Source: Sporomusa sphaeroides DSM 2875
Lineage (GTDB): Bacteria; Bacillota; Negativicutes; Sporomusales; Sporomusaceae
Direction of reading: 5' to 3'
Assembly (NCBI RefSeq): GCF_001941975.2
Contig: NZ_CP146991.1
Coordinates: forward strand, 4,151,001 to 4,215,000
Length of the DNA: 64,000 nucleotides
Position numbers and translations under genes: made by a program. This document shows, piece by piece, positions 1-64,000 of the stretch. How positions within the stretch are numbered: the first letter of the stretch is position 1; every line of letters starts with the position of its first letter. Below the pieces are notes generated by a model. The model made no database searches, was not told the origin of the DNA, and saw only the letters and a list, made by a program, of their open reading frames with translations.

Positions 1-13
1 AAGGAAGTTGTTA

Positions 14-1732
14 ATGACGACAGACTTATTAGAAAAATTGAAAGAGGCTGCGCAATCGGTCTTGCCAGTCAGTGCCATTGTACTTGCTTTGCATTTTACG
101 ATATCTCCTCTGCCGTTTTGGTCTTTGATGCTGTTTCTTACAGGCACCCTCCTGCTCATTATCGGCATGAGCATTTTTACCATGGGCGCCGACATTGCCA
201 TGATGCCTATCGGGGAAGCCATCGGCGCAGAATTAACCAAATCAAAAAACATCTGGCTGATCGTCGGCTCCGCGTTTATTCTGGGTGTGGTTGTCACCAT
301 AGCCGAGCCGGATTTGCAGGTACTAACCAAACAGGTACCGGCGGTGCCTGATATGGTTCTGGTAAGTTCGGTGGCTTTTGGCGTAGGTGTGTTTCTCGTG
401 TTAGCACTACTGCGCATTCTATTCCAGTTTTCACTGTCCTATATGTTTATTGTATCGTATGTGATATTGTTCATTGTCGCCGCACTGACGGCACCCGATT
501 TTCTGGCTGTCGGCTTTGATTCCGGCGGCGTAACCACCGGGCCGATCACAGTACCGTTTATTCTTGCCCTGGGCGCCGGTATTTCTGCAGTAAGAGGCGG
601 TAAAAGTTCGGAAGAAGATAGTTTCGGCCTTTGCTCGTTATGTTCCATCGGTCCTGTTTTAGCGGTTTTAGTTATGGGTATGTTTTTTGATGCCTCAGGT
701 TCCGGGTTCGCCTTTGAACCAAACGCCAGCGTAAATAATCTTGGCGAATTATTAGATTCCTATTATCTGGGCTTTGTCCTGTTATTTGAGGAAGTCTTAA
801 CCATCCTCCTGCCAATTGTGGTTATTTTTATACTTTTCCAGTTCATTCGCTTGAAATTGTCAAAAACAAAATTAATACGAATATTGATCGGTATTGTCTA
901 CACCTTGATCGGGCTCTCCATCTTCCTGACTGGCGTCAATATCGGTTTTATGCCTGCAGGCACTTATATTGGCAAAGAACTTGCCACCCTTCCTTATAAT
1001 TGGATTCTGATTCCTCTGAGCGCAATCATCGGCTTCTTTGTCGTTTACGCCGAACCTGCCGTTCATGTACTCAACAAGCAGGTTGAGGATATAACCAGCG
1101 GCTCCATCTCCAAAAAGATGATGATGACAGGCTTGTCTTTAGGCACAAGTGCTGCTTTGATATTATCGGTGGTACGAATTTTAACCGAAATCAGCATTTG
1201 GTACTTTTTGCTTCCGGGATATTTGCTGGCTTTGGGATTAACCTTTTTTACACCAAAAATATTTACAGCCATTGCTTTTGACTCCGGCGGGGTTGCGGCC
1301 GGCACCATGACTGCGGCGTTTTTGCTTCCCTTTGCCGTGGGTATCTGCGAAGCTGTCGGCGGCAATGTCATGACAGATGCCTTTGGCATTATTGCCATGG
1401 TGGCAATGATGCCATTGATAACCATACAGGTCGTTGGGGTTATTTACAACATGAAGCTTATGCACAACAAAAACCTGGAGGAAAATCTGCATACCGATTT
1501 GCTATTCGCAACTTCGTTTGATGAATTTGATGAACCTGCCGGCAGCGATAGTGCCACCGCTCCATTGCCCTATGCCGAAGGCGATGAAAATTCCTATAAT
1601 CTAAATAATAAGAATGACTTGGATTTGCATACAACACATGATAATATAATAGAGTTGACAGAGGACCAAAAAGATGCAAACCTCAAGGAATGCGAGCAAG
1701 AAAATAACCTGACGGCTCGAAAGGAGAAATAA
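14..1732 (+). CDS. DUF1538 family integral membrane protein with duplicated domain
   Basis: Polytopic membrane protein of about 572 residues made of two homologous DUF1538 halves. The duplication is visible: a DSGGV-x2-G-x2-T stretch occurs near residue 165 and again near 420, and an IG-MP-G-IG-EL stretch near residues 58 and 315. A hydrophilic acidic tail of about 70 residues follows the last membrane segment. The ATG at 14 is preferred because AAGGAAG ends 6 bases before it; the in-frame TTG at 8 touches the ribosome site. The next gene starts 4 bases after the stop and encodes a PII-like protein. Family knowledge gives DUF1538 proteins as presumed transporters of unknown substrate; the PII pairing suggests cytoplasmic gating, which is inference. 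Confidence 0.85.
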   Translation: MTTDLLEKLKEAAQSVLPVSAIVLALHFTISPLPFWSLMLFLTGTLLLIIGMSIFTMGADIAMMPIGEAIGAELTKSKNIWLIVGSAFILGVVVTIAEPDLQVLTKQVPAVPDMVLVSSVAFGVGVFLVLALLRILFQFSLSYMFIVSYVILFIVAALTAPDFLAVGFDSGGVTTGPITVPFILALGAGISAVRGGKSSEEDSFGLCSLCSIGPVLAVLVMGMFFDASGSGFAFEPNASVNNLGELLDSYYLGFVLLFEEVLTILLPIVVIFILFQFIRLKLSKTKLIRILIGIVYTLIGLSIFLTGVNIGFMPAGTYIGKELATLPYNWILIPLSAIIGFFVVYAEPAVHVLNKQVEDITSGSISKKMMMTGLSLGTSAALILSVVRILTEISIWYFLLPGYLLALGLTFFTPKIFTAIAFDSGGVAAGTMTAAFLLPFAVGICEAVGGNVMTDAFGIIAMVAMMPLITIQVVGVIYNMKLMHNKNLEENLHTDLLFATSFDEFDEPAGSDSATAPLPYAEGDENSYNLNNKNDLDLHTTHDNIIELTEDQKDANLKECEQENNLTARKEK

Positions 1733-1736
1733 AAAC

Positions 1737-2432
1737 ATGCCGCAAACTCTATCACTGGTGTTTGTAGTGGCGATTGTAAACAGAGGCAAAGGCCAAAAAA
1801 TGTCAGAGCTTTTTGCTGATGCTGGCATAAAATTTGACTTGCTGGCTCTGGGAAAAGGAACCGCAGATAAAAAGTTTCTCTCCTATTTGGGCCTCGGTGA
1901 AACAGAAAAAGATGTTTTGTTTTGCCCAATGCCATTCGAACTATCACGCACTATCTTGAAAAAGCTTAATGAGGAAACACAACTTGGCAAGCCTGGCAAA
2001 GGCATTGCATTCTGCATCACGATAAACAGTATTGTAGACGCCGCATCGAAGATACAAACACAGGATGCTCCCCAAAATCAAGGAGGGATAGCTATGGAGA
2101 TTCCACATAATTATGATTTAATTATTGCTGTCACCAACCAGGGTTACGCTCATGAGGTCATGGATGCTGCGAAAGCCGCAGGAGCAACCGGTGGTACTAT
2201 TTTACACACAAGAGGTGTTGGGCTGCAAAAGGCTGAGAAATTCTTCGGCATATCCATCCAGCACGAAAAAGATATGCTGTTCATTCTGACAGAAACGCAG
2301 AAGCGCCAGGACATTATGACCGCAATTACACAAAATGCAGGTCTGCAAACCGAGGCGAAAACCATAACCTTTTCCCTTCCCGTCAATGGAGTTGCCGGAC
2401 TTCCCCAGAGAAACGCCCCTACTCCTAACTAG
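1737..2432 (+). CDS. Tandem PII-like (GlnB-fold) regulatory protein
   Basis: Soluble 231-residue protein with two PII-like halves (about residues 5-105 and 122-225). Each begins with a hydrophobic strand and a short acidic/helical segment and ends in a strand as in GlnB-type trimers. The canonical uridylylated T-loop tyrosine is not obvious. It starts 4 bases after the DUF1538 gene with an AAGGAG site, so the two are translationally linked. By analogy with GlnK-AmtB, the protein probably senses a nucleotide or metabolite and binds the membrane partner; this is inference. A U-tailed hairpin follows the gene. Confidence 0.75.
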   Translation: MPQTLSLVFVVAIVNRGKGQKMSELFADAGIKFDLLALGKGTADKKFLSYLGLGETEKDVLFCPMPFELSRTILKKLNEETQLGKPGKGIAFCITINSIVDAASKIQTQDAPQNQGGIAMEIPHNYDLIIAVTNQGYAHEVMDAAKAAGATGGTILHTRGVGLQKAEKFFGISIQHEKDMLFILTETQKRQDIMTAITQNAGLQTEAKTITFSLPVNGVAGLPQRNAPTPN

Positions 2433-2452
2433 CCATTTTCAACTACAACGCC

Positions 2453-2500
2453 AAAGCTGTAACCGGTGTATATTCATCCTTTGCCGGTTACAGCTTTTTT
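2453..2500 (+). terminator. Rho-independent terminator after the DUF1538/PII operon
   Basis: An AAAGCTGTAACCGG arm pairs with CCGGTTACAGCTTT and is followed by a T run. Confidence 0.85.
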
Positions 2501-2563
2501 GTGTGCTTTCAGCCTTATGGCGCAATTTTTTTGTAAAAAAACAACGAATTTTATTCTAATATG

Positions 2564-2593
2564 TTGACACTTCTGCAAAAACATTGTTACAAT
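2564..2593 (+). promoter_or_regulatory. Sigma-A promoter of the YitT-family gene
   Basis: TTGACA at 2564-2569 and TACAAT at 2588-2593 are separated by 18 bases. The implied leader to the TTG start at 2729 is about 130 nt and AT-rich; no known riboswitch was recognised in it. Confidence 0.65.
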
Positions 2594-2728
2594 ATTTTTA
2601 GCCCAGTATACATTTTTTACTAATTTATTATATTTCTGGAAAATATTGTACTTGGTAAAATTGCACATGGACAAGTTGTCAGTATCTGTTATCATGGCAC
2701 TATTCCTATTATTCGAGGAGGTTTTAGT

Positions 2729-3586
2729 TTGCCAGGCAGGAATCCCAAAATACTAGCTGCGAAAAAATACCTGTCATTATTTTTTGGCTCTATTTTAACG
2801 GCAATAGGATTGGAAATATTCTTAGTGCCAAATCAAATCATTGATGGCGGGGTTGTCGGGCTGTCGATAATGGCCAGCCATCTCACCTCCCTGTCACTAA
2901 GCGCATATCTGGTTTTGTTCAACCTGCCCTTCCTGTACTTAGGGTATGTCCAGATAGGAAAAACTTTTGCCTTTTCCACGATTTTCTCGATTTGTTCTTT
3001 ATCTTACTGGGTTTCCGTCTTCCACCCCATTCCGGAGTTAACCGACGACTTATTCTTAGCCGCCATCTTTGGCGGCATCATTGTGGGCTTAGGTGTGGGA
3101 ATCATCATTAGAAACGGCGGCTCATTAGACGGCACTGAGATTGTCGCCATTATTTTAGACAAAAAAACCGCCTTCTCCGTAGGCGAAGTGGTCATGTTTA
3201 TCAACCTGTTTATCCTGGGCAGTGCCGGTCTTGTCTTTACCTGGGATAAAGCCATGTACTCGCTGGTCACCTACTTTGTCATCTTTAAGGTAATTGACCT
3301 GACCATTCAGGGCCTGGATGAGTCTAAAGGCGTGTTCATCATCTCAGACAACCATACCGAAATCGCCGCCGCACTCATGGCCCGGCTGGGCCGGGGAGTG
3401 ACCATTCTCCAAGGCGAAGGGGCCTATACAGGCTCCCCCAAAAAAGTGCTTTATTCGGTTATAACCAGGCTGGAAATCGCCAAACTCAAAACAATCGTAG
3501 AAGAAAAAGACGAAAGCGCGTTTGTAACAATCAGCGAAGTGCATGATGTGATGGGTGGTAACTTAAAAAAGAAATCCATCCATTAA
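2729..3586 (+). CDS. YitT family membrane protein (DUF161 + DUF2179)
   Basis: A 285-residue protein with about six membrane segments (residues 15-205, YitT/DUF161) and a C-terminal cytoplasmic DUF2179 domain (about 215-275) containing the typical GRGVT-x-L-GEGAYTG segment. The length is normal for the family. TTG is the start, 7 bases after GAGGAGG. Family members are widespread in Firmicutes and their transport substrate is not firmly known. The gene is monocistronic: it has its own promoter upstream and a shared bidirectional terminator downstream. Confidence 0.88.
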   Translation: MPGRNPKILAAKKYLSLFFGSILTAIGLEIFLVPNQIIDGGVVGLSIMASHLTSLSLSAYLVLFNLPFLYLGYVQIGKTFAFSTIFSICSLSYWVSVFHPIPELTDDLFLAAIFGGIIVGLGVGIIIRNGGSLDGTEIVAIILDKKTAFSVGEVVMFINLFILGSAGLVFTWDKAMYSLVTYFVIFKVIDLTIQGLDESKGVFIISDNHTEIAAALMARLGRGVTILQGEGAYTGSPKKVLYSVITRLEIAKLKTIVEEKDESAFVTISEVHDVMGGNLKKKSIH

Positions 3587-3597
3587 GTGAGGGGAAA

Positions 3598-3645
3598 AAG
3601 CTGCAACCGGATAATTGTTGTCAATTGTCCGGTTGCAGTTTTTTC
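3598..3645. terminator. Bidirectional terminator between convergent genes
   Basis: CTGCAACCGGA (3601-3611) pairs with TCCGGTTGCAG (3628-3638). A T run follows on the plus strand and an A run precedes, so it can also stop minus-strand transcription from the 3D-domain gene. Confidence 0.8.
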
Positions 3646-3664
3646 TCCGGTAATCTGCCAGGTT

Positions 3665-4381
3665 TTATGCCTTTTGTCCGACAACATACACCTTCACATT
3701 CTTAATGCCAAAATCATAGGCCTTTGCTACCGAACTCATGGCAATATCAATCCGGTTGCCTTTGATGGCCCCGCCGGTATCTTCCGCCACCGCATAATGG
3801 CCGGTGCCGTCAGGATATTCCAGATATACTTGTGAGCCCAGCGGGATAACATTAGGGTCTACGGCAATAATGCCCGGGCGGACAGTTGTGCCTATATACG
3901 TTTTATCGCCCCACTGTCCGTTATCATGGGGACCGGGTGCATAGGCAGTGGCTCTGACCTGCAAAACATCCTGAAAATTATCAGGAGCATTGGCTGCCGG
4001 TTTCGCAGCCGCCGGCGTAGCCTGAACCTGCTTGACAGCCTGCTTTGGCACTGCCGCGGGTTCCGCCACAGCCTGTTGCCGGGCTTGTTGGGCGCGCTCT
4101 GCCGCTGCCGCTTTGGCCTGCATTCTGGCAGCTTTCTTCAACGGGGTTTTACTATCTGTTTGCACTTTGAACTGTCCTTTAGGCGTTTTCACCGTTTGCT
4201 GCACAGCAGCATCAGGCCGTACAGCTGCATCGGGAGCCGCTGAGGCGTGAGCTGTAGCGGGCATGCCTGGCAAGAATGCCGATGTCACAAACGCGGCACC
4301 GGCTACTGCGGCAGCGGCGGCCATGCGTTTGAACCTGCGCCGCAAAGATTTTGTCGATTTGCCATGCGGTTTGTGTTTCAT
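3665..4381 (-). CDS. Secreted 3D-domain protein (probable peptidoglycan-active enzyme)
   Basis: A 238-residue envelope protein. A basic N-terminus is followed by an Ala-rich hydrophobic segment (about residues 20-46) that reads as a signal peptide or anchor. An Ala/Gln/Lys-rich low-complexity linker runs to about residue 140. The C-terminal 3D domain carries conserved aspartates (VDPNVIPLG, AEDTGGAIKG, RIDIAM), as in the YuiC/Sps and MltA barrel fold. The family includes lytic transglycosylase-like muralytic enzymes. AAGGAGG lies 9 bases before the ATG. No LysM or SH3 domain is present; the linker probably spans the peptidoglycan. Confidence 0.85.
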   Translation of the reverse strand: MKHKPHGKSTKSLRRRFKRMAAAAAVAGAAFVTSAFLPGMPATAHASAAPDAAVRPDAAVQQTVKTPKGQFKVQTDSKTPLKKAARMQAKAAAAERAQQARQQAVAEPAAVPKQAVKQVQATPAAAKPAANAPDNFQDVLQVRATAYAPGPHDNGQWGDKTYIGTTVRPGIIAVDPNVIPLGSQVYLEYPDGTGHYAVAEDTGGAIKGNRIDIAMSSVAKAYDFGIKNVKVYVVGQKA

Positions 4382-4442
4382 GCAGATTGGCCTCCTTGTC
4401 CAAATGATTACCTATAGTTTTTGCCAAATGACAGGTTCCATG

Positions 4443-5099
4443 CTAAACAGTTTTTAACAAACATTTTTCCAATTCATACACTGTGGAAACAATATAAGTA
4501 GGCTGTGCCGCTTCCAGTTCGGCAAGTCCGCCATAGCCATAACTAACGGCAACAGAATCAATCCGGTTATGCTTAGCACCAAGAATATCATGTTTTCTAT
4601 CGCCCACCATGACGATATTCCGCCTGTCAAAGCACGGCAGAGAAGCTAATATATAGTCAATAATCTCGGCCTTATGAATGCGGGAACCATCAAGATTGCT
4701 GCCGACAATGGAGCTAAAGAATCGGTCCAGGCCAAAATGCGCCATAATCTGTTCCGAGAAAACCGTCGGTTTTGAGGTGGCAACAATAAGCTGCCTGTCC
4801 ACAGCCGCCAGCCGGGCAAGCAGTTCTTTAATTCCCGGATAAACGGCATTTTCATACATGCCTGCCTTGGTAAAGTATTCACGATAATACCCCACTGCCG
4901 CATGGGCTTGTTCGTTAGTTAGTGAATAAAACTCCTGGAAGGATTCTACCAGCGGCGGGCCAATAAACGGAATCAGCTTATCCAGTTCAGGTTCATGAAT
5001 ATCGTATTTCGCCAGTGCATACTGCACCGATTTGGTAATACCTACTTTCGGATCGGTAAGGGTTCCGTCCAAATCAAATAAAATTACTTGATAATTCAT
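4443..5099 (-). CDS. HAD-family hydrolase, phosphoglycolate-phosphatase-like
   Basis: A 218-residue HAD phosphatase with all four motifs. DLDGT at residues 9-13 supplies the nucleophile and acid aspartates, an ATSKP segment forms motif II/III, and MVGDRKHD binds Mg. A helical C1 cap (about residues 18-85) is present, as in Gph/PpaX enzymes. The substrate cannot be told from sequence; phosphoglycolate, pyrophosphate or a nucleotide monophosphate are all possible. The gene is followed about 60 bases downstream by the 3D-domain gene on the same strand. Confidence 0.85.
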   Translation of the reverse strand: MNYQVILFDLDGTLTDPKVGITKSVQYALAKYDIHEPELDKLIPFIGPPLVESFQEFYSLTNEQAHAAVGYYREYFTKAGMYENAVYPGIKELLARLAAVDRQLIVATSKPTVFSEQIMAHFGLDRFFSSIVGSNLDGSRIHKAEIIDYILASLPCFDRRNIVMVGDRKHDILGAKHNRIDSVAVSYGYGGLAELEAAQPTYIVSTVYELEKCLLKTV

Positions 5100-5190
5100 A
5101 AGCTAACGACTCCCAGTCTCTAATTGGTTTTTCGAATTCGTGCGATTGAATAGGCCTCAGATAAAGATGTCGAATTTTGTTCCATATTTG

Positions 5191-5219
5191 TTGACAACCT
5201 GGCAGCAGATTGCTACAAT
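5191..5219 (+). promoter_or_regulatory. Sigma-A promoter of xpt
   Basis: Consensus TTGACA (5191-5196) and TACAAT (5214-5219) are 17 bases apart, about 35 bases before the xpt start. The leader is too short for a purine riboswitch. Confidence 0.8.
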
Positions 5220-5244
5220 ACTGACAATGTTCACATACACATAG

Positions 5245-5823
<579 letters not shown>

Positions 5824-6300
5824 TCACCCTGCAAACTGGGCCAGCATCATGCATTTGCCTTTATTATCGACAAAACGCTCACCATTGGCCGTAACCGGTA
5901 CAAAGCCGGCACGGGCATACATCGGATTGACCCAGGTATATACAAGCACGGTAAACCGGCCCTCACCATGATGGGCTTTGATTTTCTCGATACGTTCCTG
6001 CAGCATCAGGGTATTAACGCCCCGATGCCGCCATTCCGGCAGGACGGTCGCCCAGGATAACTCATACACGGAAAAAGCGCACATCGACGGCGCCCAGGCA
6101 GCCACGCCGATAATACTGCCATCCACTGTTGCGGCAACAAAATGGGCCCGTACATAGCCTGCAATATCGCCTTTCAGGAAGGCCTTCATCTCGGCCTTGA
6201 CATACATCAGGCTAGTTTCATCCCAGTCACTGCGACGAAAAACCGCCAGCGCTTCCTCATATTTTGTTGCTGTCAAATCCACTATCTTAACATTTCTCAT
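5824..6300 (-). CDS. GNAT family N-acetyltransferase
   Basis: A 158-residue single-domain GNAT enzyme. The acetyl-CoA pyrophosphate-binding stretch is the RHRGVNTLM segment near residue 92, preceded by the beta-4 strand ending in ATVLPE. Substrate unknown. The reading frame ends directly against the xpt stop codon, so the two genes converge with no spacer and no separate terminator. GGAGGTAATAGT precedes the ATG. Confidence 0.8.
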   Translation of the reverse strand: MRNVKIVDLTATKYEEALAVFRRSDWDETSLMYVKAEMKAFLKGDIAGYVRAHFVAATVDGSIIGVAAWAPSMCAFSVYELSWATVLPEWRHRGVNTLMLQERIEKIKAHHGEGRFTVLVYTWVNPMYARAGFVPVTANGERFVDNKGKCMMLAQFAG

Positions 6301-6320
6301 ACTATTACCTCCACAAATAA

Positions 6321-6361
6321 AGAGCCATAATCTCTCCCTTAACAGGAGGAATTATGGCTCT
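6321..6361 (-). terminator. Terminator after gdhA
   Basis: AGAGCCATAAT and ATTATGGCTCT form an 11-bp perfect stem. On the minus strand it is followed by TTTATTTG. Confidence 0.75.
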
Positions 6362-6416
6362 GATTCGTTATGCAGCAGCAATTTTCCTTTATTTATTGTA
6401 GCAAAATACTGCTCTT

Positions 6417-8166
<1,750 letters not shown>

Positions 8167-9645
8167 TTACTGCAATTGTAGTTCTTGCGGTTGATACTGT
8201 ATGCCTTCAACCGCAGCCGGCTGCCGATACTGCCTGCGGCTGGCGGCATAGCGAATACCGGCAAACTCTGCCAAGTCCCTTTCTACTGATACTAAGTCAC
8301 TGCGATCCAGGGCTGCTAATGCCTGTTTGCCGACAGCCTGGGCGGCAAGCTGCATTTCCGCAGTGCAGGATCTGAGAAAATTCGCCAGATGGTTAGCAGC
8401 CATCTCAACATTCAGTTTATCAGCCAATTGTCCGGTATACATGGCCAATTGGGTAGGCGGAGCCTGCGGCAGGGCTTTTGCCGCCTGAGCCTGCATGGCT
8501 GCCATCAGGGCAATTGTGCCGATATATACGGCATCAGCTCCCAGCGCCAGTGCTTTGAGAAAATGTCCCGGCGTTGTCAGTCCGCCTGCAACAATCAGAC
8601 TAAACCGGGACCTTAGGTTATTCTCTTCCAGCCAATCCACAGTCCGCACAAGTGTATGGAAGGTCGGCAGGCCCACATTGTCTTGCAGGGTGGGGTTAGA
8701 GGCAGACGTACCGCCTTCCGAACCATCAACAACAATATAGTCAGCCTGTGTTTGGGCAATAACCGCCAATTCGTATTCGATGTAATCGGTTCCTGCAATC
8801 TTTATTCCTACCGGTACATCATATTGCGCTTTCATTTCATTTACCATGGCAATATAGTCTTGTGGCGTTTGTTTACCCGGCATACGGGCATAGACGGTGT
8901 TTCCCTGGCCTTCTTCCAAATGCCAGGCTTGCCGCAAATGCCTCCCAATTTTGTCAGCAGCCATAGACTCATCCACAGCTCCGCCCCAGGCCCCCTGGCC
9001 TAATTGAATCTCAATAGCATCCAGCCGACTTAGTTGTTCCCGGCCACTTAACTGACCTCCCCGGTGATACTGGCCGATCAGATATCTGGCGGCCTCCCGC
9101 TCTTCGTCAGTGACTGCCGATTCTCCGGTATTTGTTGACGTTCCCGCCAGGGCCGCCCCTTGGGCTAAGGCCCGTTTCATCGGCAGACTCAAAGAGCCGC
9201 CATAAGACATGCCGGTAATCATAATGGGAATATCCAGTTCTAACGGCCGCTTGGCAGCAGGACCAATTACGGTCTTGGTTGCAACCTGCTTATAGTCAGG
9301 ATAGGGTAATTGAAACAGCTGTTTGGGATTAAGCAGTACTTTGTCCCATGGCGACAGCACCAGCGGACTGCCTAACGGACGGGTCAGTTCCGTACCCAGT
9401 TCGGCACGCATAGCAGCCTCCATCATAGCGCGCGGTGATAATTTTTCAGCCACAGTCACCATCAGAAACGGATTATCCGGATAGTCCTCGGTAAACATTT
9501 TCGCCATAGCCTCGTCAGCCATGGGGTCCATCAGTTTCATCATCATCCAGCTTAACAGCATAGGATCACCTCCGTTTTCTCTCAGATAGTCTGCCCATTT
9601 TCCCGTATGTAAACCGGCATTATAGTTTTCGCAGCATGAGTACAT
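8167..9645 (-). CDS. FMN-binding glutamate-synthase family protein (GltB catalytic domain)
   Basis: About 492 residues carrying the FMN/Fe-S synthase barrel of glutamate synthase without the glutaminase domain. Visible motifs are MSYGGSLS, the TSTNTGESA loop, VGIKIAG, the VDGSEGGTSA phosphate-binding segment and GGLTTPGHFLKALALGADAV. The family either works with separate amidotransferase and ferredoxin-like subunits or has an undefined oxidoreductase role. The frame stays open to 9717, but everything beyond 9653 lies inside the adjoining insertion sequence. The ATG at 9645 is therefore the likely native start. No ribosome site precedes it because the element begins 8 bases upstream. Expression or N-terminus may be compromised. 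Confidence 0.75.
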   Translation of the reverse strand: MYSCCENYNAGLHTGKWADYLRENGGDPMLLSWMMMKLMDPMADEAMAKMFTEDYPDNPFLMVTVAEKLSPRAMMEAAMRAELGTELTRPLGSPLVLSPWDKVLLNPKQLFQLPYPDYKQVATKTVIGPAAKRPLELDIPIMITGMSYGGSLSLPMKRALAQGAALAGTSTNTGESAVTDEEREAARYLIGQYHRGGQLSGREQLSRLDAIEIQLGQGAWGGAVDESMAADKIGRHLRQAWHLEEGQGNTVYARMPGKQTPQDYIAMVNEMKAQYDVPVGIKIAGTDYIEYELAVIAQTQADYIVVDGSEGGTSASNPTLQDNVGLPTFHTLVRTVDWLEENNLRSRFSLIVAGGLTTPGHFLKALALGADAVYIGTIALMAAMQAQAAKALPQAPPTQLAMYTGQLADKLNVEMAANHLANFLRSCTAEMQLAAQAVGKQALAALDRSDLVSVERDLAEFAGIRYAASRRQYRQPAAVEGIQYQPQELQLQ

Positions 9646-9653
9646 GCTAAAAC

Positions 9654-9665
9654 GGGGCTGTCGCA
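9654..9665 (+). repeat. Left terminal inverted repeat of the IS
   Basis: GGGGCTGTCGCA, an exact inverted match to 11509-11520. Confidence 0.85.
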
Positions 9666-9679
9666 TTAGGAAAGCCTCA

Positions 9680-9727
9680 CAACAAAAAAATGGCAACCGA
9701 CAGTAGTCGGGAGCCATTTTTTTGTTG
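9680..9727. terminator. Subterminal hairpin inside the IS left end
   Basis: CAACAAAAAAATGGC pairs with GCCATTTTTTTGTTG, with an inner CCGAC/GTCGG stem. T runs exist on both strands, so it can terminate transcription in either direction and shield the transposase gene from outside promoters. Confidence 0.65.
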
Positions 9728-9739
9728 TAAAATCAGTTT

Positions 9740-11350
9740 GTGCTAACTGAAAAATTACAAGCAAATTATACAACAGATGGAAACATATATCAACTAGTCT
9801 TACCCATGGACATCGGAGATATAATCCCGGCAGATGATTCGGTGCGACTACTCAGCGCGGTATTGGAAAGGATGGATTACAGCAAATTAGAGGCCGCGTA
9901 CTCCCGTCTGGGCAGAATCGAGAGATCACCGAAACGTCTATTCAAAATCCTGGTCTATGGCTACATGAACGGCATCTATTCCAGCCGTAAGCTCGAACAG
10001 GCCTGTCGGCGGGATGTGAACTTCATCTATTTGTTGGGACGGGAAAAAGCCCCCGATCACGCGACTATTGCCCGGTTTCGCAGTGAACGACTGACTGAGG
10101 TGATAGACGACCTGTTCGCCCAGCTTGTCGGACAGTTGGCCGATGCAGGTGAATTGTCACTGTCGAGCGTATTTATCGACGGCACCAAGCTGGAGGCCAA
10201 TGCCAACCGCTACAGCTTTGTCTGGAAGAAATCAACACAAAGCAATGAACAAAAGATGCAGGCCAAAATGAAAGTACAATTGCCGGTCCTTGCAGCAAAG
10301 CTGGGACTGCGCTTTCACGTCGGCCAGAAGATCAAAGCCAAAGACCTGAAAAAGCTGCGCAAACAGCTCAAAGTGCTGCAGGCGCGACAAGGCATCGTCT
10401 TTGTTAACGGTAAGGGGCAGCGTAAAAGTGTGCTGCAGCGGGCGGTGGAAACGGTGGAACAATACCTTCTCCGACAGAAAAAATATGACGACTACAACCA
10501 CAGCTTCGGGGAACGCAACAGCTTTTCCAAAACCGACCGCGACGCCACGTTCCTGCGGATGAAAGAAGACCACATGAAAAACGGGCAGTTAAAGCCCGGC
10601 TACAATGCCACCTTGGCAGTGGATGCCGAATATATCGTAGGTGCCACTATCACTCAGGAGCGAAGCGACAGCCAGACCTTAATTCCAATGCTCAAGAAGC
10701 TTCAGGGATTGGGCTATACCAAGCCGGTAGCAGACGCAGGCTTTGAGAGCGAGGAAAACTACACCTGGTGCGAAGAAAACAAACTAACCGCGTTCATTAA
10801 ACCGGCCAATTATGAAAAGGCCAAAACCCGCAAGTACAAGAGCGATATCGGCAGGCGGGAAAATATGCCCTACGCTGAGAGCAGTGACAGCTATCGCTGC
10901 CACAAGGGCCACCCAATCCGGGCGGCATATGAGAAAAAGACCCGGTCTAAGGCGGGCTATGCCATTGTGACAACAGTCTACACCTGCACCGAGTGTGCCG
11001 GCTGTGAGCATAAGGCCCAATGCATCAAAGGGAAAAGCAAGACACCGCTTGAAGAGAGGAGCAAGAACCTGTATGTATCCAAAACCTTTCTCCGACAAAG
11101 GCGGCAAATGCAGGAGCGTATCCAAAGCAAAGCAGGCATCCTGCTGCGCCTAAACCGTTCCATTCAGGTAGAGGGAGCCTTTGGGGTACTCAAACAGGAC
11201 ATGGGCTTCCGGCGATTTCTGCTGAGGAGCAGCATCAAAGTGCAGACGGAATTTCTCTTACTGTGTATGGGGTACAACCTAAACAAACTCCACAACAAGA
11301 TCCAAAAGGACCGGTGTGGAACCTATTTACATATTCCTAAAACAGCCTGA
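9740..11350 (+). CDS. IS1182 family transposase
   Basis: Intact 536-residue DDE transposase. The N-terminal DUF772-type region (about residues 20-110) reads LFKILVYGYMNGIYSSRKLEQACRRD with frame variation, and the DDE core includes the FIDGTKLEANANR strand near residue 145 and a VADAGFESEENY strand near 335. A C-terminal CTECAGCEHKAQC zinc-like cysteine cluster precedes the EGAFGVLKQDMGFRRF segment that carries the catalytic glutamate. GTG at 9740 is taken as start; a weak ribosome site makes this uncertain. No frameshift or stop is seen, so the element may still be active. Confidence 0.92.
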   Translation: MLTEKLQANYTTDGNIYQLVLPMDIGDIIPADDSVRLLSAVLERMDYSKLEAAYSRLGRIERSPKRLFKILVYGYMNGIYSSRKLEQACRRDVNFIYLLGREKAPDHATIARFRSERLTEVIDDLFAQLVGQLADAGELSLSSVFIDGTKLEANANRYSFVWKKSTQSNEQKMQAKMKVQLPVLAAKLGLRFHVGQKIKAKDLKKLRKQLKVLQARQGIVFVNGKGQRKSVLQRAVETVEQYLLRQKKYDDYNHSFGERNSFSKTDRDATFLRMKEDHMKNGQLKPGYNATLAVDAEYIVGATITQERSDSQTLIPMLKKLQGLGYTKPVADAGFESEENYTWCEENKLTAFIKPANYEKAKTRKYKSDIGRRENMPYAESSDSYRCHKGHPIRAAYEKKTRSKAGYAIVTTVYTCTECAGCEHKAQCIKGKSKTPLEERSKNLYVSKTFLRQRRQMQERIQSKAGILLRLNRSIQVEGAFGVLKQDMGFRRFLLRSSIKVQTEFLLLCMGYNLNKLHNKIQKDRCGTYLHIPKTA

Positions 11351-11508
11351 CAAGCATATACATATTTTTTCTTAGGGGGAAAGCTTTCCTCTGTTTTGTC
11401 ATGCCCATAAGCCCGCCAGTGGGTTTATTTTTCTGCGTTTGTCTGCCTGTTTCTTGCCTGTTTACTCAAAAAAAGGGCGTCGCTTTGCGTTTTTTTGAAA
11501 AAACGTTT

Positions 11509-11520
11509 TGCGACAGCCCC
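11509..11520 (-). repeat. Right terminal inverted repeat of the IS
   Basis: TGCGACAGCCCC, complementary to the left end at 9654-9665. Confidence 0.85.
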
Positions 11521-11536
11521 TTTGCTGCAACGGGTA

Positions 11537-12133
11537 TTAATTTTTCTGCCGTTTTTTAATCGCCAGGACAATGGGTACCGTTATAGCCGTGGCAATGATT
11601 GCCTCCGGGACACCATTAACCAGGGCAATACCGTAAATCACCTGGGCTGCCGCTTCCAGGCTAATGCCTCGTGCGGTAGCAAATTGAGCGGCATATAACA
11701 CATATATCATGGTCAGCACACCAAAGGTGTTAGTGAGCGAGCCTACCACGGCCCCTACACCAATGCGCACACCCTCGCGCTCACTCCGCGTCCACTTATA
11801 GGCATAATACGCGGTAACACCGATAAGTACACGGGGCAGCACCGACACCAAAGGATTGATAAAGGCAAAGGAAAGAATATTCGGTGTGGTTATACTCTGA
11901 ATAATGCTGAACAGGCCAAACAGTAAGCCAATCATAGCACCGACCAGCGGTCCTTCTAAAATAGCGCCGATAATGACCGGGATTTGCATAATGGTAGCCT
12001 TGGCCGTAGGCAGCGGGATGAAGCCAAAACCGGATAACCCCAGCATGATCGAGATAGCCGCCAGCATGCCGATAATAGCAATCTGACGTACACCAAATTT
12101 GCCTGCCGAACGCAGGGATTGCGTCTTTTCCAT
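11537..12133 (-). CDS. ECF transporter S component (substrate-binding membrane subunit)
   Basis: A 198-residue membrane protein with five to six hydrophobic segments and the N-terminal RQIAIIGMLAAI pattern that binds the ECF T subunit. The IPVIIGAILEGPLVGAMIGL segment is typical of vitamin-type S components. Substrate cannot be assigned. The ATG at 12133 is chosen because GGAGGT lies 7 bases upstream; longer frames have no ribosome site. No EcfA or EcfT gene is nearby, so it probably shares the housekeeping energising module (group II ECF). The insertion sequence lies 16 bases after its stop codon, and before insertion it probably shared a transcript with the glutamate-synthase-like gene. Confidence 0.82.
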   Translation of the reverse strand: MEKTQSLRSAGKFGVRQIAIIGMLAAISIMLGLSGFGFIPLPTAKATIMQIPVIIGAILEGPLVGAMIGLLFGLFSIIQSITTPNILSFAFINPLVSVLPRVLIGVTAYYAYKWTRSEREGVRIGVGAVVGSLTNTFGVLTMIYVLYAAQFATARGISLEAAAQVIYGIALVNGVPEAIIATAITVPIVLAIKKRQKN

Positions 12134-12361
12134 TTTCATTACCTCCGTTCTTATTCCGCTCCGGGATATAAGTCGTTTTTTGTTTGTGCTCACTTGCCCG
12201 CCAGTCCGGTTTCCAGGAATACCGGCTATCATGACGGAACTGTTTTGCTCCGCTTACATGTTACCACAACTGAAATAAATTTGCATAGGTTTTTTTCTCA
12301 ATAATTAAAGCCGGAATTTTTCGATTTCTCAACCGCTTTTGCCGGTTGCTCTTCAAACCCT

Positions 12362-13723
12362 CTAATAGAAAAGCCAAAAGTTAGCAACGATAATAACCAG
12401 CAAAGCTCCCAGCATAGGAATAGCCGTGCGTTTCACCAAATCGAAGGGTGATACCCCGCCCATGCTTGAGGAAACTACGATAACAGCAGTAATCGGCGAG
12501 ATTGCGCGGGCGGCACTTGCGGCAAAATGCATCGGCAGCAGCATTACAACCGGTGCCACCGACATTTTTGCGGCAACGGTCGGCGTCAAGGCCGCAAAGG
12601 CAAAGAAAGGTGCATTACCGGAGCCCATAACAACGGAGGCAACGGCAATAATGCCTACCATAACAAGAATCATACCGGCTGCACCAAAACCGGAAGATTG
12701 AGCCGAAGCGATAATCGCGTCAATGGTTCCAATTGTCATAAGTCCTTTGGCAAAAGTTTCACCGGCTACAATCAGGGTAATAACATTGGCCATTTGCATA
12801 CCAAGACCGTCAAAAAAAGATTGTACATCGGCAAAAACTTTTTTGCCGTCCCGGTGGCGAATATATTCAAAAATCATGCCGATAGCTACGCCAATAAACA
12901 TGGCTTTGATAATATCCATCTTAATCCAGCTGATCCACAAACTGCTAAACACCAGAATAAGTGCCAGCGGCAAGGCAGGCAGTATGGCGTAAATCATCGG
13001 CGGGGTATCTTCCTCTGTCTCGGTTGCCGCTAATTCTGTTGCCTGTACAACATGTCCGTCACGCTTATCAAGCCATTTTTGTACAAAATAGTGAAGTACT
13101 GCCACAACCGGTATTACGGCGATGGCAATCGGAATCTGATAATTAGTCCAGTATAGGACAGGATCAAGTCCTGCCGTGGTGGCTGACAGAATGGTACCGG
13201 TATCACTGGGGCTCCAGTCCAGACAAAGTGTGGTCGCAATAACAGCAGTAGCCGACAAGCGGCTGACACCAAGGCTGATAAGTACGGGAAAAACGGTAAC
13301 CATCAGCAACATAGCCAAGCCTGAGGCACTGTTGATACATAAGCCTAAAAACATTCCAACTACCCACGCACCGGCCATAACCAGATAGGGAGAGCGAAGT
13401 GCCAGCAATGGTCTGATTGTCAACTTAACAAGCGCCTTACTGGCGCCAATATGGTCCATATAGCGGGCAAAACCGCCAACCGCCATAATATTGAGACCAA
13501 GGCCGGCCGCCCGGGAACTCATTGTCTGCTTAATAAATTCGAAAGCATCAAACAGAACAGAGCCGGTGCTGCTCTTTGCCGGCAAAATTTCGCCAAGCCC
13601 CAGCATAACGGCTGTAAACATGAGAATTAGCCCAGCCATAAACAGCACAGGCTGTGGCTTATATTTTTTGACGATCAGAAAACCAACCCAAAAAGTGACG
13701 AGTAAAGAAATCACAATACCCAT
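12362..13723 (-). CDS. DcuC-type anaerobic C4-dicarboxylate carrier family protein
   Basis: A 453-residue polytopic membrane protein with about 12 segments. The CLDWSPSDTGTILSATTAG segment and a GSGNAPFFAF segment near residue 370 match the DcuC family, which exchanges or exports succinate and other C4-dicarboxylates during anaerobic growth. The gene lies downstream of a dipeptide epimerase and a DUF3870 gene on the same strand with a 110-base gap. The substrate in this context could be a peptide-derived acid and not succinate; that is inference. Confidence 0.8.
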   Translation of the reverse strand: MGIVISLLVTFWVGFLIVKKYKPQPVLFMAGLILMFTAVMLGLGEILPAKSSTGSVLFDAFEFIKQTMSSRAAGLGLNIMAVGGFARYMDHIGASKALVKLTIRPLLALRSPYLVMAGAWVVGMFLGLCINSASGLAMLLMVTVFPVLISLGVSRLSATAVIATTLCLDWSPSDTGTILSATTAGLDPVLYWTNYQIPIAIAVIPVVAVLHYFVQKWLDKRDGHVVQATELAATETEEDTPPMIYAILPALPLALILVFSSLWISWIKMDIIKAMFIGVAIGMIFEYIRHRDGKKVFADVQSFFDGLGMQMANVITLIVAGETFAKGLMTIGTIDAIIASAQSSGFGAAGMILVMVGIIAVASVVMGSGNAPFFAFAALTPTVAAKMSVAPVVMLLPMHFAASAARAISPITAVIVVSSSMGGVSPFDLVKRTAIPMLGALLVIIVANFWLFY

Positions 13724-13833
13724 AAAATTGCCTCCTTATACATTTTCAAAGTACTCAGATCAACCATGCCACGAAAAAGCCTCTCCTCCTTTCGTCAGCC
13801 AAATTCCACCGCGCTGCGAGCGGCTAAGCCGCA

Positions 13834-14928
13834 TCAACTCCTGATTTCCTGCCAGCCAAGCACATCGGTAATCCCCAATCCCGGCGCCTCGGGAAGGATA
13901 AGCTGATTTTTCGCAAAGCTTACACCACCGACAACCGGATCCTCAGCCAGCAGCACGGCAGCATCCAAATCGGCCCTGCTGATAATTTTTTTCCCGGCTG
14001 CCAGACTGGCAGCAGCGCTAATTCCCACCTTGCTCTCCAGCATACAGCCCATCATGCACGGAACATTAAGCGTCTCAGCCATGCCGGCAATCTTAACAGC
14101 CTGGTGCAAACCACCTGCTTTCATTAATTTAATATTAAGCAAATCACAGGCTCCCATGGCCAGCAGTTGAAAGACTTCGTAGGGCCCGAAGGCCGATTCA
14201 TCGGCCATGATATCTGTTGCTACCCGGTCTGTTACATATTTAAGTCCGTTAAAATCATGGGCTTTTACCGGTTGCTCAATAAGTTCAATATCCAGACCCA
14301 AAGCCTCGAATTTGCGAATGGCTCTCACGGCTTCTTTGGGCGCCCAGCCCTGGTTGGCATCAAGACGCAGCTTAATGTCACTGCCGACAGCTTCGCGAAT
14401 GGCTTGCACCCGTTTAATATCCAGCGCAGCGTCAGTGCCAACCTTTAGCTTCAGTTCAGTGTAACCTGCCGCCACCGCCTCCAGGGCATCACGCACCATT
14501 TCTTCCGGAGCATTAACACTAATGGTCAAATCGGTGGTAATAACATTCCGGTAGCCGCCAAATAACTTATACAGTGGCATATCATGCAGTTTGCCGAATA
14601 AATCGTAAACAGCAATATCCATTGCCGCCTTGGCAGAACTATTATGCAGCATCGATGTATCAATAGCTGTCATAATCTGTTCCAGATTGTCAACCTCCAT
14701 ACCTATTACTCTTGGCCCAATGGTGTCACGAATGGCAGCAATAATGGAGTCCTGACTGTCGCCGGTAATGACTGCTGTCGGCGGTGCATTCCCAAACCCA
14801 ATTTCCCCATTGTCAGCTATTACCTTAATAATAATGTCTTCGGCAAAATCCACTTGGCGGAGAGCCGTTTTAAAAGTCTTTTTAAGTGGAATACATACCT
14901 TGCCAATTTTGATATCTGCAATTTTCAC
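13834..14928 (-). CDS. Dipeptide epimerase (enolase superfamily, L-Ala-D/L-Glu epimerase-like)
   Basis: A 364-residue member of the muconate-lactonising subgroup of the enolase superfamily. The N-terminal capping domain covers about residues 1-125, and a TIM barrel carries the catalytic lysine pair KLKVG (about 160-164), metal ligands LDANQGW (Asp near 192), IEQP (Glu near 218) and ADESA (Asp near 243), and the second lysine in NIKLMKAGG. Dipeptide epimerases invert the second residue of Ala-Glu and similar murein dipeptides; exact specificity is not readable. GTG start follows GGAGGA. An upstream terminator-like hairpin separates it from the DUF3870 gene. Confidence 0.85.
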   Translation of the reverse strand: MKIADIKIGKVCIPLKKTFKTALRQVDFAEDIIIKVIADNGEIGFGNAPPTAVITGDSQDSIIAAIRDTIGPRVIGMEVDNLEQIMTAIDTSMLHNSSAKAAMDIAVYDLFGKLHDMPLYKLFGGYRNVITTDLTISVNAPEEMVRDALEAVAAGYTELKLKVGTDAALDIKRVQAIREAVGSDIKLRLDANQGWAPKEAVRAIRKFEALGLDIELIEQPVKAHDFNGLKYVTDRVATDIMADESAFGPYEVFQLLAMGACDLLNIKLMKAGGLHQAVKIAGMAETLNVPCMMGCMLESKVGISAAASLAAGKKIISRADLDAAVLLAEDPVVGGVSFAKNQLILPEAPGLGITDVLGWQEIRS

Positions 14929-14969
14929 TGTTTACATTCCTCCAGAATACTGATTATCAGGTAAAAACG

Positions 14970-15024
14970 ACAAAAATCCAGCAAAACAAAACCTTCCTAT
15001 TTGAAGGATTATCTTGCTGGATCT
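14970..15024 (-). terminator. Hairpin between DUF3870 and epimerase genes
   Basis: ATCCAGCAA (14976-14984) pairs with TTGCTGGAT (15014-15022), with an inner CCTTC/GAAGG stem. The minus-strand tail is TTTTTGTCGTTTTT. It could fully terminate or attenuate transcription into the epimerase gene. Confidence 0.65.
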
Positions 15025-15114
15025 TGTTTACGATTGCGCCCAGCGTGACTTTCTGCTGGCATGCGCAAATAAACAAAGCAGCCTTATTTACTACTGTCAG
15101 GCATTTGAGGCAGC

Positions 15115-15456
15115 CTATTCGTTGAGATCAATCATAAGACCATTCATTATCCGGAAAAATTTCTTTTGCGCATCCTTGTAAGCTACCAGAATAGCTTTTT
15201 GCGATGACCCGAAATACCTATTTTCGACATGTTGTTTAATGGCCTGAAAATCATCAGACAAGCTCTTACCGGTAAACAAACTGCAAATAAACTCGGCGGT
15301 GACAGCAATTGTCGCCGAACTGCCGCAGGTAATAATCTCACCGGTTTCCCGGTCAACAACAAAACCGATAAAGAATTGTCCATATTGTTGCGTAATTGGG
15401 TTATTTTGCGGCGACTTGGAATTGCCAACGATATATATGGTATTTTCGGCAAACAT
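15115..15456 (-). CDS. DUF3870 domain-containing protein
   Basis: Small soluble protein of 113 residues that is entirely one DUF3870 domain: IYIVGNSKS start, FFIGFVVDRETGEI, and the C-terminal RYFGSSQKAILVAYKDAQKKF segment. Function of the family is unknown. It has a GGAGA site 6 bases before the ATG. It precedes the dipeptide epimerase and the DcuC-type carrier, suggesting a role in the same peptide or amino-acid pathway, which is inference from position only. Confidence 0.75.
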   Translation of the reverse strand: MFAENTIYIVGNSKSPQNNPITQQYGQFFIGFVVDRETGEIITCGSSATIAVTAEFICSLFTGKSLSDDFQAIKQHVENRYFGSSQKAILVAYKDAQKKFFRIMNGLMIDLNE

Positions 15457-15739
15457 ACTCTTGTCTCCATATGGGCTTTTATCAAGCCCCTTCTATATAG
15501 AAGATATTAAATTATCCAACTACTTATTCGCGAAAATTGCCGATTTTCCTTTCTCCCGCAAAATAGATTTTTACAGTTAGAAGCTGCTTGAGAATGGATG
15601 CTTTTTCTTTATTCCTGCAAATCTTTTTTGCTTTATTATAAAAAACAATGAATCCTTAGAGGTAAAATCTTCATCAAGTAGAAATATTTAACTACGGCAT
15701 AGGATAACAAAATATTCTGGATAAAGGGGCTGTCCGTGG

Positions 15740-17491
15740 ATGAATCCTCTTTCGACCACTAAACTCAACCGGCTGTTGGACAAGCATTTCCTCCGGCAGC
15801 TGCTGGATCATACTCACTGGATTCCATCACCTGTCAGTATTGAAATTTATGATAGCAACGATACTCTGTTTTTTACATACGGTGAAGCAACCGCTTGCGG
15901 CCCTGTCTGCCAAAGTCCGATTGTTATCGATAATCAAACCATCGGTATCATCCGTATCCAAAGTATGCAGCCGTCAGACAGCCCCGCCAAGTTCTGGGGG
16001 CTGTTGCTTTCCAGCCTGGCGCAGGCGCAATGGGAGCGCCGCTGTATTACCCAGGACAGTCTGACCCGTTACCGGGAGCTGGCACTGCTTTACCAGTTAG
16101 GCGACAAACTGGATTCCTGCCTTGATCCTGCTGAGCTGGCAGAAATCGTCCTGTCGGAAGTTCACCGCTTCATCAGAGCCCAGGCCGGTTCGCTGCTGCT
16201 GGTCTGCCCTTACACCGAGAAGCTGTCAGTCGTGGCAAGCTATGACTCTGGTGAAACCGGCGGCCAGCTTACCCCGGCTGCCAGCCGGCTGGCCCATCTG
16301 GTCTTTGCTACCGGCAAACCGGAAGTGATTGATGATGCCCGGCTGGACCCCCGCCTGGCAGCCGCTTCCCGCGGCTGGGAACCGCTGTTGTGTGTCCCCC
16401 TCAAGATTGACAACCGTATTCTGGGGGTACTTAATTTGGGCTACAAAGCCGGAGAATTCTGTTTTTCCGCGGCCGATATGAAACTGACAGAAGTCATCGC
16501 CGCCCAGGCAGCCAAAGCCTTTGAAACAGCCCGGTTGTTTAAGGAAATGGAAAACATGGCCTATGCCATCATCCTGGCGGCAGGCGCTACCATTGACGAG
16601 CGCGATGCCTGTACCGCCGGTCACTCAACCAGAGTGGCCGCCATTTCCCTGGCCATTGCCACCAAATTGAACCAAATGCGCGAAGCCTCGCCAGCCATCA
16701 AAAAAGAACTGCCATTTATCAAGCTCCAGGAGATTAAATATGCCGCCTTGCTGCACGATATCGGCAAAATCGGTGTACCGGAAGCCGTACTGACCAAGCG
16801 AACGCGGCTTTCCCAGGATAGAATGCTGACAATCAGAACCCGGTTCGATTTTATTACGGCAACTACTGGTCAAAGTCTGGACGAAGAGTTCTCACTACTC
16901 GCCGCACTAAATGAACTCCACAGTCTGTCGCCTGCTGATTCCCAATCTGTCAGGAACCTTGCCTGCAGAAAATATACCGATCTGTCGGGAGACCTTCAGC
17001 CCTTTTTGCTGCCTGAGGAAGCAGAGGCCCTGTGTGTGCCTCGCGGCAACTTAATTGAACAAGAATTTCGGCAAATCCAAAGCCATGCCGAAAAGAGCTA
17101 CAAAATTCTGAAACAAATACCCTTTCCGGCTCATTTACACCGCATTCCCTATATCGCCTATCAACACCATGAACGTTTGAACGGCAGCGGTTATCCTAAC
17201 GGCTTACTGACAGAAGAAATACTGCTCGAAGCCAAGATAATCAGCGTAGCCGATGTCTTTGAAGCGCTCACGGCGTCAGACCGCCCGTACCGTACTCCTG
17301 TAGGTACGGAAAAAGCGTTGGAAATCTTGTTTGCCGAAGCCCAGGCCGGCCATTTGGACAGGCTGGTTGTTGACACACTGGCAACTCTCGTAACAGGCAA
17401 CCCGCAATGGTGGAACACCCTTATCGCCCCCTTACCGGGCACCAAACCTAAAACCGGCGCCAAGCTGCCATTTGAGGAGGAGCAAGTGTGA
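15740..17491 (+). CDS. GAF domain + HD-GYP cyclic-di-GMP phosphodiesterase
   Basis: A 583-residue soluble signalling protein. An N-terminal region of about 110 residues is unrecognised. A GAF sensor domain (about 115-265) follows, then an HD-GYP domain (about 275-560) with the LLHDIGKIGVPE metal-binding motif and the HHERLNGSGYP motif. HD-GYP enzymes hydrolyse c-di-GMP to GMP or pGpG. About 80 extra residues lie between the HD and GYP motifs, more than usual. The next gene, a lone receiver, overlaps its stop by 4 bases, and a hybrid kinase follows, so the three act together. Confidence 0.9.
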   Translation: MNPLSTTKLNRLLDKHFLRQLLDHTHWIPSPVSIEIYDSNDTLFFTYGEATACGPVCQSPIVIDNQTIGIIRIQSMQPSDSPAKFWGLLLSSLAQAQWERRCITQDSLTRYRELALLYQLGDKLDSCLDPAELAEIVLSEVHRFIRAQAGSLLLVCPYTEKLSVVASYDSGETGGQLTPAASRLAHLVFATGKPEVIDDARLDPRLAAASRGWEPLLCVPLKIDNRILGVLNLGYKAGEFCFSAADMKLTEVIAAQAAKAFETARLFKEMENMAYAIILAAGATIDERDACTAGHSTRVAAISLAIATKLNQMREASPAIKKELPFIKLQEIKYAALLHDIGKIGVPEAVLTKRTRLSQDRMLTIRTRFDFITATTGQSLDEEFSLLAALNELHSLSPADSQSVRNLACRKYTDLSGDLQPFLLPEEAEALCVPRGNLIEQEFRQIQSHAEKSYKILKQIPFPAHLHRIPYIAYQHHERLNGSGYPNGLLTEEILLEAKIISVADVFEALTASDRPYRTPVGTEKALEILFAEAQAGHLDRLVVDTLATLVTGNPQWWNTLIAPLPGTKPKTGAKLPFEEEQV

Positions 17492-17859
17492 ACAACAAGA
17501 AAATACTGATTGTCGATGACGAACCCCATATCAGGGCCTTATTGGAACAAACGCTGGAATCACTGGAAGACAATGGCACAGAACTGCTTTTTGCCAAAGA
17601 TGGCGAAGAGGGGCTTGCCATGGCCTTACACCATCTGCCGGAAATTATTTTCCTTGACATTATGATGCCAAAAATGAACGGTTACGACGCCTGCCGGCAA
17701 ATCAAGCAGCAAACCTCCAGTTATGTCGTGCTGCTAACCGCCAAAGGGCAGGAAACCGACAGGCAAAAAGGCTTGGAGGCCGGAGCCGATGAGTACATTT
17801 TCAAACCCTTTGATCCTGATGCGGTCTTGCTCAAAGCCATAAAACTGCTTAACAGGTGA
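17488..17859 (+). CDS. Single-domain response regulator (CheY-like)
   Basis: A 123-residue receiver with no output domain. Acidic pocket VDDE at residues 9-12, phosphoacceptor in FLDIMMP (Asp near 54), the conserved LTAKG threonine, and KPF lysine near 108. The GTG start overlaps the preceding stop (GTGA), indicating coupled translation. It is probably phosphorylated by the hybrid kinase encoded next and relays to the HD-GYP protein by protein contact; the partner is inferred. Confidence 0.92.
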   Translation: MNNKKILIVDDEPHIRALLEQTLESLEDNGTELLFAKDGEEGLAMALHHLPEIIFLDIMMPKMNGYDACRQIKQQTSSYVVLLTAKGQETDRQKGLEAGADEYIFKPFDPDAVLLKAIKLLNR

Positions 17860-17883
17860 TTTTTTGCAGGGGAGGAATACGCT

Positions 17884-20193
17884 ATGCCACATTCTATCAG
17901 GTGGCGGTTCATTACCTTCATCAGCCTGGCAGTCATTTTAGGCTGCTTAATCACGGCATTATGGACGACATATCAAATCCGCCAGGAAACCGAACTGGTA
18001 GCCGTCGAAAAAGTCAAAACCGATTCCACTTTGGCTGCCACACTGCTGGACAGCCGCTTTCCCGGTTCCTGGCAGGTGCGGAACGGAAAACTCTACAAAG
18101 GCGACACCTTGATTAATGAAAATTTTTTCTTTGTCGATGAAGTAGAGCAGCAAACCGGGGATACTTGTTCGATTTTTCTCGGCGATACCCGGGTTGCCAC
18201 CACTATCGCCCGCGACGGTAAACGGGCTGTCGGCACCAAAGTTTCACCCGAAGTGGCCCAGGTGGTCCTGGGAGATGGCCGGGAGTTTGTCGGTGAAGCC
18301 AATGTCGTCGGCATTAAATACCAGACAGTCTACCGGCCGCTGAAAAATGACTCCGGTCAAATTATCGGCATATGGTATGTCGGCGCTAATAAAGGCTTTG
18401 TGGATACCATTATGCAAGATACCCTGCGGCATGTCGGCCTGGCCTTTTTCATGGGCTGGCTGGTTATCGTGTCTGTTGTCTGGTTTCTTACCACTTCCCT
18501 GACCCAACCACTGGCTTCACTGGGCAAAGCCGCCAATCGCCTGGCTGCCGGCGACCTGGATACAGAAATTGTTATCCACACCAAAGACGAGATTGCCTTT
18601 CTCGCCCAGGCATTTGATCAGATGCGGAAAAAACTCCGCATCAATAATCACAACCTGGAATCCCTGGTCAACGAACGCACCCTTGAGCTGCAGCAGGCTT
18701 ATGCCGAACTGAAACAGCTGGACGAGTTAAAATCCAGCTTTCTTTCCACCGTTTCCCATGAGCTTAGAACCCCGCTGACCTCGGTACTCGGTTTTGCAAA
18801 AATCATTCAGAAAAAGCTGAATGAGGTGATATTTCCCCAGGTACCGGCCGATGACCGCCGCACAGTCAAAACCATGCAGCAAATAACAAGCAATATCGAT
18901 ATTATCGTGACCGAAGGCGAGCGGTTAACCAACCTGATCAACGATGTACTCGATCTGGCAAAAATGGAATCCGGCAAAGTGGAATGGAAAACCGAAGCCC
19001 TGTCACTGCCGGACCTCATAGAGCGGGCGATTAAGAACTCCGAATCCCTATGGTCGTCAAAGCCGAACCTCACCGTCACCGTTGATATCTCCGGCAAATT
19101 GCCGCCGGTTATGGGTGACCACGACAGATTGCTCCAGGTAATGCTTAACCTCATTTCCAATGCCGTTAAATTTACCGAAGCCGGCTCCATTGTCTGCCGT
19201 GCCAAACATACGGAAAACCAGATCATTGTCAGTGTTACCGATACCGGCAGCGGCATAGCCCCTGAAGCCCAGGCAATTATCTTTGAAAAATTTAAGCAAA
19301 TCGGTGATACCCTTACTGAAAAACCCAAGGGGACAGGCTTGGGACTGCCTATTTGCAAACAGATTATCGAACACCATGGCGGAAAAATCTGGCTCAAAAG
19401 CAAGCCCGGAGTCGGCAGCAGCTTTTTCTTTACCCTGCCAGCCTCTGCCCAGGCAGTACCGGCAATTGCCAGCCCCGGCGAGGAAGCCCCGTCCGAGCAG
19501 GCGAACGGCTCTGCACCGGCCGTGAAACCTACTCCGGGGAAAACCAAAACCATTCTTATTGTCGACGACGATTCCAGCATACGGGCCCTGCTGGCCCAGG
19601 AGCTGGAAGGAGCCGGCTATCAGGTAATCGAAGCCGCCGACGGCCTCCATGCACTGGATATCGTCTACAACGCCATTAAGTATCAAGGCCTGATCCCGGA
19701 TCTGATTGTCCTCGATGTAATGATGCCCAAGATGAGTGGTTTCGACGTGGCCGCCGCCTTCAAAACCAATCCCGATACCATGCATATCCCCATTGTGATT
19801 CTCTCAGCCATGGAAAACCAGCGGCGCAGTTCGCTGATCGGCGTTGACCGTTATCTCACCAAACCGGTAAATATGGATCTGCTCTTACAGGAAATCACGG
19901 CCCTGATTGCCCTCGGCAATTCATACAAAAACATTGTGGTGGTTAATGACGATCAAGCCACCCTCAAACACCTGACTGCCGCCTTCACCGCCAACGGCTT
20001 TGCTGTCTGCAGCACAGCTGACAGCCACGAATCCATCCTCAAAGCCATGGCGGAAAAACCGGGGGTGATTATTATCGGCAGCCTGCTGGCCGAACAATGC
20101 GGTATTTTTCAGTCCCTGCGCCAGGAAAAAGGCTTCGAAAACGTCCATTTCTTCCTGCTGGCCAAGCTTACGGCCAAAGAAAACACCGGGTAA
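17884..20193 (+). CDS. Membrane hybrid sensor histidine kinase (Cache-HAMP-HisKA-HATPase-REC-REC-like)
   Basis: A 769-residue kinase. Membrane segment at about 10-32, extracytoplasmic single-Cache-like domain (about 35-175), second membrane segment (about 178-200), HAMP, and coiled coil ending in NERTLELQQAYAELKQ. The HisKA phosphoacceptor is in FLSTVSHELRTPL, followed by HATPase N and G boxes (NLISNAVKFTEAG, DTGSGIAPEA, GTGLGLPI). A receiver with VDDD and LDVMMPKMSG sits near 555-670. A last receiver-like domain (about 680-765) has IIIGS where the phosphoacceptor Asp should be, so it is degenerate. GGGGAGG lies 6 bases before the ATG. Confidence 0.92.
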   Translation: MPHSIRWRFITFISLAVILGCLITALWTTYQIRQETELVAVEKVKTDSTLAATLLDSRFPGSWQVRNGKLYKGDTLINENFFFVDEVEQQTGDTCSIFLGDTRVATTIARDGKRAVGTKVSPEVAQVVLGDGREFVGEANVVGIKYQTVYRPLKNDSGQIIGIWYVGANKGFVDTIMQDTLRHVGLAFFMGWLVIVSVVWFLTTSLTQPLASLGKAANRLAAGDLDTEIVIHTKDEIAFLAQAFDQMRKKLRINNHNLESLVNERTLELQQAYAELKQLDELKSSFLSTVSHELRTPLTSVLGFAKIIQKKLNEVIFPQVPADDRRTVKTMQQITSNIDIIVTEGERLTNLINDVLDLAKMESGKVEWKTEALSLPDLIERAIKNSESLWSSKPNLTVTVDISGKLPPVMGDHDRLLQVMLNLISNAVKFTEAGSIVCRAKHTENQIIVSVTDTGSGIAPEAQAIIFEKFKQIGDTLTEKPKGTGLGLPICKQIIEHHGGKIWLKSKPGVGSSFFFTLPASAQAVPAIASPGEEAPSEQANGSAPAVKPTPGKTKTILIVDDDSSIRALLAQELEGAGYQVIEAADGLHALDIVYNAIKYQGLIPDLIVLDVMMPKMSGFDVAAAFKTNPDTMHIPIVILSAMENQRRSSLIGVDRYLTKPVNMDLLLQEITALIALGNSYKNIVVVNDDQATLKHLTAAFTANGFAVCSTADSHESILKAMAEKPGVIIIGSLLAEQCGIFQSLRQEKGFENVHFFLLAKLTAKENTG

Positions 20194-20197
20194 CAGA

Positions 20198-20245
20198 AAA
20201 ATGCCCTGTTTGCCATCCACACATGGCAAACAGGGCTCTTTTATT
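20198..20245. terminator. Bidirectional terminator
   Basis: GCCCTGTTTGCCAT pairs perfectly with ATGGCAAACAGGGC. A/T runs on both sides serve the convergent kinase and Na/Pi genes. Confidence 0.85.
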
Positions 20246-21167
20246 TGATTCTGGCCTTGGGTTCCGGAATCAACAGTAGAATCAGGCCGGCAAACCGGTT
20301 GAAAAAGGGCAGCACCAGCAGCGAAGACAACACGTTAAATATCGTATGAATGGCCGCAACCTGGCTGCTGAAATCTGTGGCCCACCAGCCGGCAACGGCA
20401 ATCAGCAGCCCTGTCGCCGGAAAGAAAACCGCGGCTCCCGCCACATTGAGCAGAATATGCGACAAGGCAACCTGCCTGGCCGCAGTAGGCGCGGCAGCGC
20501 TGAAAACAATGGAAGATATACAGGAACCGATATTATTGCCATATACCACATAGGCGGCGGTCGTGATATCAACAAGCCCCCTGTCGGTCATCAGCATCAG
20601 GAGAGCCGTAGCGGCACTGCTGGATTGGAATACCGTCGTCGCAAGCACCCCGCCCCAGATGCCGTACAACGGCTGTTCCCGGGCCAGGACCAGATACTGG
20701 CTCATGGCCTGAAGCTGTGTCATGGCAGAAATGCCGGTAACCAGCAAATCGACCCCGGCCAGCATGCCAAACAGTCCGGCACACGCCAAGCTCACATATC
20801 TTAGCTTGCGGAACACACACAGCAGAACGGAAAGCAGCAGCAGCGGCAGCAGATACTCCAGCGGTACAGCCATATTCACCAGTTGTACGGTAGAGCAGGT
20901 GCCGATATTGGCTCCAAGCACAATCCCCAGCGCCTGCCGGAAAGTCATATAATCGGCACCGACAAGTCCGATGGTGATCAGACAGACGGTGGTGCTGCTT
21001 TGCAGCAGGGCGGCAGCAACGGCTCCCAGCACCAGACCGCGCCAGGGAGTGTTTGTCAGCCTGGCTAATGCCGCCTGTAATTGATGCCACAAGGCTTTCT
21101 TCAAACCATAGCGCATGACGAAAATACCGCCCAGCAGCATACCGATTCCCAGTAAGACATGGCTCAT
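20241..21167 (-). CDS. Na/Pi-cotransporter family protein
   Basis: A 308-residue membrane protein with the two inverted QSS repeats of the NaPi-II/NptA family: LLQSSTTV near residue 57 and VFQSSSAAT near 185, each followed by a GAN/GNN-IGTC/IGSC segment. It lacks the C-terminal PhoU-like domain found in many bacterial homologues, so it is the short form. It presumably moves phosphate or another anion with sodium across the inner membrane. The stop codon lies within the shared terminator. Confidence 0.85.
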   Translation of the reverse strand: MSHVLLGIGMLLGGIFVMRYGLKKALWHQLQAALARLTNTPWRGLVLGAVAAALLQSSTTVCLITIGLVGADYMTFRQALGIVLGANIGTCSTVQLVNMAVPLEYLLPLLLLSVLLCVFRKLRYVSLACAGLFGMLAGVDLLVTGISAMTQLQAMSQYLVLAREQPLYGIWGGVLATTVFQSSSAATALLMLMTDRGLVDITTAAYVVYGNNIGSCISSIVFSAAAPTAARQVALSHILLNVAGAAVFFPATGLLIAVAGWWATDFSSQVAAIHTIFNVLSSLLVLPFFNRFAGLILLLIPEPKARIK

Positions 21168-21426
21168 ATTTTACCCTCCAACATACAGTTGCCCTTAACA
21201 CCATATGTCGGCAGCCGGTGCTATATGAAATCCAATTCAGATTTTCTATTAGATTTGACACCAACAGCAAATACCCATGCGCGCGCAAAATTAACTTATT
21301 CCCGCATAGCAATATTATGGTAAAATTAGTTATAACCGCTGATAGGGTAATGAGCGGCAACGGAGATATGGTCTATAATATAAGCCTCCGCTTATACCCG
21401 TAAGTCGCGAAACGAGGAGTGTTACC

Positions 21427-22161
21427 ATGCTCATTTATGCGCACCGTGGTGCCCGGGGTTATGCCCCGGAAAACACCATGGCGGCTTTTCGTCAGGCGCT
21501 TGCCTGTAAGGCTGATGGGATTGAGCTTGACGTTCAGTTAACCAAAGACCGTCAGCTTGTAATTTGTCATGACCACTCTATTGACCGTACCAGTAATGGC
21601 TCCGGCTGGATCAAAAATTTCACGTTAGCCGAACTCAAAGCACTGGACTTCGGGTCCTGGTTTGCTCCGGCCTTTGCCGGTGAGCCCATTCCCACTTTGG
21701 AGGAATTTTGCCGGTGGTATGTAACTACACCGCTGCTGTTAAATATTGAAATCAAAAATGGCCCTGTTGTTTATAAAGGAATCGAAGAGCAAATGATCTA
21801 CCTGCTGAAGCGTATTTGCCCTAAAGATTTTGATTTGTATAACCGCGTTATAATCTCCTCTTTCTATCATCCGTCATTAGTTAAAATTAAACAAATCGAC
21901 AACCGGGTTAAAACTGGGGTCTTATTTGCCGACCATCCTGTGAATGTCCTCAGCCTGATTAAACAAACAAACGCCGACTACCTCCATCCACACTGGCATT
22001 ACCTCAACCGGAACTGGATTGAGGCAGCCCATGAAGCAGGCATCGGCGTTAACAGTTATACGATAAATACACAGGAAGAATTTGATTTTAGCTGTGCGCA
22101 GAATATCGACGGCCTGTTTAGTGATTATCCCGACCGGTTTACCGGTTCACGGATACCGTGA
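21427..22161 (+). CDS. Glycerophosphodiester phosphodiesterase
   Basis: A 244-residue GDPD enzyme that hydrolyses glycerophosphodiesters to glycerol-3-phosphate and an alcohol. The TIM barrel carries HRGARGYAPENT (catalytic His near residue 6, Glu in PENT), ELDVQLTKD metal ligands, the second catalytic histidine in ICHDHS, and a conserved NIEIK strand. There is no signal peptide, so it is cytoplasmic, UgpQ-like. CGAGGAG lies 7 bases before the ATG. A phosphate-uptake homologue diverges upstream, which is compatible with phosphate scavenging. Confidence 0.92.
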   Translation: MLIYAHRGARGYAPENTMAAFRQALACKADGIELDVQLTKDRQLVICHDHSIDRTSNGSGWIKNFTLAELKALDFGSWFAPAFAGEPIPTLEEFCRWYVTTPLLLNIEIKNGPVVYKGIEEQMIYLLKRICPKDFDLYNRVIISSFYHPSLVKIKQIDNRVKTGVLFADHPVNVLSLIKQTNADYLHPHWHYLNRNWIEAAHEAGIGVNSYTINTQEEFDFSCAQNIDGLFSDYPDRFTGSRIP

Positions 22162-22577
22162 CCAGACATGGCAAGCGCCGGCAGTTTCTGGGGCTAATTC
22201 TTTTTCGGAACAGCCGCAATATATACGCTGCTCAATTCATATGTGGATAAATAGTAGAATTAATGCTGCCAGTTTGCTTCCTCGCACATATTTACATATT
22301 ATTCCTTACGTTTTTAGACTTATCTTCTCACAATTTGATTTAAGAAGCAAAATGACTGTCCCCCCTGCTTGTCCCCTTGCTTCCCTCTTGTTTCTCCAGC
22401 ATTAGGCATTTTTGAAGTTGAAGTGGATAAACTTAAAACAATTAAGTAATTTTCCCGGCCATTGCGCCGGGCTTATTTTTTTGTGCATCAATCCCCTTTG
22501 ATGCTACTTGCCAGACCACTACCCTGGGGTGGTAGAAGCCTGCCGGACAAGTCAAGCAGACCCGGTGTGCCGGAAGC
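22162..22577. other. Intergenic region with no gene seen
   Basis: 416 bases between the GDPD and AraC genes. It holds only one clear feature, a terminator-like hairpin at 22454-22482. No credible reading frame with a ribosome site was found. Confidence 0.5.
22454..22482 (+). terminator. Rho-independent terminator
   Basis: CCCGGC pairs with GCCGGG around a 6-base spacer and is followed by a T-rich tail. It lies about 290 bases after the GDPD stop. Confidence 0.6.
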
Positions 22578-23399
22578 TCAGGAGCGGCAGCTGGCCGGGC
22601 GCAGTGTACTGGGAGAAAAGCCTGTACGTTTTTTGAATAGCTTACTGAAATAATAAGGGTCGGAGTAACCTACGCAAGCGGAAATATCCGTGACAGAGCA
22701 GGCTGTGGTATACAACATCTCGCGGGCACGCCGCACCCGGTGTTCAATCAGATATTCAAGCGGCGCCATACCGATATGCTTTTGAAACAAATAGGCAAAC
22801 TGTTTGCTGTTTAAACCATACTTTCTGGCCAATTTAGCCACAGTGAGCGGTTCCATGTAATGCTGCTTAATATATTCTACAGCCTGCTCCACCAGTTCCC
22901 GGCCCGGTTCGCTGTGGCGGCTGCCGGCGCAGGTCAGGCTTTCATCCAGAATGCTCAGAAACAGCGAGTGGGCCTGCAACGCCGACAAATTGCCGGGCGT
23001 TGTGCAGACATCATACAAGCGCTGCAGCAAATCATGAATACGCGGACTGTAGCCTGTATCAATCTGATAATGGGAAAATGCCTGGGGAAACTCGTTTTTG
23101 GCACTGTTGTCCACCTGATAATGGATGACCATATAATTCCATTCAGCACTCCCCACAACTTCTTTGTCCATTGATATATTCGGACCGCCGTGAAAAATTT
23201 TCCCCGGTTCCATCGTATAGGGCACACCGTCAAAAAACATTCTCGCCCGCCCCCTTAGGGGGAAAATCAAACCCGAGACCGGCGGCGTAAACATGCCAAA
23301 ACATCTCCCCCCCGGCGGCACAATCGCTCTGACCACATCAACAATTTGGAATCTATTGCGGGTAAAGTTTCCCGCTAACTGATTAATATCCACATGCAT
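22578..23399 (-). CDS. AraC family transcriptional regulator (probable siderophore-uptake activator)
   Basis: A 273-residue regulator. The N-terminal ~130 residues form a cupin-like ligand domain (PPGGRCFGMFTPPVSGLIFPL, then an MEPGKIFHGGPN turn). The C-terminal ~100 residues hold two helix-turn-helix motifs, LTVAKLARKYGLNSKQFAYLF and VTDISACVGYSDPYYFSKLF with frame variation, and the family signature. It diverges from the TonB-receptor operon across a 402-base control region with a Fur box and three direct repeats. Many AraC regulators of siderophore uptake (PchR, YbtA, Btr types) sense the imported siderophore; that role is inferred here. Confidence 0.88.
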   Translation of the reverse strand: MHVDINQLAGNFTRNRFQIVDVVRAIVPPGGRCFGMFTPPVSGLIFPLRGRARMFFDGVPYTMEPGKIFHGGPNISMDKEVVGSAEWNYMVIHYQVDNSAKNEFPQAFSHYQIDTGYSPRIHDLLQRLYDVCTTPGNLSALQAHSLFLSILDESLTCAGSRHSEPGRELVEQAVEYIKQHYMEPLTVAKLARKYGLNSKQFAYLFQKHIGMAPLEYLIEHRVRRAREMLYTTACSVTDISACVGYSDPYYFSKLFKKRTGFSPSTLRPASCRS

Positions 23400-23503
23400 T
23401 TTTTTCCCTCCCTGCTCACCTGTGGTCCTCTTTGCTATCCATATTTATTGGCAGGCAGTAACACCTGCAGCGTTTATTATAAATATAATGGCCAGATAGT
23501 AAA

Positions 23504-23518
23504 TGATAATCAATATCA
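23504..23518. promoter_or_regulatory. Fur box
   Basis: TGATAATCAATATCA matches the 7-1-7 Fur consensus (TGATAAT-N-ATTATCA) with a single mismatch. It sits about 105 bases upstream of the AraC start codon and about 280 upstream of the receptor gene. Confidence 0.7.
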
Positions 23519-23589
23519 TCTATTATAACTATAGTAATTTTAGCAGTGGATGTCAAACCTTTTGGCAACTGGAATGCGGCTGTTTTGGC

Positions 23590-23684
23590 AATATCTCCAT
23601 TTACTCAGCTTTTTACCTGAAATTTCGCCGTTTATTTTAGCCTTTTACTTGGAATCTCTCCATTTACGCCACCTTTTTAATTTG
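23590..23684 (+). repeat. Three degenerate ~31-bp direct repeats, candidate AraC-regulator sites
   Basis: Units at 23590-23619, 23620-23652 and 23653-23684 share a pattern close to AAT-TCTCCATTTA followed about 8 bases later by CTTTTTA. The spacing of 30-33 bases is near three helical turns, placing all copies on one DNA face. Confidence 0.55.
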
Positions 23685-23708
23685 TTATTCTATATGTACT
23701 AAGCATTT

Positions 23709-23727
23709 GATATTGATACTCACTCTC
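23709..23727 (+). promoter_or_regulatory. Second Fur-like site before the receptor gene
   Basis: GATATTGATACTCACTCTC matches 15 of 19 positions of the classical Fur consensus and lies 75 bases before the receptor start. Confidence 0.5.
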
Positions 23728-23801
23728 ATTTTTTTTTTGCACAGGCATTAATAGAAAACTAACGCCTGATTCTCTTTTCCACCCGCAAAGGAGCTGACAG
23801 T

Positions 23802-26063
23802 ATGAAAAAAAAATTGTCCCCAGCCAGAAAACGCTTGTTGTACGCCCTGGTCGGCAGCAGCCTGTTCTGGCACACGCCGGCATTTATCTATGCCGAAGAT
23901 ACGCCGGAAATCGTCCCCACAGCCGGCCGGACCGATACCCAAACGGCAGCTAAACCAACTGCCAAACAGCATGAATTTACGCTGGAGGGGATTGAAGTAA
24001 CCGCCAGCCGCCAAACACTTTCACCGGCCTACGCCGGCGGACAGGTAGCCCGCGGCGCCAATCTCGGCGTACTGGGCAACAGGGACTTTATGGACACGCC
24101 CTTTAGCGTCACCAGCTACACCGCCCGGATCATCGAAGACCAGCAGGCCAATACGCTGTACGACGTGCTGATCAACGATCCGTCCGTACGCTTTACCACC
24201 CCCACCGGCCAGGCTGCTGAATATTATAAAATCCGCGGCCTGGACGTAGCTATGGAACACCTTTATTTTAACGGCATGCCAGGATTGGCCCCCTACTATC
24301 GTGTTCCCGTTGAATTCCTTGAACGGGTTGAAGTGCTCAAAGGACCCGGTTCCCTGCTTTACGGCGGCGTGAATGCCTCGGTGGGCGGTGCAATCAACCT
24401 TGTTCCCAAACGCGCCGGCGCTGAGGATGTCACCAGTTTTACGACAAATTATACCTCTTCGTCCCACTGGGGCGGACATCTCGACCTTGGCCGGCGTTTT
24501 GGCCAAAACAAGGAATGGGGCATCCGCATCAACGGCCTGTACGTTGATGGTGACACCGAAACGGATGGGCAGTCGAGAGAACGGCTGCTGGGCTCTCTGG
24601 GTTTGGATTACCGCCATGACCGCTGGCGCCTGTCCCTGGATGCTTACGGCTCCCAGGATTATTATGAAAACGGCCTCATCTCCATGTATCAGTTGCAGAG
24701 CAATAATATTAAAGCACCTCACGGTTCGACCAATCTGCTTAAAGGCACTACCGGCGCTATCCGGAATAACGGGATTTTGTTTAAAGGCGAATACGACCTG
24801 CGGGAAAACCTAACCTCCTACTTCGGCTTTGGCAAGGCCGCCTCCAGAGCCACCGGCTTCGTCAACGGCAATCATATTTTGCTTGTCCAAGCCGATGGAA
24901 CCGCCTATCCCCGCAATCTCTTCAAACAGAACTTTTGGAACGACGCCACTTCTTCCGAACTAGGATTGCGCGGCAATTACCAGACCGGCTCGGTCAGGCA
25001 TCAGTTGGTTCTAAGCTCCAGCTTTCTTAATAATGAGTATTCGAGCACATTCAACCGTTATGTTACTACCCCTTACATGAGTGGTTACCCTATCAGTATC
25101 TATGATGACTCCTTCTCCTTCGCTGATTTATTTGACAAGGTGGCCTGGGCAGGCAAAGGCGGCAAGACGGCTACCTCGGACCTGGCCAGTTATCTGCTGG
25201 CCGATACCCTTTCCTTCCAGGAGGACAAGGTCCAGCTCACCTTGGGCGTGCGCCGGCAAAGTGTCAAAACAAAGAATTTCAATGCAGTCACCGGCGCCCG
25301 GACCGCCGAGCATGACGCCGATAAAACGCTGCCGCTGGTCGGCTTTGTCATCAAACCCTGGGGTAACTCGGTTGCACTCTATGGCAACTACATGGAAGCC
25401 CTTTCCCCCGGTGCGGAGGTCGGCGCCACCTTAGGCTATACGAACTCCGGCCAGCTAATGGCACCGTATACCAGCAAACAAAAAGAACTTGGCGTCAAAT
25501 GGGACAAAGGTAAATTCGCCAATACGCTGTCTGTGTTTCAAATCAACAGACCCAACACAATGATTGTTACCAACAGCCTCAATCAAAAAACCCAGACCTA
25601 TGACGGCGAACAGGAAAGCCGGGGTGTGGAATGGAACACCTTTGGCGAAATCGCTGAAAATGTACGCCTGTTGGGAGGCATCAGCTATCTGCAGGGTGAA
25701 ATAACTAACGCCGCTGATGCCGCAACAAAAGGCAACATCCCCTTCGGCATACCCAAATGGACGATGAACGCCGGTGTCGAGTGGGACACGCCCTGGAATA
25801 AGGATCTGACGCTGTCGCTGCGGGCCGTGTACACCGACTCCCAGTATATTAACAATGCCAATACCATCAAACTGCCGAGCTGGGTACGTTATGACATCGG
25901 TGCGCGCTATAAAACCGAGATCAATAACCTCCCGGTCACCTACCGGCTCAGTGTGGAAAACCTGTTTGACAAACAATACTGGGCAGGCGCTTTCAGCATG
26001 GAGGGTTTTGCCACATTAGGCGGCCCCCGCACCGTTAAGCTGTCGGCAACCATGCAGTTCTAA
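23802..26063 (+). CDS. TonB-dependent siderophore receptor (outer membrane)
   Basis: A 753-residue outer-membrane receptor. Signal peptide of about 31 residues (basic start, hydrophobic core, cut before EDTPEI). A short linker leads to a TonB-box-like region, then the plug domain (about 85-200, with SVTSYTARIIEDQQANTLYDVL and VLKGPGSLLYGG segments with frame variation). A 22-strand beta barrel follows, ending VKLSATMQF with the terminal phenylalanine required for outer-membrane insertion. Overall form is the FhuA/ferrichrome-iron type. It is the first gene of an eight-gene operon and lies behind Fur sites, so it is probably iron-repressed. Ligand is unknown; no TonB or ExbBD gene is in the window. 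Confidence 0.93.
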   Translation: MKKKLSPARKRLLYALVGSSLFWHTPAFIYAEDTPEIVPTAGRTDTQTAAKPTAKQHEFTLEGIEVTASRQTLSPAYAGGQVARGANLGVLGNRDFMDTPFSVTSYTARIIEDQQANTLYDVLINDPSVRFTTPTGQAAEYYKIRGLDVAMEHLYFNGMPGLAPYYRVPVEFLERVEVLKGPGSLLYGGVNASVGGAINLVPKRAGAEDVTSFTTNYTSSSHWGGHLDLGRRFGQNKEWGIRINGLYVDGDTETDGQSRERLLGSLGLDYRHDRWRLSLDAYGSQDYYENGLISMYQLQSNNIKAPHGSTNLLKGTTGAIRNNGILFKGEYDLRENLTSYFGFGKAASRATGFVNGNHILLVQADGTAYPRNLFKQNFWNDATSSELGLRGNYQTGSVRHQLVLSSSFLNNEYSSTFNRYVTTPYMSGYPISIYDDSFSFADLFDKVAWAGKGGKTATSDLASYLLADTLSFQEDKVQLTLGVRRQSVKTKNFNAVTGARTAEHDADKTLPLVGFVIKPWGNSVALYGNYMEALSPGAEVGATLGYTNSGQLMAPYTSKQKELGVKWDKGKFANTLSVFQINRPNTMIVTNSLNQKTQTYDGEQESRGVEWNTFGEIAENVRLLGGISYLQGEITNAADAATKGNIPFGIPKWTMNAGVEWDTPWNKDLTLSLRAVYTDSQYINNANTIKLPSWVRYDIGARYKTEINNLPVTYRLSVENLFDKQYWAGAFSMEGFATLGGPRTVKLSATMQF

Positions 26064-26190
26064 ATGAGCAAGGCTGCTGCTGCGGGAATCGATCCAGGGT
26101 AGTTCCAAATAGGTGCAGAAATTTTGAGGAATAAGCCGGCGTTGCTTCAGGGCGGGTTCATTCCAACCATACTCATATCGGAGGAACGGC

Positions 26191-27162
26191 ATGAAAAGAT
26201 TAATCGGACTCATCGTCTCACTCGCGCTGCTGACAGGCTTGCTAACCGGCTGCGCCGGCACTCCTGCGGCAACTGCGCCAGACAAGCCGGCGGCACAACG
26301 CACTGAGCCGGCGATGCATGCCGCATGGCCGCGGACGATTACAGACGCAGCCGGAAATAAAGTTATTTTAAAAGAGCCGCCGCAAAGAATAGCGATTCTT
26401 CATTCCCTGTATCTGGAATACTTTTTTGCCCTGGGAACACCGCCAATTGCGTCCATGGGTGCTTCGAAGGGAAACGCAATGAAGGCGTTGGCGGAATGGG
26501 AGACGCTTAAACCCTATGCAGGCACAGCCGCCATTATGGACTTAGGCAGTGCCCGCGAGTTGAACCTGGAGGCAATTTTAGCAGCAAATCCGGATGTCAT
26601 TGTTACTTTTAAAGGTCAGGGGCATTTAGCTGAAATTTATGACCAATTAGCACAGATTGCGCCTGTCATTCAAATTGATTTTAACGCTTCCTGGCAGGAC
26701 CAGACCCTGGCCTGCGCTGAAATTGTCGGGAGAGAAGCCTTTGCCCGGGGGTTCATTGCCGAAACTGAGACAAGCATTGCCACCGCCAAAGATAAGCTGA
26801 GCAGCCACCACAACAAAACAATTGCCCTGTTCCGCACAGATGGAAAATCATTTATCTCCCGCGGCAACAAGGAGTATTACGAAACTTTCGGAATTGCCAG
26901 GCCCCGGGGCTATCCGGATGATTATCAAACCTTATCCCTGGAGGCTGTCGCTGAGATGAATCCCGATTATATTGTTTTTCAGGATTCCACTCAAGCTGCG
27001 CAGACATTTGTGCAAGCGCAGGCAGCCTCCGCCGTCTGGCTGTCCCTGACGGCGGTAAAAAACGGACAGGTCATCTATTTTGACGATTCCCTCAATACCT
27101 TTGGACCTCTTGCCATGCGGGCTGCGGCTGACAAGCTGGTACAGATATTTTCAGAGAAATAA
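26191..27162 (+). CDS. FecB/BtuF-type ABC transporter substrate-binding lipoprotein
   Basis: A 323-residue lipoprotein. Lipobox LLTGC gives lipidated Cys21, followed by a Pro/Ala linker and a periplasmic-binding fold of the iron-chelate class (about 50-320) with PQRIAILHSLYLEY, the NPDVIVTF strand and a NPDYIVFQDS strand. It captures an iron chelate, haem or corrinoid in the periplasm and passes it to the FecCD permease pair encoded next. GGAGG lies 7 bases before the ATG. No terminator separates it from the receptor gene 127 bases upstream. Confidence 0.9.
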   Translation: MKRLIGLIVSLALLTGLLTGCAGTPAATAPDKPAAQRTEPAMHAAWPRTITDAAGNKVILKEPPQRIAILHSLYLEYFFALGTPPIASMGASKGNAMKALAEWETLKPYAGTAAIMDLGSARELNLEAILAANPDVIVTFKGQGHLAEIYDQLAQIAPVIQIDFNASWQDQTLACAEIVGREAFARGFIAETETSIATAKDKLSSHHNKTIALFRTDGKSFISRGNKEYYETFGIARPRGYPDDYQTLSLEAVAEMNPDYIVFQDSTQAAQTFVQAQAASAVWLSLTAVKNGQVIYFDDSLNTFGPLAMRAAADKLVQIFSEK

Positions 27163-27254
27163 TGAAAAACGGACACAGACTGTTTATATAGCCTGTGCCT
27201 GTTTTTGCTCGTTAAAAACGCTTTATCATTTACGAAAAGAGGCAAAATCCGGCT

Positions 27255-28298
27255 ATGAAACTGACATCCAAACCGGCCCGGACGGCTCAAATAAGTAAAA
27301 AAGGCCGCCCGTGGACAGCGTGGCTCATCATCGTAACAGGACCGGGGCTGCTGGCCCTGCTCATGGCGTTCTCCATCACTGAAGGGGCGGCGGAAATTCC
27401 GCTGTCTGCGGTATGGGAGGCCCTGTTTCATTTTGACGCAAAAAATACCCGGCATTTGATTATTGTTGATCTCCGCCTGCCCCGCGTTATTGCCAGCGCC
27501 CTGGCTGGCGCTGCTCTGGCCGTAGCAGGCGCCATCATGCAGGGCACAACCCGCAATCCCCTCGCCGATTCAGGACTAATGGGCCTGAACGCCGGCGCAG
27601 GTTTTGCCCTGGCCATTTGCTTTGCCTTCTTTCCGCACCTGGGCTATCTGCAAATTATCCTGTTTTCCTTTTTGGGCGCGGCTCTGGGTGCGGCGCTGGT
27701 GGGCGGCATCGCTGCCCTGCGCCGCGGCGGCGCTACGCCAATGCGGCTGGTATTGGCGGGGGCAGCGGTCAGCGCGCTGCTGGCGGCGCTCAGCCAGGGC
27801 ATTGCCCTGTATTTCAATGTCGCTCAAAATATGATGTTCTGGACGGCCGGCGGCGTGGCCGGTTCCAACTGGGAGCAAATCAAAATTATGGCACCCTGGA
27901 TACTCGGCGCGCTGTTGGGAGCCCTCACCCTTGCCCGCTCCGTCTCCCTGCTGAGCCTTGGCCAGGATGTAGCCAAGGGCCTGGGGCTGAATACGATGGT
28001 GAATCAGGTGCTGTGCTTGCTGGCCGTACTGATACTGGCGGGCGCCTCCGTTGCCGTCGTGGGTGCCGTTGGCTTTGTGGGCCTGATCATCCCTCATCTG
28101 GCGCGGTATTTTGTAGGCGTCGATTACTGCCGGGTTATCCCGGCCTCGGCGGTGTTGGGCGCACTGCTCCTGGTACTGGCCGATTTGGGCGCCAGGACGC
28201 TCAACCCGCCTTTTGAAACCCCTATCGGCGCACTGATCGGGCTAATCGGCGTCCCTTTCTTTTTATATCTTGCCCGCAAGCAAAGGATGGGACTATGA
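27255..28298 (+). CDS. FecCD-family ABC permease (first)
   Basis: A 347-residue inner-membrane permease with about nine to ten segments, of the iron-siderophore/B12 class. Recognisable segments are LRLPRVIASALAGAALAVAG, QGTTRNPLADSGLMGLNAGA and the C-terminal GLIIPHLARYFVG that contacts the ATPase. It pairs with the next permease as a heterodimer. The ATG has only a weak GAGG 13 bases upstream. Its stop overlaps the next start by 4 bases. The G+C content rises from here to about 31 kb compared with the flanks. Confidence 0.92.
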   Translation: MKLTSKPARTAQISKKGRPWTAWLIIVTGPGLLALLMAFSITEGAAEIPLSAVWEALFHFDAKNTRHLIIVDLRLPRVIASALAGAALAVAGAIMQGTTRNPLADSGLMGLNAGAGFALAICFAFFPHLGYLQIILFSFLGAALGAALVGGIAALRRGGATPMRLVLAGAAVSALLAALSQGIALYFNVAQNMMFWTAGGVAGSNWEQIKIMAPWILGALLGALTLARSVSLLSLGQDVAKGLGLNTMVNQVLCLLAVLILAGASVAVVGAVGFVGLIIPHLARYFVGVDYCRVIPASAVLGALLLVLADLGARTLNPPFETPIGALIGLIGVPFFLYLARKQRMGL

Positions 28299-29335
28299 TG
28301 ACAAACCAGCTGCAGGCAAACCAAACCTATAAAAGAAAAATTGCTGTGCGCCACACGGCCGTGATTGCCGGCTGCTCGGTGCTGCTCATACTTTCTTTCA
28401 TCATCAGCATGAACACCGGCTACACAAAACTGGCGCCGCTGGATACGCTGCGCACGCTGTTCGGCGGCGGCACGGCCAGGGAAAACCTGATTCTATTCGA
28501 TTTCCGGCTGCCCCGGATTGTGATTTCCATCCTGGTGGGGGCAGGGCTGGCGCTGTCCGGCTGCATCATCCAGGGCGTCGCCAAAAACGCGCTGGCCGAC
28601 CCGGGCCTGCTCGGCATTAACGCCGGCGCGGGCCTGATGGTCATCCTGTATGTGCTGTTCTTCGGGACCCAATCCTTGCTGTCGGTATTCACGCTGCCGT
28701 TTCTGGCACTGTTTGGCGCCGGCATAACGGCGGTGATCATCTATGCGCTGGCCTTCAAGAAAGCAGAAGGTGTAGCGCCCCTGCGCCTGATTTTAACCGG
28801 GGTGGCAGTACAGGCCGGCATTTCGTCCCTGACCACCGTGCTGGTAGTCAAGCTGGCTGACACTCAGTTTGACTTTGTAGCAACCTGGCAGGCAGGCAGT
28901 ATCTGGGCCAGCAACTGGAAATTCGTGCTGGCCTTGCTGCCTTGGCTGCTACTCCTAATTCCCTATGTATTGTTCAAATCCCGCGTGCTGGATGTGCTGA
29001 ATTTGGGGGACGATGTGGCCCACAGCCTGGGCGCGGCAGTGGAGCGGGAACGGCGCAGGCTGCTTGCCGCTGCGGTCGCGCTGGCTGCGGCCTGCGTGGC
29101 GGTCAGCGGCAGCATCAGCTTTGTGGGGCTGATCGCACCCCATCTGGCGCGCCGGCTGGTAGGCCCGAAGCATGGGATTTTGCTGCCCACCTGTGCGCTG
29201 ACAGGAGCGGTGCTGGTCTCGGCGGCAGATACCGCAGCCCGGATGATCCTGCAGCCTGCGGAAATTCCCACCGGCATCATGGTGGCCATTATCGGCGCAC
29301 CGTACTTCCTCTATCTTTTGATGAAAAGCCGCTAA
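28295..29335 (+). CDS. FecCD-family ABC permease (second)
   Basis: A 346-residue permease homologous to the preceding one: FRLPRIVISILVGAGLALSG, NALADPGLLGINAGAGL and GLIAPHLARRLVG. It starts with ATG overlapping the upstream stop (ATGATG), so translation is coupled. Together with the first permease it forms the translocation channel for the imported chelate. Confidence 0.92.
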   Translation: MMTNQLQANQTYKRKIAVRHTAVIAGCSVLLILSFIISMNTGYTKLAPLDTLRTLFGGGTARENLILFDFRLPRIVISILVGAGLALSGCIIQGVAKNALADPGLLGINAGAGLMVILYVLFFGTQSLLSVFTLPFLALFGAGITAVIIYALAFKKAEGVAPLRLILTGVAVQAGISSLTTVLVVKLADTQFDFVATWQAGSIWASNWKFVLALLPWLLLLIPYVLFKSRVLDVLNLGDDVAHSLGAAVERERRRLLAAAVALAAACVAVSGSISFVGLIAPHLARRLVGPKHGILLPTCALTGAVLVSAADTAARMILQPAEIPTGIMVAIIGAPYFLYLLMKSR

Positions 29336-29352
29336 CGAAAGGATGATCCAAG

Positions 29353-30153
29353 CTGAACAGCATCGCAACAGAGAATTTGTCCGTTGCCTACGAGGATAAC
29401 CTGATAGTGGATGGTTTGAATATGCAGGTCCCGCAGGGAAAAATTACAACCATCATCGGTCCAAACGGCTGCGGCAAGTCCACGGTATTAAAAGCCGTGG
29501 GGCGCATCCTGAAACCGAAAAACGGCGTGGTATATCTGAATGGGAAGGATATCCGGCACTTAACAACCAGGGAAGTAGCCAAAAAAATGGCCATTCTGCC
29601 GCAGTCGCCTCAGGCCCCGGCCGGTTTGACGGTGGGCGAACTGGTGGCCTACGGCCGCTTTCCTTACCAGCGGGGCTTAGGCAAACTAACCCTAGAGGAC
29701 CAAAAAATCATTGCCTGGGCGCTGGCGGCCACAAGGCTTACAGAGCTGGAAACCACGGCGGTGGACACCCTTTCCGGCGGGCAGCGCCAGCGGGTCTGGA
29801 TCGCCATGGCCCTTGCGCAGCAGACCGATTTGATTCTGCTGGATGAGCCGACTACCTATCTCGATTTGTCCTACCAGCTAGAAGTGCTGGAGCTGCTCTA
29901 CCGCCTGAACCGGGAACAGGGCTGCACCATTGTAATGGTGCTCCATGACCTCAACCTTGCCGCCCGCTTTGCCGACTACATGGTGGCCATCCGCTGCGGG
30001 AGCATTGTCCGCCACGGTTCACCTGAGGAAGTAATGACCGCAGAGGTATTGCGGGATACGTTCCGCATCGACGCCCGGATCATTACAGAACCCCGCACCG
30101 GTCGGCCCACCTGCATTTCCTACGACCTGATTAAAGATAACATCCCTATATGA
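29353..30153 (+). CDS. FecE/BtuD-type ABC transporter ATP-binding protein
   Basis: About 266 residues with Walker [11 protein letters not shown]-loop LPQSPQAP, signature [10 protein letters not shown], Walker B LILLDEPT and H-loop VLHD. It energises the FecCD permeases. The first strand ([13 protein letters not shown]) needs an upstream start. In frame there is a stop at 29344-29346, so the only good candidate with a ribosome site (AAAGGA, 9 bases) is CTG at 29353. The next is TTG at 29377, which would clip the first strand. The ATG at 29343 is out of frame. Confidence 0.88.
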
Positions 30154-30166
30154 AAGAAGGTGCCAG

Positions 30167-30922
30167 ATGAAAAAGATTGCAATTTACGGCAAAGGCGGTA
30201 TCGGCAAATCAACCACCGTATCCAATGTGGCGGCAGCCATGGCGGCGCTGGGACTGACCGTGCTGCAAGTCGGCTGCGACCCTAAGGCCGATTCCACCCG
30301 CACCCTGACCGGCGGGGAAAACATTCCCACCGTGCTCGATACCCTGCGGCAGAACGGCGACGCAGCGCTGGACGACCTTGTGGTCAAAAGCAGCACCGGC
30401 GTGCTGTGTGTAGAGTCGGGCGGACCGGTTCCCGGCGTGGGCTGTGCCGGACGCGGCATCATCACAGCTTTTGAAAAACTGGAGGAACTGGATGCCTACG
30501 AAGTTTACAAACCGGACGTGGTGCTGTACGACGTGCTGGGCGACGTGGTCTGCGGCGGCTTTGCCATGCCCATCCGGGGCGGCTATGCCGACGAGGTGTG
30601 CATTGTCACCTCCGGCGAGATGATGGCCCTTTACGCCGCAGCCAATATCGCCCACGCCGTCAAGAGCTTTGGCAAGCGCGGCTACGCCTCGCTGCGGGGG
30701 CTGATCCTTAACGCCAAGAACATTGCGGACGAACAGGAGCTGGTGGACAAGGCGGCGGCGGAGATCCAAACGCCGGTCATTTACCGGCTGCCCCGCGATC
30801 CGTTTGTGCAGCAGGCCGAAGCGCAGGGCAAAACGGTGGTAGAGGCTTTTCCGGCTTGCCCGATGGCGGCCCATTACCAGTCGCTTGCCAAACTGCTGCT
30901 GGAAGGAGGCGAAACGCGATAA
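30167..30922 (+). CDS. Nitrogenase iron protein-like reductase (NifH/BchL/CfbC superfamily)
   Basis: A 251-residue P-loop ATPase of the NifH superfamily. Walker [11 protein letters not shown] at residues 7-16 and the CDPKAD switch are present. Both inter-subunit [4Fe-4S] ligands are kept: Cys93 in PGVGCAGRG and Cys129 in [10 protein letters not shown]. The arginine at the NifH ADP-ribosylation position (CAGRG) is also present. It should donate electrons, with ATP hydrolysis, to the NifDK-like pair encoded next. It starts 13 bases after the ATPase gene with GAAGGTG. The absence of nifB, nifE and nifN here argues against nitrogen fixation. Confidence 0.93.
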
Positions 30923-30936
30923 ACGGACTAAAACAC

Positions 30937-32217
30937 TTGAAACGCCTGTCGGCAGTGAAGTCCAATACAGGCATAAAATTCCTGACGCCCGCTGTTTCCC
31001 CCGGCAACCACTGCCCGATGCGCATCGCGTCGGTAAATGTGAAAAATATCAGGGGCTTGTCTTCTTTACTGGTGGGAATGCCGGAATGCACCACCCACTC
31101 GCGGCTGTTCAACCCCCGTCCGGAGGGCCCGCAGGGCGAGCTGCACTGGCTGTATGTGCTGGATGCGCAGGAGGTGGTGTTCGGCTGCCGGAACGGGCTG
31201 ATCGCTGCCCTCCGGACAATGGACAAAGCCGGGGCCAAGGCCATTCTGCTGATTGTCACCTGCGTGCCGGAGCTGATTGGGGAGGACATCCAGGCAATTG
31301 TCAGGGAAGTGCAGCCGGAATTGTCTGCCCGCGTCACCTTCGTGCTGCTGGGCCAGTTCAAAAACATCAGCTATCCGCCTGGTTCGTGGAAAACGATGGA
31401 AGCGATGGGCACGCTGATGGCGGCAAAAACACCGGACTCCAGCCGTATTAACGTGCTGGGCCGCGCCCCGGGGGAAGAACATATCCCCCTGCCGTCCCTA
31501 CTGCCGGCGCTTGCCGGACAAGGCCTGAAGCTGCGCTATCTGGCACCGGGCGCTTCCCTGGAGGATTTCCAAAGCGCGCCGGACGCCGTCCTGAATTTGG
31601 TGGTTTCTCCCTTCATGCAGCCGCTGGCCGCCAGAATGGAACGGGAATTTGGCATACCCTATATTGCCCTGCATACACTATATGCTGTGGAAAGCATCGA
31701 CAAGGCTTATGCCGCCCTGGCAGAACATTTTGGCCTTGCCTGGGGCGATGCCTTTGCCCAGGAACGGCAGGAAGCCCTAGCCTGGCAAAACCAGGCAGTT
31801 GCGAGGCTTAAAGGCCTCCGGTATGTATTTTGTCCCCGCATTGACATTCCCCTGCCGCTGGCCGTCTATCTTACCGGGCTTGGCATGGAACCGCTGCTTT
31901 TACATTTGGAGGAATATTATCCGGAGGACAGGGACTATGCCCGGGAGCTTAACACCCTGGGCCATAATCCCTGGGTCTGCCGGATGGTAAATGCCCAAGC
32001 CGATTTGCCGGTTTTGAAAAAGCTGGCGCCGGATTTATGCTTTGGTTACCTGCCTGCTGCCCACCAACCCATTCCCTGCGTACCGGAGCTGCTTGATTTT
32101 TACGGACAAGTGGGCTATGCCCGGACCAGCCATCTGTTAAAAAGAATCTTAGGCGTAATGAATGGAATGGACGCCGCCGGAAAAGGAGGGACCGCCTATG
32201 GGTCTGCATCGTTTTAA
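30937..32217 (+). CDS. NifD-like component 1 of a nitrogenase-like reductase
   Basis: About 426 residues of the nitrogenase component-1 fold. Three cysteines match the NifD cluster ligands: Cys26 (GNHCPM), Cys51 (GMPECTTH) and Cys109 (VTCVPELIGEDI, matching the TC-x3-LIGDDI of NifD); Cys84 is extra. No clear FeMo-cofactor ligands are seen. Start is unsettled. TTG at 30937 has no ribosome site, whereas ATA at 30919, overlapping the NifH-like stop, has GGAGG 10 bases upstream and would add six residues. The frame also stays open back to 30856. Its 3' end overlaps the frame of the next gene. Confidence 0.85.
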   Translation: MKRLSAVKSNTGIKFLTPAVSPGNHCPMRIASVNVKNIRGLSSLLVGMPECTTHSRLFNPRPEGPQGELHWLYVLDAQEVVFGCRNGLIAALRTMDKAGAKAILLIVTCVPELIGEDIQAIVREVQPELSARVTFVLLGQFKNISYPPGSWKTMEAMGTLMAAKTPDSSRINVLGRAPGEEHIPLPSLLPALAGQGLKLRYLAPGASLEDFQSAPDAVLNLVVSPFMQPLAARMEREFGIPYIALHTLYAVESIDKAYAALAEHFGLAWGDAFAQERQEALAWQNQAVARLKGLRYVFCPRIDIPLPLAVYLTGLGMEPLLLHLEEYYPEDRDYARELNTLGHNPWVCRMVNAQADLPVLKKLAPDLCFGYLPAAHQPIPCVPELLDFYGQVGYARTSHLLKRILGVMNGMDAAGKGGTAYGSASF

Positions 32218-33427
32218 GCCGCTGCCTTCGGGCCGCATGGGTATTCTGTGGACACTTGCCACCATTCGTGACGCCGCCCTGGTGGAATTTGGCTGTATGG
32301 GACATATGCTTTACAGCGGTGTAACGCTCAAGCGCGCCGGCGTACATGATGCCTGCCGGCTTTACTCCACACATATCGACGAAACAGATATCGCCCTTGG
32401 CAGTACCGAGCGGCTTAACCATACCCTCGACAATGTGATAAAACGCGATCAGCCGCGGGTAATTTTCCTTTTGCCCTCGTCGATTCCCGAGGTGATCGGA
32501 ACAGATCTTCCTGCTCTCTGTGAGGAATTGCAGCCCGAATATCCTGACGTCCGCTTGCTGCCCTTCGGCTACGGCGGATTTAATATCACCCAGCACCGCG
32601 GCGTACAGGAAGCGCTGCTGCTGCTGGCCCAAACGCTGCCGGTGGAAGTACGGCCGACACCACAGCCGACGTTTAATATTATTGGCTCCTGTGCTGATCT
32701 GTTCCGCTTTCAGGCCGACGCGCTCGAGCTGGTCCGGATACTGGAGGGCACATTCGGCATCAAACCGCTGTGCGTGCTGACCTCGGCTGCGTCTGTTGCC
32801 GACATTGAGCAGATGGGCGGCGCCCATATTAACCTTGTCATCCGGCGCGAGGGCGAACCTGCAGCCAGGCATTTGCAGCAGCGCTTCGGGACCCCCTATC
32901 TTTTAGGGCGGCCCTACGGCCTTGACGGAACCAGGCGGTGGCTGGAGGAAATCGCGCAACTGGCCGGCCTGACGGCCGATTCCGCTTTCCTCAGGGCCCA
33001 GCAGAAGCTCTGCCGGCAGCAGCTTACAGCCGTTATGCCGGCCTTCGCGCACATGGTTAGAGCGCATCCGGCTGAAACCGCCTTGTCTTTAGGCGGGCAC
33101 GCAGATGTGGTCAAAGGCATTCTTGCTTTTGGCTGCGGCGAACTTGCCTTTGCCAAAGGAACCTGCTGGTGCGATTGTCCCGAGATGGCCAGCGGGGATA
33201 TCCCCTATTTTGCGGAGGCTGAGTGGACGCGGGCCGTCCGGGAACACAAGCAGGGTATACTTATGGCCAGCGGCGAAGCGCTGGCCTGGGCGGACCGCAA
33301 TACGGAGCTGCAAATTTCCAACCCGGACATAAAATGGCGGCTGCACCCGTATGAACCGCCCTTGATGGGTTTTCGCGGCGCTGTACAGCTGGCGAATCTG
33401 TGGATCAACGAGAATATTGAGGATTAA
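32198..33427 (+). CDS. NifK-like component 1 partner subunit
   Basis: A 409-residue component-1 homologue. The ATG at 32198 has AAGGAGGG 7 bases upstream; it overlaps the end of the NifD-like gene by 20 bases. Alignment by eye to NifK gives Cys33 (FGCMGH) at the position of NifK Cys95, a conserved DACRLYSTHIDETDIALGS block, and serine (LPSSIPEVIGTDL) where NifK has its third cluster cysteine. The N-terminal region carrying the first cysteine is missing. With the partner's three cysteines this gives a 3+1 pattern. It is the last gene of the operon and a bidirectional terminator follows. Confidence 0.85.
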   Translation: MGLHRFKPLPSGRMGILWTLATIRDAALVEFGCMGHMLYSGVTLKRAGVHDACRLYSTHIDETDIALGSTERLNHTLDNVIKRDQPRVIFLLPSSIPEVIGTDLPALCEELQPEYPDVRLLPFGYGGFNITQHRGVQEALLLLAQTLPVEVRPTPQPTFNIIGSCADLFRFQADALELVRILEGTFGIKPLCVLTSAASVADIEQMGGAHINLVIRREGEPAARHLQQRFGTPYLLGRPYGLDGTRRWLEEIAQLAGLTADSAFLRAQQKLCRQQLTAVMPAFAHMVRAHPAETALSLGGHADVVKGILAFGCGELAFAKGTCWCDCPEMASGDIPYFAEAEWTRAVREHKQGILMASGEALAWADRNTELQISNPDIKWRLHPYEPPLMGFRGAVQLANLWINENIED

Positions 33428-33439
33428 AGGCGTACATGT

Positions 33440-33474
33440 AAAAGAGCACTTGCAGTTTCTGCAGGTGCTCTTTT
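33440..33474. terminator. Bidirectional terminator ending the uptake operon
   Basis: AAAGAGCACTTGCAG pairs with CTGCAGGTGCTCTTTT with one G-T pair. T tails exist on both strands. Confidence 0.85.
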
Positions 33475-33479
33475 CACTG

Positions 33480-34565
33480 TTATTCAGGCTGTCCCTCAGG
33501 TCCGGGTTTGGGGCCATGGCCTTTATGCATATGGCCTTTGCTGTTAATCATGTTATCCACCCGTTGCTCCATCTTTTCCTTCATTTTGTCGGCTTTCTCC
33601 ACCGTCAGTTTACCGGCCTTTACGCCTTCGTCAAGCCGCTGGGTCATCTGGGCAACCAGGAAGTCTTTAAGCTCCTGTTCAGAAACGCCCTGTTCATTGG
33701 CAATAGCCACTAAGGTTTTTCCGGCCTGCCGCTCGGTTTTGAAGGTTGCGGCATCCATTTTGAGCAGTGCTAAGAGTTCGCTGTTGTCAAACGCATGCCC
33801 CCGCATATGTCCCGGTCCCATATGCATAGGCCCTTGGCCATTAATCATAGCTGCAACCCGGGCAGGCATATCGGCCTTGATTTTTTCAGCTTTTTCCGCT
33901 GTCAGCTTACCGGTTTTTACGCCTTCGTCAAGCCGCTGAGTCATCTGTTCTGTCAGGAAATTTTGGAGTGACTGTTCCGACACCCCCTGCTCTTTCGCAA
34001 TAGCTGCTAAGGTTTTCCCGGCCTGCCGCTCAGTTTTGAAGGTTGCGGCATCCATTTTAAGCAGTGCTAAGAGTTTGCTGTTGTCAAACGCATGCCCCCG
34101 CATATGTCCCGGTCCCATATGCATAGGCCCTTTGCCATTAATCATATCGGCAACCCGGGCAGGCATATCGGCCTTGATTTTCTCAGCTTTTTCCGCTGTC
34201 AGCTTACCTGTTTTTACGCCTTCGTCAAGCCGCTGGGTCATTTGTTCTATCAGGAAATTTTGGAGTGACTGTTCCGACACCCCCTGCTCTTTCGCAATAG
34301 CCGCCAGGGTTTTGCCCTCTTTCATGGCAGCACGAAACGCTGCTTCATCCATTTTCAGAAAAGCCAATAATTTAGTCTGGCTTTCTTTAAAACCTTTCAT
34401 GCCATGCCGGTCAGGTCTGTCGGCTTTGTGGGCAATACCGCTTCTTTTGCCATTTGCTATATCTTGCTGGTCTGCAGTTACCGCCGCCATTGCGATACCA
34501 TTTACCGTAATCATGGCGGCAATACCAAGGGCCACATACCATTTTTTATTCTTGTTCATATACAA
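33480..34565 (-). CDS. Secreted protein with three 99-residue DUF2680-like repeats
   Basis: A 361-residue exported protein. Signal peptide of about 27 residues (MNKNKKWYVALGIAAMITV start, from the second methionine). It then has three tandem repeats of about 99 residues, each with LLALLKMDAATFK, GKTLAAIAKEQGVSEQ and a LDEGVKTGKLTAEKAEKIK helix, and a Met/His/Gly-rich spacer (GPMHMGPGHMRGH). The helix pattern resembles DUF2680/YckD-type proteins. The Met/His-rich linkers could bind metal; that is inference. Repeats 1 and 2 are nearly identical at DNA level with a 297-bp period, pointing to a recent duplication or gene conversion. Confidence 0.75.
   Translation of the reverse strand: MYMNKNKKWYVALGIAAMITVNGIAMAAVTADQQDIANGKRSGIAHKADRPDRHGMKGFKESQTKLLAFLKMDEAAFRAAMKEGKTLAAIAKEQGVSEQSLQNFLIEQMTQRLDEGVKTGKLTAEKAEKIKADMPARVADMINGKGPMHMGPGHMRGHAFDNSKLLALLKMDAATFKTERQAGKTLAAIAKEQGVSEQSLQNFLTEQMTQRLDEGVKTGKLTAEKAEKIKADMPARVAAMINGQGPMHMGPGHMRGHAFDNSELLALLKMDAATFKTERQAGKTLVAIANEQGVSEQELKDFLVAQMTQRLDEGVKAGKLTVEKADKMKEKMEQRVDNMINSKGHMHKGHGPKPGPEGQPE
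33721..34318 (-). repeat. Near-identical tandem 297-bp DNA repeat within the secreted-protein gene
   Basis: The segment beginning GGCCTGCCGCTC at 33723 recurs at 34020 with only scattered substitutions over almost 300 bases. A more divergent third unit covers the rest of the gene. Confidence 0.8.
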
Positions 34566-34652
34566 TCAACCATCCTCTCATCACTTTTTTTCGGGTATGA
34601 TTGTATTATGAACCGCCGATTTTATAATTTCATTAGAAAAAAGCACCAAATA

Positions 34653-35870
34653 TTATTTTTCTCTTTCAGCGGCCACAGGACACTCGCCGGCGTCATCCCT
34701 TTTGTGCCAGTTTAAAAAGACCAGCCCCCCCAGCGCCAGCAGTACGCCCCCGGTAATGAGAAACACCGGCCTGATGCCAATCCAGAAGCTGACCATACCG
34801 CCAATCAGCGGCCCGGTCATCGAGCCCAGGTGGTTGGCTGTTGTCGTCAGGCCAAATACCCGCCCCCGCGAATTCGGATCGGTGCAGGAAACGGCGATGG
34901 TATTAATAGCGGGAAAAACACCGACAACAAATAATCCATACAGGAATTGCAGTACGCTAAACTGATAAATATCGGCGGAAAAATACTGGGAAAAGCTAAA
35001 CATACCGGCCCCCAGAAAGGCGATGGTCAGTACTTGGGCAAACCCCCGCCGCTGGCCGATCCGTCCCCACAGCGGCGCTGCAATCGCCCCGGCAATACCG
35101 GCCAAACTATACACGATGCCGGCTGTCAGCGCAGCCCCTTCCATTGTCCCCTGCAATTCGGATATATACAGGGCAATCAGTGGCTGCAACAGCATGGCGA
35201 CGGTTTGCACCGCAAACAGCAAACACAGCATTTGCACCAGCTGGCGATTGGCAAACGCTGTTTTCAAATCATCCAGCATACCGCCTTCCTGTACGGCAGT
35301 TGCGTTATTTTCCGGCTCTTTCACCAGCATCCCGGCAATAACGGTTCCCCCGAAGATAATCGCCGCAGCAATAACAAAAGAAAATCGCATACCAAAAATA
35401 TGTGACAGACTCCCTCCCAGCAAGGGGCCGACAATACCGCCAATCAGCAGGGTTGTCTGCATAATTCCCAGACTGAAGCCCATATGCTCTTTGGGCGTTG
35501 ACGCCGCCACGATGGCCATAGCTGCCGGAACAAAGCCGCTGGCAACCCCCTGCAGCAGTCTGACAATCAATAATTCAACAGGATTTCTAACCAAATACCC
35601 TAAAAAGTAGACAAAGGCCAGGCTAAACCCTGCCCGCAGCAGCATCCGCCGCCGCCCGCTCTTGTCGGCACACCGTCCCCAGTAGGGAGCCAGAAAAGCC
35701 GACACCAAAAAGGAACTGGAAAGCACCAGACCTGACCACATATTTACATTCTCCGGACTTGCGCCAATATCCAAAAGATATAAAGGCAGGAAGGGTACCA
35801 GCATGGTATAGCTGGCCCCTGACAGCATAACCGCCAAAGCCAGGGTCCAAAGATTCTTGCGCCACTTCAA
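34653..35870 (-). CDS. MFS transporter, drug-exporter type
   Basis: A 405-residue major facilitator with 12 membrane segments. MFS motif A appears as GRCADKSGRRRML after segment 2, and RLLQGVASGFVPAAMA in segment 4 with GIMQTTLLIGGIVGPLLGG in segment 5 resembles motif C of DHA1 drug:proton antiporters (MdtG/YxlH-like). Substrate unknown. TTG start follows GAGGAG by 8 bases. It is monocistronic. Confidence 0.85.
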   Translation of the reverse strand: MKWRKNLWTLALAVMLSGASYTMLVPFLPLYLLDIGASPENVNMWSGLVLSSSFLVSAFLAPYWGRCADKSGRRRMLLRAGFSLAFVYFLGYLVRNPVELLIVRLLQGVASGFVPAAMAIVAASTPKEHMGFSLGIMQTTLLIGGIVGPLLGGSLSHIFGMRFSFVIAAAIIFGGTVIAGMLVKEPENNATAVQEGGMLDDLKTAFANRQLVQMLCLLFAVQTVAMLLQPLIALYISELQGTMEGAALTAGIVYSLAGIAGAIAAPLWGRIGQRRGFAQVLTIAFLGAGMFSFSQYFSADIYQFSVLQFLYGLFVVGVFPAINTIAVSCTDPNSRGRVFGLTTTANHLGSMTGPLIGGMVSFWIGIRPVFLITGGVLLALGGLVFLNWHKRDDAGECPVAAEREK

Positions 35871-35942
35871 CTACAGGACTCCTCTCCTACTCCGTTTGCA
35901 AGCCCTGTGGGGCAGCCCGGCCATCGCGGCAGCTCCATAGGA

Positions 35943-37850
35943 CTAATATGTTTTTTTTGTTTCAATATTGTAGCTTTTGAGTTTACGATACAAGGTACTC
36001 CGGTCCATCCCCAGCAGTTCTGCCGTGCGCGAGATATTGGAATTGCACTTTTCCAAAGCCGCTACAATTTCCGCCACCTCCGGCCTTCTGACCGTCACAG
36101 CCGCATCGGGGCCGATGTCCTCCCGGTCATCCCAGTATTGCTTCACCACATCAACGGTGATGACCTGTTCGTTGCAAATAATAATCAGCCGCTCAAGGAA
36201 ATACATTAATTCCCGGACATTGCCGGGCCAGTCATATTCCTGTAAATACCGGTATACTGCCGGTACTATTTCCACTTGTTTATTGTACTTTGCCGTAAAC
36301 TGACGGACGAAATACTGTGCCAGGCAGGCAATATCGGCACTCCTTTTGCGCAGCGGCGCCAGGTTCAAGGTCAGCACTTTAAACCGGTAAAACAAATCCT
36401 GGCGAAACTGCCCTTCTTTGACCAAATCGCCCAGCTTCTTATTTGTGGCAGCAATAATCCTGACATCTATCGGAATATATTTGTCGTCACCCAGCCGCAT
36501 AACCTGCCGTTCCTGCAATACTCTCAGCAGGCGGCTTTGTCCGTATTTATCCATTTCCGATATTTCATCAAGAAAAATCGTGCCACGGTGCGCCATTTCA
36601 AATAACCCTGGTTTGCCTTTTTTCGCGGCGCCGGTAAACGCTCCCTCGACATAGCCAAACAGCTCGCTTTCCAACAGATTGGCAGGCAAGGCGGCACAAT
36701 TGACGGCAACAAACGGTCCGTGTTTGCGACAGCTTTCATTATGAATACTTTGCGCAAACAATTCCTTGCCTGTTCCCGATTCGCCAAAAATCAAAACCGT
36801 GGCATTATCCACCAGCGCCATCTCCCGGGCAATGCGCTTGCTTTCCTTTAGCTGCGGGGAGCTGCCGATAATATCGGTAAAACGATAGCTGGCGACAAAC
36901 CGCCTGGCAAGCACCTGGTTGCGGATTTTGGCCTCAAGCTCCTGAATATGCGTAATATCCTGAAAAGTAATGATAGCGCCTGTTAGCTGGCTGTCAACAA
37001 TAACAGGCGCAATATTATACGTAAGCCAAATGCTGCCTTGCTGCACGGTTTGGCCGGTAATGCGCTTCCGTTTGGCCAGACAGAGGTCTACCTCGATGCC
37101 GCTCAGCACCTGATCAATTTGCTTGCCGACAATCTCCGGTGCAGAAATTTTCAGCAAAGTTTCGGCAGCCGGATTAAAAACCTCCACCGTCTTTTGCGGA
37201 TTAATACTAATAATGCCTTCCAGGGAATAATCGGCTAAAGCTTTGAATTTTTGCGCCTGTTCTTTTTCTATCTTTCTGGCCTGAATGATCTTCTCGGCTT
37301 CAGCAAAAGCCGTCCTGATGGAAAATTCCCCTGACCGGATAAGATGATGGGTCAGCCCCTGTTTGGCGGCAAGCAGCACTGTCTTGATGCCGCCTACCAC
37401 AATATCGGCGTCCGATTGGGCCACTTCCGCGATCCGGGCAGGAATGTCCTCACTTGTTTCCAGGCGATAGATGGTCAGGTTGATGCCCAGTATCGCCGAA
37501 AGGCTTTCAATATCATAAACCATATTGTCAAAAGCCACCATGGCCACTTGTGGACGGTCCAAGGCGGTAATCTTCTTGGCTTCATAAAAAACCTGCGCCA
37601 AATCCTGGCCGCTGATGGGTATCTCGACAACAGGAATCTGAATCCGGGCTTTAATAATAACCCTGGCGGTACCGCCCCGGCTGATAATAACAGAAACATC
37701 CTGCTGTTCCAAGGCTTTGGCCAGACGGATCGCCCGTTTAAGCCTTGCCAGATAGATGACCACACGGTCTGCTATCCCCAGTTCATGGATGATTTTCCTG
37801 CCCTGTAAAAACAATTGTTTATCCGGAGCAATAAACGCAATTTTAGCCAT
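35943..37850 (-). CDS. Sigma-54-dependent activator with PrpR N-terminal domain
   Basis: A 635-residue enhancer-binding protein. PrpR_N ligand domain (about 1-175), PAS (about 195-305, [14 protein letters not shown]), AAA+ domain (about 320-560) with Walker A GESGTGKE, the sigma-54 contact loop GAFTGA and Walker B GTIFLDEI, and a C-terminal Fis-type helix-turn-helix ([19 protein letters not shown]). The ATG at 37850 has AAGGAG 7 bases upstream; a longer open frame has none. It diverges from garD, which has a sigma-54 promoter and a palindromic site in the shared region, so garD is its likely target. Confidence 0.9.
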
Positions 37851-37901
37851 ACAGCAACTCCTTGCCAGTATAAGTACTATGCTCATTCTAACGCAACTTT
37901 T

Positions 37902-37926
37902 GCAACAAAACAACAACATTTGTTGC
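37902..37926. promoter_or_regulatory. Palindromic activator site upstream of garD
   Basis: GCAACAAA and TTTGTTGC form a perfect 8-bp inverted repeat around 9 bases, 43 bases before the -24 element. It is a likely site of the divergently encoded sigma-54 activator. Confidence 0.55.
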
Positions 37927-37969
37927 TTTTAGTCAGCTTGCCCTGCCGGAGATGCAGCAATTTCCGGCT

Positions 37970-37985
37970 TGGCACAGTTATTGCA
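37970..37985 (+). promoter_or_regulatory. Sigma-54 (-24/-12) promoter of garD
   Basis: TGGCAC-N5-TTGCA matches the RpoN consensus exactly at the invariant GG and GC. It lies about 90 bases before the garD start and fits the adjacent activator gene. Confidence 0.85.
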
Positions 37986-38076
37986 AGAGAAGTAGGTACA
38001 ACAAACAACAATGCAAACCGTTCCCCGTAAACCTGTAATAGAATAGCTTGATTAACTTGCTAAAAGGAGAATTGCT

Positions 38077-39606
38077 ATGTCATCGATTGCCCCAGAAGCG
38101 CCGCTCTACATCAAGGTGCACACAGCAGACAATGTCGCCATTATTGTCAATACCGGCGGTTTGCCTGAAGGCACGGTATTTCCCTGCGGGCTTGCGCTAA
38201 CAGAACATGTACCCCAGGGCCATAAAGTGGCTTTAACCGACCTGCCTCAGGGTGAAGCCATTATCCGTTATGGCGAAATTATCGGCTATGCCGTTCGCCC
38301 GATTGCCCAGGGCAGTTGGATTGAAGAGTCGTTAGTGACCTTACCCACTCCGCCTGAATTGGAGGAATTGCCGCTGGCCACCAAAGTGCCTGCGCCGCTG
38401 CCGCCATTAGCAGGCTGTACCTTCGAAGGCTTCCGCAACGCCGACGGCAGTGCCGGCACCAAAAACCTGCTGGGCATAATCACAAGTGTTCAATGTGTCA
38501 CCGGAGTTGTCAATTATGCGGTTAAAAAAATCAAAACAGAGCTTTTGCCAAAATACCCTAATGTTGATGATGTTGTGGCGGTAAATCATAATTACGGCTG
38601 CGGGGTGGCCATTAATGCCCCGGAAGCCGTTGTCCCCATCCGCACAATCCGCAATCTGGCCCTGCATCCCAACTTTGGCGGCCAGGTAATGGTGGTTGGC
38701 CTGGGCTGCGAAAAACTGCTGCCCGAACAGGTGATTCCCGGCCATGACAAGTCCAGTATCCTGGTGCTGCAGGAGCAGCAGGGCTTCAGCAAAATGGTGG
38801 ACGCCATTCTCGCGATGGCTGAAGCACGCTTACTGCAATTAAACCAGCGCCGGCGGGTTACCTGTCCTGTGTCCGATCTGGTCATTGGCCTGCAATGCGG
38901 CGGCAGTGACGCCTTTTCCGGCGTGACCGCCAATCCGGCGGTAGGTTATGCCGCAGACTTGCTGGTACGTGCCGGTGCAACCGTCATGTTCTCGGAAGTC
39001 ACCGAGGTGCGGGATGCCATTCATTTGCTGACCCCCCGGGCGGTAAATGAGGAAGTAGGGCGCGCCCTGCTGCGCGAAATGAAGTATTATGACAACTATT
39101 TAGCCCTCGGCCAAGCCGACCGCAGCGCCAATCCGGCTCCAGGCAACAAAAAAGGCGGATTAGCCAATGTTGTTGAAAAAGCGTTGGGCTCTATTGCCAA
39201 ATCAGGTTCCAGCGCCATCGACGGTGTTTTGTCGCCTGGTGAAAAAGCCAGCCAAAAAGGTCTGATTTATGCGGCCACACCGGCCAGCGATTTTGTCTGC
39301 GGTACCTTACAGCTGGCATCAGGCATCCATCTGCAGGTCTTTACCACCGGCCGCGGCACACCGTATGGCCTGGCAATGGCACCGGTAATCAAGGTAGCCA
39401 CCCGCAATGCCCTGGCCGAGCAATGGCCTGACATTATGGATGTAAACGCCGGACGTATTGCTACCGGCGAAGCCACGATTGAAGAGGTGGGCTGGGAAAT
39501 TTTCCGCCTGCTGCTGGAGGTTGCCAGCGGCCGCAAACAAACCTGGGCCGACCATTGGGGTATTCATAATGACCTGTGTCTGTTTAACCCCGCCCCGGTA
39601 ACCTGA
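38077..39606 (+). CDS. garD: Galactarate dehydratase
   Basis: A 509-residue UxaA-family lyase converting galactarate (mucate) to 5-dehydro-4-deoxyglucarate in the cytoplasm. The N-terminal SAF domain covers about residues 12-95. The catalytic part contains [46 protein letters not shown] and [20 protein letters not shown] (with frame variation), and the NPAPVT C-terminus is as in E. coli GarD. GAGAAT and AAAGGAG precede the ATG. Downstream pathway genes (aldolase, tartronate-semialdehyde reductase, glycerate kinase) are not adjacent. Expression is probably switched on by the PrpR-type activator upstream. Confidence 0.93.
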
Positions 39607-39636
39607 TCCACAGCAGCGTAACAAGCAAACAATCAA

Positions 39637-39676
39637 TAAAAGGACGTGCCGCAAACATAAAGCAGCACGTCCTTTT
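39637..39676 (+). terminator. Terminator after garD
   Basis: AAAAGGACGTGC pairs perfectly with GCACGTCCTTTT. Confidence 0.85.
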
Positions 39677-39683
39677 GGCATAC

Positions 39684-39723
39684 AGACGGCAGCCGGCGAT
39701 TATAGCCGGCTGCCGTCTTTTAT
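39684..39723 (+). terminator. Second hairpin terminator after garD (copy 1 of a repeated hairpin)
   Basis: AGACGGCAGCCGGC pairs with GCCGGCTGCCGTCT and is followed by TTTATTTATT. Nearly the same stem and tail recur at 43661-43710. Confidence 0.75.
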
Positions 39724-39766
39724 TTATTGCCGATCTTACTGTGACAGCCCCCCTTCTGCCCGGAGC

Positions 39767-40681
39767 TTAGGCTTTTATGTCAGGGGGTATCAGTCCGGCT
39801 AAGATGTCAATAAACGATCTTTCTACATTGTTATATTCCTGCCGTTGCTTCGATACTAGGATAAATTGCCGGGAAACCTTGCTAAGGTTAAGTAAGGGGA
39901 TATTCACCAATTGCCTGCTCGCAATTTCCCGTGAAATACAAACCGTACTGATAAGGGCAATGCCCAGTCCTTGTTCCACCGCTCTTTTGATTGTTTCGTG
40001 GTTCCCCATTTCAAGTATCGAATTAGGTGTGACATTCTCCTGTTTTAAATAATCCTCAACCATTGACCTCATGGCAGAACCGGGGCGGGAGTGGATAAAG
40101 GTATATGGACCGACAAGTTCCTGGGGATACACTATTTTTCTTTTCGTTAAGGGATGTCCCTGGGCGGCAATTAAAGAGAGATGGTCGATTGCTACCGGGA
40201 GAAATTTTACCTCAGCTTCATTGACCCAGTTTAAGTTTTTGCCGACAATGGCCAAATCTAAAGTCCCGTTTCGTACCCGCTCCACCATTTCGTTACCATA
40301 CCCGATATGAACCGATAATTCAACTTTGGGGTAGGTTTCTTTAAACTGCTTCAGGATAGGAGGGAGAATAAAGTTGCCGGCAAGGGTGGAGGCTCCAAGA
40401 ACCAGCTTACCTTCTGACTGCCTGTGCAATTCCTTAAACTTATCGGGAATGGCATCAATCAGCGCAAGTATTTCTTTCGCCCATTTATAAAGGGAAAGCC
40501 CTTCTGCCGTAATGGAAAAAGACCTCCCGCTCCGGATGAAAAGCAAAACAGCATAGTACTTTTCTAAAGCAGCTATTTGCTGGCTCACCGAGGCCTGGGC
40601 CATATACAGGCGGTCAGCCGCCCGGTGAAACGACTTATCTTCCACTACTGCACAAAAAGTTCGGAGCTGCTGAATCGTCAT
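39767..40681 (-). CDS. LysR family transcriptional regulator
   Basis: A 304-residue regulator with an N-terminal winged helix (residues 3-62; SFHRAADRLYMAQASVSQQIAALEK with frame variation) and a C-terminal inducer-binding domain (about 90-295). GGAGG lies 6 bases before the ATG. It diverges from the phosphoglycerate-mutase-like gene and the DASS carrier, its probable targets. An AT-rich 172-base spacer holds a TATAAT at 40741-40746 with a weak -35, as expected of an activated promoter. Confidence 0.9.
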   Translation of the reverse strand: MTIQQLRTFCAVVEDKSFHRAADRLYMAQASVSQQIAALEKYYAVLLFIRSGRSFSITAEGLSLYKWAKEILALIDAIPDKFKELHRQSEGKLVLGASTLAGNFILPPILKQFKETYPKVELSVHIGYGNEMVERVRNGTLDLAIVGKNLNWVNEAEVKFLPVAIDHLSLIAAQGHPLTKRKIVYPQELVGPYTFIHSRPGSAMRSMVEDYLKQENVTPNSILEMGNHETIKRAVEQGLGIALISTVCISREIASRQLVNIPLLNLSKVSRQFILVSKQRQEYNNVERSFIDILAGLIPPDIKA

Positions 40682-40853
40682 AGTGCCTCCTTGATAATAT
40701 TTACCTTATCATTTTGGTTAATTATTATGCATGGTTTAGCTATAATCCTTCAGTTAGAATTAAATTAATCAGAAAAAAGGCTGCTCCTGCGTTTTGTCCC
40801 ACCCTTGAATAAACGCAGAGCACGCCAGAAAGCTTGGACAGGAGGAAGATAAC

Positions 40854-42098
40854 TTGAAACGTAAGGCCATACTTATCAGCATAGATGGATTAGGTGACAG
40901 ACCGATACACGAACTAGGGGAACTCACGCCACTCGAAGCTGCTGCAACCCCTACATTGGACAGAATCGCCAGTAAAGGCTTGACCGGTTTGGTTGACCCG
41001 TACGCTCCAGGCATACCGTGCGGGACTGATGTGGGACATTTATGCATGCTGGGGTATGACCCCAACGAAGTGTACTCCGGCCGGGGACCCATTGAGGCAT
41101 TAGGTGCCGGACTCGAAATATTCCCCGGGGATGTCGCCTTTCGCTGCAATTTTGCGACAGTAGACCAGGAAGGTAAAGTAAGCGACAGACGTGCAGGCAG
41201 AATCAGGGACGGAGTAGCTGAATTAGCGCGTCTTTTGGATAACATTTCCCTGAACGAAGATATCATTGCTAATTTTGCGCCAGCTACCGATCACAGAGCA
41301 GTACTGGTATTAAGGGGAAAGGGCCTGTCGCCCCAGGTGTCGGATTCCGATCCGGGCGGAAATAACGAAGGCATGGCGATGCAAAAGGTACAACCGCTTG
41401 ATAAAACCGATGCGGCGATAAGGACGGCACAGGCCGTGGAGCAATATCTTGCCATTGCCAGGGAAGTGCTTGGTAAACATCCGCTTAACCGGCAACGGAT
41501 TATGTCAGGACAGCTTCCGGCAAACGCCATCCTAACCCGTGGTGCGGGTATTGTCACTTACTGTACCCCGCTGAGGGAACGCTTTAAAGGACTCCGGTGC
41601 GCAGCCGTATCAGGCGAAGCAACCGTGCAGGCAATAGCCAAAATGGCAGGCATGCAAAACTATACCCATCCGGGCATTACCGGCTCGTATGATTTTAACG
41701 GCAAACTCAAAGCGGCTGCGGTACTTGAGCTGCTGGCGGATAACGATCTGGTACTGGTACATATAAAAGCTACGGATTTAGCCGGACACGATGGCCGGTG
41801 GGACCAGAAAAAAAACATCATTGAACAAATCGATACAATGGTCGGACAGATCAAGGCAAATATCCCGCCAGATACCCTTATTGCCATAACCGCCGATCAT
41901 TCCACTCCCTGCACAGTAAAGGAGCATAGCGGCGACCCGGTGCCGGCAGTAATTTGGGGCAAAGGGGTCAGGGCGGATAAACAAGTAACCTATGGTGAAA
42001 CGTCCTGTTCTCACGGTGGATTAGGCAGAATTACCGGCAACAATTATTTTCACATATTAATTGATCTCATGGGATTCTCACAAAAGTTTGGTGCTTGA
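40854..42098 (+). CDS. Archaeal-type phosphoglycerate mutase homologue (alkaline-phosphatase superfamily)
   Basis: A 414-residue homologue of cofactor-independent aPGM, which interconverts 2- and 3-phosphoglycerate. Metal ligand Asp in SIDGLGD near residue 11, the TDLAGHDG and TADHST metal-binding segments and SCSHGG are present. At the nucleophile position, where aPGM usually has serine in a GSD-x-AH motif, this protein has Thr58 (CGTDVGHLCMLGYDP). The superfamily tolerates Thr, but function may differ. TTG start with AGGAGGA 8 bases upstream. It is followed by a DASS carrier, so it may serve catabolism of an imported acid and not core glycolysis. Confidence 0.78.
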   Translation: MKRKAILISIDGLGDRPIHELGELTPLEAAATPTLDRIASKGLTGLVDPYAPGIPCGTDVGHLCMLGYDPNEVYSGRGPIEALGAGLEIFPGDVAFRCNFATVDQEGKVSDRRAGRIRDGVAELARLLDNISLNEDIIANFAPATDHRAVLVLRGKGLSPQVSDSDPGGNNEGMAMQKVQPLDKTDAAIRTAQAVEQYLAIAREVLGKHPLNRQRIMSGQLPANAILTRGAGIVTYCTPLRERFKGLRCAAVSGEATVQAIAKMAGMQNYTHPGITGSYDFNGKLKAAAVLELLADNDLVLVHIKATDLAGHDGRWDQKKNIIEQIDTMVGQIKANIPPDTLIAITADHSTPCTVKEHSGDPVPAVIWGKGVRADKQVTYGETSCSHGGLGRITGNNYFHILIDLMGFSQKFGA

Positions 42099-42173
42099 TT
42101 GCGTCACGCAAGCTGAATGCCAGAAAGGAGGCAGCAAAATAGCGACGCAGCAAAACAGAAAGGAGATTGTATA

Positions 42174-43658
42174 ATGTCTCAAGAAAAAACAGGAAAAGTT
42201 TCCGGCGATTCGCCCGAAAAAAAGCCGGGACAGGTTGAGCGATTAATGAAAAAGTGGGGAATTCCCCTCGCCATTGCGGTGTTTCTCTTCTTGCTGCTCA
42301 TGCCCACACCGGAAGGTCTGGAGCTGGCGGCACAGCGTTCATTAGCTGTTTTTACAGCTGCTCTGATCCTTTGGGTAACAACACCTATTCCGATTTACCT
42401 TACCTCGATGTTAGCGATTTTACTGCTGCCATTGATAGGAGCCGTCAAGGACCAGAAGGATGCCTTCGGCATGCTGGGCAATGACGTTATCTGGCTTATG
42501 GTGTCGGCATTTGTTCTCACCTCTGCCATTGTTAAGTCCCAGTTGGGAAGAAGGTTTGCATTATGGATGATAACCAAGTTCGGAAAAACACCCAAGATGA
42601 CATTATTTACGCTGATCGTCATCAACTTTGTACTCGCCTTCTTTGTTCCGTCCACAACGGCCCGGGCCACACTGATGGTTCCTATTTGCCTTATTTTACT
42701 GGAGGTTTACAAGGCCATTCCCGGTGAGAGCAATCTGGGCCGGGTTATGATGCTTCAGGGTTTACAGGCAGATGCTTTGGCCACTTCGGGAGTTATGACG
42801 GCTACGGCTGGCAACATTATTGCCGTCGGATTCATTAACTCGCAGGCCGGGGGAAACATCGGCTATATGCAGTGGCTGCTAGCCTCTATGCCAACAGCAA
42901 TTATCACCATGATCATTGTCTTTTTCCTCGGACTCAAAATTTTCTCAATTAAGGATGAATTTAATTTTGAAAAAGCTATCGGCACACTGGAGGAAGAACT
43001 AAGAAAGCTCGGCTCCTTCTCCCTTGCAGAGAAAAAAGCCATGGTTATCTTCTTGTTGACAGTGGTGCTATGGGCAACAGGAGATTATCATAAACACTGG
43101 GTCGGCTATGAAATCAGTACCGAGCAGACTGCTGTTCTGGCCGCACTGCTCTGTCTCCTGCCCAAGCTGGGACTGCTTACCTGGAAAGAAGCCAACATCA
43201 AGTGGGATTTGATGATTTTTGCTGCCGGTGCCTACGCGGTTGGCGGCGCTCTGGACAAATCCAAGGGTGCGGAATGGTTGATAACGCAACTGGTTAACGG
43301 GCTCGGACTACAAAATATGAGCCATTTCTGGGTCTATGTCATTGTGGTATTCATCAGCATGTACAGCCATCTTATCTTTACCAGCAAGACGGTAAGGGTG
43401 ACTATTCTGATACCGGCATTCATCACCCTGGCCAAAACGCTGGGCATGAACCCGGTAGCGCTTGCTCTGGCTTCGGCCATGACTATGACTTATACGATTA
43501 CGCTGCCACCCCATTCCAAGGTAAACACCTTATATTTCGGAACCGGTTATTTTTCCGTGCTGGATCAGGTGAAATACGCGGTTGTCACTTGTTTTGTGGG
43601 CGCTGTTATTATTAGTTTGGCGATATTTACCTGGTTTAAAATTATCGGTATTGCATAA
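42174..43658 (+). CDS. DASS-family anion permease (SLC13/CitT type)
   Basis: A 494-residue inner-membrane carrier with about 11-12 segments and the two SNT-like substrate loops of the divalent anion:sodium symporter family (VPSTTARATLMVPICL near residue 160 and FTSKTVRVTILIPAF near 403). Substrates in the family are C4-dicarboxylates, citrate, tartrate or sulfate. ATG at 42174 is preceded by AAAGGAG. It lies 75 bases after the aPGM-like gene, probably one LysR-controlled operon. The identity of the acid is unknown; an aldarate or tartrate would fit the neighbouring garD. Confidence 0.85.
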   Translation: MSQEKTGKVSGDSPEKKPGQVERLMKKWGIPLAIAVFLFLLLMPTPEGLELAAQRSLAVFTAALILWVTTPIPIYLTSMLAILLLPLIGAVKDQKDAFGMLGNDVIWLMVSAFVLTSAIVKSQLGRRFALWMITKFGKTPKMTLFTLIVINFVLAFFVPSTTARATLMVPICLILLEVYKAIPGESNLGRVMMLQGLQADALATSGVMTATAGNIIAVGFINSQAGGNIGYMQWLLASMPTAIITMIIVFFLGLKIFSIKDEFNFEKAIGTLEEELRKLGSFSLAEKKAMVIFLLTVVLWATGDYHKHWVGYEISTEQTAVLAALLCLLPKLGLLTWKEANIKWDLMIFAAGAYAVGGALDKSKGAEWLITQLVNGLGLQNMSHFWVYVIVVFISMYSHLIFTSKTVRVTILIPAFITLAKTLGMNPVALALASAMTMTYTITLPPHSKVNTLYFGTGYFSVLDQVKYAVVTCFVGAVIISLAIFTWFKIIGIA

Positions 43659-43660
43659 CA

Positions 43661-43710
43661 AAAAACGGCAGCCGGCTATCAAATGGATAGACCGGCTGCC
43701 GTCTTTTATT
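43661..43710 (+). terminator. Terminator after the DASS gene (copy 2 of a repeated hairpin)
   Basis: ACGGCAGCCGG pairs with CCGGCTGCCGT, with an inner TATC/GATA extension, followed by CTTTTATTTT. Same stem as at 39684-39723. Confidence 0.8.
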
Positions 43711-43747
43711 TTATCGGCATTTTTTACTGGGGCACCTGCCTGGCGGA

Positions 43748-44725
43748 CTATAACAGTTCCTGCCGCAGTTCAGCGGCTGACTTGGGTGAGAGCCAGCCAA
43801 AAGGAATGTCAAATACCGTGTAAGCTCCCCGGCCACCGTGCTGGGCCAGCCGGAATACGGCCCGGGCATAAGCCACCAGGACACTGGCGGTAAACTCGGG
43901 ATTGCTGTCAAGCTTCAGGGCAAATTCCATCACATGGTTGACATCAGGGCTGGTTTGGCCGGTACGAAAGACAAAGCCCCCATGGGGAGTGCCGGCATGA
44001 CTGGCCTCAAACTCCTGCTCTGATACAAAAGAAACATGGGTTTCATAGTCGGAAAAATAATGCGGCATGGTTTTGATTGCCGTTTCAATAGCCGCGAGAT
44101 CGGCCCCGGGTTCGGCAACGACATAGCAATCGCGGACATGCACCTCATGTGCATTTACCGGCGGCAAGGTGCCGGAACGTACGCCGGAAATAGCTTCCTG
44201 TTTGGGAACCGTATACTGTTTTGCAGTTTTAACTCCCGGAATGCGGCGAACTGCATCCGAGTGTCCCTGGCTAACGCCTTTGCCCCAGAACGTATAATCA
44301 GTTCCCTGCGGCAAAACCGCCCCTGCCAGCAAACGGTTAAGCGAGAAAAGGCCCGGATCCCAGCCAACCGAGATGGCGGCAGCTTTACCCGAAGCTTTGG
44401 CACTTTGCTCCATGGCCGCATAATAGGCGGGAATTTTGGCATGGGTATCAAAACTGTCAACAGTATTGAACAAGGACGAGAACCGGGGACCTTGTTCAAT
44501 AAGGTCGGTGGCCGAACCACCGCAAAGCAGCATAACATCAATTTTGTCCCGGTATGCTTCGGCTTCGTCCACCAGCAGCGCCGGTACACCGCTCAAGGTT
44601 TTCTCCAGACGGCGCCGGGAAAACACGGCCACCAGTTCCATGTCGGTATTTTGCCGAAGTGCCAGTTCTGCACCTTTTCCCAGATTGCCATAGCCGACAA
44701 TTCCAATACGTATCTTCTGACTCAT
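43748..44725 (-). CDS. ddh: meso-Diaminopimelate dehydrogenase
   Basis: A 325-residue NADPH enzyme making meso-diaminopimelate from tetrahydrodipicolinate in one step, for lysine and peptidoglycan. N-terminal Rossmann motif GIVGYGNLGKG at residues 8-18, the SFDTHAKIP segment, the SVGWDPGLFSLNR substrate segment and WGKGVSQGHSDAVRRI (with frame variation) are diagnostic of DAPDH. The length is normal. AGGAGG lies 5 bases before the ATG. A repeated hairpin element sits in its leader at 44754-44884, but no lysine riboswitch was recognised. Confidence 0.93.
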   Translation of the reverse strand: MSQKIRIGIVGYGNLGKGAELALRQNTDMELVAVFSRRRLEKTLSGVPALLVDEAEAYRDKIDVMLLCGGSATDLIEQGPRFSSLFNTVDSFDTHAKIPAYYAAMEQSAKASGKAAAISVGWDPGLFSLNRLLAGAVLPQGTDYTFWGKGVSQGHSDAVRRIPGVKTAKQYTVPKQEAISGVRSGTLPPVNAHEVHVRDCYVVAEPGADLAAIETAIKTMPHYFSDYETHVSFVSEQEFEASHAGTPHGGFVFRTGQTSPDVNHVMEFALKLDSNPEFTASVLVAYARAVFRLAQHGGRGAYTVFDIPFGWLSPKSAAELRQELL

Positions 44726-45127
44726 CGTTACCTCCTGATATGGCTATAATTATGTCTGCTTATAAAGTAGACTTAGCTTCAGGCAGGGTTGTAACCCCAG
44801 CCGAAGGTTAGCTGCCCAGCTTCCAGGTACTTAACCGCTCACCCTTGCCTGCAGGGGCATAACTTCCCTTACAGCAACCAAGAGTCTTTGAGCAGTTTAG
44901 TCTCAGGATAAAGAGCAAAAGTTTGCAGTACATAGCTGCCGCTGTTAAGAATTAGTATATTTCGACACCAAACGGCCAATACCTTCTTTTTTGTACAAAT
45001 GTTAACCTCCGGCCACAAAGGAGAAGCCACGTGCCATGGAGAATTATCATCATAGGATTTGCAGCAGTCGACATTGTGCGCGTTATTAGCACCCTGTCAA
45101 ATCCGGAATCTGAAGAAAGAGGTTGTT
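44726..45127. other. Divergent intergenic region between ddh and the exonuclease gene
   Basis: 402 bases without a credible gene. The ddh side holds the repeated hairpin element (44754-44884). The rest is unannotated; no clear sigma-A promoter was pinned down for either gene. Confidence 0.5.
44754..44884 (-). repeat. Repeated hairpin element, copy A (ddh leader)
   Basis: Minus-strand element with a CTCTTGGTTGCTG box, about 65 variable bases, a GCTAACCTTC stem-loop (44777-44806) and the tail GAAGCTAAGTCTACTTTA. The same arrangement recurs at 56411-56536. Could be a dispersed palindromic repeat or a structured RNA leader. Confidence 0.55.
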
Positions 45128-45880
45128 ATGAAACTAATATCATGGAATGTAAATGGCCTTAGGGCCTGTCTCGGTAAAGGGTTTGAAGATTTTTTTCATA
45201 CCATTCAGGCCGATATTTTCTGTGTTCAGGAAACCAAGATGCAGCAAAGCCAGTCTGAGCTGGTGCTGCCCGGCTATGAGGAATACTGGAACAGCGCGAT
45301 AAAAAAAGGCTACTCCGGCACCGCCATTTTTACCCGGTTAAAACCGTTGTCGGTTGCCTATGGCATGAATATGGAGGAGCATGATCAGGAAGGCCGGATT
45401 ATTACCCTGGAATTTGAAGAGTTCTATCTGGTCAATGTCTATACTCCCAATTCCCAGCGCGAGCTTATGCGCCTCAGTTACCGGACACAGTGGGAAGATG
45501 ATTTCAGGGCCTACCTCCTGCGCCTTGATCAACTGAAGCCTGTCATTATGTGTGGCGATCTCAATGTCGCCCACCAGGAAATCGACATTAAAAATCCCAA
45601 GTCCAACCGCAAAAACGCCGGTTTTACCGACGAAGAAAGAGAAAAAATGACCTGTCTGTTACAGGCCGGCTTCACCGATACCTTCCGCTTTTTATATCCT
45701 GACAAAGAAAATGCCTATACCTGGTGGTCTTATATGATGAATGCGAGAGCACGCAATGTCGGCTGGCGTATTGACTATTTTGTCGTCTCCAGCCGGTTAA
45801 AGGAGTCGGTAAAAGAGGCTGTCATTTATCCCGACATCATGGGCAGCGACCATTGCCCTGTCGGACTGGAGATATTTTAG
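45128..45880 (+). CDS. xth: Exodeoxyribonuclease III
   Basis: A 250-residue Xth/ExoA-type AP endonuclease and 3'-5' exonuclease of base-excision repair. Motifs: SWNVNGLRA at the N-terminus, QETKMQ (metal Glu), GDLNVAH, and the C-terminal SDHCPV catalytic His. ATG at 45128 is chosen because the protein starts MKLISWNVN as in the family and AAGAGG precedes it; a longer frame to 45059 has no support. It stands alone with its own terminator. Confidence 0.94.
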   Translation: MKLISWNVNGLRACLGKGFEDFFHTIQADIFCVQETKMQQSQSELVLPGYEEYWNSAIKKGYSGTAIFTRLKPLSVAYGMNMEEHDQEGRIITLEFEEFYLVNVYTPNSQRELMRLSYRTQWEDDFRAYLLRLDQLKPVIMCGDLNVAHQEIDIKNPKSNRKNAGFTDEEREKMTCLLQAGFTDTFRFLYPDKENAYTWWSYMMNARARNVGWRIDYFVVSSRLKESVKEAVIYPDIMGSDHCPVGLEIF

Positions 45881-45885
45881 CATAA

Positions 45886-45917
45886 GGAAAGGGCGCTGAT
45901 AGTTCAGCGCCCCTTTA
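45886..45917 (+). terminator. Terminator after xth
   Basis: GGGCGCTGA pairs with TCAGCGCCC around 4 bases and is followed by TTTATTATT. Confidence 0.8.
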
Positions 45918-45964
45918 TTATTGCAATTTACTCCGGTTTGGCGTGCCGCCTATTTTCGCTATGC

Positions 45965-46762
45965 CTACTCGCTGTATTCCGGCGAGTAGGCCAGCAGCTT
46001 GGTCTTGGGTTGATTGGCATCCAGCAGCCTAAATAACGCATTAAAATCGGTATTGTCATATATCGGTATACGTCTGAGCAAATACACATTGTCCCTGCCG
46101 GGTTTGTTCAGGCCGGGCAGTACGGTAAAAGCCGCCTGATACCCGGCTGCAGCCACCGCTTCCCAGGCAGCAAGATCATAGGAGCCATAAGGATAGGAGA
46201 ATACGTCCACATCCTTGGCGGCGGCTTTTTTCAGCAGCTTCCTGATGTCTTTGGTCTCCCGCACCAGCTCTGGTCCTGTTAAAACCGTCATATCACGATG
46301 GGTCACCGAATGACCGCCAAAACTGATACCGGCAGCCGACATTTCCCCAATCTGCCGGCTTGAGAGCCGCTCTTCCCTGTCAATATTGACCCCGACCATA
46401 AAAATTACCGCACTAAAATCAAATTGCTTTAATATCGGAAATGCGTTGGTATAATTATCTTCATAACCGTCGTCAAGGGTAATAAGCACCGGCTTCTCCG
46501 GCAGCACCACCGGCTCTTGCTTCATATAGGCTAATAGCTGCCCAGGTGAAATGGTCTGAAAGCCGGCATGTTTCAACAATGCCAGCTGGCGTTCAAATTC
46601 CGCCGGTGTCACTGTCAGACGGGGCAGGTCGCGTTTGTCCTCACTTACATGATGATACAGCAGCACCGGTATACCATTTTGATACTGTGCCGCCGCAGTA
46701 TTTGCAGCCATAGAGATGACCAGTACCGCCAATAAACAAATCCACTGTCGCCAGGCTAACAA
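45965..46762 (-). CDS. Exported polysaccharide deacetylase (NodB domain)
   Basis: A 265-residue exported enzyme. Signal peptide or anchor at residues 5-25 (cut after NTAAA). The NodB/CE4 domain has the metal aspartates in TLDDGYEDN, the histidine pair in GGHSVTH and the FSYPYGSY motif 3. It removes acetyl groups from a cell-wall or exopolysaccharide; PgaB/PdaA-like roles are possible. It is the last gene of a three-gene minus-strand group of exported proteins, starting 4 bases after the previous stop. Confidence 0.88.
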   Translation of the reverse strand: MLAWRQWICLLAVLVISMAANTAAAQYQNGIPVLLYHHVSEDKRDLPRLTVTPAEFERQLALLKHAGFQTISPGQLLAYMKQEPVVLPEKPVLITLDDGYEDNYTNAFPILKQFDFSAVIFMVGVNIDREERLSSRQIGEMSAAGISFGGHSVTHRDMTVLTGPELVRETKDIRKLLKKAAAKDVDVFSYPYGSYDLAAWEAVAAAGYQAAFTVLPGLNKPGRDNVYLLRRIPIYDNTDFNALFRLLDANQPKTKLLAYSPEYSE

Positions 46763-46766
46763 GCCA

Positions 46767-47390
46767 TCACTCCTCTCTCTTCTTCACTGTATCCGAATGG
46801 GAACCCTGAGCCGGCGGAATCCGTTTGTAGGGTAATTTAATCAGTATTTCTTCAGCAAGGTCCTTAAAGATTACCTCCGGGCTTGTTTGAATACTCTCCC
46901 CTTCCACGGAATTTTTATTTGCCTTCATTATATCATATTGTTTTGTTGCCGCCGAGTACGCGTAGCATTTTACTGTTATATCTGATTGAACATAGGTATC
47001 GTCAAGCCTATGGGAATAAAACCGCTGCTGCCTGGCGCGGTCCAGCTCAACAACCACGACAATATCGGCCGACAGCGCGTCGGCAACAGCTGACAGGATT
47101 ATTTCGTCAGATAATCTTGCCTGCTTATTCTCCGCCAGCAGGCTTTGCGCGGCCTCGGCCGTCATGTCGGCAGGCAGCAAGGTATAATAAGGATATTTAA
47201 AAGGCTTTTTTATGGTGTCCTGCAGGATTTGAATATCCTGTTGCGGGCGATAATCAGCCGTATTCATGGGCGGCATAACCGCTACCTTGAGCGGGGTTAT
47301 CGCATACCCGGCTGAAGCTGTGGTGGAAAAATAAGCAAGCAAAAGCAAAAACACTATTTTTTTAACCAGCCCTCCGGCCCGTACATTCAT
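46767..47390 (-). CDS. Exported protein of unknown function
   Basis: A 207-residue protein with a signal peptide (residues 9-28, LFLLLLAYFSTTASA type). The mature part has an alternating alpha/beta pattern with KVAVMPPMNTADYRP, then DALSADIVVVVELDRARQQRFYSHR and a C-terminal lysine-rich tail. The start of the mature domain resembles TolB-N or GNA1162-like periplasmic folds that assemble at the outer membrane, but I do not recognise a named family. Probably acts in the envelope with the deacetylase encoded 4 bases downstream. Confidence 0.6.
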   Translation of the reverse strand: MNVRAGGLVKKIVFLLLLAYFSTTASAGYAITPLKVAVMPPMNTADYRPQQDIQILQDTIKKPFKYPYYTLLPADMTAEAAQSLLAENKQARLSDEIILSAVADALSADIVVVVELDRARQQRFYSHRLDDTYVQSDITVKCYAYSAATKQYDIMKANKNSVEGESIQTSPEVIFKDLAEEILIKLPYKRIPPAQGSHSDTVKKREE

Positions 47391-47417
47391 TCTGTCACCC
47401 CATTATTTATCCTTAGT

Positions 47418-47456
47418 ACGTGAAGCCACCGCCTGCCGCTGCAGGCGGTGGCTAAT
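47418..47456. repeat. Perfect 13-bp hairpin in the envelope operon
   Basis: AGCCACCGCCTGC pairs perfectly with GCAGGCGGTGGCT around 4 bases, between two genes of the operon. No T tail on the minus strand, so an mRNA-stability or processing element is more likely than a terminator. Confidence 0.5.
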
Positions 47457-47458
47457 TA

Positions 47459-47953
47459 CTATTGAAACGGCTCATAACGAATTTCCCAGGTTAATGTTCC
47501 CTTACGGCGCGAATCCTGAAAAATACGCCGTTCACGCATACTGTAGCCGGTTACGGAAATTTCCACAGCCCGCCGCTCAGGTGAAAACTGTTTATCCTTG
47601 GTACCAGGGTAAATGGTTTCAACCTCACCATTTTCCCAGACAATCCTGATACTTGATTTTTGGGCCTGCTCCCCTGTGGCCTGAAAATTGACAATCGATA
47701 TATTTTGGGCAGCTTTTCCGGCAATGGCTTGACGCAGCTCCACCTTACCTTCAAAAGGCACCTCGGTTCCGCTAAGAATTAATAAGGGCGGCAAAGGTGT
47801 AATGTTAATTATATCAGCAGGAACAGTGGTGTCCGCTGATTTCTGCTCAGGAGGAGTACCCTTTTCCATCCCTGTAAAAACCAGATAACCAATCATGCCG
47901 GCCACCAGCATAGTCAGGGCGCCAGCCACAAAGCTTTTCCACGAAATTACCAT
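47459..47953 (-). CDS. Membrane-anchored extracytoplasmic protein, unknown function
   Basis: A 164-residue protein with one N-terminal membrane segment (residues 8-28), a proline-rich linker and a soluble beta-rich domain of about 110 residues. No cysteines or recognisable motif. It is the first gene of the three-gene envelope group; a 13-bp hairpin separates it from the next gene. It reads as a real gene from codon use and its initiator position, but no family is recognised. Confidence 0.55.
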   Translation of the reverse strand: MVISWKSFVAGALTMLVAGMIGYLVFTGMEKGTPPEQKSADTTVPADIINITPLPPLLILSGTEVPFEGKVELRQAIAGKAAQNISIVNFQATGEQAQKSSIRIVWENGEVETIYPGTKDKQFSPERRAVEISVTGYSMRERRIFQDSRRKGTLTWEIRYEPFQ

Positions 47954-48370
47954 AAATACCCCCAGTCCCTAAAAATAATAGTAGTGCCTATGTATAGTAT
48001 AATACGCCGGGAAATGGCATTTGCAAAGTCCATGGAACAATTTTTCTGCATATTTTTTTTCGCGAATGCTTATATTAATCTCGCAATAGCAAGTCATCCT
48101 GCAGGTTTGACTAACCTCCTGCCAATCATCATAGCTGGCATTTACATACTCACTGCTTTTCGGCCCAAAACCGCCGCAACAGAATCAGGAAATGCGCGTA
48201 CTGCATACATTTGCTTTCTCTCTGAATATTGTAAACAAATCAATATTTTCTAATATAATTTTCTGTCAGTTCTTGTAGTTTTTACGGAATGCTTGTCTAT
48301 AATGAGAATTGAATTATGAAGCCTTAATGCCGGCTTATGATTCAAAAATTCAAAGAGTGGAGGTTACTTA
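47954..48370. other. Intergenic region upstream of gltS
   Basis: 417 bases. A TATAAT at 48298-48303 probably marks the gltS promoter -10; the -35 is weak. A small AAGCC/GGCTT hairpin lies in the leader. No credible gene was seen. Confidence 0.45.
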
Positions 48371-49597
48371 ATGGAATCTAAAATTGTAGCAGGCCTTTTA
48401 GTCTACAAACTCAACATGATTCAAACAGTTGCTTTAGCCCTCGTAATGTACTTTATCGGTAATTTCATCAGACATCGCGTGCCTCTGTTTATGCGTCTTA
48501 GCATACCAGGACCTGTTATCGGCGGTTTGATTTTCGCTGCACTGTCCACCTTCCTGCGTACCCAGGGGATCCTCGGGTTTGAACTGGATGGCACAATGCA
48601 AACAGCCCTTATGATTATGTTCTTTTGTACAATTGGTATGGGTGCCAGTTTAACACTGCTTAAAAAAGGCGGCATGCCTTTAATTATCTTTTTCCTGTTA
48701 GCGGTTGTACTGGCAGTAGCGCAAAACGTTCTCGGCATTGCGCTGGCCAAGCTTACCGGTATTGATCCTCTCTTAGGCATTATCAGTGGTGCAGTAACCC
48801 TGATGGGCGGATTGGGAACCGGCGGCGCCTTTGGACCGCTCTTTGAAGAGTGGGGTGTACAAGGTGCTACCACTGCTGCTATCGCCTGCGCAACCTTCGG
48901 TATGGTTGCCGGCAGCTTGATGGGCGGACCGTTCGGTGAATGGCTGATTAAAAAGAACAACATCCCTACACCTAAGCTGCATGGTGCTGCTACAGACGGA
49001 GACGACAGCCTGCTTGTGGAAGAAGAAGAAACCTTCAGCGGCGAAACCTTAATGCAAACTCTCGGCTGGATAGTCTTTGCCATGGGTATTGGCTCCATTA
49101 TCAGCTTCTATCTGACAAAAGCCGGCATTACGCTGCCTGCCTATATCGGTGCCATGATTGCGGCTGCATTCGTCCGTAATATTGGTGATTTTTCCAAATC
49201 TTACAAAATCAACGGCCGTGCGCTTGAAGTTATTTCCGACATTTCACTGGCCGTCTATCTGACAATGGCAATCAATGGTCTTAAATTGTGGGAACTCGTT
49301 AACCTGGCACTTCCGCTGTTGACCATTTTGTTTGGTCAGATTATCCTGATGGCTATCTTCTGCTGGCTGGTAGTTTACTATGTCATGGGTCGCACTTACA
49401 GTGCCGTTCACCTGTCTGTCGGCATGGTTGGTTTCGGCATGGGCGCTACTCCCAATGCGTTGGTAAACATGGCTGCATTAACTGAAAAATACGGTCCTTC
49501 GCCCCGGGCGCTTATGATCGTATCCTTGGTAGGAGCCTTCTTGATCGACTTTGCCAATGCGCTGATTATCACCGGCATGGCCGGAATGTTCCGATAA
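48371..49597 (+). CDS. gltS: Sodium/glutamate symporter
   Basis: A 408-residue carrier with about 10-12 membrane segments in two inverted halves, each with a reentrant glycine-rich loop: SGAVTLMGGLGTGGAFGP near residue 137 and VGMVGFGMGATPNALVNM near residue 355, as in E. coli GltS. It imports glutamate with Na+. TGGAGG lies 6 bases before the ATG. It is monocistronic with its own terminator. With gdhA, murI and the dipeptide epimerase it fits active glutamate handling. Confidence 0.93.
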   Translation: MESKIVAGLLVYKLNMIQTVALALVMYFIGNFIRHRVPLFMRLSIPGPVIGGLIFAALSTFLRTQGILGFELDGTMQTALMIMFFCTIGMGASLTLLKKGGMPLIIFFLLAVVLAVAQNVLGIALAKLTGIDPLLGIISGAVTLMGGLGTGGAFGPLFEEWGVQGATTAAIACATFGMVAGSLMGGPFGEWLIKKNNIPTPKLHGAATDGDDSLLVEEEETFSGETLMQTLGWIVFAMGIGSIISFYLTKAGITLPAYIGAMIAAAFVRNIGDFSKSYKINGRALEVISDISLAVYLTMAINGLKLWELVNLALPLLTILFGQIILMAIFCWLVVYYVMGRTYSAVHLSVGMVGFGMGATPNALVNMAALTEKYGPSPRALMIVSLVGAFLIDFANALIITGMAGMFR

Positions 49598-49621
49598 GGA
49601 ATAAAAAAGGAATGAAACCCC

Positions 49622-49656
49622 AAAGGGCAGAGTCATTAGACTCTGTCCTTTTTATT
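49622..49656 (+). terminator. Terminator after gltS
   Basis: AAAGGGCAGAGTC pairs with GACTCTGTCCTTT around 4 bases and is followed by a T-rich tail. Confidence 0.8.
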
Positions 49657-50146
49657 TACCCTGCATGCTGCCATAGTCCACTTTATACCAAAGGTTATCC
49701 ACCAGCTGCCATTCTTGCTTGTGGCTGGTTTTGTTGGTGCCCAGTACGGGATGGGTTACTACCAGTTCGAGCGCGGCCCGGGCTTTGTCGCCATATAGCT
49801 CAACTTCGTGCACCGATATGTTGATCTGATAAACATAACCGGCATCACGCAGCTGCCGGTACTCGGGCAAACTGGGCTTGGGCACATCTCTAAAATACGA
49901 TAATCGGTACATGGTATCGTAATCCCGCTCCACAAAAGCCCGGCGATACTCCTCTACCCGCTCCCTGAGTGCTTGACTGACGGCCAGATGCTGCTTAGAC
50001 TCCAGCATAGTTTTATGGCTGAGTTGTGACTGTAAGTAGCTTGCTGTAGTTGTTTGCCCGGCACCGGCTAACAAAATAAGCACAATAATTCCGGCTACAG
50101 GCAGCACTGCCCGTAACTCCTGATAGGTTTCCCTAAGAATTTTCAT
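49652..50146 (-). CDS. Single-pass membrane protein, unknown function
   Basis: A 164-residue protein with a membrane segment at residues 15-34, a helical/coiled part (about 45-80, ALRERVEEYRRAFVERDYDTMY) and a C-terminal alpha/beta domain of the NTF2-like or DUF4440-like size (residues 85-160) ending in WYKVDYGSMQGK. It may be an extracytoplasmic small-ligand or lipoprotein-like domain, but no family is assigned. It converges with gltS, whose terminator overlaps its stop. Confidence 0.55.
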   Translation of the reverse strand: MKILRETYQELRAVLPVAGIIVLILLAGAGQTTTASYLQSQLSHKTMLESKQHLAVSQALRERVEEYRRAFVERDYDTMYRLSYFRDVPKPSLPEYRQLRDAGYVYQINISVHEVELYGDKARAALELVVTHPVLGTNKTSHKQEWQLVDNLWYKVDYGSMQGK

Positions 50147-50400
50147 ACCACACCTCCACTATTGATTTATGTAGTGTCAAAGCTGGTTTTATAGAAGAAA
50201 ATTCCCATAAAGATGGAATGTCAGTATTTACTGGTTTTTCCAACAGTTATCCAGAATAGAAGCTAATCTTTTTTGATTTTTCAAATTATTATAAAACAAT
50301 TTTATTTCTTTTTTTGTCGTTTTTAGTAGTGCAAATAGTATTATAATAATAATGGTATAATTATAGGATTTTACATTTATATTATTCGGAGGTGTCAATT

Positions 50401-51204
50401 GTGGCAAATAATGCACCCATTGGAGTTTTTGACTCCGGCATTGGCGGACTTACGGTAGTAAAAGAAGTTATTAACTTAATGCCTAACGAAAACATTGTTT
50501 ATTTCGGTGATACCGGCCGTACTCCCTACGGTCCCCGGCCGGTGGAACAAATCATCGAATTTACCAATCAAATTCTGGATTTTCTTAATGGCCAGGGCGT
50601 TAAAATGGCAATTATGGCATGTAATACGATAACCATGTGGACCCTGGAACAAGCCCTCAGCCGCTACGCTTTTCCCATCGTTGGCATGAATACCGGCGAA
50701 CAATTGGCACTGGCGGCTACCAAAAGCAAGCATATCGGTATTGCCGCCACACAAGCTACCATTAACAGCGGCAAGCATGCCCAGCGGATTACAGCAGCAG
50801 ATGCCAGCGCCAAGGTATTTCCCCAGGCCTGCCCGCCGCTTTGTCCCATGGTAGAAAGCGAGGTATTGGAGGGTGCGGAAGCCGAAGCAGCCTGCCGCGA
50901 ATACTTACTGCCAATGAAAGAGGCAGGTGTGGATACAGTAGTCCTGGCCTGCACACACTATCCCTTCCTCTTAGCGCCCATCAGACACATCCTGGGACCT
51001 GAGGTTACCGTCATTGACCCGGCTAAACAAACAGCCCTTGATGCTCAACAGGTTCTGAAAAACCTGGATTTATTGGCAGATCCCAGCCAGCAGGCAGTAC
51101 GCCGCTTCTGCTTCTCAGCCGATCCGGCAAGAGCCAAACGCCTGGCAGAACGCATTATCGACGCACCGCTGCATAATTTTGAACAGGTTAATATTCTGGA
51201 ATAA
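50401..51204 (+). CDS. murI: Glutamate racemase
   Basis: A 267-residue cofactor-independent racemase making D-glutamate for peptidoglycan. It has the N-terminal GVFDSGIGGLTV segment and two catalytic cysteines, in MACNT and in LACTHYPFL. GTG at 50401 is the start: GGAGG lies 8 bases upstream, whereas the in-frame GTG at 50392 is part of that ribosome site. The promoter is probably the AT-rich stretch near 50330-50360. Converges with the ATP synthase operon, sharing a terminator. Confidence 0.94.
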   Translation: MANNAPIGVFDSGIGGLTVVKEVINLMPNENIVYFGDTGRTPYGPRPVEQIIEFTNQILDFLNGQGVKMAIMACNTITMWTLEQALSRYAFPIVGMNTGEQLALAATKSKHIGIAATQATINSGKHAQRITAADASAKVFPQACPPLCPMVESEVLEGAEAEAACREYLLPMKEAGVDTVVLACTHYPFLLAPIRHILGPEVTVIDPAKQTALDAQQVLKNLDLLADPSQQAVRRFCFSADPARAKRLAERIIDAPLHNFEQVNILE

Positions 51205-51207
51205 TCC

Positions 51208-51243
51208 CAAAAAGGCAAGCCCGAAAACAGGGCTTGCCTTTTT

Positions 51244-51245
<2 letters not shown>
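51208..51245. terminator. Bidirectional terminator between murI and atpC
   Basis: AAAAGGCAAGCCC pairs with GGGCTTGCCTTTT with T/A runs on both sides. The atpC stop lies within it. Confidence 0.85.
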
Positions 51246-53766
<2,521 letters not shown>

Positions 53767-53770
53767 AAGC

Positions 53771-55279
53771 TCACCTCGCCATAAAGGAGTCTTTAAACTG
53801 CTTGATGGTGGTTTTCAGGCGCTCCTCAATGGCCGGCTCCAGGCATTTCTTTTCTTTAATTCCGCCGCTAATCTCCGGATAGGCACGGATATACTGCAGA
53901 AATTCCTGCTCAAACTTACTCACCCGGGAAACAGGTACATCATCTAAGTGCCCATTGACACCAAGATAGACGGCGATGACCTGTTCCTCAATGGGCATAG
54001 GCTTATATTGCGGCTGCTTGAGCAGTTCGGTCATGCGTTTACCCCGTTCCAGCAAATCTTTCGTGCCTTTATCCAAATCAGAACCAAACTGGGCAAACGC
54101 CGCCAATTCACGGTACTGCGCCAAATCCAGACGCAAGCGCCCGGCCACTTGCTTGGTGGCCTTTACCTGGGCCGAGCCGCCTACCCGCGACACCGACAGC
54201 CCCACATTGATGGCCGGCCGCGTACCGGCGTAAAACAGCTCGCTTTCCAGAATAATCTGCCCATCGGTAATGGATATTACATTTGTCGGGATATAAGCCG
54301 CCACGTCGCCGGCCAGGGTTTCAATGACAGGCAGCGCGGTAAGCGAGCCCCCGCCCAGTTCTGATGATAATTTGGCCGCCCGCTCCAGCAGCCGGGAATG
54401 CAGATAAAAAACATCGCCCGGATAGGCTTCCCGCCCTGGCGGACGCCTGAGCAGCAAAGACATGGCCCGGTAGGCTGCCGCATGTTTGGATAAATCATCA
54501 TAAACACAGAGTACGTGCCGCCCCTGGTGCATAAAGTGCTCGCCCATAGCTACACCGGTATAGGGTGCCAGATATTGCAGCGGCGCACTGTCAGAAGCCG
54601 TCGCCACCACTACGATGGTATGCTCCATCGCCCCATGCTCTTCCAGCGTCTTTACCACCCGGGCTACGGTAGAAGCTTTTTGCCCAATGGCGACATAGAT
54701 ACAAATGACATCCTCACCCTTTTGGTTCAGGATGGTATCAACAGCGATAGCCGTTTTCCCGGTACCCCGGTCACCAATGATCAGCTCCCTTTGCCCCCGC
54801 CCAATGGGCACCATACAATCAATGGCTTTAATTCCTGTCTGCAACGGCTCTTTGACCGGCTGCCTGTCGGCAATACCGGGAGCCCGCCACTCAATCGGCC
54901 TGGTCGAGTCAGTATCGATCACTCCCCGCCCGTCAATGGGGCGTCCCAGTGCATCGACAACCCTGCCGATAAGGGCTTCTCCCACCGGCACTTCCATAAT
55001 CCTGTCGGTGCGCCGCACTCTGCAGCCTTCCTGTACACTAACCTCATCGCCTAACAGCACTGCGCCGACATTGTCCTCTTCCAGGTTTAACGCCATACCG
55101 TAAACGCCGTCACCAAATTCCAGGAGTTCTCCGGCCATAACCTTGTCCAAGCCATGCAACCGGGCAATACCGTCACCAACCTCAATTACCATCCCAATTT
55201 CATCCACATTGCTTTCAATCTGGTATTGCTTGATTTGCTCCTGAATGATTGCCGATATTTCCTCAGGCCGTATTTTCAC
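53771..55279 (-). CDS. atpA: ATP synthase F1 alpha subunit
   Basis: A 502-residue non-catalytic nucleotide-binding subunit. Walker [11 protein letters not shown] near residue 170, the [10 protein letters not shown] strand before it, the arginine-finger region [11 protein letters not shown] (read [11 protein letters not shown]) near 365, and the signature [13 protein letters not shown] start at 55279. Standard position in the operon, 4 bases before atpG. Confidence 0.96.
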
Positions 55280-55307
55280 AGTGAGTTAGTCACCTCACTT
55301 CCTCAAA

Positions 55308-55841
55308 CTATTTGTTTAACATATGCCTTTTTAAATTCGCCAGTTTGGCTGCCACACTGTTATCAATACGTCTATCACCAATTTGAATGATTAGTCCGCC
55401 TAAAATCCGTTGATCCACTTGCAGATAGACTTCAATGTTTTTTCCTGTGACATGGGCCAGCTGTGTTGCCAGCTGCTCCTTATCCTGCTCGGCCAGCGGC
55501 ATTGCCGTTATGATTTGCACTTCCAGGATATTGCTGGCCTGCTTCACCAGCAGCCGGTAAGACTTAATGATCTCCGGCAGCACCGCGGTGCGCCGCTTAT
55601 CGATTATATGGCATAAGAAGTTTTGGACAAAGCCGGATACCGTGTCACCAAAAAGGCGCGCAACAGTCTCCTTTTTGTCAGCCGCCGGCACACCGGGATT
55701 GCTAAAGAAGCTGCGAACCTCCGCCTCGGCAAAGACCCCTTCCACTATGGTGAGCTCTGCCTCAACCTCATGAAGATTCTGCCACTCCCGGGCCAGCCGG
55801 AATATCGCCTGAGCATACCGCCTTGCTAACCGCAGCTTCAT
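55308..55841 (-). CDS. atpH: ATP synthase delta subunit (F1 peripheral stalk)
   Basis: A 177-residue OSCP/delta subunit linking F1 to the b stalk. N-terminal six-helix bundle (ARRYAQAIFRLA start, FFSNPGVPAADK) and the C-terminal LGGLIIQIGDRRID motif. ATG overlaps the atpF stop (ATGA). Confidence 0.93.
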   Translation of the reverse strand: MKLRLARRYAQAIFRLAREWQNLHEVEAELTIVEGVFAEAEVRSFFSNPGVPAADKKETVARLFGDTVSGFVQNFLCHIIDKRRTAVLPEIIKSYRLLVKQASNILEVQIITAMPLAEQDKEQLATQLAHVTGKNIEVYLQVDQRILGGLIIQIGDRRIDNSVAAKLANLKRHMLNK

Positions 55842-56338
55842 GCCAGTTCACCATACTTTTCTTTAGTAAAGTCCTTGATAAAGCTTTGCACCAGGCGGGT
55901 ATTGGTTTCGGCATCCAGGTTTTTCTCGATAATTCTCTCCGCAGCGGCCACTGCCAGGCTGGCGACTTCAACCCGCAGCCGGTTCATCGCCTGCTGATAA
56001 TCGCGCTCAATCTCCTCCTGCGTTTCTTTTAAGAGACGCGCGTGTTCTTCCCTGGCTTGCTGGAGCATGGCTTCTTTAGACCTTTCCCCCAGGGCAATAG
56101 CCTCATCAATGATGGCTCTGGCCTGAACGCGAGCTGCGGCAATCTGCTCCTGGCTCTCTTTTTTCATGGTATTTGCCAGGGTTCGCTCCTGTTCGGCCTC
56201 ATCCAGGCTTCTGGCAATGCGGCTTTTTCGTTCTTCCAAAGCTGTCAGGATCGGCTTGTAGGCAAGTTTGGTTAAAATAGCCACAAGTATCAGAAAGTTG
56301 ATAATCTGAGCCGCCAAAGTAGCATTCATTTCAATCAA
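55838..56338 (-). CDS. atpF: ATP synthase Fo b subunit
   Basis: About 166 residues: a membrane helix (NATLAAQIINFLILVAILTKL) followed by a long charged coiled coil that forms the peripheral stalk, including the KPILTALEERKSRIARSLDEAE segment (with frame variation). The TTG at 56338 is preferred because GGAGGGGGG lies 7 bases upstream; the ATG at 56329 would be 16 away and the open frame to 56371 begins before the ribosome site. A repeated hairpin element separates it from atpE. Confidence 0.88.
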   Translation of the reverse strand: MIEMNATLAAQIINFLILVAILTKLAYKPILTALEERKSRIARSLDEAEQERTLANTMKKESQEQIAAARVQARAIIDEAIALGERSKEAMLQQAREEHARLLKETQEEIERDYQQAMNRLRVEVASLAVAAAERIIEKNLDAETNTRLVQSFIKDFTKEKYGELA

Positions 56339-56410
56339 TTTATATCCCCCCTCCACCATGGGAGCCGGCATCTGGCTTACCTGTCAGACACCTCTTGCTG
56401 TTCACTTTTT

Positions 56411-56536
56411 AAAGCAGACTTGGCTTCAGATGGGGTATAACCCCACCTGAAGATTAGTCGCCTTATCTTAACCTGAGATTGAACTGTAGCCGCGCTCCTA
56501 TCTCTTGGAATTAATGCTGCTTGCAGCAGCTAAGAG
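56411..56536 (-). repeat. Repeated hairpin element, copy B (between atpE and atpF)
   Basis: Same design as the ddh-leader copy: CTCTTAGCTGCTG box, about 65 variable bases, CTAATCTTCAGGTGGGG hairpin (56424-56452) and GAAGCCAAGTCTGCTTTA. The arms differ from copy A while pairing is largely kept. The 206-base gap it fills is unusual inside an atp operon. Confidence 0.55.
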
Positions 56537-56544
56537 CAGGCTGG

Positions 56545-56796
56545 TTACTGGACAAAAGGATTGCTGAATACCAGTACAATGGCGATAACGGCTGCAATAA
56601 TCGGAATAGATTCAATCAAACCAACGGAAATGAGCATAGTTACCATAATGGAGTTTTTGGCCTCCGGTTGACGGGCAATACTTTCAACGGCTTTAGCCGT
56701 CACATGGCCATCCCCCATTGCCGCTCCAAAGGCCGCCAAACCCACAACCAAAGCTGCGGCAATAACCGAAGCCGCAATGATAATTGCCTGTTCCAC
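56545..56796 (-). CDS. atpE: ATP synthase Fo c subunit (two-carboxylate type)
   Basis: An 83-residue two-helix c subunit with the RQPEAK loop. Glu62 and Ser63 (GLIESIPI) give the ion-carrying carboxylate and partner. At the position of Gln32 of the Na+-type Ilyobacter c subunit there is Asp29 (GAAMGDGHV), giving a second carboxylate, while the Na+-type Thr/Tyr after ES are replaced by Ile. GTG at 56796 is preferred (GGAGG 7 bases upstream) over GTG at 56802, which touches the ribosome site and overlaps the atpB stop. Confidence 0.92.
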   Translation of the reverse strand: MEQAIIIAASVIAAALVVGLAAFGAAMGDGHVTAKAVESIARQPEAKNSIMVTMLISVGLIESIPIIAAVIAIVLVFSNPFVQ

Positions 56797-56798
56797 TT

Positions 56799-57491
56799 TC
56801 ACCCCTCCTTTTCTTCGATATGATGTACTTCCAGGGAATTACTCAGATATGACATCGACAGCATAGTAAATATCAGTGCTTGAATGATACCGACAAAGAC
56901 ACTGAAAGCCAGCCATACTGTCGGTACAAAGTAAGGTACCAGAATACCCAGAATGATAATCAGGATTTCTCCTGCCAGAATGTTGCCAAAGAGACGGAAT
57001 GAAAGCGTTACCGGTTTGGCCAGTTCTTCAATAATATTGATAGGCAAAAACAGAATATTAGGCTCAATAAAATGCTTAAAATGCGCCAGCGCTCCTTTGG
57101 TCTTGATGCCATAGCCATGAACAATGGCAACAATCATCAGCGCCAGACCCAGTGTGGTATTAATGTCATTGGTTGGCGAAGTAAAGCCCGGCACCAGACC
57201 CAGCCAATTGGAAATCAGCAAGAACAGGAATAAGGTAATAATCAGCGGTGCGACCTTGCGTCCATTATGGCCGATGGTCGACTCAATCTGTGTTAAGAGC
57301 CCTTCCAGCAGCAGCTCCACAAAGTTTTGCCAGCCTCCCGGCACCAGCGCCCAGTTCCTGCGAACCAGCAGCGAACCAACAACCAGAATCGCCATAGTCA
57401 GCCAGGTCATGTACAAGGTATCAAGATTGAACCCCAGACCGGCCAAAACTACCACATGGTGCCCACCTATCTCACCTCCGCCGTGCCCCAT
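56799..57491 (-). CDS. atpB: ATP synthase Fo a subunit
   Basis: A 230-residue stator subunit with five to six membrane helices. The essential arginine lies in KPVTLSFRLFGNILAGEI, and the helix before it carries NIIEELAKP. It forms the ion half-channels against the c ring. AAGGAGG lies 9 bases before the ATG. No Na+-specific marker could be assigned by eye. Confidence 0.94.
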   Translation of the reverse strand: MGHGGGEIGGHHVVVLAGLGFNLDTLYMTWLTMAILVVGSLLVRRNWALVPGGWQNFVELLLEGLLTQIESTIGHNGRKVAPLIITLFLFLLISNWLGLVPGFTSPTNDINTTLGLALMIVAIVHGYGIKTKGALAHFKHFIEPNILFLPINIIEELAKPVTLSFRLFGNILAGEILIIILGILVPYFVPTVWLAFSVFVGIIQALIFTMLSMSYLSNSLEVHHIEEKEG

Positions 57492-57505
57492 GTCCCCTCA
57501 CCTCC

Positions 57506-57916
57506 TTACCTACATTTTTTGGTATCCCTAATCTGCCTGATAACCAGCTGCAGCCCACTGATGAACAGGAGTGCCGGCATAGTAAAGAATCCTGCAGTAA
57601 ATGCCAAAGCATTGACTTTGAAGAAATGGGTAATAACAATAAGCACCAGCAAAACGGCTCCCAGCCGGATAATCCATCCCCCCCGGATATGTTCAATGGC
57701 TTGCTGCTTGGAAAACACCTGGACATTCTCAACCTGGCGATAAAGATACAAAAAATAAATTGAACCTGTCACTAAGCCAATAAGCAATCCGGTGGTTACC
57801 TGCACGGAAAAATACCTATAGGCAAGCAGGCAGCCTATGGTTCCCACGAAAGCAATTTGTGCCAACATGTTCCTGACCTTAAGCTCATAGTTCTTCATAC
57901 ATGTGGCCTTAGCCAT
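57506..57916 (-). CDS. atpI: ATP synthase subunit I (AtpI-like assembly factor)
   Basis: A 136-residue protein with four membrane helices in two hairpins, positioned first in the operon as is usual for AtpI/UncI, which helps c-ring assembly and may supply Mg2+. Sequence is poorly conserved in the family, so assignment leans on helices, size and position. Start could be ATG 57916 or the internal ATG 57898. Confidence 0.8.
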   Translation of the reverse strand: MAKATCMKNYELKVRNMLAQIAFVGTIGCLLAYRYFSVQVTTGLLIGLVTGSIYFLYLYRQVENVQVFSKQQAIEHIRGGWIIRLGAVLLVLIVITHFFKVNALAFTAGFFTMPALLFISGLQLVIRQIRDTKKCR

Positions 57917-57984
57917 CCCACCTTTTATTCACTTTTTCTCCTGGGGTAAGGACATTGGTACTGGCACCACTACCGTCTTACTCC

Positions 57985-58011
57985 ATATATATGACTACTT
58001 GTCATATATAT
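57985..58011. promoter_or_regulatory. Perfect palindrome upstream of the ATP synthase operon
   Basis: Two 11-base arms (ATATATATGAC / GTCATATATAT) around 5 bases, about 70-95 bases before atpI. Shape is that of a dimeric repressor or activator operator; the factor is not identified. Confidence 0.5.
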
Positions 58012-58086
58012 TCCTCGCTTTTCCTAATATTGGGAAACCATTCTCGTTATGTTGCGATTCTCCGATTAGCGGCAGAACAGCATCAC

Positions 58087-58146
58087 AAAAGCGAGACTAC
58101 ACCTGACCGGGGTTTATCACCCACCACAAGTGTAGTCTCGCTTTTT
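58087..58146. terminator. Strong hairpin upstream of the ATP synthase operon
   Basis: AAAAGCGAGACTACAC pairs perfectly with GTGTAGTCTCGCTTTT around 27 bases that can form a smaller stem. T runs on both strands allow termination either way. Confidence 0.7.
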
Positions 58147-58188
58147 AAAAAAAATGACAGAGGGTCAATAAAACGACCCTCTGTCATT
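58147..58188 (-). terminator. Terminator after the amidohydrolase gene
   Basis: AATGACAGAGGGTC pairs with GACCCTCTGTCATT and is followed by eight T on the minus strand. A third small hairpin (58189-58211, CCCAATACC/GGTATTGGG) lies just before it. Confidence 0.85.
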
Positions 58189-58214
58189 CCCAATACCTGT
58201 CCGGTATTGGGAGG

Positions 58215-59531
58215 TTAATTAGCCTGGTTAAATGAATTGAGAAAGGTTACATACTGCTCTTTTGTTAACAGCGGCTTGTACTCCTGCAATATCTGCTCCG
58301 CCGCTTCGCCGTCACCGTACAATAGGTCAATAACCGTCATCGCCAGTGCCTGTGCAGACTTGATATAAGCCGCGTGAGAATCAGCCACAGAATAATCTTT
58401 ACTGTGCAGCGCACCGGAAACACAACCAAGCCAAGGGTGAATCGTCGGCATGATGTGTGAAAGATCGCCTGTATCGGTACTGCCTGCCTCATGGGTTCCG
58501 GCACCCACCTGTGTCTGGCCGTATACAGCTTCCGCATTGGCTCTAAACACTTGATTAAGCTCCTGGTTATTATTCATCGGCAAGTAACCGGGCAAACTTT
58601 GAATAGACACTGCAGCGCCTACCGCATCGGCGCCGGCACGCAGCGCCCGGTCAATTTTTATGTTGCTGTCGCGCAGCGCCTCGATGCTGGCGGCACGAAC
58701 ATAACTCTCCATACGCACATCTTCAGGGATAACATTTACCAAATCGCCACCCTGGGTAATAATCGGATGAAACCGCACATAATCCTGCTCACGGAAGGTT
58801 TCCCGCTGTGCATGAACCCCCATGATACCCAGCATAGCTGCATTCAGGGCGTTAATTCCTTCCGCCGGGGCCATGGCGGCATGGGCGGCTTTGCCCTGAT
58901 ACTGAACCAATTTGCCAATAAAGCCGTTACTGGTACTGCCAAGCCGGACAAAGCTGTCGGCTTCCGTATTGGTAAGCAAATGAATTTGCATCGCCATATC
59001 AATATCATCAAAGGCTCCCCGGTAAATCAATTCCTGCTTGCCGCCAAGGTAGGCAATTTTTCCTTCTTCCCGCAGCTTGTTTCTGTACGTAATTTCAACA
59101 TATTCCTCTGCCGGAACAGCGAACAGTACGACATCACCGGCCAGAAAATCCATCGCGCCGGTATCAAGCAGTGCCATACCTACAGCCATCAGCACTGCAA
59201 TCTGAATGTTATGGCCACAGCAATGGGCAGCACCGGTTAAAGGGTCTGCCCCCGGATGCCCGGCACAAGTTACAGCGTCAAGTTCACCTAAGACGGCAAC
59301 CGTGCGGTTAGACCTTTTGCCTTTCAGCCGTCCTTTCACGCCGGTAAGAGCCAACTCTTTTTCATAAGCTACGCCCAGGTTACGAAATATGTTTTCCACC
59401 TTGGCGGCAGTCTTAGTCTCTTTAAAACCTAACTCCGGCTCACGATAGATGGACTCTCCCAGTTCAATAATCTGCTCCTGTCTGACTTCAATTGCCTGAC
59501 AAACCTTCTGTTTTAATTCCTCTTTCGTCAT
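58215..59531 (-). CDS. M20 family amidohydrolase (AbgB/carboxypeptidase-like)
   Basis: A 438-residue metallo-amidohydrolase. Metal-binding residues are visible in GELDAVTCAGH, GAAHCCGHNIQ, AVPAEEYVE and the C-terminal HSKDYS; the dimerisation lid carries GKAAHAAMAPAEGINALNA with frame variation. Substrates in the family include p-aminobenzoyl-glutamate and N-acyl amino acids or peptides. It follows two DUF3100-type membrane genes on the same strand, so it probably cleaves the compound they import. Confidence 0.88.
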   Translation of the reverse strand: MTKEELKQKVCQAIEVRQEQIIELGESIYREPELGFKETKTAAKVENIFRNLGVAYEKELALTGVKGRLKGKRSNRTVAVLGELDAVTCAGHPGADPLTGAAHCCGHNIQIAVLMAVGMALLDTGAMDFLAGDVVLFAVPAEEYVEITYRNKLREEGKIAYLGGKQELIYRGAFDDIDMAMQIHLLTNTEADSFVRLGSTSNGFIGKLVQYQGKAAHAAMAPAEGINALNAAMLGIMGVHAQRETFREQDYVRFHPIITQGGDLVNVIPEDVRMESYVRAASIEALRDSNIKIDRALRAGADAVGAAVSIQSLPGYLPMNNNQELNQVFRANAEAVYGQTQVGAGTHEAGSTDTGDLSHIMPTIHPWLGCVSGALHSKDYSVADSHAAYIKSAQALAMTVIDLLYGDGEAAEQILQEYKPLLTKEQYVTFLNSFNQAN

Positions 59532-59567
59532 TGTCTACCTCCAGTACCCCTCTTGAGTTTCTTATGA

Positions 59568-60020
59568 CTAAATCGCGCCTTCCCATTTCAGGACAAACTG
59601 GGCAATAATGGCGGCGAAAATAAACGTCCCGGTAATTACTGCCAGCGCTACTGGTACGATACGCCATGACAGCTTTTTAAACATCTCAATATCTTTCCCC
59701 ACCGACAAACCGGCATAGGCCAAAACCGGCGTGGTAATGGCTAAAAACTGTACCTTTTTGGTGGTCTCAATAATCCAGGCACTGCCGGGAAAAGCCGGGA
59801 GAGAGAGAATAACGGCAACAAAGGATATCCAAAAAACCATAGGCAATTTATTAAGCACAGGTATTTGACTAAGAATCATGCCAACAAGGCCAATCGCGAC
59901 AATAACAGCAATGCCCAGCAGCGAACTATACCAATCGACTTTATAACCGATCAGATTGGCAACCGCCACAAACAAGCCTGTGATTATCAGGACAATGGTC
60001 ATATTCAGCAGCTTGCCCAT
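59568..60020 (-). CDS. Small membrane protein, probable transporter partner of the DUF3100 protein
   Basis: A 150-residue protein with about five hydrophobic segments (residues 5-25, 33-52, 60-78, 88-110, 118-142) and the LAITTPVLAYAGLSVGKDIEMFKKL segment (with frame variation) before the last one. Its stop lies 36 bases before the amidohydrolase start, and its start overlaps the stop of the DUF3100 gene by one base. The pair probably forms one split transporter; this is inference from arrangement. Confidence 0.65.
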   Translation of the reverse strand: MGKLLNMTIVLIITGLFVAVANLIGYKVDWYSSLLGIAVIVAIGLVGMILSQIPVLNKLPMVFWISFVAVILSLPAFPGSAWIIETTKKVQFLAITTPVLAYAGLSVGKDIEMFKKLSWRIVPVALAVITGTFIFAAIIAQFVLKWEGAI

Positions 60021-60814
60021 TATATCCGCTCCTCTGCAATTTTTTTATTGCGCTGAAACTTGCTTAAGAAATTGTACAGCTTGTTCGCCAGCGGCAAAGA
60101 GAAAAAGAGACTTACATAAATGCCCAAAATCGTAGACATCAGGTTGGCAGCTCCCGCATAGGCCCGGATTTGTTGTTCCATGTCGGGATAGGCTGCAATA
60201 ATGGAACCGACAGAGGCGGCCATCATACTGCCGCTGCCTACACCCGACCCCATGGCTAACGCATACGGATGGAACACACCCAATTTAGCCACAATACCGG
60301 TCAAAATCGCCAGCCACACGGCACCAAACAGCGTACCGCAGATATACATCGCCATTACGCCGCGGCCTTCCGGTGAATCAAGGCCATATTTCTCCGCAAC
60401 GATGGCAATATTCGGTTCCCTGGCAACCGAATAGGTAGCGCCAACGGCTTCTCTGCCCATATTCAGCAATACGGCAATCGGCAGGCCTAAAAGCACTGTC
60501 CCGAAAAAATGCCCTATTTCCTGAAACAATAGCGCCCCTTTTGAATGAAATAAGAGGGAAAGATTAGGTCCTATATCCAGCCCGATTTTGACAATTAACA
60601 GCATCATGGCAACCGGCAATATTCCGGCAGCTGTTTCCATTTGCTTGGTGGACAGAATATTAAACCGGGGAAAGCTGACCACGCCGCCTAATACCATCGC
60701 ATGCAACAAAGGCAATAAAATAATGAGACCATACTTTATCATCCCAATCTGCTCTGATATAACAACAATGATGAGCACTAACAGGTGAATTTTCCAATTG
60801 CGCAAAATGTCCAT
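60020..60814 (-). CDS. DUF3100 family membrane protein
   Basis: A 264-residue polytopic membrane protein with about eight segments. Recognised as DUF3100 from the ILSTKQMETAAGILPVAMML, TYSVAREPNIAIVAEKYGLDSPEGRG (with frame variation) and MGSGVGSGSMMAASVGSI segments. ATG at 60814 is chosen because GGGGAG lies 7 bases upstream; an in-frame TTG 15 bases earlier overlaps that site. Promoter and operator-like palindrome lie directly upstream. Family function unknown, presumed transporter. Confidence 0.78.
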   Translation of the reverse strand: MDILRNWKIHLLVLIIVVISEQIGMIKYGLIILLPLLHAMVLGGVVSFPRFNILSTKQMETAAGILPVAMMLLIVKIGLDIGPNLSLLFHSKGALLFQEIGHFFGTVLLGLPIAVLLNMGREAVGATYSVAREPNIAIVAEKYGLDSPEGRGVMAMYICGTLFGAVWLAILTGIVAKLGVFHPYALAMGSGVGSGSMMAASVGSIIAAYPDMEQQIRAYAGAANLMSTILGIYVSLFFSLPLANKLYNFLSKFQRNKKIAEERI

Positions 60815-60891
60815 TACATCACTCCCCAATTATTACTGTAAAACCAGTTTCCATAACCAAATTTTCCATGCTTGTTGCAAACTCCCCCTCA

Positions 60892-60923
60892 TTTTAGGAA
60901 TATATACGGAATATTTCCTAAAA
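60892..60923. promoter_or_regulatory. Operator-like palindrome at the DUF3100 operon start
   Basis: TTTTAGGAA and TTCCTAAAA are perfect 9-base arms around 14 bases, located at or just after the predicted transcription start. It would suit a repressor, perhaps the regulator encoded at 61116-62432. Confidence 0.6.
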
Positions 60924-60925
60924 TA

Positions 60926-60955
60926 ATTATATAACAATCTGCTTAGAACTATCAA
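60926..60955 (-). promoter_or_regulatory. Sigma-A promoter of the DUF3100 operon
   Basis: On the minus strand TTGATA (60955-60950) and TATAAT (60931-60926) are 18 bases apart. Confidence 0.7.
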
Positions 60956-61007
60956 GTAATTTTGTTGGAACCAGATTATGTATATAAAGAAACTTATCCA
61001 ACAAGCA

Positions 61008-61046
61008 AACAGCCTGCTTAACACACTATGGTTAAGCAGGCTGTTA
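61008..61046 (-). terminator. Terminator after the regulator gene
   Basis: AACAGCCTGCTTAAC pairs perfectly with GTTAAGCAGGCTGTT; the minus-strand tail is TTTGCTTGTT. Confidence 0.7.
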
Positions 61047-61115
61047 CCCTGACAGACAATATGACTTTTTTGCGAGCAGACTAGCTAGCAGCGGCTTGCA
61101 TGCCCATCAAGCCTT

Positions 61116-62432
61116 TTAATGCTTGGACGCAGCCAGTTGATACAACTTGCTGGGCCGCCCCCTGCTTGCCGCAGACTCTTCGCCGGCCTGCTCGGCCAGG
61201 CCAGCCTCACACAGACTGGTTATAATCCGCCGCACATTCCTTTCGGTAACCGACAGCTGGGCAGCCAGCTGGGCAGCCGAAAAAGCCCCCCAGCCCATCC
61301 GGTGTATGATGTTCTCGATTTTGCGGTAGGTCTTGATTCCCACACCGGCCTGATTCAACTTCTTCAATAAAGCTGTATCGTTAGAATAAAAGTCATAACT
61401 CAATCCCTTGCCGCGCCCAACAACTTCGACTATTTTGCCATCATCCTGCACAATAATGATCCGGTTTTCCTTTTGTTCTCTGGTATTGCGCAGAGCCCGG
61501 TGGGCATTGATTTCAGCAGCAAAAACCGTTTGGCCGAAACCAATGCCGGCGGTGACGGGAACGTCAATATTTACTGCCAGTATTAATCGCTCAATTGTAG
61601 CTTGCAGCATGGTTATTTCCCGTTCCACAGCCCCGCGGGAACTAAAGATCTCATACACCCCTCTGCCTTTATCCAGGAGATAGCCGTCCAAACTCTTGCA
61701 AAGCGGCAGTAAAATCTCTTTAAGTCTCAACTCCAGCAGCTGCAAATCATAGGGCGTCCTGGCCTTCTCAATAATCTCGCCATAGCTGCCAACTTCAATA
61801 ATGACCAGACCGACCTGGGTATTTTTGAAATAGGACGACTTTACCTTCTCGATGATAATTTTTAAGGATTGATAAATTTCCCGTTCAGTCAACGTAAAAT
61901 GGTAAACAGGAATTCCTTCTTTTTGCAGCGCATTCATAACACTGCGCAAAGCAGTTATCACGCCATCAATTTTTCCTGCCCGCCATAGTTCAAGATGAAA
62001 CCGGATGATCTCTTCCGGATTATACCGGCGGGTATAATACTTAATGTAAAAGTCGCTCCACGGTATCCCTGTCGCCTGCAATAGTTTCTCTATATCCACT
62101 TCCTCTTCAATGATATCAACAGAGATGCGCTGCAAAACCACCTTGTGGTCAAAGGCCATCTGCAGACAACACTGGTAAAACCCGCCGCCCATGGTCTGAC
62201 AATAGGCCACAGTATCGGCTGCCTCCAGATAGTCCCCGGCAATAATATACGGAACCGGACCGGAAAAAAGCCAGCCTTTTACCTTGGCGCGATTGTTCTC
62301 TAAAATAGATTGGATCTCAGCTTCATCATCATAGGCAAAGGGAATACATTCAATTTCACGCTCAAATTCTTCGGCCACCCTGAGTATCCGCTCTACCGAG
62401 CGTTCAGGACCGACAACACCAATTCTGTGCAT
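61116..62432 (-). CDS. Probable transcriptional regulator with cyclase-like domain and C-terminal winged helix
   Basis: A 438-residue cytoplasmic protein. The N-terminal half (about 1-200) is an alpha/beta domain without a recognised name (GVVGPERSVERILRVAEEFE start, with frame variation). The middle (about 205-350) looks like a GGDEF/nucleotide-cyclase fold without its catalytic motif, ending GIGFGQTVFAAEINAHRALRN. The C-terminus is a winged helix (FSAAQLAAQLSVTERNVRRII, SRGRPSKLYQL). ATG at 62432 has AAGGAG 8 bases upstream. It lies next to the DUF3100/M20 operon on the same strand behind its own terminator, and is its likely regulator. Confidence 0.65.
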   Translation of the reverse strand: MHRIGVVGPERSVERILRVAEEFEREIECIPFAYDDEAEIQSILENNRAKVKGWLFSGPVPYIIAGDYLEAADTVAYCQTMGGGFYQCCLQMAFDHKVVLQRISVDIIEEEVDIEKLLQATGIPWSDFYIKYYTRRYNPEEIIRFHLELWRAGKIDGVITALRSVMNALQKEGIPVYHFTLTEREIYQSLKIIIEKVKSSYFKNTQVGLVIIEVGSYGEIIEKARTPYDLQLLELRLKEILLPLCKSLDGYLLDKGRGVYEIFSSRGAVEREITMLQATIERLILAVNIDVPVTAGIGFGQTVFAAEINAHRALRNTREQKENRIIIVQDDGKIVEVVGRGKGLSYDFYSNDTALLKKLNQAGVGIKTYRKIENIIHRMGWGAFSAAQLAAQLSVTERNVRRIITSLCEAGLAEQAGEESAASRGRPSKLYQLAASKH

Positions 62433-62837
62433 GCTCATTACTCCTTGTTTCGGGACAAGGGGACAGGTACCTTGTCCCACTCGCTGCTGCCAATTGTCCT
62501 TGGATCTATAGTACCCAATACAGGTTCAGGCTTGTTGACAGTATTTTGATAAGTATAGTATTTAAATATGCCGCGTCAAAATCCCTTTCTCTGCAGTCCT
62601 GTTGGCTTATTCTTTTTTCATAAGTCTCAAGCGATAAAAAAAACATGGTTTATATCGAGCCTTTGGCTTCGGAGAAGCGGAGGTTAAGCGCCAGCGGCGC
62701 AGCGTTATAGGATGATTGTCTGCGCCGGGCCTTGCGTTGGCGCGCAATATATTCCAGGGAATAAAAAAAGCCGCGAAATCGCGGCTTTTTAAAAGCAAAC
62801 CACTGCCAAAGCCCCGGAAGCTATGTTGGCAGAACAA
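62433..62837. other. Intergenic region with a GC-rich block
   Basis: 405 bases. Holds the regulator's ribosome site, an AT-rich probable promoter near 62530-62570, a GC-rich block (about 62655-62750) of inverted GCGCC-type motifs unlike its surroundings, and a terminator at 62762-62790. An open frame spanning part of it on the minus strand (62607-62837) has no ribosome site and low-complexity basic composition, so it was not called. Confidence 0.45.
62762..62790 (-). terminator. Terminator after the iron-sulfur protein gene
   Basis: GCCGCGA pairs with TCGCGGC around 2 bases, with A/T extensions and a T run on the minus strand. Confidence 0.85.
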
Positions 62838-63551
62838 TTAATCTTCCCGGATAGTTCCATCTGTGCCAATAATCACTACACGCCAAGGAATCATCTTGCC
62901 GCTGGCTACCAGGGCCTCTTTGACGGCATTGGCCAAACCGCTACAGCAAGGCACCTCCATCCGGATTACGGTAAGACTCTTGATTTCATGCAACTTGAGA
63001 ATTTCCGTCAGTTTGGCGGCATAATCGGCCTTATCCAGCTTAGGACAGCCGATAAGCGTGATCTTGTTGCGCATGAACCCGGCATGCAGGTTGGCATGGG
63101 CATAGGCCGCGCAATCGGCTGCCACCAGTACATGCGCCTGATCAAAGAAGGGAGCGTTGACCGGTACCAGCTGCAATTGACAGGGCCATTGCCGCAATTC
63201 GGAACCGGCAACAACCGCTTCCTTAGGGCTAACAGCAGTATCTTTTTTGATTTCCTTGACTGTGTTCCCAGGACAGCCGCACGCCAGCGGCGGAGCACTT
63301 ACCGGTGGCTTGCCACTTTCAATATGCGCTTGAACAGCAGCTTCGTCAAAGGCCTCGGCCTCCCGTTCGATTATGGCAATAGCATCTCTGGGGCAGTCCG
63401 GCAAACACGCCCCCAGGCCATCGCACAAATTATCTGACAGCAGCTTAGCCTTGCCATTAACCAATTGGAGAGCTGCCTCATGACATGCTCCGATACAAAG
63501 TCCGCAGCCATCACATTTTTCTTCATCTATTTTAACAATTTTCCGTATCAC
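62838..63551 (-). CDS. Ferredoxin-domain iron-sulfur protein
   Basis: A 237-residue soluble protein. N-terminal ferredoxin-like domain: first motif CDGCGLCIGACH near residue 14 has four cysteines; the second, CDGLGACLPDCP near 44, has Leu where the second cysteine is expected. The C-terminal part (about 90-235) has more cysteines (LACGCPG, WPCQLQLVPVNAPFF, AADCAAYAH, IGCPKLD, EVPCCSG) and may hold another metal site. This arrangement is common in an anaerobic family of unknown electron-transfer role. GTG at 63551 follows GGGAGGA by about 6 bases; longer frames lack a ribosome site. Confidence 0.8.
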   Translation of the reverse strand: MIRKIVKIDEEKCDGCGLCIGACHEAALQLVNGKAKLLSDNLCDGLGACLPDCPRDAIAIIEREAEAFDEAAVQAHIESGKPPVSAPPLACGCPGNTVKEIKKDTAVSPKEAVVAGSELRQWPCQLQLVPVNAPFFDQAHVLVAADCAAYAHANLHAGFMRNKITLIGCPKLDKADYAAKLTEILKLHEIKSLTVIRMEVPCCSGLANAVKEALVASGKMIPWRVVIIGTDGTIRED

Positions 63552-63719
63552 AGGTATTCCTCCCTTATTATTTATTATATACCCCGCCCCGGCGCCGCCG
63601 CATTTCCCCGGCCGGACAAGCGCGTTTCGGCAGGTTATCTTCCTGGCTATAGAATACAATAAACGGCAAGCCGTCGTCAGTGATTAAAATCACAGGAATT
63701 GTTTTTGCCGAACAAATGC

Positions 63720-63761
63720 AAAACAGACTGATGCCATGGTTTTAGCAATCAGTCTGTTTTA
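63720..63761 (-). terminator. Terminator after the partial gene at the window end
   Basis: AAACAGACTGAT pairs with ATCAGTCTGTTT; T run on the minus strand. Confidence 0.75.
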
Positions 63762-63816
63762 CATTTCAGGCATATGTTAGTTGCTGCCTGCCGCTGCAAG
63801 CAGTTCGTTGTCAGTA

Positions 63817-64000
63817 TCAGCCAACCAAATTCCCGGCCTCATCAAACTCCATTTCCATCAGTTCACCGCAAATTTCCATATCGGGATTGGCCTGCGCTTC
63901 AGCTAGCAGTGCTTCAGAGATAACTATCTCTCCTATGTGGAGTGTATCTTGAATTCTAACCAGCTTGACCTGGGACAGATCGGCGATATTGCAGGTTTTA
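63817..64000 (-). CDS. 3' end of a gene of unknown function (truncated by window edge)
   Basis: Minus-strand open frame entering from the right edge, at least 60 codons, stop at 63817-63819. The visible C-terminus contains CNIADLSQVKLVRIQDTL, an acidic EIVISEALLAEAQANPD stretch and ends EFDEAGNLVG. Codon use is good and a terminator follows 57 bases downstream. I do not recognise the family. Confidence 0.6.
   Translation of the reverse strand, partial: KTCNIADLSQVKLVRIQDTLHIGEIVISEALLAEAQANPDMEICGELMEMEFDEAGNLVG

Follow-up and report, generated by a model that had tools for sequence, protein, structure and literature searches.

COR (BchX-BchY-BchZ) acts on a tetrapyrrole and carries a [4Fe-4S] cluster only, for which three cysteines of BchY and one of BchZ are the four candidate ligands, the latter at the canonical position (Cys35). 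DPOR (BchL-BchN-BchB) is a two-component, ATP-driven enzyme with three cysteines on its D-type subunit and no P-cluster, and its cluster is ligated by (Cys)3Asp (PMC4157233). CfbCD, of F430 biosynthesis, has a NifH-like partner and a [4Fe-4S] cluster only; CfbD forms homodimers, and a K subunit is lacking. MarHDK (methylthio-alkane reductase) and IsrHDK (isethionate reductase) are nitrogenase-like, nutrient-scavenging systems with radical SAM partners; Mar contains a P-cluster with six cysteines, three per subunit, and [Fe8S9C], and Isr is transporter-linked with a 1+3 distribution of cysteines. Nitrogenase-like genes with variable cysteine counts and linkage to ABC transporters were described by Dos Santos et al. 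in 2012 (PMC3464626), and the general kind to which the present locus belongs has thus been known since then. Their group from C. botulinum and A. oremlandii has three cysteines in the NifE-like protein, none in the NifN-like protein and an adjoining ABC ATPase (PMC3464626). No nitrogenase-like enzyme linked to Fur or to siderophores turned up in our literature search, although one may have been described elsewhere, and nitrogenase goes unmentioned in the C. difficile Fur study.

The window, i.e. the whole 64-kb stretch of DNA analysed here, includes a NifH-type ATPase and two component-1 subunits that score above the curated cut-offs of PF00142 and PF00148 (Table 1), placing them in the nitrogenase superfamily. 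Their genes (H, D and K) are the last of what looks like a single operon, in which they follow genes for a TonB receptor, a binding protein, two FecCD permeases and an ATPase, and an AraC-family regulator is encoded divergently upstream. The protein encoded beyond K, at 33480-34565, looks secreted and has about three repeats and a DUF2680 domain at its end.

Table 1. Features of the nitrogenase-like locus and its promoter region, with positions numbered from the first base of the window
Feature	Position	Strand	Remarks
AraC-family regulator, divergent from operon	22578..23399	-	Pfam HTH_AraC/HTH_18; homologous gene in 20 loci
Fur box TGATAATCAATATCA, AraC/TonB intergenic	23504..23518		1 mismatch to 7-1-7 consensus (13/14)
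Second, weaker overlapping Fur-like pair, upstream of TonB receptor gene	23708..23728		3 mismatches each
TonB-dependent receptor, siderophore subfamily	23802..26063	+	TIGR01783
Periplasmic/lipoprotein binding protein	26191..27162	+	Peripla_BP_2
FecCD permease 1	27255..28298	+	PF01032
FecCD permease 2	28295..29335	+	PF01032
ABC ATPase, FecE-like	29377..30153	+	NF008409 FecE 311.7 bits, under cut-off 375
NifH-like ATPase/reductase	30167..30922	+	PF00142, 316 bits
NifD-like subunit	30919..32217 (mechanical start TTG 30937)	+	PF00148 2.4e-69, 235 bits
D Cys26 codon	31012..31014	+	NifD Cys62 position
D Cys51 codon	31087..31089	+	NifD Cys88 position
D Cys109 codon	31261..31263	+	NifD Cys154 position
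D Cys348 codon	31978..31980	+	Invariant 34/34; no known ligand position
NifK-like subunit	32198..33427	+	PF00148 2.4e-52, 179 bits
K Cys33 codon	32294..32296	+	NifK Ser92 position; invariant
K His36 codon	32303..32305	+	NifK Cys95/BchB Asp36 position; invariant
K Ser95 codon	32480..32482	+	NifK Cys153 position; Ser/Ala in family
K Cys165 codon	32690..32692	+	Invariant in family, not in sister clade
K Cys325 codon	33170..33172	+	Invariant in family save one gap; not in sister clade

The D-like gene probably starts at the in-frame ATA at 30919 rather than at TTG 30937. This ATA lies 8 bases past a GGAGG and overlaps the stop codon of the nifH-like gene (ATAA); relatives have ATG, GTG or TTG at the start site, and ATA is also found in two Pelosinus loci. 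An ATA start, if conserved, would be unusual, and its use would move the D residue numbers given here by 6.

Orthologs of K are encoded at 33 loci, a lower bound, as the scan of genome contigs used short patterns. They were found in Pelosinus, Tissierella, Anaerospora, Metaclostridioides, Clostridium, Paenibacillus, Seleniivibrio and Lacrimispora, among others. Of these loci, 19-20 also have the clusters of the binding protein, permease and ATPase and 20 have the regulator, and the gene set kept across relatives is AraC-PBP-FecCD-FecCD-ATPase-H-D-K. Neighbours conserved at three or more loci are limited to the regulator, receptor, transporter and H-D-K genes, plus a handful of unrelated ones shared by 3-4 loci; by inspection, none of them is a radical SAM B partner of the Mar, Isr or Nfa type. 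Several loci of rumen or termite origin have H-D-K with no neighbouring transporter, and examination of the neighbours at loci lacking a transporter revealed no consistent alternative partner. At one further locus (L087, G203:C1:1662000-1680000), the K ortholog directly follows the AraC gene, and H and D are missing, as if deleted. In the ortholog alignment of the NifH-like protein, the P-loop and the cluster ligands Cys93 and Cys129 are invariant.

In a 62-row tree, the D group and the K group are each fully supported (100/100), with D and K of a sister clade as their nearest neighbours and BchB, BchZ, BchN, BchY and the Nif proteins outside; the deeper branching order in this tree is unsure, as the branches are long. 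Scores against the models for known enzymes all fall below the cut-offs, namely 38 of 420 bits for BchN, 91.7 of 490 for BchB, 45.9 of 529 for BchZ, 329.7 of 402 for CfbC and 19.8 of 268.4 for CfbD. Identity to DPOR is 20-23 %, K falls outside the BchB branch, and the genes belong to an iron-uptake operon rather than to a set of bch genes. Unlike CfbCD, two subunit genes are present. The family differs from each of DPOR, COR, Cfb, Mar and nitrogenase. The sister clade (L055-L063) shares the fold pair, an operon of H, transporter, D and K, and Fur boxes. However, it has one permease, its transporter genes lie between H and D, and its K protein has Pro33/Thr36 (Ala33/Thr36 in L063) in place of Cys33/His36 and lacks Cys165, His301 and Cys325. 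As its 3+0 cysteine count and neighbouring ABC ATPase match the published description (PMC3464626), this clade is probably the C. botulinum/A. oremlandii group of 2012.

Four other nitrogenase-like loci are present in the same genome. L048 (C1:774000-790000) has an H-D-K set between TonB receptors, with genes for a BtuR/CobA corrinoid adenosyltransferase and for a binding protein next to it. L046 and L047 (at about 1.098 and 1.136 Mb) each have a D-K pair with no adjoining NifH, beside what by eye are Ssu-type transporters, and L046 is also near genes that, again by eye, are corrinoid and methyltransferase-like genes. In L049 (C1:2976000-2992000), H-D-K are followed by genes for a binding protein, a FecCD-like permease and an ATPase, with no clear Fur box, and this set is related to one on a Treponema saccharophilum plasmid.

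Conservation was assessed in alignments of 34 D and 34 K sequences. The earlier note on this DNA had placed three D cysteines at NifD ligand positions and a single K cysteine, Cys33, at that of NifK Cys95. The D assignment holds: Cys26, Cys51 and Cys109 align with NifD Cys62, Cys88 and Cys154 and with the cysteines of BchN and BchY, and they are present in 32-33 of the 34 sequences, the remainder being gaps, i.e. they are invariant wherever a residue exists. For K, Cys33 does exist and is invariant (34/34), as is His36 (34/34), but it is His36 that occupies the NifK Cys95 position, and Cys33 falls on NifK Ser92. In a multiple alignment that is gapless here, K G32-C33-M34-G35-H36 lies on NifK G-S-Q-G-C(95), and the same stretch aligns with ...P-Q-G-D(36) of BchB and ...P-V-G-C(35) of BchZ. 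In the closest relatives, those of the sister clade (EYGPAG[T]THY), the Thr aligns with K His36 and not with Cys33, and this register is kept for 34 of 34 K sequences at a high gap cost (14). In AlphaFold monomers, the third position of the helix that follows a strand is taken by Cys51 in D and by residue 36 in K, and K and BchB superpose structurally from 5..409 on 5..409 (reported end points), consistent with a zero offset. However, pairwise alignments to some Cys-bearing relatives put Cys33 on the ligand position, as Cys-Cys matches dominate there. Pairwise alignments are therefore ambiguous, and the His36 register rests on the multiple alignment, the closest relatives and the structural models. 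Hence, the canonical ligand place in K is that of His36, where DPOR has Asp and COR has Cys, and Cys33 is a second invariant candidate three residues earlier. The iron ligand from K may be Cys33, His36 or both, the odds between the two being about equal.

Only three of the six P-cluster ligand positions are cysteines, all of them in D; K has Gly12/Arg13 at the place of the first NifK cysteine in the reference alignment, His36 at the second and, as the earlier note had seen, Ser95 at the third. NifD Cys275 is replaced by Ser and His442 by Leu, Phe or Met. Thus, neither the six P-cluster cysteines nor the cofactor ligands Cys275 and His442 of the Mo, V and Fe nitrogenases are found, in agreement with the earlier claim that both a P-cluster and FeMo-cofactor ligands are lacking. 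Although the genome analysed here carries nifB alongside nifDKEN, a search for the NifB radical-SAM core found no match beyond weak fragments in at least 5 of 16 ortholog-bearing genomes, drafts included (L015, L016 and L018, all Metaclostridioides/Clostridioides mangenotii, L022 and L041); L012, with a weak fragment only, is a sixth. As the P-cluster and FeMo-cofactor ligand sets are absent and these genomes have no NifB core match, a complex cofactor in D-K is unlikely. The same evidence makes one [4Fe-4S] cluster, held by the three D cysteines and by K Cys33 and/or His36, the best reading. The AlphaFold model of K (pLDDT 86), whose closest fold is DPOR BchB (Z 38-39; 39.1), was also counted in favour of one simple cluster. 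The simple, DPOR-like cluster proposed earlier is thus favoured, and its fourth ligand as a cysteine at the canonical position is not. If present, the predicted set of three D cysteines with His36 and/or the register-shifted Cys33 of K is not described for the superfamily. By comparison with DPOR, the active site may plausibly be open enough to admit a bulky substrate.

The box at 23504-23518 is the best match to the Fur consensus in the window. Boxes matching at 12-14 of 14 positions were found in the corresponding promoters of Pelosinus (L009, L011), Anaerospora (L013) and Metaclostridioides (L018), as well as in a Paenibacillaceae MAG (L026) and in Paenibacillus (L027, where the match is perfect), and three sister-clade operons with their other gene order have boxes of 12-13/14. 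For comparison, 95 % of shuffled sequences reach only 10-11. In most of the Clostridial promoters examined, no Fur box above this background was detected within the 250 bases tested, and the upstream stretches tested for the four paralogous loci and the Treponema plasmid locus contain no convincing box. A near-consensus predicted box in the promoter, with consensus matches kept across relatives, suggests membership of the Fur regulon, and the operon is apparently switched on at low iron.

The TonB receptor passes the siderophore model TIGR01783 (341.8 bits, cut-off 223.5) and fails those for heme (TIGR01785, 67 of 316.85) and B12 (TIGR01779, 45 of 600), and FRAP and NPNL motifs were not found in it. 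The binding protein scores higher as FepB/FecB than as IsdE. Cobalamin transport was rejected, as the receptor is not of the BtuB type and neither the window region nor any of seven loci yielded a cobalamin riboswitch. In Sporomusa termitida, the operon is followed, after K, by a gene for an esterase (PF00756) that among the NCBIfam models matches enterochelin esterase best, but weakly and well under the cut-off; esterases of this class hydrolyse catecholate siderophores in other systems.

As the operon is shared with a siderophore-type importer and appears to be induced at low iron, the enzyme probably reduces not nitrogen but an imported iron compound. We propose that it is an iron-starvation-induced, two-component, ATP-gated reductase with a single [4Fe-4S] cluster, acting on an imported ferric chelate, most probably a siderophore, and we give this reading a probability of about 0.5. 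More tentatively, it may be a nitrogenase-type enzyme dedicated to extracting iron from ferric siderophores under anoxia by means of a novel [4Fe-4S] ligand set. Low iron would relieve repression by Fur, and the AraC regulator may sense the ligand. The chelate would enter through the TonB receptor, the binding protein and the FecCD/FecE-type transporter that the operon also encodes. The NifH-like dimer would then pass low-potential electrons, one per ATP-driven docking, to the D/K interface cluster, for which Cys26, Cys51 and Cys109 of D and Cys33 and/or His36 of K would be the ligands. From there they would go straight to the substrate in its cavity, without an intervening FeMo-type cofactor, and reduction of the ferric chelate would free usable iron. 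Seven K residues could line the substrate site, judging from the model: Cys165, His301, Asp303, Cys325, Asp326, Glu360 and Asp377 are invariant (Cys325 save one gap) and mostly lie at or just past the C-terminal ends of strands. The very negative potentials of Fe(III)-siderophores hinder iron release, and a reduction step is often needed (PMC11965169); an ATP-gated donor would suit such chelates. However, flavin-type siderophore-interacting proteins reduce ferric siderophores cheaply, and the use of an ATP-driven enzyme would thus call for a particular justification.

The alternative that survives best is an anaerobic reductase of heme or another iron-tetrapyrrole, in which the macrocycle of an imported heme or porphyrin would be reduced as the first step of O2-free degradation and iron release. 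K is nearest to DPOR BchB in sequence as well as in fold, the characterised [4Fe-4S]-only members of the superfamily, DPOR and Cfb, act on tetrapyrroles (PMC12552129), and heme scavenging would also be compatible with Fur control. However, the receptor misses the heme models by a wide margin and lacks FRAP/NPNL motifs, the binding protein resembles FepB/FecB more than IsdE, and the conserved neighbours include no recurrent extra gene able to degrade heme, and we consider this unlikely.

Less probable still is a metallocluster assembly or maturation factor, in which transported iron would be built into a cluster on a NifEN-like DK for another enzyme. The weak best similarity of D is to NifE, and Dos Santos et al. 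proposed a coupling of metal transport to cofactor assembly from the ABC transporter linkage that they saw (PMC3464626), but the genes adjoin neither a conserved client enzyme nor a radical SAM partner, the cofactor ligands are absent and several genomes are without a NifB core.

There is also a small chance of a second metal centre besides the interface [4Fe-4S], formed by the cysteines at K165, K323/325 and D348 with His301/Asp303. Within the family they vary little or not at all, and K165, K301 and K325 are among those at or just past strand ends in the K model, but the sister clade does not share these three or D348, which correspond to no known ligand positions, and they may instead bind substrate or be structural. 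A corrinoid (cobamide) reductase or activator supplied by a B12-type transporter is improbable, since the adenosyltransferase beside another nitrogenase-like pair of this genome and the corrinoid protein encoded downstream at one ortholog locus (L029) are set against the lack of a riboswitch, a receptor of another type and Fur boxes that indicate iron.

Returning to the reduction of an imported ferric chelate, the operon context is a larger finding than the cysteine pattern, which the earlier note had not linked to the Fur-regulated, siderophore-type transporter. Many anaerobes carry nitrogenase-like genes that serve neither nitrogen fixation nor pigment synthesis, and few of these have an assigned role. 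Fur control together with a siderophore transporter suggests a concrete, testable role, iron acquisition, for one nitrogenase-like family. The residues at the position of the fourth ligand, Cys in Nif and COR, Asp in DPOR, His here and Thr in the sister clade, form a natural series in which the tuning of cluster potential by the ligand can be studied. Should the proposed role prove true, it would extend ATP-gated electron transfer to a new purpose.
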